Shown: one piece after another, positions 1 through 64,000 of the stretch
Layout of the letters: the number at the start of each line of letters is the position of its first letter
Numbering within the stretch: position 1 is the first letter of the stretch
Assembly (NCBI RefSeq): GCF_000151665.1
Contig: NW_013171816.1
Location: 1,622,204-1,686,203, forward strand
DNA from: Blastocystis hominis
Taxonomy: Eukaryota > Sar > Bigyra > Opalinata > Blastocystidae
Direction: 5' to 3'
DNA: 64,000 nt
Notes under the pieces: generated by a model
Told to the model about the DNA's origin: nothing
Database searches by the model: none
The model's input: the letters and a program-made list of their open reading frames with translations, nothing else
Translations under genes and position numbers: made by a program

Positions 1-215
1 CCACCATTGGCCTTCCAAAAGATAGAACTAGCGACATTTTCGAAAGAATTAGTGATTTTATGTAAACAAAGAATCACACTTTATGATGATGTTGTTTTGA
101 ACGAATACTACTCTCTTTTGATGCACACTACTAGTACGGAACAGGAATCAATTTACTTTTGCTTTGTTGCCTCGATTCTTTTTGTGTTTGGTACTTGTTT
201 AAACACTTATGAGAG
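1..215. other. window edge, no gene assigned
   Basis: The + strand has one open frame through most of this stretch, but it starts without an ATG, shows no motif I recognise and runs in a different frame from the RNase P gene that begins at 216. It may be the 3' end of a gene that starts outside the window, or simple intergenic DNA. AT-rich, with a run near 181-200 rich in TTTG that could be a degenerate 3'-end signal. Confidence 0.2.
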
Positions 216-1844
216 ATGGACAAGCAATCCAAAGGGGCATATCGCAAGAAATTGCTGGAGAACATACAGAGTGGTAATATTAATGAACTCACAAGTGAAA
301 TAACGAATTTACTACAGTCTGAAATTATTGAATGGTATTGTTAACTTGATTTCATCAACTTCAGGGATCTTGTTACTTTGGTTCTCTCTATGATTCCAAA
401 AATGGAGAATTCGAGTCGCTTATTTGATACGTGCGTTTCTTTGTTGAATGGGCGTCAAGATATCCCAGAGAATACTTGTTCGTCCATTCTAACAGACTAC
501 GCACATTTTGAAAGAGTAGACGATGCTTTGGGAATGCTTGAAACGATGAAACAGAATGGAATCGAACTCAGGTGGAAGTCACTAGTATGCTTTTTATTTT
601 TTAGAAATCGCCATGTCTCTCCATTGATCGATTTAGCAAACAAGAAAAAGGACATACAGATTATGGAGCACATCGACCTGATTCTCTCCCAGTCATCACT
701 CAAAGTCAATCAATCCGTCCGTTCCAAAGAATTGTTATTTTGTTTTTTTGCTCTTAGTTTTTCGTGATTTGTATAGATTCTCAAACAAATAATATCGATC
801 GAATCATAGAAACTCTTCGCAAAATAGCTCGAGAAGAGGACTTTATTCACGAACCTTCCGTCATCCAAGCTCTTCAGAAGTTCTGTGTTTTGTACTGATT
901 TCAAACACTTTCCACGCAGAAATCCATCATGGAGTTGCTCTCCCATGCAAATCAAAGGCGCATCTTGTTCCCATTGCCACGAACAGCTTCAAAAGTACCA
1001 TCTCACGAACGATCAACGGGATTTGTTGCTTCTTGGTATCGAAGCCATGACACGTTTGCTTATTTTTTCTCTCTCTTTAACTCTAAGAAACATCACAAAA
1101 CCGTTCTCAAGCCTTTCAACAATTCAAAAAAGCAGTCGATTCCTTTGACTACGACGTAGTCATCGATGGAGCCAACGTCGGCTTCTCCACCTCCAATCGT
1201 CGCGAAGCGTCCCAAACTCCCTTTTCTCTTCGCGTAAACGACATCCAAACAGCTGTCGATTCTTTTCTCGACCAACACAAACGTCCCTTAGTAATTCTCC
1301 ACAATTATCACATTCGACACTTAAAACGATTCCAACCGCAGCAGCTCGCCGTTCTCGACGTTTTCTCTCCATCAAACTCCATCACTTTTAGCAGCTCCAA
1401 GCGAATCGAATGTTGTACTATGTGCAACAGGGATCAAACGATGACTGGTATTGGCTATACGCTTCGCTGCGTCGTCCGAATTGCTTCGTGAGTAAGCGAA
1501 GTCCAGTTGATTTGTAGCTGCTGTCGAACGATCAGATGCGGGACCATTTGTTCCAGGCGGAGCATGAGGAGCAGCTGCTGAGGAAATATAGAGAGGAAAC
1601 ACAGATTACGTACCGGTTTGTTTTGAATGCCGAGAAAAAACAAAAGTTGAAATTGTACTTTCCAAAACCATACTCCACTTGCATTCAGGTAGATTTTCGA
1701 AAGGATTGTCAGAAATAGGAGTTTCGTAACGGGTTTCACCTCCCTGTGGGAAAAATGGAACTGTCGACTGTTCATGTGGATCGATGGTTCTGTTTCCTAA
1801 ACAAAATGGCAAGTCTGTCACAGTTTGCGAGACGTATCCATTAG
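216..1844 (+). CDS. PRORP: protein-only RNase P (PRORP)
   Basis: Removes 5' leaders from pre-tRNA without an RNA subunit. Eight predicted introns (first 335-364, 30 nt) must be removed. The N-terminal half is helical and fits a short PPR array (residues about 45-170). A CxxC pair and a C-terminal partner, the PRORP structural zinc site, follow at about 1,000 (CSHC). The metallonuclease (NYN) domain begins with VIDGANVGF near 1,160 and continues with SNDDWYWLY and SNDQMRDH, which carry the catalytic aspartates known for the family; PYSTCIQ and a WFCF stretch close the protein. The stop is an encoded TAG. The start MDKQSKGAYRKK is not a clear organelle-targeting peptide, so nuclear location is possible. 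Family assignment is firm; exon edges are inferred. Confidence 0.9.
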
Positions 1845-1972
1845 CAGGAGAAAAGTTTGCTAGTTTGCTAGTTTGTTTGAAACATTGTTCACATTTTTCT
1901 TTGTACTGCATAACTCCTGGGAAAAAGACTGAATAATCATCTCAAAACTGTGTAATCACGTTCGGTAGCGTA

Positions 1973-3931
1973 ATGAACCTGAATAACCCGTTTGATCTGA
2001 ATTCTCTCAATAACGGAGATGCAAGCGGGGATGATTCTACAAAGGTCATGAGTCCTGAAGGTATTAGCCGTTACTTTAATCTATGCGTAGAAAAGGAAGA
2101 TGAGAAAGTTGAGGAGTGGATTTCCAGAATACGAAGCGAGATTGATGCGGATCACACTTCTTGTACACCGGACACCTCAAAGTATATGAAAACCATATCT
2201 CTGCTGATCGAGGAAATCAAGAAGAAGCACAGCCCACAAGTAATAGTAGATGTACTTCATCGATATTTACTGCTAAATATAAGATTTTTCATCTCTTTTC
2301 TTCGATGTGCACTTACAGCAGTCAGTATGTAACAAAACTTTGTAAATCCGGGATTCTCAACATAATTCGAACCCATTTAGATAAAGAAAATACTCGTATC
2401 CAGGAGATTGCCACTATTCTCCTTGGAGACGTCGTCAAATTATATGCGAGTCCATCTAAAGCATACACAAAAGGAGATAAATTCGATATGACTGTGCGAG
2501 CATCGGTAATGAGTCATGATTTTATATCTCGGCTAGTCAGGATGATCGTAAAGCCAGATCAATCAGTTCAACTCCAAAAAGCGTGCTTTTGGTGCTTATC
2601 ACAATATAATAATGAAATCCAATTTTCGGAGGATGATTGCATTCAAGTGCTGGCCACGATCAACATCCTTCTAAACGGAACCGTACTCTTATTTTTATTA
2701 ACCTCGCCTAATCATCTAGGCTGATGAAGACTTACTGATCAACATTTGCAACGCCATCACGCCGCACTTCGTTCAACAAACAACCGTCATCGTATCCCTT
2801 TCTTTTTTTCCACTTTTCCCCAGTACTTAATCGCCTCCTGCGTTATCCCCAACATCATCGAGTTGTTGGCGTATCCCTCCATCCAGGTAGTCTCTTGTTC
2901 GCTCCGTGTCGTCGGCTATGTCGTGGCTCTCGATCGAAACGAGAAGGAAAACATCGATTACACCGAGGTTCCCATACCCAAACGCCTCCATTTCTAGTAC
3001 GTTGTGGACTGTGGAGTCGTCAAATATCTCCGAAAACTCCTCGAATCGCCGGATCTGAGCATCGTGAAGTCGGTTTGCTGGACGATTTCGAATATAATCG
3101 CGGGGACGCCTGAGCAAGTCGGTCGTGGACGGGAGTTTCGAAGAGTAGATTCAGTCGATCATCGACAATAATTGTATTCCCAAGATTTTGTCGCTGTTGA
3201 AGTCGGACATGGGGAAGGATATCAAGACCGACGCGAATTGGGTGTTTTTGAACGCGCCGACATGCGGAAGCGACGAGCAAATCGACTATTTTGTGAAGGA
3301 AGGGATCATTGAGTTTTTAATCTCGCTGCTCCAAACCGAAAATCAATGTCAAGACGTCGAGGACGCGATCTACGCGATTATTGTTGGCTTGGAAGGATGG
3401 AATGAGGCGTAGAGAGCAGGCGATCGGGTCGCAGGTCCCGGAAAAGCCAATCCGTACATTTCGTATATCAGTGCATGGACGCTCCACGAAATCGCATCGA
3501 ACCCGCAGAATAAGCAGCAGAAGCAAGCCGAAGCGCTGCTGAACAATCTGTTCTGTCAGTGTGGGATTTGCCATCAGTTTTACTAGTATGACAGCGAGGC
3601 GGGGTTAAGCGTAGTGTGAAGGATCTCTCGCTGAAGAAGTGCGATGAGTGCAACTGTCTGGTCTGCGAAAACTGCGACTGCTCTGTGTATCATTTAGATT
3701 ATCAGCTGAAGCATTGGGAAGAGGTGGGATGTGCGGGGATGTGGTTATGGGCAGAACGAAAGGATCGAGTCCAAGAAGCGATCGAAAAGGAAAAACCGGA
3801 AAGCCGCTCCGCCCAAACCGGGCGAGAAGGAAATCACGCTGACCGAGGCAGAACTGGACTCGTTTAAGACGATTCTGGCCTCGTTTCTCGAAGATTTTGA
3901 CATGATCAAAGTTTCTCAAATGTTACAGTAG
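1973..3931 (+). CDS. importin alpha (karyopherin alpha), unusual C-terminus
   Basis: Armadillo-repeat adaptor that links nuclear-localisation-signal cargo to importin beta. Eight introns of about 29-38 nt are predicted; with them removed, hallmark ARM motifs read through, including VCWTISNI, ANWVFLNA and SDEQIDYFVKEG. Two points are odd. The N-terminus (MNLNNPFDLNSLNNG) lacks the Arg/Lys-rich importin-beta-binding segment. After the last ARM repeat there is a Cys-rich tail (CQCGICHQFY, then CDECNCLVCENCDC and HLDYQLKHWEE, a possible zinc finger), a strongly basic patch (SKKRSKRKNRK) and a short helical end. The Cys tail depends on a 29-nt intron (gtatgac...cgtag near 3,592). Convergent with the importin-7 gene, which stops 58 bp away. 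Confidence 0.9.
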
Positions 3932-3989
3932 TAGTAAAAAGTATCGTGTTTGCCACAAACATTCCCAAACAAACTAACATCCTCATCGC

Positions 3990-6900
3990 TTACTGCTGCT
4001 CCTCCTCAAAAGTCAGCTTCATCAGCTCATCTACAAACGACGCGATATCCGGGGTCAGAGACTTGAAGACCGCGTTGGCCACGTCCGGCTTCGAGTTTCC
4101 AAAGATCCTCACGCACTGCTGCACATACGCCACGTAGTTAATCTTTGTCACCGCATTGTACAGATCCTGGTCGATCTCCACGAAGTCCATTCCACAGCCG
4201 CCTCCAATTTCCTGCAAGTGGCGCAGCTCGTCGTCCGTCAGATCCTCGCTCTTCACGTCGTTCTCATCGTCGTATCCCCAGTCGTTCTCCTTGAAGTTCT
4301 GGCCCTGGATCCGCTCCAGCAGCAGGTTGTAGTCGATCTCCTCCTCCTCTTCGTTCGGCTGCGTCTCGTTCGCCATGCGCAGCAGCGTCATGCTGCCAGC
4401 GAAGATATGGTTATATGCGTTCTGGTATGACGCGGGGAGCTGCTCTTGCGGCATGGCGAGCAGAGCGGCGAGCGCCATCGTGCCGATCTTGCAAGGGAAG
4501 AAGGAAGTGAAGGAGTCGAGATAGCTGAGCATGTCGATGAGGAAAGTGTCCGCGTAGCCGAGCTCCTGCATGCAGGCCATGGCGCGAGAACGATCGATGA
4601 TGATCGCAGAGCAGACCACGAGAAGGGCACGAACCTGCGAGGTGAGAAAAGGGCTCTATGACAAGCCAAAGGGACACCAAAGGGACACCAAGGGGACAGC
4701 AACAATCAATGAATCAAAGAATCACTCAATGACCCGTTCATGCATTCACACTACTACTTACGATGCTCTCACGAATCTCGTCCAGCGTGTATTCAATCAC
4801 TTCGGCGTCTTCCTCCGAAGGGTTGTTCATCAATTCCTGGATCTCGTTCTTCTTCTTCTCCACGAACTGTATCACAATCTGCATGGCGGGCTTCAGCACG
4901 ACGTCCGTCTGCTCTGCACATCAGCGCTCTCCCTCAGTCCTACCCATGTAATAGTGGATGATGATCATCAGAATGGCCATCGCGTAGCACTGCTCCACAT
5001 CGCTGATTTCCGAATCGAACGCCACGCTGCTCACGAAATCGTACATCATCTCCAGATAGCTCTTGCCGTTGAACTGATGATCCAGCATGCCTGATCCCGG
5101 AATGCTCATGTAGCAGTCCACCACAGGGAAGAATCCGCCGATGTAGTCGATCGCCTGCATCTGGATGATCGAGACCAGGCGCGGGAAGAGCTCCCAGATC
5201 ATGTTCTGCGTCGTGCGCGCGTTGGCGTAGAAGTTGGCGAAGGTGCGAACGATCATCAGACTGGCGTCGTAGAAATCGCACTCGTTGTTCGAGAACACCT
5301 CGATGATCGTGGGCATCACGGCAGTGACCACGGTATCGTAGTACTGAGGATTCTCGCAGCCGTTAATCACGATGCTGCTGATGCAATCGATGGTGCTCAT
5401 GGCAGTGAACACCGCGTTGTCGTTGTCCTCGTCCTTCTTGTAGTCCTTGAAAGCCGACAGCAAAATGCTCAGAATGTCGGCACTCATCGGCAGCAGGCGG
5501 CCTTCGTACATGTTGATGAGGATGTCGAAGGCCTGCATGACTTCTTCCACAGCCACTTTCTGCAGAATGAAGATGTAGCGCTCCACGATGTGCTGGAGGT
5601 TCTGACCGAGGTACTCGAAGCAGGCCGACTCCTTTGAGAAGAAGGCTTGCAAGCTGAGAGCCGCGCTGATGCAGACGGAGAAATCCTGATCGTCCAGAAG
5701 GCCAACCATGTTCGCAACCACGCTCATTAAGTGATCGGGACTGAAGTTGAGCTTGTGGTAGGCGGCGTAGATACGGCATGCTCGGGAACGGAGAATTCCC
5801 ACAAAGGATGAGAACTCGGGATACACGAATTTAACGAGAACATCTTCCTAAAAGGAGGTGAGAGAGGGTTCAACACAGCAAGGGTTTAAGAGCAATGATT
5901 CATGCTGGAATTTCTCTTGGAATGCTGTGCGAGATGGACGGATCTCGGATCTCGGATCTCGGATCTCGGATCTCAGAAAGCAACGCCACGTCATCGAGTC
6001 TCCTCTCAGACGAAAGATGGATTTGCATTTCATCCTCGCATCCATCGAGCAACGAAGGAACGTCAGAATCGTTGGTTTTCACGTCAGCGAGTCTCCTCTC
6101 AGACGAAACACGGACAACGTTTACATCACTCTTCCTTCCTTCCAATCATTGATTCATTGATTCATTGATTCATTGATTCATTGATTCATTGATTCATTGA
6201 TTCATTGATTCATTGATTCATTCAAAGCCATCAGAAAAGGTTAAGGTCACGTCAACGAGTCTCCTCTCAGAAACACGGACCTCATTTTCATCCCGTGAGC
6301 CAGCGAATCAAACATCCATCCCAATTCAATTCAATTCAATTCAATTCAATTCAATTCAATTCAATTCAATTCAATTCAATTCAATTCAATTCAAATCAAA
6401 TCAAATCACTCTACTTACCACCGACACTCTAAGATTATCCTTGCTCAGCAGGTTGGGCGCCAGCAGCTCCAACGCGTACAGCATCCACTCCTTCGCCAAG
6501 AAATCGCGCTGCTCCGGATTGGTATTATCATACACATTGAACGACTCGGTCAGATAATTGAGGAACAGAGCCAGAATATCATTCGCTCGCACCTTGCTGA
6601 GATACACCAAGAAATTGCCCGCTTCCACGCGCACGTTGCTGAACTCGTAGTACATGTCGTGCACGTGCACCACGAACTGGATCGGATCCTCCTTCCACAG
6701 CTCCACCTCCTCCTTGGTGAGCGCCAGGGCCTTCGGCAACACCTCGTTGATGATGAAGGGCATGTGGGTCTTCAACGATCGGTAGAGCACGGCGATGTCC
6801 GTGATGTCCTTCAAGAAGGTGAACAGCTTGATCGCCACTTTGTTGTAATAGTACACCGACTAGAATCAGAGCCTTCTCCTCTCTCCTACAGTCTTGTACA

Positions 6901-8024
6901 CATTCAGCTGTTCCAGCACCATGGTGAGGATGCTGGGGGCGAAGTTCTGAATCCACACGTTGTACTCTTGATGATCCTTCATGCTACCGTTCACTCCCTC
7001 GCGCGTCTCTACTTCAAGAAGTTGTGGTTCACTCGCAGGATCGTTGTCATGCACCATTTCTTCACGTGCCATTCAGGGAACGTCGCCTTCTCCTGCACGC
7101 TCACCGTGGGATCGTTGTTCTCCGGATTGATCGCCGGCATCTGAATCAATTGCTACCCTCACAACCCGCCCGCAAGGCTATACGCAAAGCAGAGGAATCC
7201 AGGTCGACAGGTCGTTGATCGCGATCACAGACTGGTCCATTTCGCTCAGGTCCAGAGAGGTGTAGTACATCTTGACGACCAGGTGCAGAATCTGCAGGTT
7301 TTCTTGCGAAGGGGAGGCTTTCTGCCGGTCAAACGCTCATGCCAAGACTACGAAGGAGGTCTGGATCCATTGAAGAATCGCAGGGAAAAAGTGCTGGGTG
7401 AGCTGATGGACAGGCTCCTTCGTGGTACGGTATTGGAAGCACCGCAACATACACTACCACTGTGAACAAACGTCCGAGACGATTACCAGAATGACATAAA
7501 TGGCATTATAAAAATGTTGAAGATTTCCGGACTGCATCTCGCTCTCGATCTGGGAAATGCACTCGGGCCACTGAGCAAAGTCTGCCTAGTTCATAACGGA
7601 AAAACGGACATGCGTACACTAGTGATCTCCTGGACGGCAAGACCCATCAAATGTGCCACTGATATATCTTGTTGTGAACAGAGCACGGGAATGATGTTCT
7701 GGCGGAGAACAGCCTTGTCTTCAGCAGAAATGGCATTAGAACTGTCCGTATCGTAGCGATTACGAAGACGGTTCTTCAGGGCGATAGAAGCGCTCTAGCA
7801 GTCAGACAAACACAGATAACACTACTTGCTTCAGAGTGTGAGGTAGACCGTCTTGGCTCAAAATTGACAAAAGAGCAGGGAAAAATCCAGGAGCATTTGT
7901 CAGCTATCCGTTACTCCACTCTCTACATCATTACCTCGTTTAACACTCTTTCTGCTTCTTTACGGACATTGTTGTCCTTATCGTTTGTATCCGTTAAGGC
8001 TTTTATCACGATATTCAGATCCAT
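3990..8024 (-). CDS. importin-7/8-like karyopherin (IPO7/Sxm1/Nmd5 type)
   Basis: Importin-beta-family HEAT-repeat transport receptor. Chosen start is MDLNIVIKALTDT at 8,024, which gives the usual N-terminus followed by ADFAQWPECI, matching the conserved importin-7 segment. Further exons read TFPEWHVKKW, LWKEDPIQFVVHVHD, RSRACRIYAAYHKL and an acidic C-terminal block (NEEEEEIDYN) before DFVEIDQDLYNA, all in family order. About ten introns; most are near 30 nt, one is about 125 nt (near 4,636-4,761) and one is 571 nt and repeat-filled (5,848-6,418). The likely 3' signal is an AGTTTGTT variant near 3,966-3,975. Head to head with eL22. Confidence 0.9.
5848..6418 (-). repeat. 571-nt intron made of simple and modular repeats
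   Basis: Lies between importin exons ending LSKDNLRVSV and beginning EDVLVKFVYPEF, with GTAAG donor at 6,418 and TTTTAG acceptor at 5,848. On the + strand it holds four copies of GGATCTC (about 5,939-5,973), three copies of a longer unit around GAGTCTCCTCTCAGA (near 5,996, 6,088 and 6,259), about ten ATTGATTC units (6,146-6,222) and a long (AATTC)n run (6,325-6,393). Roughly eighteen times longer than neighbouring introns. Confidence 0.8.
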
Positions 8025-8451
8025 GTCTACAATCAAGGGTTAGACTTCTGTTCAGTTTAATTACCATAAAAATAGAGTCCTAGTCACTTATTCATACCTA
8101 TTACAATTCTTCCTCCTTGAAGGTATTTTATTGTTAAACCACAAATGTAGTGACAGAAAAACGGCAGATTTTTCATCCTTGTTTTGATCTGTACTAATAG
8201 CCACTTTCTGCAAATCTGAAGCGGTTGCACGTACCCAACGCTGATACAGAATGAGAAAACGCAATGTATTATTCATTTCACTTTTTTTCGTTTTTTCCTG
8301 ATTCTTTTATTGAGGCAATGATAATCACAACATTATTAGATGAGAACGTTGAAATGGATTATGTACATTGGAAATAATCGCGGGAATTTCACTAATGATC
8401 GTTTTCCATACATTTCTATATACTAGTCTTTTCTACTTAATATCATGGCCC
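8025..8451. promoter_or_regulatory. divergent intergenic region, importin-7 / eL22
   Basis: Separates two head-to-head genes, so it should carry both promoters. A 62-codon minus-strand open frame (8,088-8,276) lies here; it resembles nothing I know and may be chance or a 5' UTR. I see no TATA-like or other element I can defend. Confidence 0.4.
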
Positions 8452-8961
8452 ATGTATGTACATGACGGAGTGAAGCGGAAGGGATCGAATCGCGGTCCAA
8501 TCTTGTTTCTTTTGCGAACTCAGACTAATGGTTTGTATAGATTGCTAAGAAGGTTGAATTCACTATTGATTGCTCTGAGCCTATGAAGGATCACGTTATG
8601 GACATGCCCTCTTTTGTACGTTCTGTTTTTGCTAAATGAGGAGTAGGAGAAGTTTTTGGCGGAGCACATTAAGGTGAACAACAAGACGAACAACCTGGGA
8701 GATCTGATTTCTGTATCTAGCGCTGATACCAAGCTGACTGTTGCTGTGTCTTGTCCTATGGCCAAGAGATATTTAAAGGTGTGAATTAGTAGTAACGAAA
8801 GTTATTTGCTAGTACCTTACCAAGAAGTACCTCAAGAAGCAACAGCTGCGTGATTATCTCCGTGTGATTGCTGATGGAAAGACTAGCTACAAGGTTCGTC
8901 GCCTCTTGTTGTTGTTAACATGTAGCTCAAGTATTTCAACGTGGAGAAGGACGAGGAATAA
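8452..8961 (+). CDS. RPL22: 60S ribosomal protein eL22
   Basis: Large-subunit ribosomal protein. Exons give IAKKVEFTIDCSEPMKDH, then FEKFLAEHIKVNNK, SADTKLTVAVSCPMAKRYLK, YLTKKYLKKQQLRDYLRV and LKYFNVEKDEE, which is eL22 from near its N-terminus to its acidic end. Introns of about 30-34 nt interrupt after DMPSF, RYLK and SYK. The first exon is uncertain: the codon before IAKK is TAG, so an intron must end there, and the start at 8,452 (MYVHDG) is the best in-frame choice. Encoded TAA stop at 8,959; TGTTTG repeats follow 25 nt later. Usual family length, about 115 residues. Confidence 0.9.
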
Positions 8962-8985
8962 AACGTTTTGGGGTTTTGTGCTATT

Positions 8986-9013
8986 TGTTTGTTTGTTTGT
9001 TTGTTTGTTTGTT
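8986..9013 (+). terminator. polyadenylation motif run for eL22
   Basis: TGTTTGTT followed by further TTTG units, 25 nt after the eL22 stop. The same bases lie just beyond the likely 3' end of the convergent minus-strand gene, so the two transcripts end almost on top of each other. Confidence 0.75.
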
Positions 9014-9023
9014 GTAATAAACA

Positions 9024-10656
9024 CCAATACCACCAGTCCTTATCATCAAGGTCACGACGAACTGCGCGTTCTTCGTCCAGGCAGTTTTGATAGCCCTCGA
9101 ATTCTCCACGAATCAGATGCTTCCACTTCTTCATACGTACCTCATCCAGATTTTCCTATGTGTCAACCATCCATCCAACGAAAACCAGAAGCGATTCTAC
9201 AGTCACTTCCTTGACTTCAACTTCCTCCTTGACTTCCTCCTCCTCCTTAACTTCCACTTCCTCCTCCTTAACTTCCACTTCCTCCTCCTTAACTTCCACT
9301 TCCTCCTCCTTAACTTCCACTTCCTCTTTCTCTTCCTCCTTGTTCTGACCATTTCGCTGCTTCTCCAAATCATCAAACACCTTCTCGTTCACGGATTGTC
9401 GAATATACGTATCCTCCATTATCAGCAGGCGATTCAGTGGCATGTATTTTCCCACCCTGGCACCCTTCATCTGTCTCTCCATACACGCCATCACCTCCAG
9501 GAAATCATACATCTCCAATCCCTCCTTCGCTTCCTTCTCCAACGCCTCCACCAAGGCAACAGGCTTCATCTGGCGATCGCGCTGACTCACGATCTTATTC
9601 GCCCAATTCGGCACAAAGCCCGAATTCTTGAACTCCACCTTCGTCTTCTCCTGCATCTGCTTCACCAGGTCGAGAACCTTCTCCTGTGGAATCACCAACT
9701 TCTCGCCTACATCGAACCGCCCTCTCTTCTCTACCCTTCTTCTCGCACCAGCAATTGAAGTACGTAGAGCCCAAATCCACACCAGTGCTCGTCAACGGCG
9801 ATGTATTGAAGTAATACTCTCCCTATTCTTTAGAGAAGCCTCCAAACACAACAATGACATACAGAGCGAAGCTGTTCGGCTGGTAGTCGAACTTGATCAG
9901 CATTTCTAACAGCTTGTCCTTGGACAGCGGCGCTTTCGTATCGATGTTCAGCTCCAACGTGGAGAACCACTACGCGTTTTTTTCATGCCCTGATGCTTAC
10001 TTGAGAGAAGAAGTCGATTACGTCTCCCATGGTCTGGAAATTCAGCGGATTCTCTACGACTGATGCATGATTACAGATCTTACCCTTCATGATGCTGCTG
10101 ATTAAACGGTCATAATAGTAGCTCATGTTGTAGTGGCGGTACTAATGTGTGAATCAATGGGATGGATTCCTACGTAGTGGTCTAGATTCTTGGGGACAAG
10201 ATACAGCATCTCGCGAATGTCACTATCATTACCACCCTTGGGCTTGGTTACACAGGCGAGGTGGTCATTTCTGTAGTGCATAAAGAGCGTACCACCGACT
10301 CCAGCAAGTACCACAGCGCCACCAACAGTATACTTCACGAATCTCTATTCGTTTAGTCTTTTTCCAACTTACATACCTTTAATGTCTTTTTCGGCTTTGC
10401 GGGGTTGGGACCTTGCGGACCCTTGGGGCCTTGTGGACCTTTCGGAATCTGAGCACCTTTAGCAGCAGCAGCCGAAGCTTGAGAAGTGGCAGTTTGCGCA
10501 CTCTTGACAGTACTTGCTGAAGCAGCTCCTGTTGCAGCCTCTGCAGCGGCCTTTGCCTCTGCTCCTGCGAAACGCTTTAAGATAACCACAAAACAAAGGG
10601 AGTACTCTGAAACATCTGGCAGTCAGTCTTGCGGTGGGTGAAAGAAGTCTTTGCAT
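9024..10656 (-). CDS. organelle-targeted single-pass membrane protein, family unknown
   Basis: Start at 10,656 gives MQRLLSPTARLTARCFRRFA, a good mitochondrial-type presequence, so the protein probably enters the mitochondrion-related organelle. Next come an Ala-rich stretch, a Pro-Gly segment (GPQGPKGPQGP), and a transmembrane helix near YTVGGAVVLAGVGGTLF. The larger C-terminal part (RLISSIMKENPLNFQ, DVIDFFSQWFSTLEL, YFNCWCEKKGEK, RDRQMKPVALVEALEKE) should face the inter-membrane space or matrix; it contains an in-frame repeat of KEEEVEV (9,220-9,330) before a charged end (KKWKHLIRGEFEGYQ). I do not recognise the family. No encoded stop precedes the end; a TGTTTATT motif at 9,016-9,023 suggests a polyadenylation-made stop after DDKDWW. 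Confidence 0.65.
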
Positions 10657-10746
10657 GTCCTACAAAGATATAGAGCATGTTGCACCTCATACTAGATTAT
10701 TCGAAAGCGATCAAAGCAAAAAATGGCAAAACCCTCAAATTACTTT

Positions 10747-10754
10747 AACAAACA
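10747..10754 (-). terminator. TGTTTGTT polyadenylation motif of the C2 gene
   Basis: Exact TGTTTGTT on the minus strand, 46 nt beyond the encoded TAA of the C2-domain gene. Confidence 0.75.
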
Positions 10755-10800
10755 CTCTGCGATCCACTAAACAGACACATGGGACAAAAGTATTGAACAG

Positions 10801-11703
10801 TTATTTAGTATTTGGCGAAGAAGAAGCCCGTTTGGCACGAGCATGAGCCATTTGCCTACCAGAAGCTTTTCGAGGAGGATAAACAGGCCGTGCTTGCTGC
10901 ATTCTCCCATTTCCTCTTGGAGAATTAAGATGCTTCCCTATACATCAAGGTACCTCTCAGCATTGACCAGACATGGCACCGAAAGAGGGGGATCGATGCA
11001 TCGATCCCCCGCTTAGCAGTTCCGGATGCTGGGAGAGCGGAACGCCACACTTCAAAACGGGACATTCTCCACAAGAATTCGTAGCAAGGACTGGTAGATC
11101 AGGTGGTAGCGGATCTTCCACGCGGAATACAGGAATTGATGTGATATTTAAAACTGGGCAAGATGCGTATTTGGGAGTGCTGATGATAGACGATAGTTCC
11201 TCTTCATAACCGCAGGTTCGCCAATCACCGGAATTGTGAAGACAGTGAACGGTAATGTTCACTCGAACGGTTCCCAAAGAGCTGTTGGGAACTCCCCTCA
11301 TTGTGAGAGGAATAACGAAACCTGGACTTTACGTTAAATGAAGAACGGTACGATGAAACCCCTGAGGAATCAGCTCGCAGTCAATCAAACACTCTCCAAT
11401 GTATTTTTCGCCTAGCAGCCGTTCATCATAACTGAACATCAATTACCCAATCCATTTTTACACTTCAATCCGGATTTTGGATGAACTTCCAGAAAAGGAT
11501 AGACTACAATTCCACGCTACATATTAACTACCCAAACCGTACATACTGGGATTCTTTCCGCAGTCATGTAGAGTAGAAGTTCTATAGTCTGTGTCTTGAT
11601 AATAGATACGAGCAAATGCGTCAAGTTTCCCTCTTGTACTTATATCACGCAGTTGCTGCGCTCCTATTAATACAAGGCGTATTTGATAATTAAAAGATTT
11701 CAT
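10801..11703 (-). CDS. C2-domain protein
   Basis: N-terminal C2 domain (residues about 7-125): IRLVLIGAQQLRD, ARIYYQDTDYRTST, KNPTWNCSLSFSG, IRIEVYDERLLGEKYIGECL. Some calcium-site aspartates look replaced, so calcium binding is uncertain. The rest has a Cys-bearing linker (CGECPVLKCGVPL) and a basic tail (RQMAHARAKRA). Introns of 30-38 nt fall after NP, IEV, HLT and AMSG; the last removes an in-frame TGA. Start MKSFNYQIRL at 11,703 leads straight into the first C2 strand. Probably a membrane- or lipid-associated adaptor; no more specific family is visible. Confidence 0.75.
10987..11010. repeat. 24-bp perfect palindrome inside the C2 gene
   Basis: Five G, then ATCGATGCATCGAT, then five C: the sequence equals its own reverse complement with no spacer. 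It lies in a coding exon, encoding Gly-Gly-Ser-Met-His-Arg-Ser-Pro in the C2 protein's linker. Confidence 0.9.
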
Positions 11704-12913
11704 ATATTATGTTATATCCTCAAGAGCATAAAGAAACACGAATAATTGTAAATTCATTATTCCTTGAGTCCAGAAAAACTGCCTATTTTGAATACTTCAT
11801 ATTCTTCAGTAATCAGTGTCTAAATTGAGTATCGATCGTTTTGTTTTGTGTTATACTATTGCTCGACTATGTTTGTTTTCCAACTCTTCGTTTTTGTTTG
11901 GTTCATTATTGCAAACGGTACTTTTCTTTTACTAAAGGTTCAGTATGTCATCTTCCACGAAAATATCAAACGACTAGAAGAGAGACGGCATACACGTTAG
12001 AACTGGGGTTATTGTTCAATTCAATATTAAACTTGAATACTTGATTCCTCGATTAAAGGATGAAGTTCGAACGGAAAACAAATAGATCCTACATGAATTT
12101 AAACTATGTTATAGAATAGGCCTGTTCTGCCCGATATACCCATGTAGCAGGGAATGCTTTTTTCGATTACAGGATTACGCTACAAATCAAAGGAAATAGG
12201 AATTCTGAATGTGTAATGCCTTACAAAATCTTCATTGGTCATAGTTTTGAATCACCCAAAGATAGTGATTTATTTTTGAAATTCATACTTCTATTTCTTT
12301 TTTATATCTGGATTACAATGCTCTGATGTGAATTAAACCTCTGAAGCATCATGATTCATTTTGTGTTATTCTTGCTTTGTTGAGAAGCCTTCCTTTGGTC
12401 ATGTGTAATATATAAAAATGATTTTAATCAGGTGGCTAAGCATTGTTTTCCGTACTCTCTCCGTACGTTGCCTGGAATATACACAAAATACAAACCTATT
12501 ATTATTTTGTGATTTATCATCCTATTTTATAATACTTTCAATAATTAGTCCCAAAGTATGTCACCATGATCCAATCCGTAATACTCTAAATGGAGCATAA
12601 TTTAAGGTGGACATTTCTAAAAGAAATGGATGATCCCATCCTAATTTTGTAGCACATTCTCTCTTCCCATGCTCCATTCTTGCTAAATTTAATAATTGAG
12701 TCACAAACTATATAAATATTAACCAATTACTATCATTTGTTGTTTGTTCAATGGAAGAGGAGTATTTTTAGTTAAAACACAACGTAGCTGGTTTGTGTGG
12801 TCCTATAATGCACAGTCAACACAACAGTAAAACTCTACATCATCAGGAATTATTATGTGCAACTATTTTGGAGTATTTACTTGTCCTTTTACGCCAGTTC
12901 TCTCTGTTTCTAC
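11704..12913. other. 1.2-kb intergenic region
   Basis: AT-rich. Open frames of 60-67 codons occur at 11,841-12,044 and 12,418-12,600 (+) but show no known motif and no sensible splice partners. No tRNA, rRNA or CRISPR-like structure seen. It is one of the longest gene-free stretches here and lies between the start of the C2 gene and the start of the GT31 gene, so it should contain both promoters. Confidence 0.4.
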
Positions 12914-14127
12914 ATGTTGTATACGAGTCAATATAGTTGATTTTGTTGAAATCTTTGATTATAGAAAACATTTGGAAGTTGCTTGTTAGATTGTTGTGGC
13001 TCGTATTCTATTTTGGAATCTTTTTGGTCCAGACAATCTATCTACTCAAATGGAAGCAGACAATGTTCCCAAGACTGTTTAATAACGATATTGTTTGTAA
13101 TTTGAATATCGATCCGTGCAAGTGCCAGGCCTACGCTTCTTCCATCTTTACTTCATCTATCATTCAATCTGATGGTTGTATTCGTGATGACAAGTTTGAT
13201 GGTATACACCGTGCGTATCAGTTGCGTGGATACAAGATTCATAAGTTCCAAACCAAAGACAAAGATTATCAATCCATCGACTATCGTTTGGAGCCAAATG
13301 TCGTGGATACGAATACGGATGTGTGCCACAATGATACCTTCTTATTTGTAATGATCCTAGTGCATCAAAATGATATTGACCGTCGCATGTTATTCAGAGA
13401 GAACATAAAGCGTGAATCCATTGAAGGGAAGAAGGTAGATTATGGATTTTTCGTGGTTGCAGACAAGGGAAATACAGAGGTTATCCAATCTATCACTACG
13501 GAAAACAGAGCATTCCACGATATTTTGTATTCTCAGCACGTAGACAGCTATACAAACGTTACATTAACCATGCTGGACTCCTTTTTATGGATTCGAGACC
13601 ACTGCCCAGCCAAGTTTATTATTCGACTGGACGCAGATTGCTTTTTGCACGTCCCCAATGCCGTGAAATACTTGTCCTCTGTGAATGATCACTTCTTTTA
13701 TGGGGGTTATAGTTGGAAAGATACACTGTATAGCAAGAAAGACAAGGAAACCGCCTTTGATGTCCCTGCGGACTATCCGCGATGGAAGCGTGTATTTAAC
13801 TATGTGCTCGGAGGAGGATATATCGTGTCTGCTGATATTGTCCCATTCATCAACATTGGAACGCTCTACCAGGACTTGGTGATTCATGCAGCTGAAGACT
13901 GTCTTCTTGGAAGGCTGCTGGAAAATGTCGACATTCATCCCTCTGACACATCTGGGAAGTACCATGTATTTATGGATCTAATGCTCCACAAAGAGCTCGA
14001 GAACCTCACAGCATGGCCTAAAAATGTCATTATAGTCCACAATCTCAAGAACTTCACATTTCAACAACAAGCGTTCGCTCATTTTAAGTCTACTTTATTC
14101 TCTGTTTGTAACAAAAAACAAAAATAG
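12914..14127 (+). CDS. GT31 beta-1,3-glycosyltransferase, Golgi type II
   Basis: Adds a sugar, probably galactose or GlcNAc, to glycans in the Golgi. A 29-nt intron (12,936-12,964) gives the start MLYTSQYKNIWKLL, leading into a signal anchor (LLWLVFYFGIFLVQTIYLL). Catalytic-domain motifs follow in GT31 order: RRMLFRENI, FFVVADKG, a DSYTNVTL block, the metal-binding RLDADCF (DxD variant), a YPRW...GGGYIVSADIV acceptor loop and EDCLLGRLL. Length about 395 residues, normal for the family. The stop is an encoded TAG, but SVCNKKQK overlaps a near-motif (TGTTTGTA), so the real end could be slightly earlier by polyadenylation. Five bases separate it from the convergent gene. Confidence 0.85.
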
Positions 14128-14132
14128 CAGGA

Positions 14133-14622
14133 TTATCGTCGACGTTTGCTTTCATATCTAAGAGGCTTCACATCAAAAGAAATAAGCCCATTCTTCCTCC
14201 TCATCTTTAAGATTTGCATTCTCCTCAATCTTCTTTCTTTTGCTTTAGTTTGTTGTTGTTTAACAATAAGGGACTGTAAGTAAGAGTTAAGACCTCCAAC
14301 TGGCTCGACAGAAGAGAGAGAAGACGAGTCATAGGAATCTGAAAGGTGCGAATCGCTCTGATCACTTTCAACGGAATCAGTTGAGTAGGAACAAAACGGG
14401 TAGGAAGAAGGATCACTTCTTAGTAAAACGTCGTTAGACATATCAAAAGTCGGCGCAACGGTTTCAGGAAGAGCCATCCGCTGTTCCTGAAACAATAAGC
14501 TGTCTTCAGGGGACTCCTGAAGACAGCTAATGCTAGGGAACAGGCCATAATATGTTCTCCTCGAAACGATCAGTGTGCCACACATGAACATCCGAAGCAA
14601 GCTGCTCACGAGTGGCACCCAT
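14133..14622 (-). CDS. small Ser-rich protein with basic C-terminus, unknown
   Basis: A predicted 25-nt intron joins MGATREQLASDVHVWH...ENILWP to ESPEDSLLFQEQRM. The middle is rich in Ser and Asp, the C-terminal third is basic (KAKERRLRRMQILKMRRK) and ends SKRRR, so a nuclear protein is plausible. About 155 residues; no family recognised. The acceptor site sits inside a strong hairpin (see separate feature). Confidence 0.55.
14498..14528 (-). repeat. 13-bp inverted repeat spanning a splice acceptor
   Basis: AGCTGTCTTCAGG, five-base loop, then its exact reverse complement. On the transcribed minus strand one arm contains the predicted acceptor (CTTCAG) of the 25-nt intron and the other lies in the next exon, so the pre-mRNA could fold the acceptor into a stem. 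Confidence 0.8.
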
Positions 14623-15607
14623 TATCATGTCATCACTAAGTGGAAAGCTCGTAAAACTAAGCATTGTGGGTAAATAACAAAGACCGCAGAGAATATTTGA
14701 AAACCATCAACTCTGGAATAGTACCACAAACAACCGAGTAATCATTTTGCATAAAATCTTCGCTCTATATTCCGAAGTGAGGAGAAATTTCCAGGAAACA
14801 TCTTGATAATTCTGTAAAGGGTGCTCAATTATTCGTAAAACTTGTCGGGAAGCTGTGAAAGGACTGGAGACACTTGTTCGCCCAGTTTTTAAAGACCTGA
14901 AACAATCAAATAACCACCATTATTATATATGCATTGATTACAGCAAACACTTTAAAACTATCGTATTCGATCAGAGGAACAATGCAGTGCCACGACAGAG
15001 GGCTATTTTCAGCTTTCAGTTTTCGATCCAATCATGCTCTTTTATTGTGCATAAAAACATAGAACGGTTTATATATTCGAATCATCCACTTATTTTCACT
15101 GCGGAGTCGATAGATGGTGTTATGGCGACTTTATTCCATTTGAGTTGAGTAACGTGATATCACATCGTAAATAACAAATCAAACTAGGTGTCATTTGACT
15201 TGAATGATAAGATGATGTTATGAAGATTCTACTTTTGGAGTCGGTTATGGAAATGATGCGAAATCGATTGTAACCTGGAAAGGTTCAAATAGACATCAAT
15301 GTACAATTTGCTTTATTACAGCATATTTTTATGAGTCTGGAAACTATATGTAATGTATATTCGATTGGAATTCAATCGATATTCATGCTTTAAAACAATT
15401 GGCAAATCACAAACAGTATTCACTTTTTTCAATATATATTTATCCACTTCCGGATTCATACTCATTTCTGATTAGATCACAACAGGAAGGTACTCAACAC
15501 ACTCATTTGACAAAGGATTGACCAAATACTTGTATTACGAACCACCTACCTTCTTCATACATTTCTTTTACAAGTACAGTACACTGTCATATAAACTTTC
15601 GTTGGCT
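14623..15607. other. intergenic, with one possible exon
   Basis: An open + frame of about 110 codons ends at TGA 15,146-15,148 (…KGLETLVRPVFKDL, HHYYICIDYSKHF). It has no upstream ATG in frame and no recognised domain; it could be an exon of an unmodelled gene or a relic. The rest is AT-rich and contains nothing I can name. SEC11 begins at 15,608. Confidence 0.3.
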
Positions 15608-16263
15608 ATGGAGCAGGAACCATCTAAGAAGTCCTCCACAATGGGAGCACTGAACTCTATATTTAAGAGTAAGAGATTGTTAATCATACAGACAATCTCG
15701 ATGCTTACCTTTTTCGCCTCTGCGCTTGCAGCATGGAAGCTGCTCAGTTATACACTGAATACTACAACTCCGGTTGTCGTTATCCTTACGTATTGGTCGT
15801 ATTTGGTAATTCTTACATTCAGAGGCTCCATGTTACCTGAGTATAGACGTGGAGATGTCCTTGTCGTCGATAACCGCTTCCATTCCTTGAAGATTGCTGA
15901 CATTGTTGTTTACAGTATTCCTGGGCGTGATATTCCGATTGTTCACCGAATTCACGTGATTCACAATCCGTAATTTCTATAGTTTTGTACTTTGATCATA
16001 GTGGAACTGAGGACGAGTCCCGTTTCTTGACAAAGGGAGATAATAATCAGGTATACGACCAGCAGCTTTACGCTCGAGGTAGAGGAGATGTGAAATAGTC
16101 ATGGTTAGGCCAGTCATTCCTTTCTCGCACCAACATTTATGGTGCAAGTGTGGCGTATGCTCCCTATTTCGGAATGTTTACGATTTGGACAACCGATTAC
16201 CCGTGGCTGAGATACGCAATTCTTGGCATTATGGGTTTGTTCATTATGTTGGGTAAGGAGTAA
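15608..16263 (+). CDS. SEC11: signal peptidase complex catalytic subunit SEC11
   Basis: Cuts signal peptides in the ER. Start MEQEPSKKSSTMGAL, then a membrane anchor (LLIIQTISMLTFFASALAA). Three introns of 30-33 nt: the first restores ILTGSMLPEYRRGD, which carries the catalytic Ser; then IPIVHRIH carries the His and FLTKGDNNQV the Asp region of the eukaryotic triad. The C-terminal hydrophobic end (LRYAILGIMGLFIML) is normal for SEC11. Encoded TAA. About 185 residues, normal length. Confidence 0.92.
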
Positions 16264-16409
16264 ATTGTTCTATTTTTATTGTGTTTGATTAACACCTCTG
16301 ACCCTATCCTTCTTTATGGGTTCATTGTGAAAAGAATGACTGCTTTTTAAATGAGTTAGTTGACGACAAAAATAGGCACTTCTTTTGTCTCTGGATTCAA
16401 ATATACGAA

Positions 16410-18404
16410 ATGGATCTGATAAGAGCATATCAGGACGAGGGAACGCAGAATCCAAAGGAAGAGGAGGAAACTAAAGAGACTATCGAACCCGTCTTGAAGA
16501 AGATGCATGTAGACCTAGCTCCATCTCTCCCTGTGAGTAAACAGGTAGGAGATTGTATCGTCGTATCAGTCTAGCCTGAAATGGTGTCTCTGGTGAATAA
16601 CACGAAGAAGACGTTAAAGTATAATCCGACCGTGGAGGAGATGTATAAGCCGGTGGTTGTAAAGGTTTGTGCAGTGCTCCATTCATAGGGACCTGAAGCT
16701 CCATATTACGCAAACCCCCTTGCTTCCGGTGAAAATAACGTGACCACTGGATACGTGGAAGTGAGATCCCATAATTCGTCTGACGGTTAGCATATGAATC
16801 TGGAAGAGTTCGATTTCAAAGAACAATACCAGACTTTTCACAACTTTGGATATGCGAAGGCCCCCGATGGATCGGATAAAGTGGTAGGAAACAAGTGGCT
16901 GCACGAGAAGTTCGAAGGTCGCACCATCTTCGACACGCGTCAGGCGGACTACGCGAAAGAGCAAAGCCGCAAACGAGAGCACGCTGGCAAAGGTAGTCTT
17001 GTCTGCACACTCTCTCTTTATCCACAGCATCGGATGTCGAGAATTGGAAGGGTCCTTGGGCAGGCTACCAGGGCGAAGAAGAAGATCGAATGACTTCCGA
17101 AGAGAAGGGCGAAATGACGGAATGGCAGCGCGTGTGGCTGGAGCGAAACAAGGACAAGAAAGTACGCGAGGTAATCTTATCGAGAATCGACTTGATTCGA
17201 TGTAGTGGATTCGCACCGGCAAAACACCCGAAGACGTGGTGGACGAGGAAACGCCCGTCAATCCGTTCGAACCGTCTGGCCTCGGAATTCCAATCGAAAA
17301 GGCGAAGTCGACGTTCCACGGGAAGGAAGAGAAGGATTATCTGGGTCGAACGTGGATCGTTCCGCCCTCGGATCTGCATCCAGCGGACCAGAAGCGATCG
17401 TTCCTGCCGACCAAGGTGATCCACAAATGGTAAATCGCGACAGAAACGAGTGAGAGTTCTAGGACGGGACACACCGAAGCGGTGCAGAGCATCGAGTTCT
17501 TCCCTACCTACGGCCATCTTTTGTTGTCTGGAAGCATGGATATGAAGGTAAGCTCGGGCGTGGGGTGTCACTGCCAGGTCAAAATCTGGGATGTGTACAA
17601 TCGCCGCAACGTAAAGCGGACCTACATGGGCCACGCTGCGGGTGTGCGCTGGGTCGCGTTCTCTTCGGACGGAAAGACCTTCCTCTCTGCGTCCTTCGAT
17701 CGGAATATCAAGCTGTGGGACACGGAGAGCGGCAAGTGCATTGGCAACTACACCAAGGGAACGATTCCTTTCCAGTGCGTGTGGGCTCCTTCCGATTCGA
17801 ATTCCTTCTTGACTCCCTCCCAGGACTCGTGTATCCATCAGTTCGATATCCGCACGGGCGAGGTGAGCGTTGTGACTGGTCTTTTATGTAGTGCACGATG
17901 ACGTACAACTACCACGAAGCGGCAGTGAACGCGGTGTGCTTCTACGAGAACGGTCGGAAGTTCGTCAGCACGTCGGATGACCGCAAGATGCTGTGCTGGG
18001 ACTACGGCTACAACCCTCCAACGCGATACATCCAGGAAACCTACATGACCTCCATGCCCGCCATGACTCTCCACCCTTCTGGCGACTACATTCTCTGCCA
18101 GGCGCTCAACAACCAGATCGCGGTCTACAAGTGTATGGACACCGTCGTTCACCATCCCCGAAAGCGATTCAACGGCCACAAAGTGAGCGGATTTGCTCTG
18201 CAGCCTGCTGTTTCTCCGGACGGAGAGTTTGTAGGGAGTGGCGATGCAGAAGGAAATCTGTGGTTCTGGAGCTGGCGAACGTGCAAAGTGCTGAAGAAGA
18301 TGCCGGCGCACAAGGGAGCCGGTGCAGGACTGGCGTGGCATCCGATCGAGAAGAGCTATGTGGCATCGAGTGGGTGGGACGGAGTGATTAAGTTATGGGG
18401 CTGA
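16410..18404 (+). CDS. CDC40: pre-mRNA splicing factor PRP17/CDC40
   Basis: WD40 spliceosome protein needed for the second splicing step, fitting for so intron-rich a genome. The N-terminal part carries KYNPTVEEMYKP, GYVEHMNLEEFDF and FHNFGYAKAP, typical of PRP17. The linker has ENWKGPWAGYQG and DYLGRTWIVPPSDLHP, then seven WD repeats starting WTGHTEAVQSIEF and ending WDGVIKLWG. About nine small introns; the shortest option (24 nt before GPEAPYY) may instead be 33 nt. Encoded TGA at 18,402. Confidence 0.93.
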
Positions 18405-18409
18405 TATGT

Positions 18410-18417
18410 TGTTTGTT
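18410..18417 (+). terminator. TGTTTGTT polyadenylation motif of PRP17
   Basis: Exact motif beginning 5 nt after the PRP17 TGA, the classic Blastocystis spacing. Confidence 0.85.
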
Positions 18418-18432
18418 GATCACAATTGAAAT

Positions 18433-18520
18433 GAGTTTATGAAAATGAAAATGAAAGTGCTGATGATTTCAATAAGAATAAGAATAAGAATGAGAATGAG
18501 AATGAAAACGGAAACGTGGT
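18433..18520. repeat. simple repeat (AATGA/AATAAG units)
   Basis: Short purine-rich tandem units (ATGAAA, AATAAG, AATGAG) between two convergent genes, downstream of the uL2 3' signal on its strand. Confidence 0.7.
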
Positions 18521-18534
18521 GGAGAATTGATACC

Positions 18535-18546
18535 AACAAACAAACA
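18535..18546 (-). terminator. overlapping TGTTTGTT motifs of uL2
   Basis: Two overlapping exact copies on the minus strand, about 62 nt past the uL2 stop codon. Confidence 0.75.
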
Positions 18547-18607
18547 AGGCGACATACCAAGCCATAAACGTACCCTATCGAGCCAATCATGACGCACCAG
18601 TCGCGTT

Positions 18608-19542
18608 TTAAGGCTCCACACGTCCACGAATACGTCCAGTGCGACGAGCAGCAATGAGACCGACCTTCTTTCCGGGGCAAGTGCCACGGCTGCGAGTCGA
18701 AGGCTTACCAATGTGCTGGTGGTTACCTCCTCCGTGCGGGTGATCCACAGGGTTCATGCACACACCGCGCACCTTCGGCCACTCATTGCGCTTCACAGCG
18801 AACTTGTGGTACGCACGACCCGCCTTCAGCATCGGCTTGTCCATGCGGCCTCCGCCAGCCACGATTCCCACCATGCCACGGCAGCTACGCGTTACAACCA
18901 ACACAAAGAGAGAAAAGCATACCTCGAAGAAACCGTCTTCTTGATGCCCGAAGGCAGACGGATGAACGTCATGCTGCGGTCATCCGAGTGACCAATCACA
19001 GTCACATAGTCGCCAGAGCAACGAGCCAGACTGCCGCGATCGCCCACCTTGTGCTCCACGTTGCACACAACAGTTCCTTCAGGAAGCTCACGCAGAGGAA
19101 GCACGTTACCAACGCTGATATCGGCCTTCTTACCGCAGAACACGCTCTGGCCAGTGAACATACCCTCAGCAGCCAGGAACAGCTCCTTGTCCACCTTGAA
19201 GTGGTAACTACCCATTAGCGACCATCTGTCAAACGAAAATACGGATTGCGGAAAGTGACGCGAGCAAGAGGAGCGCCACGACCGGAATCGTGAACGATCT
19301 CTCGCACCACTCCCTTCAGGAATCCGTTGCGCTCAGAATAGTCCAAGGCACGGAATTGAGGCACTCCCTTGCGCAGGTGAGTGTGAGCCTGGAAGACAGC
19401 TCCTTTAGCTCCCTTTCTTTGTCCTACACACGCCGTTAGATGAATTCAGCCACAAATAACAGAAATCAGCAAGTATTCATTAAACACAAAAATGCCTCCA
19501 CACCCCAGTTTTCCAATGCTTACCTCGAATAACACGACCCAT
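18608..19542 (-). CDS. RPL8: 60S ribosomal protein uL2 (RPL8)
   Basis: Universal large-subunit protein near the peptidyl-transferase centre. [71 protein letters not shown] and the signature [15 protein letters not shown] with GRAYHK are all present. Three introns: one of 100 nt directly after MGRVIRG (19,424-19,523) and two of about 35-38 nt. Ends GRIRGRVEP with an encoded TAA, slightly shorter than animal RPL8. Confidence 0.96.
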
Positions 19543-19664
19543 TTCAAAGAATTCGGTATGTCTTTTTCTTAAGCATAGTCACAAACAGTAAAAAATCAGG
19601 GGTATTTTGGGCATGAAAACTGAAATCATTGTGTATGAAACAAAAATGAACAGCAAGCCAAAAA

Positions 19665-20201
19665 CTAGAGTTCGCTCCATCCATAAAGGCAGAAAATATT
19701 CTGGCCATCGGTTGAGGTTGCATTGATCGTCAGTTCATATTTCCCCTACAAGGTCAACAAAGAGAGCCGATTCTTACGGAAGGAGTGAACCATGGAACAT
19801 GGAGCTTACTACTAAAATGATCATTTATGGGGCGAGGAACTGAACAATCAGACCCAGTGTAATATAGTTTTCCAATGAGAAGTGGTAGCGAGAAATACTG
19901 CTCACCACAATAATCGAAGGTATGATCAAGCAAAAGGCCCTACTCATGATATAGCAAAAACGCTTCATACTGAGTTTCTAGTTGCCACAAACCGAACTTC
20001 TCCAGATGTGATATTCTTGTTGAGGATGGCATATCCTGAATCAAACGTGAGGTCCTTACTTCTCTCGAGGTCAGATACTTTATAGTCTGTGAAATGCATC
20101 AGGGTGGCTTCGGTGCCGCAATCTTTAACGTGCATTTCAGATTTAAGTCGTAAATTCCCAGCAATCGCCACACCCAATACTAAAACAAACAAGGGAAACA
20201 T
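19665..20201 (-). CDS. ML-domain (NPC2/MD-2-like) secreted lipid-binding protein
   Basis: Start MFPLFVLVLGVAIAG is a clean signal peptide. The mature part has spaced cysteines (KDCGTEA, DYCGEQY, GSDCSVP, NIFCLYGW) and closes with GKYELTINATSTDGQNIF, the typical last two strands of an ML fold. Two introns (31 and 32 nt). About 160 residues, normal for NPC2-like proteins. Likely binds sterol, phospholipid or another lipid in the endolysosome or outside the cell; the exact ligand cannot be read from sequence. Confidence 0.8.
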
Positions 20202-20248
20202 TTTTTAAAAATAATATTGTATCATCAATATCATTCTTTGACGTCATC

Positions 20249-22315
20249 TTATCTTGTGGTGAGATAGGAGACAGGATCCGTTATGGATACATCCGCATCC
20301 GTTAGAACAAATCGTTCCTCAATGTTTTCTACCACTTGCTTTTCATTCTAGGTCGTAATTGCGGAAAACAATTACCTTGCCCTTTGCTCCATTTTGCTGA
20401 AGCATACATAAAACAGCGCCTATTTCTTACAACTTCAAAGAGTGCAATACATTTTTCCTTGCGTATGTGAGTTGCAATTCCGAAGAACTTGCTCACTTCA
20501 TAGCTGGATATAATCTGGTCATATTGCATTAATCCTTGAACATATCTAAGTGTCAAGCGGTATTGTCTGAGATACCGATTGAGAGCATTCATTCTGTCGT
20601 CAATTAAAAGAGTTGTCATGACTAAATGGGATTTGGGTAAGGATGGAAGGTCAATGTTTTTGTTAACGGAAATGAACTCGATATACGCATGGATGTCTTT
20701 CCATTGTTCCCATGTATGGCTCACAGACCAGCTTGTACGAATATTCATGAGCTCGTCTGTGATGAAAGTGGTCACTGAATTACTACGTTTCCAATAACAT
20801 GTTGTGATGTAGTTCGTGCCATCTTCTTGCTGAGAAACAGCGCCTACCTTCATAGTCAGCAGCCCTCCCTACAAGAAGGTCGAATGCACATGCCTCACTT
20901 CGATTTTCAGTTTGGTGAGAAACCGGTTTTGTACTTCCAGCACTTTGTACTGCCGCTCGTCGTATAGCTCAAACACTCTCTGTCCATCTATGGGCTAGTT
21001 CGAAAGGCGCTTCTGTGGATACGCTGTATCGCCGAGCGTACAGGTGAATATCCTTGGATTTTCGAAAGCTCAGCTTGTTGCTCCATTGAAGGACGAGACT
21101 ACCTGCCCGCTTGGCTTGAAATAGGAAACAATAGCGAGACACACGGACGAGGAGTGGAATTCTGCTTCTTACTCGAAAGTTTTGTCCTACACATTGGAAT
21201 ACGAGCTCGATCCATCTGGATAGAAAATGCAGTCGAACAGTAAGCGACTGTTATACCCTTCCTTCCAGAAACACATGACATGATCGTTTTCTCTGCAGTA
21301 GATCCCAATGGATCGCTGGGAACGAGGATAGAGCGTGAAGTGTTTTCGTTTCATGTCACCGAATTTGTCATGCTTGATGTGATGAACCACCCAGTCGTGG
21401 TTGGATTGCTTCATTTCATTGAGAACGTCGTCGTCTAGGAGAGGTTCGTAATTGTCTGGCAGCTAGAATGAGTCATCATGAGACAATGAAAACAGAGTTC
21501 GCTTCTTCGATCGCTGTGCTGAGCTCCGTAGTCAACATCTCAATCATGGATTTGAATCTGTTGATGACGTGGTGACTTGGAACTACTCGCTTTCTCTGTT
21601 GACCGTGTAGCCACACTCTTCGTCATTCATCACCTGCTTGATTTCTCTCCCTACTTTCCGTGCTCTCCGTCGGAGCTTGAAGAGTTTGCGATAGAGAATA
21701 TGGTCTGATTTGATCATTGATGAGGAATCATTACCGTTGGGCAATCCAACTTGGTTTTCTTCACATTGCGAACAAATTGTTTTGATTTGTGACAGCAAAG
21801 CGTTGTACCGCTGTTTCATGTCCTATGTGTTATATTATCCAATTCTATCCAATTCTGTACCACTTCATACTGTTCATAAACCTCAATATCCTGATGTCTC
21901 CTAGAACAATTATACTAATCATAGCGCCACCACATACATCCTGGAAAGAAAATGCTCCACATCAGGATAGATTTCCAGAGGACAATTCAGACGAACGACT
22001 TTCATAATCTGCAGAGCGCTGCAAGTGGTGCACAGGAATTCCAGATTGTGATAGAAGCCGTCTGCATCGATCTTTTGCTGTCTACATGACAGTCGAATCG
22101 TTCAACCACTTGAGATCTTCGTAGAGAGAACAAAAGACACTGAAGGTTTCCTCGTTATGCCCTAATAACTGGAGAATCTCTTCCTCGAATTCTGATTCAT
22201 CCACTGTTATCGAGGTTGAGTCGCTTCTCGTTCTTGCTACCTCCGGTGAATTCTCTTGTTTCTACAAACACCACACGAATACCATTTTTACGCTCACTTC
22301 TGATGATTCTTGCAT
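20249..22315 (-). CDS. PX-domain protein
   Basis: Probably phosphoinositide binding and endosomal. The C-terminal half carries a PX-like fold: HTWEQWKDIHAYIEF, DLPSLPKSHLV and DDRMNALNRYLRQY, the order of basic helix, proline loop and helical end in PX domains. Upstream are coiled or helical regions (KLFKLRRRARKVGREIK, SMIEMLTTELSTAIEEAN) and a beta-rich segment (HFTLYPRSQRSIGIYC). About eleven introns of 26-61 nt; the one near 22,080-22,110 could not be settled because every nearby donor leaves a stop or a frame shift. Ends VSYLTTR with an encoded TAA. Confidence 0.6.
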
Positions 22316-22429
22316 TAGAAAAATGAAAGGAGCACGTTCATATCCATTTCCTTCACAAAACTTTGTGATATTGTTGTTTCTAATGGTTTTAAACGCTATC
22401 TATTGCTGTCCAACTAATATTAGAATTCG

Positions 22430-22740
22430 ATGAGTCAAACTGGAAAGATTGTTTGCAGACTCTATCGGGACATTCTAAGGGTATTTCTATAGCAACAGGG
22501 TGAGAGATAGGGAATGAAGTCATATCCATCGATAAAGAGGGATAAACTAATTGTTGCGATCAAGGAGGGTAATAGCTTAATGAAAGAATCACTCCACTAG
22601 AATTTCGTGATCATGCCAAAGAAACGGATCCCAAAAAGATAGAAGCATATATCAAAGACGCCGAAGCAGGCCTAAAGCAAATCCATCAGTTCCAAAATAG
22701 AAATCATCGAGGTTCGTTTACATACACGTTAGGGGAATGA
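22430..22740 (+). CDS. LYR-motif (Complex1_LYR) protein
   Basis: Small helical protein with VCRLYRDILRGMKSYP, the LYR motif, then KRDKLIVAIKEEFRDHAKETD and KIEAYIKDAEAGLKQI. LYR proteins work with acyl carrier protein and assist iron-sulfur or respiratory-complex assembly in mitochondria; here the organelle is mitochondrion-related. Introns of 30 and 32 nt. The encoded TGA at 22,738 gives an end of LGE. A possible last intron would instead run on to the TGTTTGTT at 22,778-22,785, where only polyadenylation would make a stop. Confidence 0.75.
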
Positions 22741-22777
22741 GAATAGATTGTATCATGATTTTATGCAAGATGCTATG

Positions 22778-22785
22778 TGTTTGTT
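22778..22785 (+). terminator. TGTTTGTT polyadenylation motif of LYR gene
   Basis: Exact motif 37 nt after the LYR gene's TGA and 38 nt before the ATG of the next gene. Confidence 0.75.
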
Positions 22786-22823
22786 AAAGAAAAATTCTTT
22801 GTCAAAATTGTCATTGCTATTCC

Positions 22824-23572
22824 ATGCTTTTCGGAGATAATAGGAAGTATTGGTAATTTCTAATTCAGTAATATAGATTCTGCTTCTCAAAAGGTCAGTT
22901 TTTTGTTATTGCCGATACTTTATCAAAGGGCCGTTCTTGGATTGCTTTGGGACCAGATAGGTATAATTTACTGAAGAATGTCTGAAATAGGAAAATTTCC
23001 GTTCCCTTTTCTATTGTCCTGATATTATGCGTCATTCCAACAATTTATCTGTTTCGATATACTGAGTCAACCGGAATGGCGATATTCATAATGCTTACCT
23101 ACATAATTTGTACAACGAGCTATTTCTATACTTCCCTTTTGGATCCCGGAATTATTCGCAGAGAAGAGGATAATTCCTTAGAGAACAAGCCGACCTTGGA
23201 GCCGCTTGGTTATACTTTCTGTACGATATGTGGCCTTTACCGCCCTCCCCATAGCTACCACTGCTCATTTTGTAATGTGTGTTATCTAGAGTAGGTATTT
23301 CAACTCGTTGCTGAATCGTAGACACGACCATCACTGCACCTTTATGGGGTATCCTGCTATGCATCTTACGTAACAAATAGACAATGTGTAGCGAAAAACA
23401 ACAAAGTTTCTTTTTACATTTTTCTTGCTTCCTTACTGATTTACCTAATTTTATCAGAGGTGTGTGCCATGAGCATGCTTTCAATACGACATTCGGCTTC
23501 GGCACGAAATTTCTCGATTCTTGTAGCCTTTATGCGAAATATGTTTAAGAACTCTCGCCATCTGCGAAACTG
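22824..23572 (+). CDS. DHHC palmitoyltransferase
   Basis: S-acylates cytosolic faces of membrane proteins. A 30-nt first intron joins MLFGDNRK to FCFSKGQFFVIAD. Two membrane spans (ISVPFSIVLILCVIPTIYLF; FIMLTYIICTTSYFY), DPGIIRR, then the Cys-rich domain FCTICGLYRPPHSYHCSFC and DHHCTFMG (active-site Cys), followed by a third span (YIFLASLLIYLILS). Asn after MG is replaced by Gln (MGQCVAKNN). The 3' end is unsettled: reading on gives an encoded TGA at 23,570 without a fourth span, while a 66-nt intron after LSE gives VVFEMFLIVLCICLLL, a fourth span running into a TTGTTTGTT motif. Confidence 0.85.
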
Positions 23573-23732
23573 AACGAAAAGTCGTTTTTGAGATGTTTTT
23601 GATTGTTTTATGTATTTGTTTGTTACTTCAGAAATTTTTGGTGCGTCCAATCAGATACGCGCTTTACTTTTAGGATGAAAGGCGAGCAGTTTAACAAAAC
23701 TTTTCTATAAAGAGAAGGGAATTAAAACGACA

Positions 23733-24250
<518 letters not shown>

Positions 24251-24279
24251 GATGTGTTACTATTGAGTGCTTGCTGAGG

Positions 24280-24287
24280 TGTTTGTT
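24280..24287 (+). terminator. TGTTTGTT polyadenylation motif of ubiquitin-eS30
   Basis: Exact motif 30 nt after the ubiquitin-eS30 stop. Confidence 0.8.
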
Positions 24288-24347
24288 TCAAAATGAAAAG
24301 GGTGTGTTCGTTATTCTTCGTCGATTCTTCGAAAGACAAACTTTATT

Positions 24348-25425
24348 ATGAGTATTGTGGAAAAGTTGTACGCGCACATTCTGCTTACCTATATAGACTC
24401 CTTGTTGCCGTGATTGCCTATTTTAACGAATCAACTAATGAGGTTGACCGTTTTGCTGATAGAATTGTATCTTTGAATGTACTCATCTTTTGTTGACTAC
24501 TAGTGTAGAAATTGGTCGAAGATTACAACGACCAAATCACTCTTCTTCCTAAGTGTAGCGAATCCATTTCTGTGCTCATGGAAGATGGTACTGTGTGATA
24601 CTCGAGTACATTCTGTATAGTATATCCTGCCGGAGCGAACCCTGAGTATGAATCACAATATGATAGCGCATCTGTGTGTCTGAATGAGTCTCGTCACAAG
24701 TTCAACGAGTTGTCGCAATTCATTCAGGCCTTGGCTTCCGAGTTGGGCGTGGAAGCCTCCGAACCGTCGGACCTTCCCGATATTCTCTCAATCCCCTCCC
24801 TGAACATCGAGATCGACATCCGCAACGTCGACGAGCTCCCCTTGCTCCGCGAGGAGAATCGCATGAAGTTCCTCACCTCTCTCCGCAACGTCTATCGCCG
24901 TTCGCCGAGTGTTTCCAGCATCCACACAGACCCCTCCCACATCCACATGCATTTGAAAGAAGGCAACGACCTGGACGTCTCCTTCTCTCTCAACGACGAG
25001 TCCGCTCATTCCATCCAGTCCGCCACGCTCGATCCCTCCTATCCATGCTTCCAGAAGGCGATCGAATATGCCATTTCTCGCAATGACGTGGCGCTGCTCG
25101 TGTATCAAGCGATCTCGGGTCTGTATGCGAGCCAACGTCTTCACGCCGAGATAGAAAGTCTGCAGGAGAAGGCGATCGTGACGAGCGAGGACGATCAGAC
25201 TATGGAGATTGTCTTCCCAGAGGAAGTTGAAGTGACGTGCTTGATTCCGGCGCTGTATCCGAATGTAGAGATGGAGAAGGGCGTTGAGAGTAGACGTTTG
25301 GGCTGATCGAAGTGAAGAAAATTGAAGGAGCGAAGCGCGAAGTCGTGGAGAAGGCGTTGAAGGGGAGGGCGTTTGGAAATCTGAGCGAATTCGTGCAGTT
25401 TGTGGAGGAGACGCTGCGTTCGTAG
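24348..25425 (+). CDS. conserved-looking helical protein, function unknown
   Basis: Spliced model begins MSIVEKLLVAVIAYFNESTN and runs through VDRFADRIVSLNKLVEDY, QSQYDSASVCLNES, FNELSQFIQALASEL, a beta-rich middle (SIPSLNIEIDIRNVDEL) and ends SEFVQFVEETLRS at tandem TAG codons. Introns of 29-33 nt: after EK, SLN, MED and YPN. About 300 residues, helical N-terminus, no signal peptide. I cannot name the family. The 3' end overlaps the convergent polymerase-like frame by about 225 nt. Confidence 0.6.
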
Positions 25426-26654
25426 TAGTGAGTTTTGGAAACAGAGGAGAGAAAATCCCACATTTGTTTAAAAACATCCTTCGGAGTCACATTCATTAGA
25501 ACTTCCATCTGGAGATCGCTGGACCATTTCATCACAAGGCGGTTTGCGCAGTAATCCTGGAACTCCTGAGACATCCCAAACCGAAGAAAACACTCTACTA
25601 ACCCTTCAAAAGTATTGAAATTCCGAAGAGCGTCGGCCTGTGGAGAGCTGAGCGAATTGAGGTATGCAATATCACGCTCGAATCGCTCCTTGTGGAGAAC
25701 TCTGGAATCTTTCTCAAAGTAAAGCTCTTCGAAAGGGCTTAGATCCAGACATTCCATTGTGTCAATTTTCAACTGCACCTTAACTTTTAAGTAGTCTTCC
25801 AACATCTGCGAAATACGCTTCTCATCCCCTTCTCGATAGTTCTTGCGAAGAACCATTATTCCATCAAAATTCAGAATGGCATGCTCTGCCAAGTGCGGAA
25901 ATGAGGAGCAAATCATAGATAAGATCATACACTCAAAGTCTTGGACCAACCAACTCTCAAAAACGCCCTCGTGTTTATACCGATTTGTCTGTTTAATAGA
26001 TTCAACATAATCTGGATAGCATAGCTTTAACTGCTTGATGATGTTATTCATCTCAATCCGTAAACCATGCAAAAAACCAATTTCCTCCTTCTCAATATTA
26101 TACTTTTCTCTCCAATTTCGATAGGTCGACATATTCATGCAACTAATATACGCAACTTTTGCAACTTCCCGAGTGATATTATACTCTTTCATAGTCGATT
26201 CGATAACATTATCCCGGTTATTATGGTATTGAGACAGGTACTTGCATTGAATACCATTCTTGGCACACAATGCCATCAAAATCGTGGAATGGGAACTACT
26301 AATATCTAGATACACATAACAATCCCCCAATAAAGCACCACGGAGGATAGAAGGTAAACACCCACAGCTGATGTCATTTACTGGATACACCCTCCCAATC
26401 GTCCTTCCGTCAACCTTTGGAGCATTACTGCGCTTCGAGTAGTGAATAGGGACAATAAGGTTTTCTCCGTGAAGATAACCATTTCGATAGAATGTCTGTA
26501 GAATTCTCATTAATTTGTAATAACTGGTGGACCATGGAGCAACTGCACCATTGTACATGAACGGATTCAATGATAACAATAGTATCAACTGCCTTAGCCT
26601 TCTATAAGGAATAACTTCATAAAAGGTTTTTTCCGTTAGGTCAACCAAATCCAT
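25200..26654 (-). CDS. polymerase-like protein of mobile/viral-element type
   Basis: Intronless frame starting MDLVDLTEKTFYEV. Ordered motifs: RTIGRVYP (residues 85-91), LPSILRGALL (100-109), YVYLDISSSHSTILMAL (113-129), a RDNV…REVAK helix (147-166) and AILNFDGIMVLRK (259-271). An acidic residue after hydrophobic strands followed by SH, and a later hydrophobic-FDG motif, fit palm-type polymerase motifs A and C with an intervening fingers helix; related architectures occur in replication proteins of protist mobile or virus-like elements (from memory, not searched). The last 75 codons are antisense to the neighbouring gene and may not be translated. Confidence 0.5.
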   Translation of the reverse strand: MDLVDLTEKTFYEVIPYRRLRQLILLLSLNPFMYNGAVAPWSTSYYKLMRILQTFYRNGYLHGENLIVPIHYSKRSNAPKVDGRTIGRVYPVNDISCGCLPSILRGALLGDCYVYLDISSSHSTILMALCAKNGIQCKYLSQYHNNRDNVIESTMKEYNITREVAKVAYISCMNMSTYRNWREKYNIEKEEIGFLHGLRIEMNNIIKQLKLCYPDYVESIKQTNRYKHEGVFESWLVQDFECMILSMICSSFPHLAEHAILNFDGIMVLRKNYREGDEKRISQMLEDYLKVKVQLKIDTMECLDLSPFEELYFEKDSRVLHKERFERDIAYLNSLSSPQADALRNFNTFEGLVECFLRFGMSQEFQDYCANRLVMKWSSDLQMEVLMNVTPKDVFKQMWDFLSSVSKTHYYERSVSSTNCTNSLRFPNALPFNAFSTTSRFAPSIFFTSISPNVYSQRPSPSLHSDTAPESSTSLQLPLGRQSP

Positions 26655-26888
26655 TTCTATAAAGAATGAAAAAGCATGAATAACAAGACTTGAAAAATCA
26701 AACAAACCATGTGGACACTGTTGTTGTTACATCATTTCACAATCCAAATGTATAGAAATGACTCGGCCTATCCCCATTGATGCTTCTTTCATCAAACAAA
26801 CAAATAGTACTATAAACAACAATTCTTTTGTTATTCGGTATAAAAGCAAGAGTACAATAATAATATATAAATATAAATATATTACATA

Positions 26889-27739
26889 TTACAAATAGAG
26901 AGAGGGGAGGGAAATGTTAAACTTCTTTTCTTCAGCTGTAAGGCTGTCCTCAGAATAATCCGGTAATGTACTGTTTGAACTCAATGAGATGTTCTCTTCA
27001 TTTCGGATCTGAAGAGTCTCATCATCATTCTCAAAGTCCAAATCAATATCCGTTTGGTAGTCTTCCCACATATATTCAACCACGATAAGTTCAGTGCTCG
27101 ATTTGCAGAATTCAGCAACAGTTTGCTTCTCACAGCTGTGAGAGTAAACAAAAGCAAGGTCTGCAGGTGACCGCAGGCAAAGTTCATGGGAACTCTCTGC
27201 TAGCCGCTTCCATTTCTTTAAGAGGTGATTGAAAACCGATGTCATCAGCCGACCCTCTCCTGCTACTAACTATTTATCACCCTTTCAGCCCATATTTACT
27301 TCAAATACAGCTTTGTATCCATTTTCAGACATATACTCTTGGGTTTTGTAGTCATATGGACGAAATTGCAGCACTTTCTTTATTTGTTTCTTCTGTATAT
27401 ACATGCCGTTATATGAAAAAGAGTCTGGAATCGAAGAGTCATGATGGTTCGTTGCATTTATTCTTTTGGAAGACGCCAAGACAGAAAATGAAGGTTCCGT
27501 TCTCTTATGATTTGCCTAAAGAAAAGCGAGTAACAAATATGCAATACCTTTTCCATTACGAACGAATGAATTGGATTTAGTAAAAACGGCGACGAAAACG
27601 AATCATTCGTAAAAAAACAATCACTCCATAACGGATCCGCTGTAGAAACACCTTGGGAGAATAACGATGGATCATCAAAAGAAAAAAGAGGGTTAGAATC
27701 ATATTCCATCATTTTCTGATAACTGTCCGAATAATCCAT
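26889..27739 (-). CDS. acidic hypothetical protein
   Basis: Three exons: MDYSDSYQKMMEYDSNP…, then ANHKRTEPSFSVLASSKR… YKTQEYMSENGYKAVFE, then LVAGEGRLMTSVFNHLLK to an encoded TAG. Introns of 44 and 30 nt. Ser/Asp/Phe-rich start, basic middle, acidic C-terminus (YQTDIDLDFENDDETLQ). No family recognised. The ATG lies about 75 bp past the 3' motif of the upstream glycosyltransferase copy, same strand. Its own likely 3' signal is a TTTGTTTGTTTG run near 26,795-26,806. Confidence 0.5.
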
Positions 27740-27813
27740 TCCCAACTATTAATTAAAATTAATATTGAAAAGATTGTAGTTGTTGCCGCCCAATTTGCCT
27801 CCAATTTTGATTA

Positions 27814-27821
27814 AACAAACA
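27814..27821 (-). terminator. TGTTTGTT motif, copy A
   Basis: Exact motif, in frame with CysLeuPhe codons if read through; predicted cleavage lies about 4 nt upstream. Confidence 0.8.
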
Positions 27822-27825
27822 GATA

Positions 27826-29092
27826 CACCAAGTATCAGGCTTTTCACTAAGCGTAATATTCAATATGCGGTTCACACAGATTCTACGTTCTCGGGGTCTG
27901 GAAAATTTTACAGGATGTAAATGAGGACAAACCTCACGATCTGGCATTTTTCCATGATTACAATCCTTTATGACGTTTGGTGTCAAGCAGTTCATGATAA
28001 ATGGAACTGCATTTTCCAAAAACACATAATGTTTATACATCACGGATTCCAATTCCAAAAAGGTAGTGAGATTGGATTTTGGAAAATAGAAAAAGTCACC
28101 CCATCCACGTCGGAGTTTTGAGGAATTAAAATTGCAAAGATTGTGTAGAGTAGGATTTGATTCTATTTCTGTCACAGCATCCAAAAATGCCCTCGAAAAT
28201 AAAACCTTATTTCTATTGTGTATGTTATTCCACATCCATTTCTCTTCTATAAACCAAGTATTACTCCTTTCACTCATAGCTTTGTTGTGATCTTCTTTAC
28301 CCAATAAAGTCGGTTGTAAACAACTATCATCATTTGCTTCGAAGTATCCAGCATATGTATAACCAGCTTCAGGTGGAAACAAATCAATTGCTACTCTCAT
28401 TGAATGATATGCATAATAGCCTCTCTCGGGGAGTTCATTCGTAAAGACTTTGTTCTCTGTATCCAAAGTTGGTCCGATTAACAACAAATCAAAATCATAT
28501 GGATATTTATCAGCAAATAATCTATAAATTCCTTGTCTTATAAACGCAGCATACGTGTAATTCCTAAAATGGAAGTTGATTACAAATAGATAGATTTCTC
28601 GGGTTTTATAATCACGCATATCTGCATGACTTACACGTTTGTGATTACGAAATCTAGTAAGAAACGAATCCGAAGTTAAATTCCTTGGCGGAATAGTTGG
28701 TAACTTTTGAGGAATTTTCACTTCAAAATTATTATCAGGATTAATTGATCGAGATAATTTTGTGGTTGGAGTCACGATCGATGTACTAGGTATTGAAGTA
28801 TTTGTCAAGCTTTCATTTGACATTTCTATAGTGTTAGAATAACTCTTGTTAGAATCATTATCACTTAAATTGTTCATTTCTTTACGAGTTTTGACTCGTG
28901 TTGTAATTCTTGATGATTCTTTTATAATTAGGTTCTTTGGACATTCTTTACCATAGCACAATACAGTAAATGACGAAATATTCCTATTATTAACAACATT
29001 ATAGTTTCTTACTTCCCATATCCTTGATGTTTTGAGTATATTATATCCAATACATAGATAGCTATTATAATCACATTAATGAGTGCAATCAT
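27826..29092 (-). CDS. type II glycosyltransferase-like protein, copy A
   Basis: A 29-nt intron (28,984-29,012) joins MIALINVIIIAIYVLDI, a signal anchor, to NISSFTVLCYGKECPK. A Ser/Thr/Asn-rich stem follows, then a lumenal domain with IYLFVINFHFRNY, YPYDFDLLLIGP, YAGYFEANDDSCL (a likely metal-binding NDD, GT-A style) and repeated Cys-His-rich ends (CNHGKMPDREVCPHLHP). About 380 residues. No stop codon precedes TGTTTGTT; the frame's TGG TGT just before it would give TGA after cleavage behind TG. Sequence match with copy B stops right after this motif, so downstream codons are not part of the gene. Sugar donor and acceptor unknown. Confidence 0.7.
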
Positions 29093-29178
29093 GACATATA
29101 ATCGTTTTTGAAAAGTATTGGTTATGATAGAAAACAATACAATATTTTCCACCTTTTGCTATAAATACAATGGGCTGT

Positions 29179-30074
29179 TTCTGTAACCAAAAATGATCAC
29201 GCTTCGGCTCCTAACTCAGTAATAGACGAAGAGAACTATAATACAAGCATTACACGAAAACCGCGGGAATCACTCTATGGATAGCCACTGTGATAATCGA
29301 AATAATAATACGTAATACTGTTATTGTTTCCGAAAGCTTGCAAAATTGTGGCATGTTAGACATTTGAGAGAATTGTAACAACAAATAACTCTTATATTGC
29401 AGTTACCGGCTATTTTTTTATTTTCCTTGAAAAAAGGAATTATTGTTGTGATACTTTGAAAGCAGAATAATTGAGACAATGAAATGAGTCTTCCCTACTT
29501 ATGTTCTACTTTTTCTAGATTACCTTCCTGAAGGGAATTTATCGAGCTGTTGAGGGAAAACAATCCATAAAGAGTGTAGAGAAGAGCAATTTTCGACATC
29601 TGGTTTCCTGGAGTACCAATGGATATTGGATGCCAAGAAAACAAAAAAATAGTTTTAACTACTTTGTCTACACATCACTTAATGCAAGTGATGCTGAATG
29701 GAGAGAATAGTTTATGATAGATACATTTATGGTATTTTAGTCATTTGCAATACGTACTGTTGCGAATGCTTCTGAATAAATGGATGCGAATATTCTCAAT
29801 CATTTTATGTTGTGAATGATTTGTATTATCGTGATTGAGGTATTTCCTCTTAGTAAAGTACCATTATTTTATTATCATTATACACATATTTTCCCAAGCG
29901 AAATGGAATCTGGACCTCTAATTAAATCACTAAAAGTAAGCAAAAAGGATTGTTGCTCGATCCTCGCAGTACATATTTTTCATTTAACAATTTTGTTTGT
30001 AAAATCAATTGTTATTTCTGTGTGTGAATAAACAGGATACACTTTCTCTAAACATAAATACTGCTTTTTGATCT
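29179..30074. other. intergenic, with a broken open frame
   Basis: From 29,518 to 29,710 a + frame reads ITFLKGIYRAVEGKQS … LVSWSTNGYWMP … NASDAEWRE and stops at TAG; it follows a good TTTTCTAG acceptor but the upstream exon cannot join without a stop. It may be a gene relic. At 29,903 a short ATG frame (MESGPLIKSLK) ends in a canonical donor but leads nowhere. Otherwise AT-rich and empty to my eye. Includes the promoter of the giant gene. Confidence 0.35.
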
Positions 30075-33000
30075 ATGATATTACGATTTTCTATTGGAAG
30101 CCGTGAAATAAAGTATATCATTCAACCGGCAACTACCATAGAAAGTATAAAGCAGGAACTATATGTAATCAAAATGTAGTTGGTTAATACTTGTAGAAGG
30201 ACTTGAGCTTGGATACCCGTGACCTATACTTAATAAAAGACAGCGTCATATTAGTTGATACTAGTACATTAGAATCTCAATGTAAAAATGGGGATTTCAT
30301 ATCTGTATGCAAAGTATTTTCATATAGAATAAAATGGGAAAACATTCAAAGGGAATTGTACTATTACACAAATCTCTCCTATAACAAACTCATTTGCTTT
30401 ATTTTAACAGAATACTCAGTTCCTATAAGCGATTGGGGGAAATATCGATTGAAAAGACAAGGTCAGTATATTTCTCTGGAAGCCTTCGTCCCTTTTGAAG
30501 GTATTTCAGATGAGATTGAAGTAGTAAATATATATCGTAGGTGGTTTGGTTGTACGCAGTCAAGATATAGAGAATACGTATCCTTCAAATACAAAAGGCG
30601 ATCCTATCGGTACTGAAATATGATATGGATTGAGAAATATAGACAGTGAGTGTGAAAACGGAGAAGAGAATGCAGAATCAGATCAATATGAAGAAAATGC
30701 AAATGGATCGTAAAACATGAATGGTTCAATATTAACCAGTAGTGGAAATGTAGGTAGGAATCAATATATTAGAGTTTTCAATGGAAATAATGAGGAATAT
30801 GTACAAACAGTACCCTTTACACAATCAGTTACAGTGAATCAACTTGTAAAGAATGTGATAGGATGTGAAGATAAAAATGTATTCGTGACAAAGAAAGGAA
30901 GCTCTGTAGTCTTTGATGGTGAGATCACGACGTCTACAGATGTGATAAGTATGTCTAAATGATATTTATCCAGTAAATAGTGTACATGCACGCAGATGAC
31001 CCAACAATCTGCTTGCAAATTTATGACAAGTCTAACACTGTTTCCTCCAGCTCCCCTATCTCTCTAGAGTTCCTTGATAACGTGACTGGAATAGAAATAC
31101 TCGGTCTGTTTGGATATAGCAGAGAGGGTTCGCAACTTTGTGTAGAAAACGGAAAAGCACTGAGTTTAGATGATTCTCTGAAGTTTCAGGGTGTCAAGGA
31201 TAAAGACATACTTACAAGTATTACATTGATTGAGCGTAACACGGTAGTTAAAAGAATTCCTAAAATATCGCAGAAATGGGTCATTCTGAATGATATGGAT
31301 CGGAAAAGCAAAGTGAGGTATGAATTCGATAAATCAAAAATGGTCAGGGATTATCTATCTGATTACTGGATTGTAGTAGTTATGCTGACTTTATACTGAG
31401 TAGAACAATTATAGTGTCAAGTTGAGCAGAGAAACTGAGAATACTATAATAATAATTAATACACAAGACATGACGCCAGTCACCATGGATACAACGATGT
31501 CGTCGCTATCTTCCATCGATACCATTGAGCTAGAGAGTATGAATGAATAGCATATATGAAAAATAGTAAAGAAGAAAAGTACGGATAGTACTCAAAATAC
31601 GTCATCTATATCATCTGATACACATAACACTGTTAAAATTCCAACATCATGTGATGGATAGGACATCCAGTGTTTAAGTCATACGGAGAACATTGAGCAG
31701 AAAGACACTACTCCTTTTATTGATCAAATGGAAAACAATACAGTATCTACAGTACTCGATAATTCGTTAATTGCTTTAGATGATATAGAAACTGAAAAGG
31801 AATCAAAGGAGTATGAGCATGATGGAGTCATTATTTCTATTATGGGTGAAAATAGTTCATTTCATGTAGAAATCGAACCTAGTTGTTTTGAAAAGCATGA
31901 TTTTGAATTAATGGAACATAGAGGCCAAAGAAGTTATGAAAATGACGAATCGATTTTGGTTTACGAAGTTAATACACATAGATATGTTTCTGAGATTTTC
32001 GATTCCTTAAAAGTGAATTATGACCAACCTATTGCCAAGAGTTTTTACTCCCTTCAATCTGCTTTGACTGATGGATGTGATTATGCTCATATGGGAGATA
32101 TGATTAGTTTCAGTGGATTGCCTCACTTGCAGAAAGAAGAAACAACATTCATTCTTCCACTAATCAATCATGATGAAGCTCTAACTCATAATATCATTCC
32201 TGAAGCAATCTATTTCCACTGCATTTCTGGAGTGAAGAATGCTACGATTGGCATTTTGTCTCCTCTTGATAAGAATAAGGTTATCACTGTATTATGCAGA
32301 TCCAATGTGCTCATTTTCCATTCCACAGAGGAATATGTTCGACTGATAAAGGCAATACGTTCTGATAGTGAGGATTGGGAGTATATCGAATCGAAAGCCT
32401 ATCGATATGTGGAAACAATGAAAGAAGATCCTCCGTTTATCAGAGAAACAAATCAAACCCAAATTCGAAATCAAATCGTGGAGGATGTGATTCAATACAA
32501 CATTCCAGTGGTAATTGAGGGAGTGACTTCGTCAGGCAAAACATTCACAGTGGAGCAATACTGTCGACGTTCTCTCGTTCCCTTTGTGAGATACAACTTC
32601 AGTCCTTCGTCCACAACTGAGGAATTGCTTGGAGATATGGTGATTACGAACGATGATACAGAAAAGATCAAATTCCAGGACGGAGCTTTCACGGATGCAT
32701 TCATTCATGGCAAACTGCTATTGATGGATGAAATGTCTCTGGCTCCTCCTTCTGTGGTTCAGAGTGTGTTATCGTATTTGTTTGGCAAGAAGATTCTTCA
32801 TGAAGGCAAGGATGGAAGTGAAGAGCGCGTAATGCATCGAGATTTCCGCATTATTGCCACTCAGAATCCTGCCGGAAGTTCTTACAAACGAAGCAATCTG
32901 TCTTCTGCAATTCGCGATTGTTTCCGATTTATCACTCACGATTCAACGAAACAGAAATACTTCCCAATGATTGACAGAGAGGAAAGATTGGACATCATAA

Positions 33001-36000
33001 CGGCAATATTTGGAGGAAATGTAGAAATTGGAAGAAGAGTGTGTGAGATTCATGATCGAGCTGATAATCGAAAGAATGTGTCTGGAAGAGAGATTGATAA
33101 AGGAAAGGATTACACACTTCGAGATTGTAGTCGTACAAAATGGATGATGGAAGCACTGATGGATAGCAAGATAAATGAAAGCAAAGCATTGGATCGAGCT
33201 TTACAAATCGCGTATAATGAAGATTTGAGAACTACTCCAGTATTCAAAGCGGATATTACTTTCAGCAAAGCTGCATTAGACAAGGAATGTTGGAAGGATG
33301 TGTATGATCGAGTTCGACTAGGATTGGAATCTGGATGTCATGTTCTATTGATTGGAGAATCGGAATATGTATCTCGAAAGTATTGTCGAGCAATAATGGA
33401 AATAATGCAGAATGAAGGAACATCCTGTGAAGTAATTCATTGCAGTTCGACTTCTTCAACAGAAAGTGTGATTGGAAGCTATTCGCTCGAGAAAGATGAT
33501 GATGAAGGCAAACCAGTTCCTCGTTTCTGTCCTTCTCCATTGCTTACAGCGATTGAAATTGGATGTATTTGTGTTCTTCAATCGTTGCATTTGATGAAAT
33601 CGAATGTGATCGAGCGATTGAATTCTGTGTTGGAATTATCACCTGCAGATGGCCATCATCATGTAGTTCGATTTGATGAATGTCGAGAAAGACCGGAATT
33701 CGAAATGAGTCCCGAATTCCGTGTAATCGCAACAACGTCTGAGAAAGGATTGCTGGCATTTTCTCCTGCCTTGAGAAACCGATTTTTGGAAGTATTTGTG
33801 AGTCATGAAGATGCAAAGCGATTTGAAAACTCTCCCAAACTGGGCAAAATAACAAGAGATGAAATTGATTTCACGATTCATGATTATTCTCAAACAATCG
33901 ACTGGTTTCAGCAGAAAGAACTCCATCGAATGGCCTGTTTTGCAAGAGAAGTGTGTGGATACGAATTGGATGAATCTCTGATTGAAATGCTCGCTAGACA
34001 ACAACCTTTTTTTGAACTGCAATCCCTTCGAAGCCATCGGACTGAAGCTTCAAGATTGTTCTATTGTATTTGCAAAAACAAGGCTGTGACATTGTGTGGA
34101 CCTAGAGGCAGTGGAAAGTCCTATGCAGTTCGCGAAATCATCAATAAGCTCTATATCAGAAGCTATCAAGTGTTCAGTGTATCTGGAGAAACCGAGTTTT
34201 CCACTCTGATGGGAAGTATGGATATGAATGGCGATTTCCGAGCTGGAAGATTGCTCCAAGCTGTAGAAAGTGGAGGATTGGTGATATTCGAAAATGCTGA
34301 AAACATGTCAGCAGAATTACTGGAAATACTTGATACTGTTTGTGATCCTTTCACTGATGAGCTCACTTATCCAGCCTCTATCAATCATTCAATTCATCCT
34401 TCATTCCGAGCTTTGTTCGTATTCACAACACGTCGAGTGAATTCGTTGCCTTCTCTTCCTGCTTATTTCGATATTTGTGAAATGAGTCCAATCCAGAGTG
34501 CTGAAGCGAAAGAGTTGATGAATAGTGAAATCTGCAAACGATTATGTGATCATATTGATAGTGGCGAGATTCCATTGAATGAAGTATTCACTCTGGATAA
34601 GATTTGTTTCAATACTTCTCATCCAATTTGGATTGTTGCAGCATTGTTTGCAGATCGAATGGATCGCAAAGAATTACTTCACAGGATAATAGAAAAATGG
34701 AAAAAGACAGCTGACACTGAAGTGAAAGAAGAATTGGAAATGGCAAGTGTGGTTTTGTCAACTCCAACAGTAACAGCCATAAAATCCCCAACGAATGAAT
34801 CTAGTTCATTGCTTCAACGCGGACCTCTTCAAACAACAGTTCCAATTGAATACTCATTATTGAAAGGTGTTGATATGGCTGTGTGGGCAGCATTATTTAC
34901 TCTTTCTATTTCCAATTTCAAGCAAACTCATCTTCCTGTGTTATTGGTTGGTGATTCAGATATTACTTTTGAAGTCACTCATTTGCTGTTTCCCAATGCT
35001 GCTCATATGGAAATGTCTCGTTCAATGGAAATGTCTCACACATTTGGTGAGATTTCTGTTTGTCGTAAAGAAGACATTCAATACATTCTGAGACAAACAT
35101 CGATCCAAAATGTTGATGGAACTCCAATGGAAACATATCGAGAGTATCTGAAGAGGTTATTGTATGGCATGGTAGATAATGAATCATTGCTCATGATGCG
35201 TCCTGGTCCGATTCTCCGTTCGATAATGAGTAACAATTCAATCGTATTGAACAATATCAATCTGTTAAATGATCGATTGCTTCCTCGATTATATTCATTG
35301 TTGTTTAGTTTGGATTCGCAAGAGTTTAGTCTATTTGAGGATTATTCCCAAATTCAACCAGAGATTCTTGGTGAATCTGTGAATGCGATTGTAACATGCG
35401 AAGATCCAGATTATGGAAGAGTTGCAAAGAAAGACCAATTCATTCAAGTGTTTTGTCAACCCTATTCTGAATTAGAAAGGGCGAAATATGAGTTTGAAAG
35501 TCGAGATGACTATCCTTTGCACATTCTACGAAAGTCAGATATGCTGAGAAATGAATTTGTGAATGCTGAGAAAGTGATTCCATTCTATCTTCGATTCCTT
35601 CTATCTGATTTGGCATCTCGAGAAAATCTGATTCAAATGGGACTGATGAATAAGGATTTGAAGGAAGTGAGTGAATTCCTTCAATCAAGCAATGAAGATG
35701 ATGCAATGATAGAGAATTTGAAGCAAACTCTATCATTCCTATTTTCAAATGATGTTATTGGTGATATAGAATCCAGCCTTCAATCCAAGCATCCATTACT
35801 TTCTACAAAGACCACAATTCAGTTATTGGCATCCATCGTATTGGCAGATCGAAGTCATCTTCCTCTGATTCTAGAAGGAGATCCTGGAGTAGGCAAAACT
35901 GTTTCTGCTGAGAATTATTTCGTAAAGGAGGATCTTGTGTATAAGCGAATCAATTTTTCGAATACCATAACGATTGATAGTTTGTTTGGATGTTATACGA

Positions 36001-39000
36001 TTGTGAATGGAGCATTACAATTCAGAGATGGAAGTATTACAGAACTATTGAAAAGAGGAGATCATTCAGATCAACGAATCGCATTGCTATTAGATGAAGT
36101 GAATTTGGCTCCATCAGATGTGCTTGAAGTATTACTCACTCTGATTCGTTGTTATGTGAATCACGATCCATTTCAAGTTCCAGGAGGCGATTTGATCGAT
36201 ATTCCATCGGATATGCTGATCATTTGCTGTATGAATCCAGCATCCATGTCAGCAAATCGCAGCACATTGCCTCGTCAATTCTACAAGTATTGTATTTATC
36301 ATCGTGATTTGAAATTCACACTGAATGAATTGTTCCTCACAGCATTAAATATCTTAAAAAATGTGTTAAAAATCGAAAATCAATCAAAAAGAAGCCAGAT
36401 TCTTGAGTTATTTGAACACTCTTACAACTCCTATCAAAAGACATCGATTCCATTCTCACTTCGAGATGTATTGAAAGTGGATCAGATTGTGAATAATGGA
36501 AATAACCTATCATTGGAAACTGCTTTATGGTTGGTGTTTGCTTGCCGTTATGAAGAATCGGAGAGAAAAGAAACCGAGAAGTTATTGAAGCTGGAAGATA
36601 CATTGAAAGTTGATATTATCAAACAAGACGACCAATGTGTTGTTCGTGGTTATTGGGACATTGAAACACAACAAATGTATTCGGGATCTTTCAAAGAGTA
36701 TTGTTTTACTTCAACAGAGAAAGTGACGATATTCAAGTTGAGTCTTGCTTTACAATCCAAACGAGCTATTTTGGTTTATGGTTCTTCTCCCTCTGGCAAA
36801 TCGTATTGTATTTCGAATCTGGCATTGATGTGGGATAAACAATGCACTTCGGTGTTTTTGAATCACGAAAGCTCTCCAGATGTGTTCATCGGTCGAAGTA
36901 CTCTTGGAATTGATGAAAATGGGAATGAATGTATCAAATTCCGAGAAGGTCCGCTGTTGAAAGCAATGGAGAGTGGAAATTGGATTGTAATCGAAGATAT
37001 TCATTTGGCAAACAATGATGTGATGGAATCGCTGAATTCTCTGTGTGAAGAAAACCCAACACTGAAGGTATTAGCAGGAAATGAAGAAATAACGTATTCA
37101 ATGCGACCGAAAAAGGGAGAGAGAAGGATTCACGAAGCATTCCGAATCTTCTTTACAATATCGGACAATACATTGAAGCACTTTACTGGACCATTCTTGA
37201 GTCGTTGTGTGATCGTGTATTGTGATCCAATATCGACTCAAGCAAATGTTCAAGAAATCTGTCAAATCAATGGATCAATACACGATCCTTGTAATTTTGG
37301 AATTAAAGAATCGAAAACATTCCGACGATGTATTCGAGTGATAAACAGTAAAGAAAAAGATGTATTCTTGTATGAATTTGGATATACACCAAAGAAGTAT
37401 GCTCTTGTATCAGAAATTAAAGTTCCCCATTCGATAGATTATGAACTATCAGAATTCTTGGATAGTGTTATCAATGTGTCAGAAAATGGAAAAATGACTC
37501 GAATGATTGCCATAATGGAGAAGATTTGTTCCAGTACAAAGAGTGGATTCGTAATAGCAGATACGATAGATTTACTGAGAAGCTGCTTGAAGTATTTCGA
37601 GAATCATTTTATCTATTATGTAATGGATTGTGCAATCAAAGTACTCGAAATGGAAAACCTTCAGAATTGTATGATGAAAAGGCAAGAAGGCGAGAATGCA
37701 GGTGTCCTTCGTCGTTGGTATTTGATACCAAATATTGATCCAATAAAGGATGCACATTTTTTGACTCAACCATGTAACAAAAACAATTTCATGTATATTT
37801 TTACAATCCCTTCAACAAATTCATATATTACTTTAGAATTGATATTTATTTGTGATGTAAAACAGAAACTTAAGGAATTCATGAAGGAAACTGAACTCTA
37901 TGAATTTGCAGTTGAGGTATTTGCAATGTTGGATACAAGTGATCGAAGTTATTTGATAGATAGAGTTATGAAGAATATGATTGAAATCAAGAAGAAATTC
38001 ATCTTTATTATTGAATGCAAGAAAAGCGTATTAAATAAGGCGAGATTTGGTAAATGGAAGACTTTTAAGCAAACTGTAACAAAAATACAAAACCTAATAG
38101 AAACCTTCCCAACTCAAATAAGGAATTCAGCAGCAGCTAACTCTATACTTAATATAGTTAACAATACAAATGCGGATATTATTAAGCGCGTTATGGCTGA
38201 AACCAATATTGAAACTAATGATGATGAGGAAAGTATGCAAAATAGATATGCCATTGCAGAGTGTTGCTGTGGAACTTTGAAGAAATTTAAGAAACAAATA
38301 AAAGAAGCATTTAGAGATGGGATGATCGATTATGAGACATTCAGATCAATGAATTTTACTGATGATGTACAATATGAATTAACGAGTTATAAGTCCTTGG
38401 TAAACTGTTACATTATGAAGGCTTCTCATTTTATTTATAAATTGAAATCATTCAGAAACTATCCATTCATTTTGAGCGAATATTCTGACGAATTATTAAA
38501 AGTAAAATTGAAAGTATCCGATATTTACAGGAATTTTTCACATTGGAACGTTCTTTTTGATTACCTATTGACTATGCTAAATGTGTTGTTGAAAAAAGAA
38601 ATGGAACGATTACAATGGGATCGTCTTCTTATAGATTATAGCGATTATCCTTTTGTGACTCCAACGAATGTTACTCAAGAAGAATTTGAAACAGCTATTG
38701 AAATGCTGTTCGACAAGGATTGGTATGAGTCCTATTGGAATGAGGTGAAAAATAAAGTAGCAAATCGGTCGGAGGCACTCGATCAATTGAAAAATCATTT
38801 GATTGATAAATTGTTTACGTCTACAGAAATTCAAGATATTGAATTAATATCTCCAAGAATAATATATGCAATAGATAATGCCAAGGAAGTTGATCGCTTT
38901 ACATATAGACAAATATCTCAAGTTGATGTTTGGTGGAAATGCGATCTTCCTCCTGTTGTGCTGCCAGGAACGATTATTCCTAGTGATATCTTGCAAATGG

Positions 39001-42000
39001 AGCGATCACTTCGCTATTCAGAGAATTCTGCTAATTCTATTTTGGAATTGGTGTGGGCTGCTGATTGCCCAATGAGTTTGGAGGAAAAACTGGAAATACT
39101 CTGTCCTCGCAAGCGAACTCTTCAAGGAAATGTAGTATTTGATATGATAAAGGTACCAAGTCTAAGCGGAGTGATGCGGCAAGTAATACAAAATGTGAAG
39201 AATATTGATGATCTTGTATCACAAGTGATAATGAGAGCTCAAGCAAATTGCGAAGCAGAGAAAAATACTATGCAAATAGAATGTCGAGATATAGAAAGAA
39301 AATTGGAGGAGAAAGAGAAGCAATTCTATTCATATAGCAGTAAGTTGGAAAAAGAAAAAAGACGGTTGATTGCGAAGTATGTAATTATAGCAAAAAAGAG
39401 AACTGAGCAAAAGGGATATACTGAAGATTTTCAAAAGCGCAACGAGAATACCATAAGAATGTTTAGCTTTATGCATGCTGTGAATAATCTTAGTTCTAAT
39501 GAAATAAGGAATTGTTTAAATAACGAGCCTTCGCAACAGCATAGTATAAAAAACCCAACTAGCAAGAAGTATAACCCATTTGACTTCCAAATGGTTTTCA
39601 TTCCACTGAATCACATATTAGTAAAATACCGTGTTGTTGCTACTATTTCATTATTTGCTCCAAAAGGATTACAGAGTTACTTGAAGTCTGATACATTTCA
39701 ATTGAGCGGTGATACTTTAAGGCAATATTGTGTGTCAGTTAGTGATGGCTATTTACTGGTACTACCATTAGCACCATTCAAATGGACTGTGAAGATTCGA
39801 ATAAATACAAAGAATACTGCGAATACTGGTGGTCTTTCTCTTGTGTACTGTGCAAAAAAAGTCAATCAACTTAAGGAGTATATCGGAACTAAGAAATCTC
39901 TTTTGGGAAAAAATCAATACGTATATGACTGGGATATGTATTTTGTTCTGAACTGCTTACAAGTTATGATTCGTTTGATTAAAAGGTTTTCATTAAAGTA
40001 TAAAATACCTGTAACTGAAAAAACTCTTTATCGCTATAATAGGTTACATCATTTAAAACAAGTTGATAAATATATGCCTGAGTCTATTTTTTTCTATGAT
40101 AATATTCCAAATAATTGTGAAATCTTCTTACCACTCCAGAATCATTACTATTACTATGCCATCAAATGTACTGAGATTACTTCCTCCAAGGATATTTTGC
40201 CTATTGACAAATTATGTGTAAACAATATCAAATCATCCTGGACTGTGAATGACTTTATACAATATGGAGATAAATTGGAACCGATTGTGAGTATTGATGC
40301 AATTGCTGATTGTGATGTTTTTCGGTTTAATCAACAGTACGATTCTTTGAAGATATTAGAACAACAAAAGAATAAACTAAAACAGGAATTAGACGACAAA
40401 CAGATAATGTTGAATAAAAAAACCTTGGAATATGAATCGATACCACATTACTTCTTTCCACACGAAGTTGAAAATGAACAGAAGGATGTAATCGGCACAA
40501 CACTCAATGATGTGATTGTGGTATATTACGATGGAGTAAAAGCGTTATTTGGTCTTCCCAAGAACAATACTTACATACTCCCAGATAGTTATGAAGGAAT
40601 CGATGGCTATCAGATTGCATTGCCTTATTTTACTACAAGTGAAGAAGTTGACTTGGAAATACAAGGACATCATTGCAGTATTAGTAAATCTTCGACTCAA
40701 TTTGTTATTTTGATGAATGATAACGAGGTTGGAGAAAAGAAACTGGAATTAACTGCAACGGCTTATCTGAAGGGTACACGAGAAGTGCTTGCTACTGTAC
40801 AGTTTTATTTGAGCTATATGAGGAAACAAATGATCAATTACATGATGACATCAGTTCCTTGCACATATTGCAATTATTCTCGATACAATTATAGCAAAAT
40901 ATATGCAACATCGTTTCCTATTGATATTGATGTCTTTTGTAACGGTGAACATAAACAATTTCATTGTGACAAGGGAAAAGAAACCAGAATAGTTGAATAT
41001 CCTGAAATAACACTCTTTTCTTTTGTATTACCTATGAAAAACTGTGCAAGTAGTAAGCGATTCACTTGGAATGAAAAAGGATTATCTATACTAAGTAACG
41101 AGCACAGCAACAACCCAATCGAGTTCATAACGAAAACTACTGTAAATTATGAGAAATCAATAGTCAGTCTTCAATCGAGGCAACTCACTCAATTTTTGTC
41201 CACTTTTGCCAATTTATCTTTAGTAATAGTATCAGCGCCTGAACACAAGCGTAAAGAAATTCTGCATTACTTATACGGATGTATGAATGACGTGATTCTA
41301 CCCTCCATAAAAAAGGCTGCGCAATCTGTACTGAACATGATTTCCCATCGAGGATCTTTGCTGGCATGGAATGCTGTAATAAATCTAGTAAAAGCTGAAG
41401 CAAATGAAGATGAGAATGAAGCGGACAATGCAACAGGTGAAACTGAAAAAGTATACACAATGGATCAGACAGAACCTATTGATACCCATGAATCTAAAGA
41501 AGAGGTCCAGATGGTGAATCTATCTGAAGAAATCAAAAATGAAGTACAAAGTCGGGTAGTTACAATATTGAAAAAGAATTCAGTAGATATGAAGGAAGGT
41601 GAAACAGATGAAACAGAAGATGATACACCAACCCATCTTACAAATGAAAGCCAAGAGGAATTCAAGTCAGTCAATTACAAGTCTTTTCTAAGAATTATGA
41701 ACGATATGAAAATGGATGAGATATTTGAAAGTGTATACAAACGTATAGCTACAGAGAAATATGTAAAGCCTCTAAACACATCAAGCACACTCACCATAGT
41801 AGAATTCAAAGAGAAAGGAAATGGAATGACTCATCCAATTGTGCAGTCAATTGTAAGTGCAGCAGTCAATATTATTCAGAAGTTAAGCCACATGAACTGT
41901 ATGAACAAAAAGCCACATACCAAAATCAATATTATTATCGACACAAATTGCAGTTTGAGAAAAAGTAAACTTCGAATGAGAACCATCGTTTCGTGCATTT

Positions 42001-45000
42001 TCATTACAGTGATGAGAGAGCTCGGAATATCATTCAATTTGTATGTGCTTTGTGGTCGATATAAGGGTGTTCGTATTATGCTCAACAATCGATCTCTTCT
42101 TGATATCATTCTGCTATTATTTGATTTGGAGGAGGTGGTAAAAATGCCATCAACTCCTCTCGACTTGTTAACAATCAAGGGTCAATTCCATGAGAAAGAT
42201 CCAGTATTGATAGTTGGCGACGGATTTAGTGAGCAACTGATGTCATCAAATGAAGAAGTGAAAACAGTGTTTCGGGTTTATTTGAAATTATTCTTGCTAT
42301 GTATAAAAGGTACAGAGGATGAAGCATTGAGTATTTCCAATCAGATATTATTAGAGAAATCATTGTTGGCCAATTTCCATAATAATTTTATATTGATAGA
42401 GAAAGTCAGTGATGTCTCAAGTTTATCAATAGAAACCCTAGCAAGTCTGTTTTATGACAAGCAAGAGTTGGCAATGAATACTACTTTGAATGTTTCTACT
42501 TCAGAAGATGGGGAATGTGACATTCATGAAGACCTGAATATGGAATTCAAAGTAGACAAATCACTTACAATAATCGATAAAATAACCAAGGCGAAGCCAG
42601 TTAAAATGTTGGAAGTTACGGATAATGAGTTATTGAATTACTCAAATTCTACTTCTACTCGCAGTGTGATATTGAAAACATTGAATGCACAGATTCAAGA
42701 GGAGAATCTATTTGAAGCAATGAATACCTCTCTGTTCATACCCAATAAATCTACGGCACACGTCGCATCTACCTCCGGATCATCGATTCTTATAGCACAG
42801 TATATCAAGTATATAGTCAATAAGAAAGGAGATGGCAAGTTTTTCAAGAAGCTTGGTAGTGGTAAGATTCGTAGTTACAATGCAAGTGTTGTGATTGATT
42901 GCTCTTCGGTTGCATTTAGTGAAACAAACCGAGCGCATTCCTTGATCACAGTCTTTTCAATCCTTCGAAATCTGAGTAATATGCAACTACCTTGTATTGA
43001 TTTGTGGGTGGCTTCTTCTCAAATCATCCGGATAGCAACAGGCATTCCATCCCTGGATTTGTGGGAAAACAATATTGTGAGTGTACTGTATCACAGTTTG
43101 TTATCTCCTTGCCAAAATACTTGCTTGCCCGATTGCATTCGCTATGCTTGTAGTACTTGCAATGCCCGTTCTTTCCAATCCGTAATGATGGTACTAACCA
43201 ATGGTGTGCTATGCAATGATTCACGACTGGAAATCAACTCAATTGTGAATGAATGTGAAATGACCTATCTGGGAATTGGTCTTGGGTTGTATCTGTGTGG
43301 ATTCAACAACTTGCTCCCAACAATGATCTGGAATTCTAATCCTACTCGACTCTCCGAAACACTGCTAAATCTGAGCGAAGAATCAATGGCTAGTGATTCG
43401 AGTGCAATCCCCGAACAACCTATCGATGCAATGATGCTGAACGAAAATATCGAAAGGTCAAATATCGAAACTATCCGTAAGATTTGTGACATTCCCAGTA
43501 TTTATGAAACTACCTTGAGTCAAATTCGCTTCGTTGATGAAACAGATGGACAAGATGCAATTAGCAAAATAGATGATATCAACGACAGCAAATATGATCT
43601 TGGAGTCGATGGAGCATTCGGCCATTATTCGATATTGTTTATTATTCTCTATTTGTGTCGTGGAGAGAAAACAAAAACTGGAAAAGTGATTGATGAATAT
43701 ATCACAGAGGAAGTGTTGAAAAAGGGAAAAGAAGTAAATGGGAAAAGATTTTCTCCTGTTTATAAACTGGGAGACTATCAGGTTAATGGAAAACCGATTG
43801 GAAAAGGATTCAAACTACAATTCGCATATGATTACAAATCGGCTATACGAGAACTTGAGAGTGGGAAATACCGAGTGACATTCATTACGTGCTCTCCTGG
43901 AGATGGTAAGATGGCAAAAGCATGCGATGCAGATGTTTTTGATTATGCTGATGCTTTTGTGAGTTGTGTGCATGACTTTTTCTTGAAGGGAGGGGGCGTC
44001 TTCTGGTTCCTTGAAAACTATCCATACACATATGAAGCCGATTTGTACTTTAAGAAATTTTATGGATTCAAAGCAGTAGATAGTAACCACGAATATATCG
44101 AAGGAGGGGAAATAATGATTCGAGTCAAAGATGAAAAACCGCGGGCAAGCCATTTCATATCAATAGGAGGAAAGGCGACAGACTTTTCAAAGTTATCTCG
44201 TTTAGATTACGGAATTCTACGCATATTTGAAGGAAGGACGTTGTGTGCAATGAATGAAAAGAAACTAGAAGAGATCGGATTTTGCACGTTTGCAATGGAA
44301 AGCGAGGGGAATGCCGCGATAATGGTGAGAGAAAGGAAAGAGGAAGAAAAAGAAGGAGGGAGAATGATCATCGATACAGCTGCATCCAAACTCTTTTTGG
44401 AATTTACAGAAGAAGGTACGGCTCGATGGATTAGCAATGCTGCAGTATGGCTATGTAATTCAGAGCAATTTGAAGAAGAAAGAAGAATTGACCCTTCTTT
44501 AACATCTGGTATCAAGATAGAAAAAGGAGTTCACAATGAAAAGAAGCCCATGATAAAACGAAATTTGAAAACAATGAAGCAAATGCTATTTTGTCTGAGT
44601 ATTGTCATGGACACAACAGGATCAATGCGCTTCTATATAAATGCAACAAGAGACAATATAGAAGGAATATTGAATTCCTTAAAGCAAGTGGAGAGTAGTC
44701 TTCATCTGGAAAAAGGAGGAATTGTCGGTCAAGTTGTTCAATACAAAGATTATGCAGACAAAATGACTGGTGAAACCGATGAATATATTACAAATAACTT
44801 TTCTCGACTCAAAAAGAAGCTAGCCACATTTGAAGCAAAGGGTGGCCATTCAGGACAATGCTGCGACTTTAAATTGTGTGAGGATATACAAGGAGGGCTA
44901 ATTCGAGCATTAGAACAAATCACAAAAGAAGAATATAGAGATTATAACCACCTGATCTTGATAGTGGGAGATAATCCTAATCATGGAGAAACTGATTATT

Positions 45001-45263
45001 GTGAATTGACGCAGACTTTGAGTGGAGAGTATATTGATGATTTGTGGTTTGAAATTTATGAGAAAATCAGGCTTATTCACAAGATCAGAGTTATGTTCAT
45101 GCCTGTTAATAGTGATGCTATTTTAGCCACTATGCAAAGAATGCAAATTTTCCTGGGTCAACAAATAGTCAGTAGTACTATGGTTACCACTGAAACTAAT
45201 TTTGCAGACATTGTGACGAGCACTACCCTTACAGAGTATATGGGGTTTCTTGGGATTTCTTAG
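30075..45263 (+). CDS. giant Ubl3-AAA6-VWA protein, midasin-like plan
   Basis: Eight exons predicted; introns at 30165-30196, 30610-30646, 30710-30739, 30949-30980, 31373-31403, 31537-31566 and 31632-31661 remove every in-frame stop and keep phase, giving about 4,988 residues. Domains: ubiquitin-like at about 1-70, 196-262 and 267-344; AAA+ P-loops at 742-749 (GVTSSGKT), 1268-1275 (GPRGSGKS), 1861-1868 (GDPGVGKT) and 2162-2169 (GSSPSGKS); degenerate P-loops near 1020 and 1552; Walker B such as LLDEVN at about 1933; coiled coils near 2975-3050; an acidic block near 3700-3750; VWA-like strands at about 3882 and 4201; and a C-terminal VWA with DTTGS (D4772, T4774, S4776). Midasin/Rea1 shares six AAA units, long linker, acidic segment and VWA, and its VWA binds Ubl domains of partner proteins. 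The fused Ubl domains and single 13.6-kb last exon are unusual. An alternative is separate Ubl and giant genes. Confidence 0.75.
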
Positions 45264-45646
45264 GCCTTGTAATATGATTATGCTTTATTTCCCAATTGTA
45301 TTGATTGTTTTACACGTGTTTATATGCCTTTTTATTACAATAATTAGTGGTGTGGACCTTACAAATCAGAGTATTTGAAACAATCATCTTCTATCACCTT
45401 TATCTATCTTTCCATAAGAGTCGTGTATTTGTATTGTAATACTTATTATATCGTTGAATAATACTTTCTTCTTTTTCATTTTCCATAACCAGGTATATTC
45501 AACTCTTCATGTAGGCTAGTCTATTCCCAATTCTCCTTTTATCAAAACTATTCTTAGGGATTCGGCGATAGACTATTGTAATGCGCTCTTATTATGAAAA
45601 TCATCGTTCGTTCAAATAACGATTGTAATACTGGTATATAGAGATA
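45264..45646. other. intergenic between convergent genes
   Basis: AT-rich 3' flank shared by the giant gene and glycosyltransferase copy B. No exact TGTTTGTT on the + strand; weak matches (TGTTTATA) lie near 45,318. I see no gene. Confidence 0.4.
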
Positions 45647-45651
45647 GATTA

Positions 45652-45659
45652 AACAAACA
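45652..45659 (-). terminator. TGTTTGTT motif, copy B
   Basis: Exact motif at the same codon position as in copy A; homology between copies ends within six bases after it. Confidence 0.8.
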
Positions 45660-45663
45660 GATA

Positions 45664-46930
45664 CACCAAGTATCAGGCCTTTCACTAAGCGTAATATTCA
45701 ATATGCGGTTCACACAGATTCTACGTTCTCGGGATCTGGAAAATTTTACAGGATGTAAATGAGGACAAACCTCACGATCTGGCATTTTTCCATGATTACA
45801 ATCCGTTATGACGTTCGCTTTGAAACAATCCATGATAAATGGAACTGCATTTTCCAAAAACACATAATGTTTATACATCACGGATTCCAATTCCAAAAAG
45901 GTAGTGAGATTGGATTTTGGAAAATAGAAAAAGTCACTCCACCCGTGTCGGAGTTGAGATGAGCCAACTTTGCAAAGATTGTGTAGAGTAGGTTTTGATT
46001 CTATTTCTGATACAGCATTCAGATAAGCCAAAAACATCACTTTATTATTTTTGTTTTTTACAACATTCCATGGCCATTTATTATAGGGTGTCCATGGAAA
46101 CCAAACTTCACTCATAGCTTTGTTGTGATCTTCTTTACCCAATAAAGTCGGTTGTAAACAACTATCATCATTTGCTTCGAAGTATCCAGCATATGTATAA
46201 CCAGCTTCAGGTGGAAACAAATCAATTGCTATTCTCATCGAATGATATGCATAATAACCTTTTGAAAATAACCGATTTCCATAGATCTTTAGTTGTGAGT
46301 TTTCCTTTGGTCCGATTAACAACAAATCAAAATCATATGGATATTTATCAGCAAATAATCTATATATTTCATTTCTTATAAACGAGGCAGCTTTATATTT
46401 GGTATGATGAAAGTTGATTACAAATAGATAGATTTCTCGGGTTTTATAATCACGCATATCTGCATGACTTACACGTTTGTGATTACGAAATCTAGTAAGA
46501 AACGAATCCGAAGTTAAATTCCTTGGCGGAATAGTTGGTAACTTTTGAGGAATTTTCACTTCAAAATTATTATCAGGATTAATTGATCGAGATAATTTTG
46601 TGGTTGGAGTCACGATCGATGTACTAGGTATTGAAGTATTTGTCAAGCTTTCATTTGAGATTTCTATAGTGTTAGAATAACTCTTGTTAGAATCATTATC
46701 ACTTAAATTGTTCATTTCTTTACGAGTTATGACTCGTGTTGTAATTCTTGATGATTCTTTTATAATTAGGTTCTTTGGACATTCTTTACCATAGCACAAT
46801 ATAGTAAATGACGAAATATTCCTATTATTAACAACTTTATAGTTTCTTACTTCCCAGATACTTGATGTTTTGAGTATATTATATCCAATACATAGATAGC
46901 TATTATGACCACATTAATGAGTGTAATCAT
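45664..46930 (-). CDS. type II glycosyltransferase-like protein, copy B
   Basis: Same architecture as copy A: MITLINVVIIAIYVLDI anchor, 29-nt intron (46,822-46,850), near-identical stem, FEANDDSC motif and Cys-His-rich end. Differences concentrate in two places: HHTKYKAASFIRNEI plus KENSQLKIYGNRLFSKG, and WFPWTPYNKWPWNVV plus MFLAYLNAV, in place of the copy A residues. The last ~95 codons match again almost fully. The stop again appears to depend on polyadenylation before TGTTTGTT at 45,652-45,659. Sugar specificity unknown; the variable patches may affect acceptor binding. Confidence 0.7.
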
Positions 46931-46979
46931 GACATATAATCGTTTTTGAAAATAGTATTGGTTATGATAGAAAACAATA

Positions 46980-49900
46980 CAATATTTTCCACCTTTTGCT
47001 ATGAATGCAATGGGCTGTGATACTACAGATCGAAGTGAGTCTATTGAAGCAACAAAAGACAAAATAGTCAAGAAAGCAAGAAGAATTCCTATAATCCAAA
47101 ATGGTATATAAATGGCTATTGGAACATCTGATAATCTTGAAATGAAGCAGAATGAATGATTACAAGTTCATTTGAAGTGAAACAACAAAAGCAACTCCAA
47201 TTCCTATTCCTATTCCACAAATCAATGAGCTCCATATGTTGACAATTGATTCAATAGTAAATATCTAGTTCGGAAAGGTAGGCTATTTCGTACATTGTAC
47301 AACAGCTTTTTTGTAGCTCCTAATGATTGAAAAATACCGATTTCGTGTGAAGTATCACATATAATAGATCTATTTGGATTATTAAAACACATAAGTAAGA
47401 AAGTCAATACTTGAGGGAAACCGAAGTAGCAAAGAAGAGTAGAATACAACATAATATACTCAATATATAGAAATAGATGTCTAAAGCCAACTGGGCGTCA
47501 TCAATCGAGTTTACCAAGGATTTTCTTTCTAGAAGACTTGCTCCATCATCTCCTTGAACAATGGACCGCGTATTGTCAACAATATATGCATATTCCCTCT
47601 GAGAAAGGGTGGGTTTTAACTTGACGATCATTTTGTCTTTCACTAGAGAAATAGATGGAAGCATTTCCTGAAAGGTGCTTTTCGATACAATGGCGTTTGG
47701 TGTTGATTTTTGGTAATTGTATTTACTGAAAGAAAAACCTGGTAGTTTCTCCAGGGTTGCTTCTTGAGAAATTAGGGAAACAGAAGAATAATCTGATGTA
47801 TTCTATAAGTGATATCGCACATGATTCGTTACGGAAAACACATATTTCTCAACATTCTCTTCCTGTAGATCGGTACTTAATGATTTCGGTAAAAGAGCAG
47901 GAAAATAAAGATTGTATTGCCTTTTCAAGTTGACTTCAGGACTAGGATTGGCTCTAACGTCAGCAAATGGGAACGAAAGAGAGGTATTGTATGGAGCGCT
48001 GGAGTCGAGAAATGTCTTGAGTTGTTGTTTGGAATGGGATGAGACGATCATATCCTGATCTCTAATAATTTACTATTCATTTCAGTATTGAAAGTACATG
48101 AGATCGATGTATGACGGCGCGAGAATCGAAACGATCGTCGTTGTAGAATGAAGATTACTAAATGTGGCGAGTTGGGAATCAGCGGAATAGGATTGGTACT
48201 GATACAGTCTTCCAGCAATAAGAGATTGGGTATACGGTTCCTCGTAAAAGGAATCCAGCTGTTGCTCGTTCAATCCCGATGTGGAAGAAGTCAGGACGAG
48301 CAAATCAGAAGGAATCGATAGCTTAATGTTGGAATAGAGTGTGTTGGATTGCATTCGAAGGAGACAGGCAGCGAAGAGAATAAAGGTTAAGGATGTGGTA
48401 CAGAGGATCGAAAGCTGCAGATTGCTTCGTTTGTGGAGATTTGCATTATTGCGAATATATAATGCAGCCGGATGGAGCCATGGTAAATGGGAGAGGAGAA
48501 ATGATACAAACGTTGTGAGCCAATGAGAAAGATAGGTGGATACTATGTTTCGTTACATTGTTTCGATGACCGTACGAATTGTCACGCCCAATAGAGCCAA
48601 AATGAGAATGATATTAAGAATTGTCATGAAGAGTTTAATATCGGAATCAAGAAAGGCATCAACTGCAAATAGAAACACCATTATTCCGATGCTCGTGAGA
48701 ATGAGTCCGAAAAGAATCATTTCAATTGTGATGGGTGTTTTTCGATTGTCCTTGACAACAACTCTTGTATTGTTTGTATCCTATTTTGAAAGGATCAGGA
48801 ATCAAAATACCGAGTGTTGAAGATCAAGCGATTCAATCAGCTTTTGTTTCGCTAGTTGGACGATGGGCGGAATAATCGCTATGATGGGAGAAAGCAGGCC
48901 TACTAGAATCGAATAGATATAGGAGGAAGTTGGTGGTGCATAAGGAAGCGAAAGATATAGGAGCTTATTGAATGTGTACGCCAGTAGAACATAGCACAGG
49001 ATGCTTAGTAGTAAACCCAGGATAATTCCGGGAATGGTGAATAATAACACTTGAACAAATACGATGCGTGAAGCAGCAGCTTGTCGTAATCCCACAATAC
49101 GGAGTAATGCCATTTCAAATCTAGTAGAATAGCGATCGACCACCTTTCATACACTTTTTCTTTCACGCTCGTTGTCACTAATATGTATATCACATAGGCA
49201 GCAATAAGTGTGATGATCACATCGATCATGAAGAACACTTGCTCCAACAGGATTGTAACTGAAGATAGTGATTGCAGGGATGTGTACAGTAAATACTGGA
49301 CGGAGTAGTTTTCGGAATTAGGAATGGATGCTATAACCTTGTTCGCGTAGTCATTGAATTGTCTAGGAATCATTCGTGATTATAGGAAAAAGAATTACTT
49401 GGAAGAGTCACTAGAGGTGTATATTTGCTGATGACTTGAAGATAGGATCAAATACTGCATGGTCCAGTCATTAATCCATTGCGTTGGCTTCTCTTCAAGA
49501 GGTACCTTGTTCGACTGAACAATCGCTTCAAACATATTATTCAACAGATTTTGTAGGGTTTGCGTTGAAATTACAATCACCGAGCCATACGATGCTGGCC
49601 ATTTTCCTTCTGGCGAGGAAACCGACTCCACAATTTTGAACGAATGATCAACGTAGAGTAGAGAAGTGCTGTTGTTTATAGTTCCACAGTTAACGTACAT
49701 ATCGCTTTGATTGAACTGCGTAACGTTCAACTTTTCTAGCTGCGGGATAATATACTCACTGAGATTCACTGCAACTCGGATCGAATCGCCGACAGAGAGT
49801 GTCAACGAATCAAGGAGTGACGAAGAAACAATCGCTTCGTTGTTCTGTAGAAGGTCATATTTCCACGAGCGGCCGATGCCTATTTGCTGCTCACGCGCAC

Positions 49901-50472
49901 TTTATATCAATTGCATACTCAGCTATACTCGTCAATTACCAATAGATAACAAAGAACAGATCTTTGATTTGCTTTGTTGCTATTGTCGCTTTGATTCATG
50001 GGTATACTATTCTTGGTTTGGGAAGATGCTTCATATCCGCTCTTCTCTTGGGTGTTTACTGGGCTGATTCCAGCCATTGATGGAATGATCCAGCGTCCTG
50101 TACCTTGACTGTCAGGAGTCGTAGACAAAGCACTATTTAGTTTCGTCTATCTGATAGCATTCTCTCAAAGGAAACCTGATTCAGAAGGATCGTTTCCCCT
50201 GGTAATAGTACAACATCTTGCTCTCCCACTTGTTTCTCAGCAATGCGAAGAATCAAATAATTGCTTCCAAGAGCTATACACTAAGACAGAGCTATTTTTA
50301 TGGTGATGTACTTGCATTAGCGAAACAAAACAAACAACGATGAGGACGGTAAACATGCCAATACAGAAATTTCGTTTGTGTCTTCCAACATCCGCAACAG
50401 CATATCTTTTCTCAAATGAACTGCCATGATCTACTTAAACGACAAGGAAGTGCTTGCTATAAAGTCGTCCAT
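46980..50472 (-). CDS. FtsX-like ABC-permease family membrane protein
   Basis: Spliced start MDDFIASTSLSFKYAVADV then a span (FCIGMFTVLIVVCFVSLM), a large extracytosolic domain, and the FtsX core: VFFMIDVIITLIAAYVIYILV, KEKVYERFEMALLRIVGL, VLLFTIPGIILGLLLSIL, SSYIYSILVGLLSPIIAI. A second half repeats the plan (ILFGLILTSIGIMVFLF; SLTFILFAACLL; DIYFYILSILCCILLFFATS; DTSHEIGIFQSLGA). About fourteen introns of 23-43 nt. Related permeases occur in several protists without a partner ATPase in the same protein, so transport is uncertain. No encoded stop before the end; TATTG near 46,980 could become TGA by polyadenylation. Ends about 50 bp before copy B starts. Confidence 0.75.
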
Positions 50473-50523
50473 TTCTTTAATAATATCCTCTCCGCCCCAG
50501 CGAAGTTTTCAAACGCATGTCAA

Positions 50524-50531
50524 ACAAACAT
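50524..50531 (-). terminator. TGTTTGTT polyadenylation motif of PITP gene
   Basis: Exact motif 16 nt after the PITP stop; the next minus-strand gene starts 52 bp further on. Confidence 0.8.
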
Positions 50532-50546
50532 TCGAATCGTATTCAC

Positions 50547-51618
50547 TTACTTCTGCTCAACATCCTGTGCACACTCCTTCATCCTACGCCTGACTCTTCG
50601 CTTCTTCACCTACACCGCAGAAACCTCCGAGCTCGCAATCATCTTGTCAAGCTTCTCTTTGGCCTCATCTTCCATTCTCCGAATGTCGTCCATCGTCAGA
50701 CCGTCCCATTCGTCCATTTGGCAGATCAGCTGGCGCATCGTGCGCGTGAACACCTTGATCTCCTGGGATCGAATGATGTTCTCGATGATGGTTTGCAGAC
50801 CGAAATACTTGAAGCTGCACGTTAAGGGCGTCGAGGATATCGAATTAAGGATATTGAATCGTCACCTTCTTGTAGCAGCACATTACCGGATCTAGGATGG
50901 ATATGAGAGAGAGCGATCCTACTTGCAGTTTTGTACCATTCGGGAGCAAGGGGACCGACGTTCCGCTTCTGGCTGTGATAAACTGTCACATCCTACCATG
51001 AAGAGAACATCAGAAAATGTACTTCGTCAGCGGGGAGCTTCTCGCTTCCCTTCTTGGCAACGTCAACAAAAATGACTTCTCGCTTCTTGAGCTCTTTTTC
51101 AGGCATATTCAGAGCGTTCTCTGAAGTACCCACATCATTTAGATAGTGCGACTCAATAGCAAGTTTGAACTTATCCATGGAGAAATATCCGTTTGTCATC
51201 ACAGTTAAACAGTACGGATGAGCATTCCAGGCTTCTTCCCACAAAAACAGAGAATCTACGTTCAAACCGTTTTGATCGAATACCTGCTGGCATGATAGCC
51301 TTCAGAACGCGAGGGCACATCGAACTCAGGAGATACCTTGATTCGTACAGACAGCATTATTCCTACTTCTTCAGAGTGTACTGGCCCTTCACCTTAGGAA
51401 TCGGTGTTTTACTGATCTCACTGAGACCCATATGACCATCAGTGTTATCAAAACTATGCCTAATACCGACAATTCCAGTCTCACGGCTCGTTCTTAAGAA
51501 CCACGATACCTTCACCTCCGCCCGTAACCTTCTCCTGCGCTTTGATAACCATTGCCAACTGGGCAACTTGGAAGTCATCAACAGTAAGAGGAAGGGGAAT
51601 TCGGAATTCAAGAATCAT
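50547..51618 (-). CDS. phosphatidylinositol transfer protein (class I PITP)
   Basis: Moves PI and PC between membranes. MILEFRIPLPLTVDDFQVAQ, GGGEGIVVLKNEP, KGQYTLKKYLLSSM, EEAWNAHPYCLTVMTNGY, DVGTSENALNMPE, VFVDVA-type strand and the C-terminal helices MRQLICQMDEWDGLTMDDIR with RRMEDEAKEKLDKM all match the START-like PITP fold in order. Introns of 28-31 nt, plus one of about 57 nt before YFGLQTIIENI whose acceptor is uncertain. The last intron (30 nt) removes an in-frame TAG and adds MKECAQDVEQK before TAA. Confidence 0.92.
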
Positions 51619-51735
51619 TACAGTTACAAGAAGAAATAGATCTGAACTTTATTACTACCATCGCCATTCCCGCGGGTTCCAAGAGCATTTCCAACAAAAA
51701 CGACCAATACGTATTCAATTCAACACGCTGACGCT

Positions 51736-52891
51736 TCACAACTTCGGCACATGCGGCACAATTCTCTTTGCATTCGGCATGTTCGCTGTCGAGCTAAATC
51801 GAGTGTTCACCACATCCTTCAAATACCGCGCCTGGAACAACTGTCTTCCGTTTTCTCGTATCATCTACACTCAAAAACCGACGTCGCGCCGACATCCACC
51901 ATTTCATTCACATTGCTCATCGCGAGCGTCGATGCGAAAATCGAGTGCAGATCCGTGTGCGTCTTCTCCGCAGCGCTCAATTCCAGCAGCCTCGCGTCAC
52001 CCCTCATCATGATCCCTACATGCGCTGGTTCTGCGATCCAAACACAAACGCATTGCGCAGATCGTCGCTCCGCGCATCTCCCTCTCTCTGCAGCTGCCCG
52101 TACGTCTTCGCGACCGTCTCGTGCTGCGTAAAAAGCGATCAATCAAAGCCTGCTTTCTCTTTGAGCTGCTTGTTTTGCGCCTGCAGCGTCGCCGCGGAGC
52201 TTCGCAGCGTCTCCAGCACGCCGTTGCAGACTTCGGTTTGCTTCTCGATGGACGACTAAACGTAGAAGGGAAGAAAAGCAGGTACGAGTAATGATTTGGC
52301 TTCGGCTGCTTTCTCTGCGGATTAAACAAGGAATAGGGGAAATACGCTTCGCGTCGTCGAATTTGGCGGCAAAACGAGGGTAGAGAACGTCGCTGCATTG
52401 CTTGATGAGTCTAGGCGATGGAATCGAGGGAGCGGAGAGTACTGCGGGATGGGATCGTTGCAGATGGGGAAGCAGGTGGCGAAACAGCTGTCGAGGGAAG
52501 CGAAAAATTGATTTAGTGTAATCTGGATGGAAGGCAATAGGCAAGGGTACGTTTTTAATGTTACTTACGAGGATATATATAATTCGGCCATCGGCATCGA
52601 CTACGTTGGGAATGGGAACGATCTTGGATCCTATGATAAAAAAGAACGGGGAATGCTATACCCGCTGGAGGACGAATATAAAGAATAGGATCTACGTAAG
52701 GGAAGCTATTGGGGACGAAGAGATCGATTGGAATAAGATATTTTTGATTGTAGTAGGTGCAGTAATGGTTAACCGAGCATTTCAAACAACGTGTGTTCAC
52801 GCCATTAATATCTATACGATAGCATGCAAATAGAGTCGTTACTGATATCATAAACTTCACATTTTGAATTCGCTGCTTCGGGACTACTCAT
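51736..52891 (-). CDS. UEV-domain protein, Vps23/TSG101-like (ESCRT-I)
   Basis: The N-terminal part matches a ubiquitin-E2-variant fold: YLIPIDLFVPNSFPYVDPIL, IRPPAG, then VVDADGRIIYIL. A Pro-rich linker and coiled coil (LETLRSSAATLQAQNKQLKE; ETVAKTYGQLQREGD) follow, then a helical C-terminus (HSIFASTLAMSNVNEM; LFQARYLKDVVNTRF) in the place of the TSG101 steadiness box. Such proteins sort ubiquitinated cargo into multivesicular bodies. The first exon (MSSPEAANSKCE) and the region around 52,350-52,500 have doubtful splice sites. Encoded TGA. Confidence 0.65.
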
Positions 52892-52952
52892 AACCAAGTT
52901 CCTAATATAAGCCGTTGTCTACACCTTAATCTCAGCACTTTTCCCAACGCGA

Positions 52953-55464
52953 CTATTTAGCATCTGCAGCGATTGTTCCAGCTGCGAGCTGACGTAATAA
53001 TAAGACATAGCTGTGTAAAGAATAGAAGAAAAACTTGGCTCTTTGTCTGTGCAGGTTAACTAGATTCTTGTAGTCTGGTGTAGCTAGTATACTATTTATT
53101 GGATTCTGCGTAGGTAATACCAGAAATAGTACATTTCGATCCAACAAACACAAATACTCAAACAACACTTTTACTATATAGCAGAAGAGAGATATCACGA
53201 TTCCGCAAGTAATAAAGAGAATGATAAATGGTGCTTCATTATAATAGTTATTATAGTACACACGATTCCCATCGATATATGAATCAACACAATAAGCTTC
53301 TAAAAATAAGCATGCAAACACGCCTATACCATCTAATAAAATCACCATTAATTGTTTCACCTCGTGTTTCTCACCTTTGGCCGTAATCGTGTACGCGCTC
53401 TTCTTCGGCTCGGAATACGACTACAAATCACTCAACTCCCTGCAAACAGACAAAAACACCGCTGAGTTCGCCAGTGAACGAATTCAGCGCAACGCCCTTG
53501 GGCAGATCCGGTTCGATGCGAAAACTCACTTTCTCTGCTTTCAATTCCTCTTCGGAAAAGAGCGATCGCATCGAGAACTCGACGTTGTAATACAGAGCTA
53601 TGTTGTCTGAAAAGAACACGGCGTGAGGGAAGCGGGAGAGCGTGAGGAAGGGGAAAAACTCGGGGAACCAGGTGGTGTGCCATCCGAAGTTTTCTTCGAA
53701 TGAGCGGAAAGGAGGAACGCGCGTACCGAGAATGGCGACGCGGTAGCGACGGTAGGGGTAGCGAGGGCCCTGCAGCGAGAAGGAGAAGAGAGAAAGCTGC
53801 TGGGAGAGTGTGGGGGAGCTGCGATGATCGAGCTGGACCCAAAGAGGCGAAGAAGTGCGCGCGTTGGGTGAGTGAATGGAGTCAGTGGAGTGGTGTGAGT
53901 CATTTGATTCATTCAATTGGTGTGAGTCATTCAATTCAATTGAGTCATTTGAGTCATTCAATTGGTGTGAGTCATTCAATTCAATTGAGTCATTTGAGTC
54001 ATTCAATTGGTGTGAGTCATTTGATTCAATGGATTCAATGGATTCATTTGATTCTTTCGATTCTTTCGATTCATTTGAGTCATTTGAGTCATTCATTTCT
54101 TTCATTTCATTCAATTCATTCAATTCATTCATTTCGTTTGATTCATTCATTGCTTTGATCGCATTGCGTTGCCCCCAAATCGACCACGATTTCCACGTAT
54201 ACGCGTAGTGATAATCCAGCACCGCGTACTCCGAGATCTCGAACGCGCTGATCCTCACCATTCCTCCTCCTTCATCCTACTCAAAAAACGCATTCTCGAA
54301 CTCCACGAACATCTCCGGCTCCGTTTTCAAATAAAAATAGCGACTCGAATAGTCGAACGCGTTCTCCACATCGTGATTCTCCACCACTTCGCTGTGCGAA
54401 GCCACCTTACAGAACGGAATGTACATCCGCTTCGCCGGATAGCCGTACAGATACAAATTGTTTTGGTGTTCCTCTTCGTCGATCACCGCGATTATCACGT
54501 TGATTCCGCCTCGCAGATACATTCCGCTCACCAGCACGCTACGACTCATTGGAACAGTGTTCCATCCACCGGAAGTAGTTCTTTCCGTTCGATTGGTGGT
54601 TTTCTTCGCGGAAAACCGCGATTCCGTTCAAATAAATCGCGACATCGCGGAAATCGTTCGTTATCCCGATCTCCACGGCGCTGAACGACGCGCTGGAGGA
54701 AAGATTGAAGCGGTTGTAGTAGATGTTTTCGATGGACGGCTCGCCGGTGAGGTAGTGGTTGTAGCCTGGAGCGTTTTCATCCTCGCGAATCCAATCTTGG
54801 TCGAAGGGGTCGAGGAACCAGTTCGCATCCAACAAACCGCTGTAAAACTCGGTGATGGAAGGAACTCGGGATGTAACACCCCATATTTGGTAGGGAGAGA
54901 TGATGTACGTTACTACACTAAAATGAAGAAAAAACACAATACATCGAATCGTATAGGATTCTTCCGCTCCCGATTGGCACTGCCCTTTGAAAAGCAAAAA
55001 GTTTGAACCCGAACGAACTTCGACGTACGCTCCATCATCCCATCCATCTCCCTTTCTACTGTTGAAAGGAGACAAGAATCATACGAATCCAATAAAACAA
55101 CCTCATAGACTAAATCCGTCGTCTTTGGGACACAGTATTCTGTTGTTCGATTTTCACTAAATGCATAGAGCGGTTTTTCTTGAATAAATGTGTGAAGAGT
55201 CGAATCGATCACACCACGAATAGAAACGGACTCTTCTCTCTGGTGAAAATTATTCCCACTATTTTGCTTGAAAATAATGAGCTTCACCTGATTATCTGCA
55301 CAATCAAGACTCAAAACTATTGCTGAGGCTATTCTGTTCCAATACCTGCTGTTGCAAAAACAAAAAACAAAAGAAACATACGGGAACAAAAACTGACTTT
55401 AAAACCTTTGGAAAAACATCATATTTTTCATGAGGGGTATAGTGGCATTAGCGATTCCGGTCAT
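52953..55464 (-). CDS. large ectodomain membrane protein with He_PIG-like domain
   Basis: Start MTGIANATIPLMKNM is inferred. Extracytosolic part: LDSRKGDGWDDGAYVEV (a GDGW calcium-loop-like motif), ENIYYNRFNLSSSASF, YLYGYPAKRMYIPFC, a long Asn/Ser/Glu repeat, then DLPKGVALNSFTGELSG joined to SYSEPKKSAYTITAKG, which fits an Ig-like putative-Ig (He_PIG) strand pair. The C-terminus has two hydrophobic spans (LMVILLDGIGVFACLFLEA; FIILFITCGIVISLFCYIV) and a helical cytosolic end, TAA... no motif I can tie to enzymatic activity. Encoded stop at 52,953. Likely a surface or endomembrane recognition protein. Introns of about 24-60 nt. Confidence 0.6.
53875..54160 (-). repeat. in-frame Asn/Ser/Asp/Glu repeat tract
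   Basis: Minus strand units such as NDSNDSIELNDSHQL repeat three times and are flanked by NES, NEL and KES units. The frame stays open through the whole tract although other frames are full of TGA. It is either translated low-complexity linker or, as in the importin-7 gene, a repeat-filled intron. Confidence 0.7.
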
Positions 55465-55541
55465 TATAGCCTTGCTGGCAACTCTAAAAATATATTTTGG
55501 AACGCCGTAGAAGTTATTGTCGTAAGTGATGGATAGACGGC
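55465..55541. promoter_or_regulatory. 77-bp divergent promoter region
   Basis: Lies between the starts of the ectodomain gene (minus) and the LARGE-like gene (plus). Both starts are inferred; no specific element recognised. Confidence 0.4.
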
Positions 55542-57670
55542 ATGTTTCTTCGATATTCGATTTTCATCGTGATGTCTTTTCTTTATCGGGTGTAAATGTG
55601 AGCAGGGTAGTTGCTTTGTTGTGTTTTAACATGTGTAGTATAGTTTGCAGTATAAAAACGCTTCTCGTGTTAAGAATCCGCGTATTAGTGTTTCTCAAAA
55701 ATCTATCCTAAATCGAAACCGTGTTCCAAATCAAGATGTGTCTGTTGTAAATTCTACTGCCAAAAGCCATATTTTTGAAAACCACAGTACCTCTTCTGCA
55801 CATTGCTGATTTCCAGAGTCTTCTTCTGTGTTTTATTCTAGTACAGTCAATTCTGCTGATTCTTTGGATGACAGCTACAGCGATCCAGACTCGTCGAACG
55901 AAGCTAAATCTGATTTTTCTATCCATGCCTTTTCCACCACTTCCAATGTCGATGCTTCTGACGATTCCGAAATTTATTGGAAATCACAAGAAGACTCCGA
56001 AGACACGGAATCCGCGGGCCGCCCGACAGATCCTCACTCCGCCAATCATCATGACGAATCTGCGGACTCGCCCTCTTCCGACGACACCAAGAGCGCTGAC
56101 AGCGACGAAGATCCCGAAGAAACCGATAATACCCCGGAGCCCGCTGATGACAGCAACGCACCCGACGTTTCCACCCCCTCTGAAGCCCGCAGCTCTGCGT
56201 TTTCTCGCAATTCCACGACTCTCCGGAATGGTTTTGGTTCGAGAAAGCCGCGGAGCATCCGAGCGCGGAGCTCGCGCAGAGGGCCGTTCCGGCCCAAAGC
56301 GAAGAGCTCTGCGCCGAACAGCGAATCCCAGGGTCCGATCAGCAGCGCGGAAGACATGCTGAATCTGATCGCGAAGCGAAAGAAAGAGAAGGCGCGAGCC
56401 CTGGCGCGTCGTGGTTTGTTTTCCTTGTTTTTTGAACCAAAGCCGGAGTGAGCCGAATGAATCTTTTCCCACCCAAGAGTTCGATAGCTCGTTGCAAATG
56501 GTGCCGATTGTTTGTCGGTACGAAGGAAGTGCCTTACAAAGCACGCTATCCTTGTTTGTCTTGCTGTCTCCTTGTTCCGTAGTCGTGATTCCAGATGCTC
56601 CGAAGTTCAGCTTTTCGATCGTTTCAGCGACCACCATGGATCGATTGGCCTTTCTCCCTTCGCTGCTGGAGCGTTGGGAGGGCGAATTCAGCATTGCAGT
56701 GAAGGTGAAAAATCGTGATGAGCGGAAAGCCTCGAATTTGGTGAAGAGTTTGAATCTCCCGGATCGCGTTCGCATTATATTGTACATCGTGTCTTCGCGA
56801 AGCTCCGAAGCCACCGACTTCCCTGTGAACAAACTGCGAAACATCGCGATTGTGAACATCGTCACCACGCATTTCCTTGTGTTGGATATGGACATGTGGC
56901 CGGCTCGTTCGTTTTGGATTGCTTTTCTGAGCCTCAGCGAATTTGTATCGCGAGCTGAAGAAGATTCCCGTTCCGATTCTGAGCTCGACGACGTCTGTGA
57001 CGATCGTGCCTGCGTTCTTTTTGAAACGAGACTATATCTTGGCGCACTGCACGACGATCTTATCGTGTGCTCGCGAGAGCGAAAAGCTGTTCCCTGCAAA
57101 CAAAAAGAAACTCCGCCACTGCCTTGCGAAAGGCAGTTGTTTGTTGCAAAAACCAAAGACAATCACACACGTAGAGAGTTTTCTGAGCGAAACAAAGCGT
57201 AGAGATACGTGAATTATCGATGGTTCAGCTTGGATCCTTCGAAGGTAGTAGCACAGTTGGCTTGTTTCCCAAATCGTTTCCAAGAGCCTTATTTGCTTAT
57301 TAAGTACGATGAAGACACGATGTTTTTTGATGAACGGTTTGTGAATTATGGGTGTAACAAGGTTCAATACGTGGATTTAATTCGACATCGCGGTAGGAAA
57401 TCGAAGGAGGTGTGAAGCGCAGGGTATAAGTTCTATATTTTGATCAATTCGTTTGCTATGGATTTGGTTCATCATGAGTTTGTATCATGAGTGCGCTTCA
57501 TTTTTAGTTCGGCTTACAGAAAGACGTATTTGGATAAGCTTCGCGTTGGAACGAGACCAATTATGAAGATTATTTGCGAAAACTTCCAAGCCCGTGTGCA
57601 GCAAGTGTTCAAGACGGCCGAGAACCAGACGCAGATTTGCCGAAGGAATAACTTGTACATCGAGCTTTAG
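55542..57670 (+). CDS. LARGE-like glycosyltransferase (GT49)
   Basis: Start MFLRYSIFIVMSFLY gives a type II anchor. A long Ser/Asp/Glu-rich stem (about 55,780-56,200) switches to a basic Arg/Ser segment. The catalytic domain has SATTMDRLAFLPSLLERWEG, DFPVNKLRNIAI, then LVLDMDMWP with the DxD metal site, VTIVPAFFLKRDYI, EPYLLIKYDEDTMFFDERF and NYGCNKVQYV, and a final HH motif (FAMDLVHHD), all in LARGE/B4GAT1 order. Introns of 30-52 nt; one of 32 nt restores DMDMWPAPNLYREL. A Cys cluster (CKWC, CLSCC) just before the catalytic domain depends on the chosen splice frame. Encoded TAG. GT49 enzymes usually transfer glucuronic acid or GlcNAc. Confidence 0.85.
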
Positions 57671-57697
57671 TTTTTTGCCTTTTGTTCATTTCTTGTT

Positions 57698-58744
57698 ATG
57701 AATAAGCAAGTTGCAACAAGTATATACAGGCAATTGTTTCGACTAGCGCAGGAGATGGACAGAGCACCCATTAGGAAGGTAGTTTTTGTCACGTTGCATT
57801 TTAGTTAGTTTGTCCTCTCCGATTTAGCCCACGAATATACGTCATTATCTACGCAGCCATTGCCAAAATGGTTCCCTAACGAGTTATCTGTCTTGGCTTC
57901 GGGCTTATTAGGGTATACATCTTGTTTTATTTCTATTTTTTCCATAGACCGTCGCTGGCATACTATCCTGAACGGTCGGTTGTTAGTCTTCTTCGAAAAC
58001 GGTACCGACGTTCTGCTATTCCGGTAAACTCTGACAAGTTTGATTTTGGGTCACTCCAATGTCGATCAGATTGGTTCAGTCGTATGACAACTGTCTGCAA
58101 CTCGAATCGGACATTTCCAACGCGATTCTTCATAACTACAAAGTTCCTTTAGCCCAAACTTCCTACCAGACCATCAACGACAGTATTGCCTACGAACGAG
58201 GTTTCAATCCTTCTTTCTTTGAATATAGACAAATCCTATTATGAAAATCTTCAAATCAAACCCGTCATCATCGAGCAACTCAGTGATCTCAAAGTGGGAA
58301 CCTTGCTGTTGAACTACCCAACGATTTTTCTTAAAAAGAAGGCGTTTAAGTCTCTTCCAAATGATGCAGTCTTCCTGATCACCCGGATTACGGAGCTGGG
58401 CGTGAAGGGGCTGATTCTCAATCCGTTTGTTTGTTTTTTTATGAATGAAAACTAGTCCGAACACTCGAATGAAAGCCACAATGCGAGGCTCCGATTGCCT
58501 TTTCTCGCTGGAGCCTCGCAGTCGCCGTCCTTCGATCAAACAATACGTTTGCGAGCAGATTCCAGGCATGAATACACGCTCGCATCAAGTCGTTTGCCAT
58601 GCATTCCAAGGCGGTCTGAATCGGCCGTATCTCGTCTCCAACGATCTCGATTTTATTCTGAAACAGACGCATTCGTCCCCTTTGAACATCGCAGCGTTTC
58701 CAGAGGAGCATTGCTTCACATATCCTTCATTCCGTTCTTTTTAA
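57698..58744 (+). CDS. AlgH/YqgE (UPF0301) family protein with LYR-like start
   Basis: The spliced N-terminus MNKQVATSIYRQLFRLAQEM resembles an LYR motif and is followed by YYPERSVVSLLRKRYRRS. The second half fits UPF0301: VGTLLLNYPTIF, DAVFLITRITELGVKGLILN, PNTRM and the glycine motif HAFQGGLNRPYLVSNDLDF. Bacterial AlgH is of unsettled function. Introns near 57,780, 57,913, 58,040 (32 nt) and 58,201 (28 nt) are good; a 31-nt intron at 58,428 begins with a TTTGTTTGTT run that could instead be a 3' end. The model stops at TAA 58,742, but the usual family C-terminus is missing and may lie in unresolved exons up to about 59,030. Confidence 0.55.
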
Positions 58745-59031
58745 TTATTATAATTATAATTGTTGTTGTTGTTGATTGTGTAAAAGAGAGAATTGGGGCC
58801 TTCATTGAACGATTAAAAACACGATGGAGGGGATTGTCACGGGGAAAACGTTGATTTTGGAGGTGAATGATGTGCAGTCGCTGATTATGAATCGTACTGC
58901 AGAGATTTTTTCTCGATTGTAGAGTCGATAAACCGGAGAAGGATGTATTCCAATCTTCTCTATGCGCTGGGAGGCGAATGGGCTGAAATTGCTCGCTATG
59001 TAGAGCAGGCTTTGTTTTGCATTGTTTTTTT

Positions 59032-59039
59032 AACAAACA
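59032..59039 (-). terminator. TGTTTGTT motif of the HECT ligase
   Basis: Exact motif; the HECT frame reads into it (…ILNRYY) and would find its encoded TAA only inside or after the motif. Confidence 0.8.
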
Positions 59040-62000
59040 TAGTAGCGATTTAGAATATATTTGTAACCATTTTCGACAGCTTGAAGGAGTTTCGTCCTGA
59101 GTTTTTCTTTGGATTTCTACGAATCAAGAGCGATCAATGAACCGACATAGCGAGGAAGTCGAAGCAAATTAACACACGTCATTGAAGTGGGGAGAGAGGA
59201 TTCGTTACCATCCACAAATTCCACGTGGAGCTTACTCGAATCAGCGTTCATTCTGCGCTGACCCGTAACAAACATCAGAAACTGCTCCTTCTGTGTATTG
59301 CTCATTTCCAAAACGATTTCCTTCAACCAATTCACGCTTTCCAACGCCGATTCCGAAGCATTGAACACAAACAGCGAATCAATCGTTTCGTTTGTCCACA
59401 TGGGAGCATTTCCAAGCAACATTTCACTGATTTCTTGTATCGAAAACATCGCAAGACTATGCACGTCCATCATCCAAGCAATTCCTCCACGAACCAATTC
59501 CACCGCTTTTCGAATTCCAGAGCCAACCAATGAATCTGCAACTCTCAGCAACCAATTACAATACGACTCAGACGTCACTTCAGACTCATCTAACAGGGAA
59601 ATAAAGGGATATCCAGGAAGGGTGGAATCGAATCCATACGAATCCACGTCTTGCAAATGCGAAACAAACGAAAAAAGCGATTGAAGACTGGATCGACCAA
59701 AGCGATCAATTCGACTTTTGGCTATTGTTGAGAATGAAAAGAAGCAAAACCATCATTTAGATTTGTGATATCCGAATAGCCTCGTTGAATGTAATCAATG
59801 AACAAAGGATGGAGGGGAAGTTCCACAGGAATCGAGTGTTTCAAGCAGAATCCGATTAGAGTCCCAATCGAGAAAAACACGCTTTCATAAGCTTCGATAT
59901 CTTGAATCGAATCGATCGGAGCGGGAAACAAATCGCCAGTCATGAATTGTGGCTCGAACGGAAACGCGACTTCCCTGGCGAGATGGCAGCTTTCTAATTG
60001 CAAAATCGATTGAGTGTTCATTTGAAACGGCCAATGATCGTTTTCTAAGCATCGTTTATAGGAACTCACTTCGAAGGAAAGGCATTTTCCATTCAATGGA
60101 TCCCATTTCATGGACCCAAAACAGCTTGTTGAATGCGTGTGCAATTTCGCAAAGTCGATCAGCTTGTTCAAATCCTCTTGTGAGAGACAGAGACTAAATC
60201 ATATTCGTTGCATTATTGTACCGTAATTGAAGGCAAAATTGGAGGCTTTGGCCACAATTTGGGCAGATTGAATCATACGAAGAAACAGAGAAATCTCCCT
60301 CGGAACATTTCCACGCTCCAACAGAATCCAGACAAAGAAGAGATCGGTGTGTTGGACAATGCTTCAGTACCCATTCTCCACATCGACAAATCACGAATCC
60401 AATATTGCTTGGAAGATTGGGAGGTGGAAAGGAAGAAGAAGAAGAAGAAGAAGAAGAAACGAGAAGACAAGGAGAATCATCGCTATCATTCCAGAAATGG
60501 TATTGTCTGTTCTGTAATTCTTTAGAGAAAAGAGAAATGAATTCTCGTGTTGGACCCATTCCAACTCCTAATTCATCGCAGAATTTAATCTGAAAATGAG
60601 TTTCACGGGAAGATTTAATAATACCTGATAGTCTAAGAAGGGAGAGAGCAATCGAAATGTATTCAATCCATCCTGCATAATGGATTCTCGATGGACCGTG
60701 TGACGAAGAAGCTTTTCATGAGAGGAATAATAACAAAATCAAACGGGAGGTTGGTGGAATTCCAAATCAATAGGAATGTTTTTCTGAATGGAAAGTGATT
60801 GGAAAGCAGAAAAGGCATCGAGTCCAAAACATTTTCTAAATGGTAAATCGAAATGGAAGCAAAACAAGCAACGAAGCCGAATTTCAGAATCGAATAACTC
60901 AGGAATTGAATAAAGAAGTGCTTTCAACACATTCGGAAATTGAAAACCCAACACACAGTAATCGTTTTGCAGTAATTTTGCCACAAGTTTATTCAAAGGG
61001 ACGTTCGCAATTCGATAATCAGGAGGAGCCAGAGACAGAATTCGACGAAGAGTTGAAATGATGCTCATAATCGCGGGAGAACACATTTCAGACATTGGAG
61101 AAACATCTGGAATCATCGGAGATCCCGATGAAAAAGGACCGAAATGAACGATGACTTTGCAGTTAATGGGGACATTTGGAGCGAACTGTCCCAAAGAGAG
61201 TAAAGAAGCAAAGAGAGAAAAATCGATTTGCAAGAGCGAATCGTTTATTCGAAACTCCAGATAGCGAAGTAGCACAAAAGGATCGTCTGCCCACTCGCCA
61301 ACTTGAGGCAAAAACGAATATTTCGGGAGTTTACGCAATTCAGAACAGACTTTTGAAGCGAATGTGACTTGATTGTCTGCGGGGGAACACTCAATCGACA
61401 GAATTGGATCGAAAGCAAACTCGCTGTTTTCTAAACACGGAGAAACTTGCATCGTTATTTTTGTCGATAGAAGAGAGCCATCATGAAGAGTAAAACCCTC
61501 AGAGAATAGTTCTGTACAGACTTCTTTTGCCAATTGATAGTTCAGAGAGTCGAATACTTGTTTGGTCTGATCGTTCCAGTGTGTGTATTGAATAGAATCG
61601 AATTTCGAAAGCAGATCATTCGTGGTTTCTTCTTGCTGGGGCTTGGTGATCGCTTTCGATTTCAGCTTTGGTTTTGAGTTTGAGGATGATTTTGGATTGC
61701 TTCCAGGTCGACGATACTTCGATTTTGTTTTTTCGTCCAGTTTGTCAGAGAGAGAAGAATTGATGATTGCTTCTTGTAAAGGCGATGCGGTTCGAAGAAT
61801 TCCATCGATCAGAGTTTGGAAGGATGATTGGAGCTGAGAGGAATTGCCTGAAAGAACCATCGAAATTACCATTGACGAGTAGAAGCGTTCAAGAGAAGGA
61901 ACAAATGAAAAGAAGTATTTTTGAAATAGATCTAAGAGAGATCAACAACACAAGACAAAACAAACTTTGTGAAATAGTGGGAATCACTCGGAATAGCCAG

Positions 62001-63150
62001 GTTAGCAACTGAATTGTTTGGAGTTGGATCGAAGGATGAAGAATCACCAGAAGCTATGCCATTAAAAGAATACCAAAGAAATCAAAACTTTTAGAATACT
62101 GGGCATGTATTGAATAACAAACGATGCGCATTGCATTGAAATCCGCTGTGATTGTCCCTCCACAAATGAATTTAGCAGCAGCAGCCAGTTATTGACACAA
62201 TCTGCTTCCTTCAGCGGCTCTGACAGATCGTAGTAACACTCTTGATTCAATCGATTACAGATGGAGTGGAAATGCTGTAGTCCAAGAAGAAAAAGAGTGA
62301 TCGACGATGGAAACAATTGTTTGTTTATGAGTGCAATGTGATTGAGTAGTTCCAATGATAACTCCAACAAATCGCTTGAGTTTTGGGAATCATTTGCTGC
62401 TGTTGTGATTGCTTTCTGAATGGAAGGAATCATATTCTCAACGATGCCATTCATTCTGAGTGCAGCCACCACTTGGTCTTTCCGCTCCAGCTGATTCAAA
62501 ATGTGATTTAAAAAGTAAAGAGAAGGAATCGAATTGATATGACTTGCTATCTCTTTTACACATTCAAATAGGTAATTCGAAACAGGAAAATGATCAATAA
62601 TCACTTTGGTTCTTTCCAAATCGCAGGTGCCGAAGGATACTAAACATTTCGCCAACAAAACCAAATCCATTTCGTTGAGTACCTTGAATCCAGAAGCCAT
62701 TATGATCTGCAAGTTAATCATTACATAGCAATTACATACATCACAAAGTGAAGCGTAAATAGCATCATTTGGAGAATAAAACATACAACTCATACCTAAC
62801 TCTACAAACTTCGATGTCAGTTGTAAATTAGAATCCGGTGTAGTCACGGACAATAGAAAAATACTCAATAATTGTTGACAAGAGACAACATCAAGAGTAT
62901 TTTTCAAATAGATACTATATTTCAATTACACTATGTCTGTACAAACCTTAGCAATAAGTGAAAGCTGCTATTGATAGACTTTGAAGAAAAATCGATTTTT
63001 GTTCCTTGCTTAACTTTCGAATATATTTCACTCACAGTTTCCTATGTAATAAAACAACCAAATTGTGAAAACAGTGATTCTCTCAAAATCGTTCTCATTC
63101 CCATCATACTCGTCTAACTCTTGCGTCAGTAGAGAAATGGAAGAATCCAT
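59040..63150 (-). CDS. TRIP12/UPL3-like HECT ubiquitin ligase
   Basis: Start MDSSISLLTQELDEYDGNEN. An armadillo-like N-terminus (SIYLKNTLDVVSCQQLLSIF; RMNGIVENMIPSIQKA; LLELSLELLNHIALIN), a basic Ser/Lys linker (SKYRRPGSNPKSSSNSKP), a long middle, then the HECT domain: YQIKFCDELGVGMGPTREF, ESVFFSIGTLIGFCLKHSIP, DSTLPGYPFISL, EQFLMFVTGQRRM and LPTSMTCVNLLRLPRY with the catalytic Cys, ending EKLRTKLLQAVENGYK. Inside the N-lobe sits an insert with a nine-Ser run and CRCGEWVLKHC / CPNCGQ. At least nine introns of 28-35 nt. The final stop seems made by polyadenylation. Confidence 0.88.
60432..60459. repeat. GAA trinucleotide run (codes the Ser tract of the ligase)
   Basis: About nine AAG/GAA units on the + strand, read on the minus strand as consecutive Ser codons in the HECT N-lobe insert. 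Confidence 0.85.
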
Positions 63151-63221
63151 TCGATAAAATACACTTTGACTGCATGCCCAGGGGAACCGCGGTTTTTACC
63201 CCTTAATGAATTGGTATACAA
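63151..63221. promoter_or_regulatory. 71-bp divergent promoter region
   Basis: Lies between the HECT ligase (minus) and lectin (plus) start codons. Contains a GGGGAACCGCGGTTTTTACCCC segment split here as GGGGAACCGCGG and TTTTTACCCC, an imperfect palindrome that might serve both genes; this is only a suggestion. Confidence 0.35.
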
Positions 63222-64000
63222 ATGAACCGCGTCTATTTCGTTCTGTGCATTGTGCTCACGGCACTTGTATGTGCATATGATGTTAACCCTCTGTTGTCTT
63301 TCAGTGCTCCTTTCAAGGAATACTACCAAGATGGTAAATACGCCCCGTACACAGTGAGGATTAGGTACTAGAAAAATCCGTAATTGGCAGTGTACTGGAG
63401 ATGGAATCGTTAACGAGTATTTCGTGAGACTTACTCCAGATCGCCAAAGTAAGAACGGTGTCTTGTGGGCAGACAATACATTTAACAAGGGTGAGTTTGT
63501 GACGACCATCAAGTTCCGAATTAGCGGCCAAGTTAGGATTATCGATTTGGCTTATGGGTAGGGCAGTTCCCTGTTTGGTGATGGATTTGCAGTGTTTTTT
63601 ACGAAGCATCGCAGCCCCATTCCTGTAAGACTGATTGTTTCATGTTACGAGTCAGGGAAAGATGTATTCGCTAACTGACGTCTACTATGGATTCGCCGTG
63701 GTGTTCTCCACCTTCCGAAACACTGAAGTACCTTTGATGTCTATTTCCCACCCAGTTCTCTCGCTATCACCGCGATATCGCTATCTACCTCGGTGATGGC
63801 TACTCCAACGCCTTCACGCAAGACAAAGACCACACCGGCTGCTACGCCCGCTACCGCTTCCACGAGAAACGCCAAGACTTCTCCGTTTCCCCGTTTCTCC
63901 ATTTTGATTCTAGGTGGACAACTACGCGGTGGTGAAGATCGGCTACTCGGAATCCACGGGGCTGGTGCGCGTGGCGATCGACGAGAAAAACACGGGGAAG
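63222..64000 (+). CDS. L-type lectin cargo receptor (ERGIC-53/VIP36-like), 3' truncated
   Basis: Start MNRVYFVLCIVLTALVCAYD is a signal peptide. The lectin domain shows LLSFSAPFKEYY, EYFVRLTPDRQSKNGVLWA, IKFRISGQGSSLFGDGFAVFF, GKMYSLTDVYYGFAVVFSTF and SRYHRDIAIYLGDGYSN, matching the concanavalin-like fold of ER-Golgi glycoprotein receptors, including the GDG loop. Introns of 28-31 nt after QDG, SGQ, PIP, NTE and DFS. The coding sequence is still open at the window end (VRVAIDEKNTGK), so the stalk, membrane span and sorting tail are not seen. Confidence 0.88.

Follow-up and report, generated by a model that had tools for sequence, protein, structure and literature searches.

What protein is encoded by a Blastocystis gene whose last exon stays open for 13.6 kb and whose translation recalls midasin? 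Midasin is an essential ribosome-assembly motor and, in most eukaryotes, the product of a single gene. The locus lies in a 64,000-nucleotide stretch of Blastocystis hominis DNA (hereafter the window, whose numbering is used for all positions that carry no contig name), and a preliminary description had read it as a single protein of ~4,988 residues that joins three ubiquitin-like (Ubl) domains to a midasin-style ring of six AAA modules and a VWA domain. Here we ask whether this is one gene, what its parts resemble, and whether it stands alone in the genome.

A single predicted gene with a 13.6-kb last exon

We modelled the gene with a splice-aware dynamic program that used dicodon scores from six other copies of the gene (described below), the window copy being excluded from training. 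So trained, the model placed the start at exactly 30,075 and the stop at 45,263 on the (+) strand, giving a predicted gene (30,075–45,263) of nine exons and ~4,970 codons (exons 30,075–30,164, 30,197–30,536, 30,571–30,609, 30,643–30,709, 30,743–30,948, 30,981–31,378, 31,404–31,536, 31,567–31,631, and 31,671–45,263). Its score was 72.9, whereas 100 dinucleotide-shuffled versions of the DNA upstream averaged 17.2 (sd 3.1) and reached at most 33.4. Where seven introns of 29–37 nt had been counted before, the model predicts eight to nine of 25–40 nt, two of them ambiguous: there are nine introns, or eight if an in-frame 30-nt intron at 31,040–31,069 is unused, and the boundaries of intron 2 are either 30,537–30,570 (score 71.3) or 30,501–30,540. 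We favor the former because it keeps the residues PF.G, which are retained in 6/6 aligned copies, along with further residues retained in most. The single gene of the preliminary description is retained in our model, with a predicted product of 4,966–4,976 aa in place of ~4,988.

The last exon (31,671–45,263, + strand) is free of introns, as had been proposed, and lies in a single open frame of 4,533 codons that spans 31,662–45,263. A long last frame is found in the six other copies that we read as well, being broken into two in the copy on contig C24. For the shorter upstream exons, comparison of the window copy with the copy on C6 over 407 predicted N-terminal codons gave a pS of 0.61 and a pN of 0.34, with 145, 133, and 204 differences at codon positions 1, 2, and 3, respectively; this is the pattern expected for coding sequence. 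The motif TGTTTGTT, which we take to be a poly(A) motif, is absent within 160 nt of the stop codon in the window copy and is present in three of the seven copies. By the sequence tests that we ran, the predicted gene appears to be real, and its putative Ubl-AAA6-VWA product is best filed as midasin-like rather than as midasin.

The ring is collinear with that of midasin

Six AAA modules occupy positions 32,454–37,361 (+), with P-loops near 32,517, 33,351, 34,095, 34,947, 35,874, and 36,777. The ring matches the Pfam family AAA_5 (1.6e-55), its best match among solved structures is midasin (E 8.4e-47), and AAA1–AAA6 of midasin line up with the family ring over 1,507 of 1,681 profile columns in one collinear run (E 1e-64), which bears out the six midasin-style modules originally described. 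Dynein, which is encoded at C18, is absent from the 10 solved-structure sequences that match the ring at E up to 0.1, a set led by midasins; the Pfam family AAA_7 (dynein motor region) does match the large-exon protein (1.5e-14). Walker motifs are nearly invariant across the seven copies, the copy on C38 having one change inside the AAA1 P-loop, outside GKT. In 7/7 copies both Walker A and Walker B are complete in AAA1 and AAA5, Walker A is kept beside a non-standard Walker B in AAA3 and AAA6, and neither motif is left in AAA2 or AAA4. Rea1 has a pattern of complete Walker sites of its own, which differs from AAA1 plus AAA5.

The tail is computed to hold at least two VWA folds

Downstream of the ring lies a linker (37,809–41,951, +); the stretch 37,662–40,361 is 36–77% identical to the other 13 copies. 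No hhalign match was found between the linker and that of midasin, an absence that leaves distant similarity possible, and since the linker has no detectable midasin similarity, any power stroke would be by analogy only.

The tail begins with a segment (41,934–42,581, +) that we take to be VWA-like from its motifs (IIDTNCS, PSTPL, and GDGFS); it shows alpha/beta alternation in the structure model and on its own is unmatched to any solved VWA domain. VWA 2 (42,870–43,361, +) has a VWA fold and gives a weak alignment with the MIDAS domain of midasin (hhalign probability 7%), in which two metal-site positions are changed (DDSKS to DCSSV, and SDG to TNG). Next comes a conserved alpha/beta domain (43,629–44,531, +), perhaps GAT-like, with the motifs GGGVFWFLENYP, GRMIIDTAASKLF, and GTARWISNA, which lies inside the stretch of the tail that is collinear with the Tritrichomonas-type proteins described below. 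VWA 3 (44,577–45,260, +) contains VMDTTGSM, and with its DxTxS motif it matches the VWA_4 type, not midasin. Pfam VWA_4 was found at E up to 1 in 6/6 tails (best 6.6e-10), the window tail scoring 0.0011, below the curated cut-off. A tail structure model of middling quality (pLDDT 60) contains two VWA folds, and the Foldseek rows for this model include the MIDAS domains of MDN1 and Rea1 among many VWA folds. Set against the midasin MIDAS domain, the first VWA-like segment, the conserved domain, and VWA 3 gave hhalign probabilities of 8%, 1%, and 0.2%, respectively, and the tail as a whole gave no significant match to midasin. These models and profiles agree with the earlier placement of VWA in the tail, which is computed to hold at least two such folds. 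A detached piece of 195 codons near the copy on C9 (C9:314482–315057, –) shares 56% identity with the last VWA domain.

The N-terminal region is predicted to carry at least one ubiquitin-like domain

Ubiquitin-like domain 1 is encoded by exon 1 and the start of exon 2 (30,075–30,319, +). A profile of this domain built from six of the seven copies (C8b is missing, its model being without domain 1) matches the ubiquilin UBL at E 1.8e-5, and of its 287 matches at E up to 5, the best 60 consist mostly of SUMO, ubiquitin, and fusion proteins that contain them. The window domain alone matches Rad60-SLD at E 0.08, under the cut-off; in the C8a copy, a later tandem domain matches Rad60-SLD above it (2e-6). 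The rest of the N-terminal region (30,320–31,631, +) diverges fast, its identity to the six other copies, taken over windows of 100 residues, ranging from 11 to 59% (C6 being nearest), and includes an acidic spacer and candidate further beta-grasp domains. As profiles, segments 2, 3, and 5 gave no convincing ubiquitin-like match and segment 4 gave a weak match to YukD (E 0.018–0.073); single-sequence structure prediction of 30,983–31,375 reached a pLDDT of 35. P0122, a Blastocystis sp. Blastoise protein, has two stretches within its first 166 residues that match the ubiquitin family above the cut-off (E 4.7e-8). Because of the matches of the domain 1 profile, C8a, and P0122, we regard an N-terminal Ubl region as real for the family, and at least one such domain as supported for the window protein; of the three domains claimed originally, the first stands and the number three is unproven. 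In the spacer that precedes the large exon, the N-terminal model of the C9 copy has peptide repeats in tandem (GGFTQSS.../GGLAKPK...); none was seen in the window model.

At least 14 copies of the gene are dispersed in the genome

We searched the whole genome (18.7 Mb, 40 contigs) with three parts of the large-exon protein. A ring query of 500 residues found 14 loci at 90–100% identity over its full length, plus one at 32% (C13:713 kb). The same 14 loci were found by a tail query of 762 residues, at 64–100% identity and three of them in part, and by a linker query of 900 residues, at 36–100%. The gene is thus one of at least 14 dispersed copies, with a divergent 15th. Of the 14 copies, 12 keep an uninterrupted open frame that is at least 4,000 codons long, the other two, on C24 and C5, being split, and the open frames of the family alone make up about 1% of the genome. 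The 15th relative (C13:703–717 kb; about 27–32% identity) stops soon after VWA 2 and is without the last tail domains; it is possibly closer to the ancestral plan.

A true midasin is encoded separately, at C13:1.30–1.32 Mb (a 751-codon piece matches solved midasin at E 1.2e-180), which answers a check proposed in the preliminary description, and NLE-type UBL genes lie at C8 and C24 (3/3 matches above the cut-off). The midasin region (C13:1302501–1322500) also contains a very long 3′ open frame of 3,857 codons, so that a giant last exon poor in introns is not confined to the giant-copy family.

No match to the flanks of the window copy was found in the six other copies that we read. Bracketing the window gene is a pair of open frames of 438 and 433 codons (27,759–29,075 and 45,612–46,913, both on the – strand), 90% identical as DNA over 1,386 bp; the pair has no Pfam match above the cut-off, and only distant relatives of it, at 32–38%, were found elsewhere. 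We considered a mobile element or virus as the vehicle of the family and rejected it, the flanking direct repeats holding another gene's pair and the window flanks being unmatched in six copies. Among viral and prokaryotic contigs, searched with two short patterns each, no relative was confirmed.

The copies are mosaics of a uniform ring and divergent arms

Synonymous and nonsynonymous differences (pS and pN) were compared among seven copies: the window, C8a, C8b, C9, C38, C6, and C24 up to its split. Over the 21 pairs, pS per pair was 0.10–0.18 in the ring and 0.28–0.75 in the linker, the homogenized segment being the ring coding region (32,409–37,151, +), where pN per pair was 0.03–0.07. Along the exon, the intervals that cover the ring (exon codons 301–1800) had a median pS of 0.08–0.20 and pN of 0.014–0.072, whereas codons 2101 to 3600 had medians of 0.54–0.77 for pS and 0.21–0.43 for pN, pS further on being 0.40–0.80. 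If the copies had arisen by a single duplication and exchanged nothing since, such a change in pS within one exon would not be expected. Shared runs in the ring are in excess of the chance level (sum of squares 16,085, as against a mean of 3,874 and a maximum of 5,665 in 500 shuffles); five of the 21 pairs, all with C9, were non-significant alone. The C20 copy is a sharp mosaic with respect to the window copy, with a pS of 0–0.20 in the tail and 0.49–0.63 at residues 2,040–2,340. The best reading of these patterns, which come from sequence comparison, is ectopic gene conversion of the motor with the arms left to diverge. Chimeric assembly of single patches is possible, and a uniform ring with drifting arms could reflect relaxed constraint on the arms, with no functional diversification.

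The third-position GC content (GC3) of the ring (0.325–0.342) is slightly higher than that of the linker (0.268–0.341) in 6/7 copies; given so slight a surplus, we rejected GC-biased conversion. Nor was positive selection seen in the closest pair, C8a and C8b, in which dN/dS was below 1 in 37/37 windows, with dS high in some; an arms race is therefore unproven.

Two sequences from contigs outside this genome, P0003 and P0004, show 72–85% identity in the ring versus 49–51% in the linker. The window-family ring is 42–61% identical to them. Median identity between Blastocystis subtypes is 59–61% according to PMC5608401, and constraint on the ring between lineages is thus unexceptional.

Related giant proteins occur in Tritrichomonas and in another Blastocystis

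A search with the tail of P0125, an outlier among the hits (890 candidates scored), returned 19 proteins, five of which are named, four from Tritrichomonas musculus (including M9Y10_005420) and one, TRFO_27550, from T. foetus. We built a Tritrichomonas-type profile from 16 of the 19 (P0125, P0127, P0128, P0130–P0132, and P0134–P0143), dropping P0126, P0129, and P0133, which are 3,300–3,647 aa long with no Pfam domain listed. The ring of this profile aligns with that of the Blastocystis family over 1,547 of 1,681 columns (E 1.6e-89), with a score above that of midasin, and its tail aligns over 981 of 1,204 columns (E 2.4e-54), a significant match, unlike that of the midasin tail; the linker gave no alignment. 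Protein-kinase Pfam domains are listed for 10/16 of these proteins and unlisted for 6/16, and the ubiquitin family is listed for none of the 16; in the Blastocystis large-exon protein and N-terminal models, no match to a protein-kinase domain was found. The four T. musculus proteins share the tail, AAA domains being listed for only one of them.

Midasin-like sequences for comparison (P0007–P0121; 115 hits, some not named midasin) came from the best 120 of 350 matches. Thirteen of 4,000 aa or less were left out, as were 62 of the other 102 from the profile and 30 of the remaining 40 from the ring tree; C24 and P0124 were left out of the family profile and the tree. With midpoint rooting and no outgroup, the ring tree separated Blastocystis-type (14/14, support 1.0), Tritrichomonas-type (16/16, 0.94), and midasin (11/11, 1.0) sequences. 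The midasin group includes the 751-aa piece of Blastocystis midasin, and the giant-copy family falls apart from it.

In Blastocystis sp. Blastoise, P0122 (WA158_005327) and P0006 (WA158_000783) are each predicted as one protein with a long N-terminal region. The order of domains was at first thought to be without a described parallel, a view that does not hold: ring and tail are collinear in the Tritrichomonas-type proteins, and the combination of Ubl, AAA modules, and a VWA-type tail recurs in P0122. The likeness between Blastocystis and Tritrichomonas may stem from an ancient family or from transfer among gut protists.

Discussion

We propose that the window gene belongs to a dispersed Blastocystis family of giant AAA6-VWA mechanoenzymes, midasin-like remodeling motors with diversified docking and client arms, a reading to which we assign a probability of about one half. 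By analogy with Rea1, a likeness supported for the ring only, the ring would hydrolyze ATP and move the linker, and VWA domains of the tail would hold a client that the moving linker pulls. The N-terminal Ubl region might dock each paralogue on a different partner or at a different place, for example on ubiquitin-binding or proteasome-type receptors, much as kinase modules may do in the Tritrichomonas-type relatives. One invariant motor would then serve many diversified adaptor arms, and the outcome would be the remodeling or extraction of protein complexes outside ribosome assembly.

This proposal departs from the idea that midasin had gained ligand-type Ubl domains in cis as a means of self-regulation. 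A ring of midasin type, a tail with VWA folds, and a Ubl domain do occur together in one predicted protein; the view of a lone fusion falls with the finding of at least 14 copies, and a true midasin and separate NLE-type UBL genes lie elsewhere in the genome. A clamp in cis between MIDAS and Ubl is unsupported because it would require both that the MIDAS be intact and that a ligand acid be conserved, and neither is shown; the metal-site positions of VWA 2 are changed (in a weak alignment, hhalign 7%), and the domain order is not unique.

A different role is suggested by the many dispersed copies with fast-diverging N-termini on a constant NTPase, and by the occurrence of related giants in a second group of gut protists, where expansion is unproven. 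In PMC7159879, MoxR-clade AAA proteins and VWA proteins are proposed to act together as threshold systems in bacteria, and the family could likewise be a conflict or self/non-self system resembling the MoxR-vWA ternary systems, in which variable sensors on a common ATPase set a threshold for an effector response. We consider this doubtful, however, as no effector domain was recognized in domain searches, no linked second or third component was identified, and no positive selection was found in the one pair tested (C8a/C8b). At the same tentative level, one may imagine an undescribed family of AAA6-VWA giants spanning two unrelated gut protist groups, its motor kept uniform by conversion in Blastocystis while plug-in N-terminal sensors (Ubl in Blastocystis, kinases in the Tritrichomonas type) and tails diversify, as a counterpart of the MoxR-vWA threshold systems that senses and dismantles targets.

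The copies might instead be extra midasins specialized for ribosome assembly, as a ring collinear with midasin and one tail VWA weakly lining up with the MIDAS domain would allow. We judge this quite improbable, given that true midasin and NLE proteins are encoded separately, that the ring falls outside the midasin group (11/11) holding the Blastocystis midasin piece, that MIDAS residues are altered, and that the set of complete Walker sites differs from the Rea1 pattern.

It is very unlikely that the rings are alike without gene conversion, whether because the copies duplicated recently or because silent sites are constrained. The low ring pN (0.03–0.07 per pair) does speak of strong constraint between copies; but duplication alone should leave pS even, and within one exon median pS climbs from ~0.1 to ~0.7. 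Moreover, with only 42–61% identity to P0003 and P0004, the ring shows no unusual constraint from one lineage to another, and the longest antisense frame in the ring region has 136 codons. Least likely of all is an artefact, either chimeric assembly of repeats or a model that fuses unrelated genes: near-identical 4.7-kb blocks are an assembly hazard, the gene model is a prediction, and frames are split in 2/14 copies, but the other 12 have long single frames, P0003 and P0004 repeat the contrast of ring and linker outside this genome, P0122 and P0006 are each predicted as one chain that includes a long N-terminal region, and the model score far exceeds the shuffle maximum.

If our preferred reading of a mechanoenzyme family is right, a midasin-related ring has become a gene family carrying Ubl modules, with a homogenized motor and diverged arms. 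Such a copy family, missed in the preliminary description, is a more interesting result than a single fusion, and it makes testable the roles of AAA6-VWA motors outside ribosome assembly and the partitioning of one exon between selection and conversion. We came across no account of the family in the open-licence literature searched, which included PMC3129679 and PMC5608401; one table entry in PMC9896827 gives a 'Midasin-like protein' for Blastocystis.

Among known systems, the Tritrichomonas-type proteins are likewise giant, with ring and tail collinear to those of the Blastocystis family, but differ in the kinase domains of 10/16, the lack of a listed ubiquitin family, and an unaligned linker. 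P0122 and P0006 of Blastoise share ring and tail with the window protein but are 24–38% identical to it in the ring, and their N-termini are not confidently aligned. Midasin, too, is a single chain with six AAA modules, a long linker, and a VWA tail; the window protein differs in its N-terminal Ubl region, a linker without detectable similarity, more than one VWA fold, an extra conserved tail domain, altered MIDAS residues (in a weak alignment), many copies, and a separate group in the ring tree. The Rsa4/Ytm1 system also brings Ubl, VWA, and AAA ring together, but there, according to PMC6624252, the UBL binds MIDAS in trans with an essential Glu, whereas the window protein is one chain without a conserved counterpart shown. 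The bacterial MoxR-vWA ternary systems similarly combine a MoxR/midasin-clade ATPase with VWA and variable partners, but, as set out in PMC7159879, they are prokaryotic and made of separate proteins.
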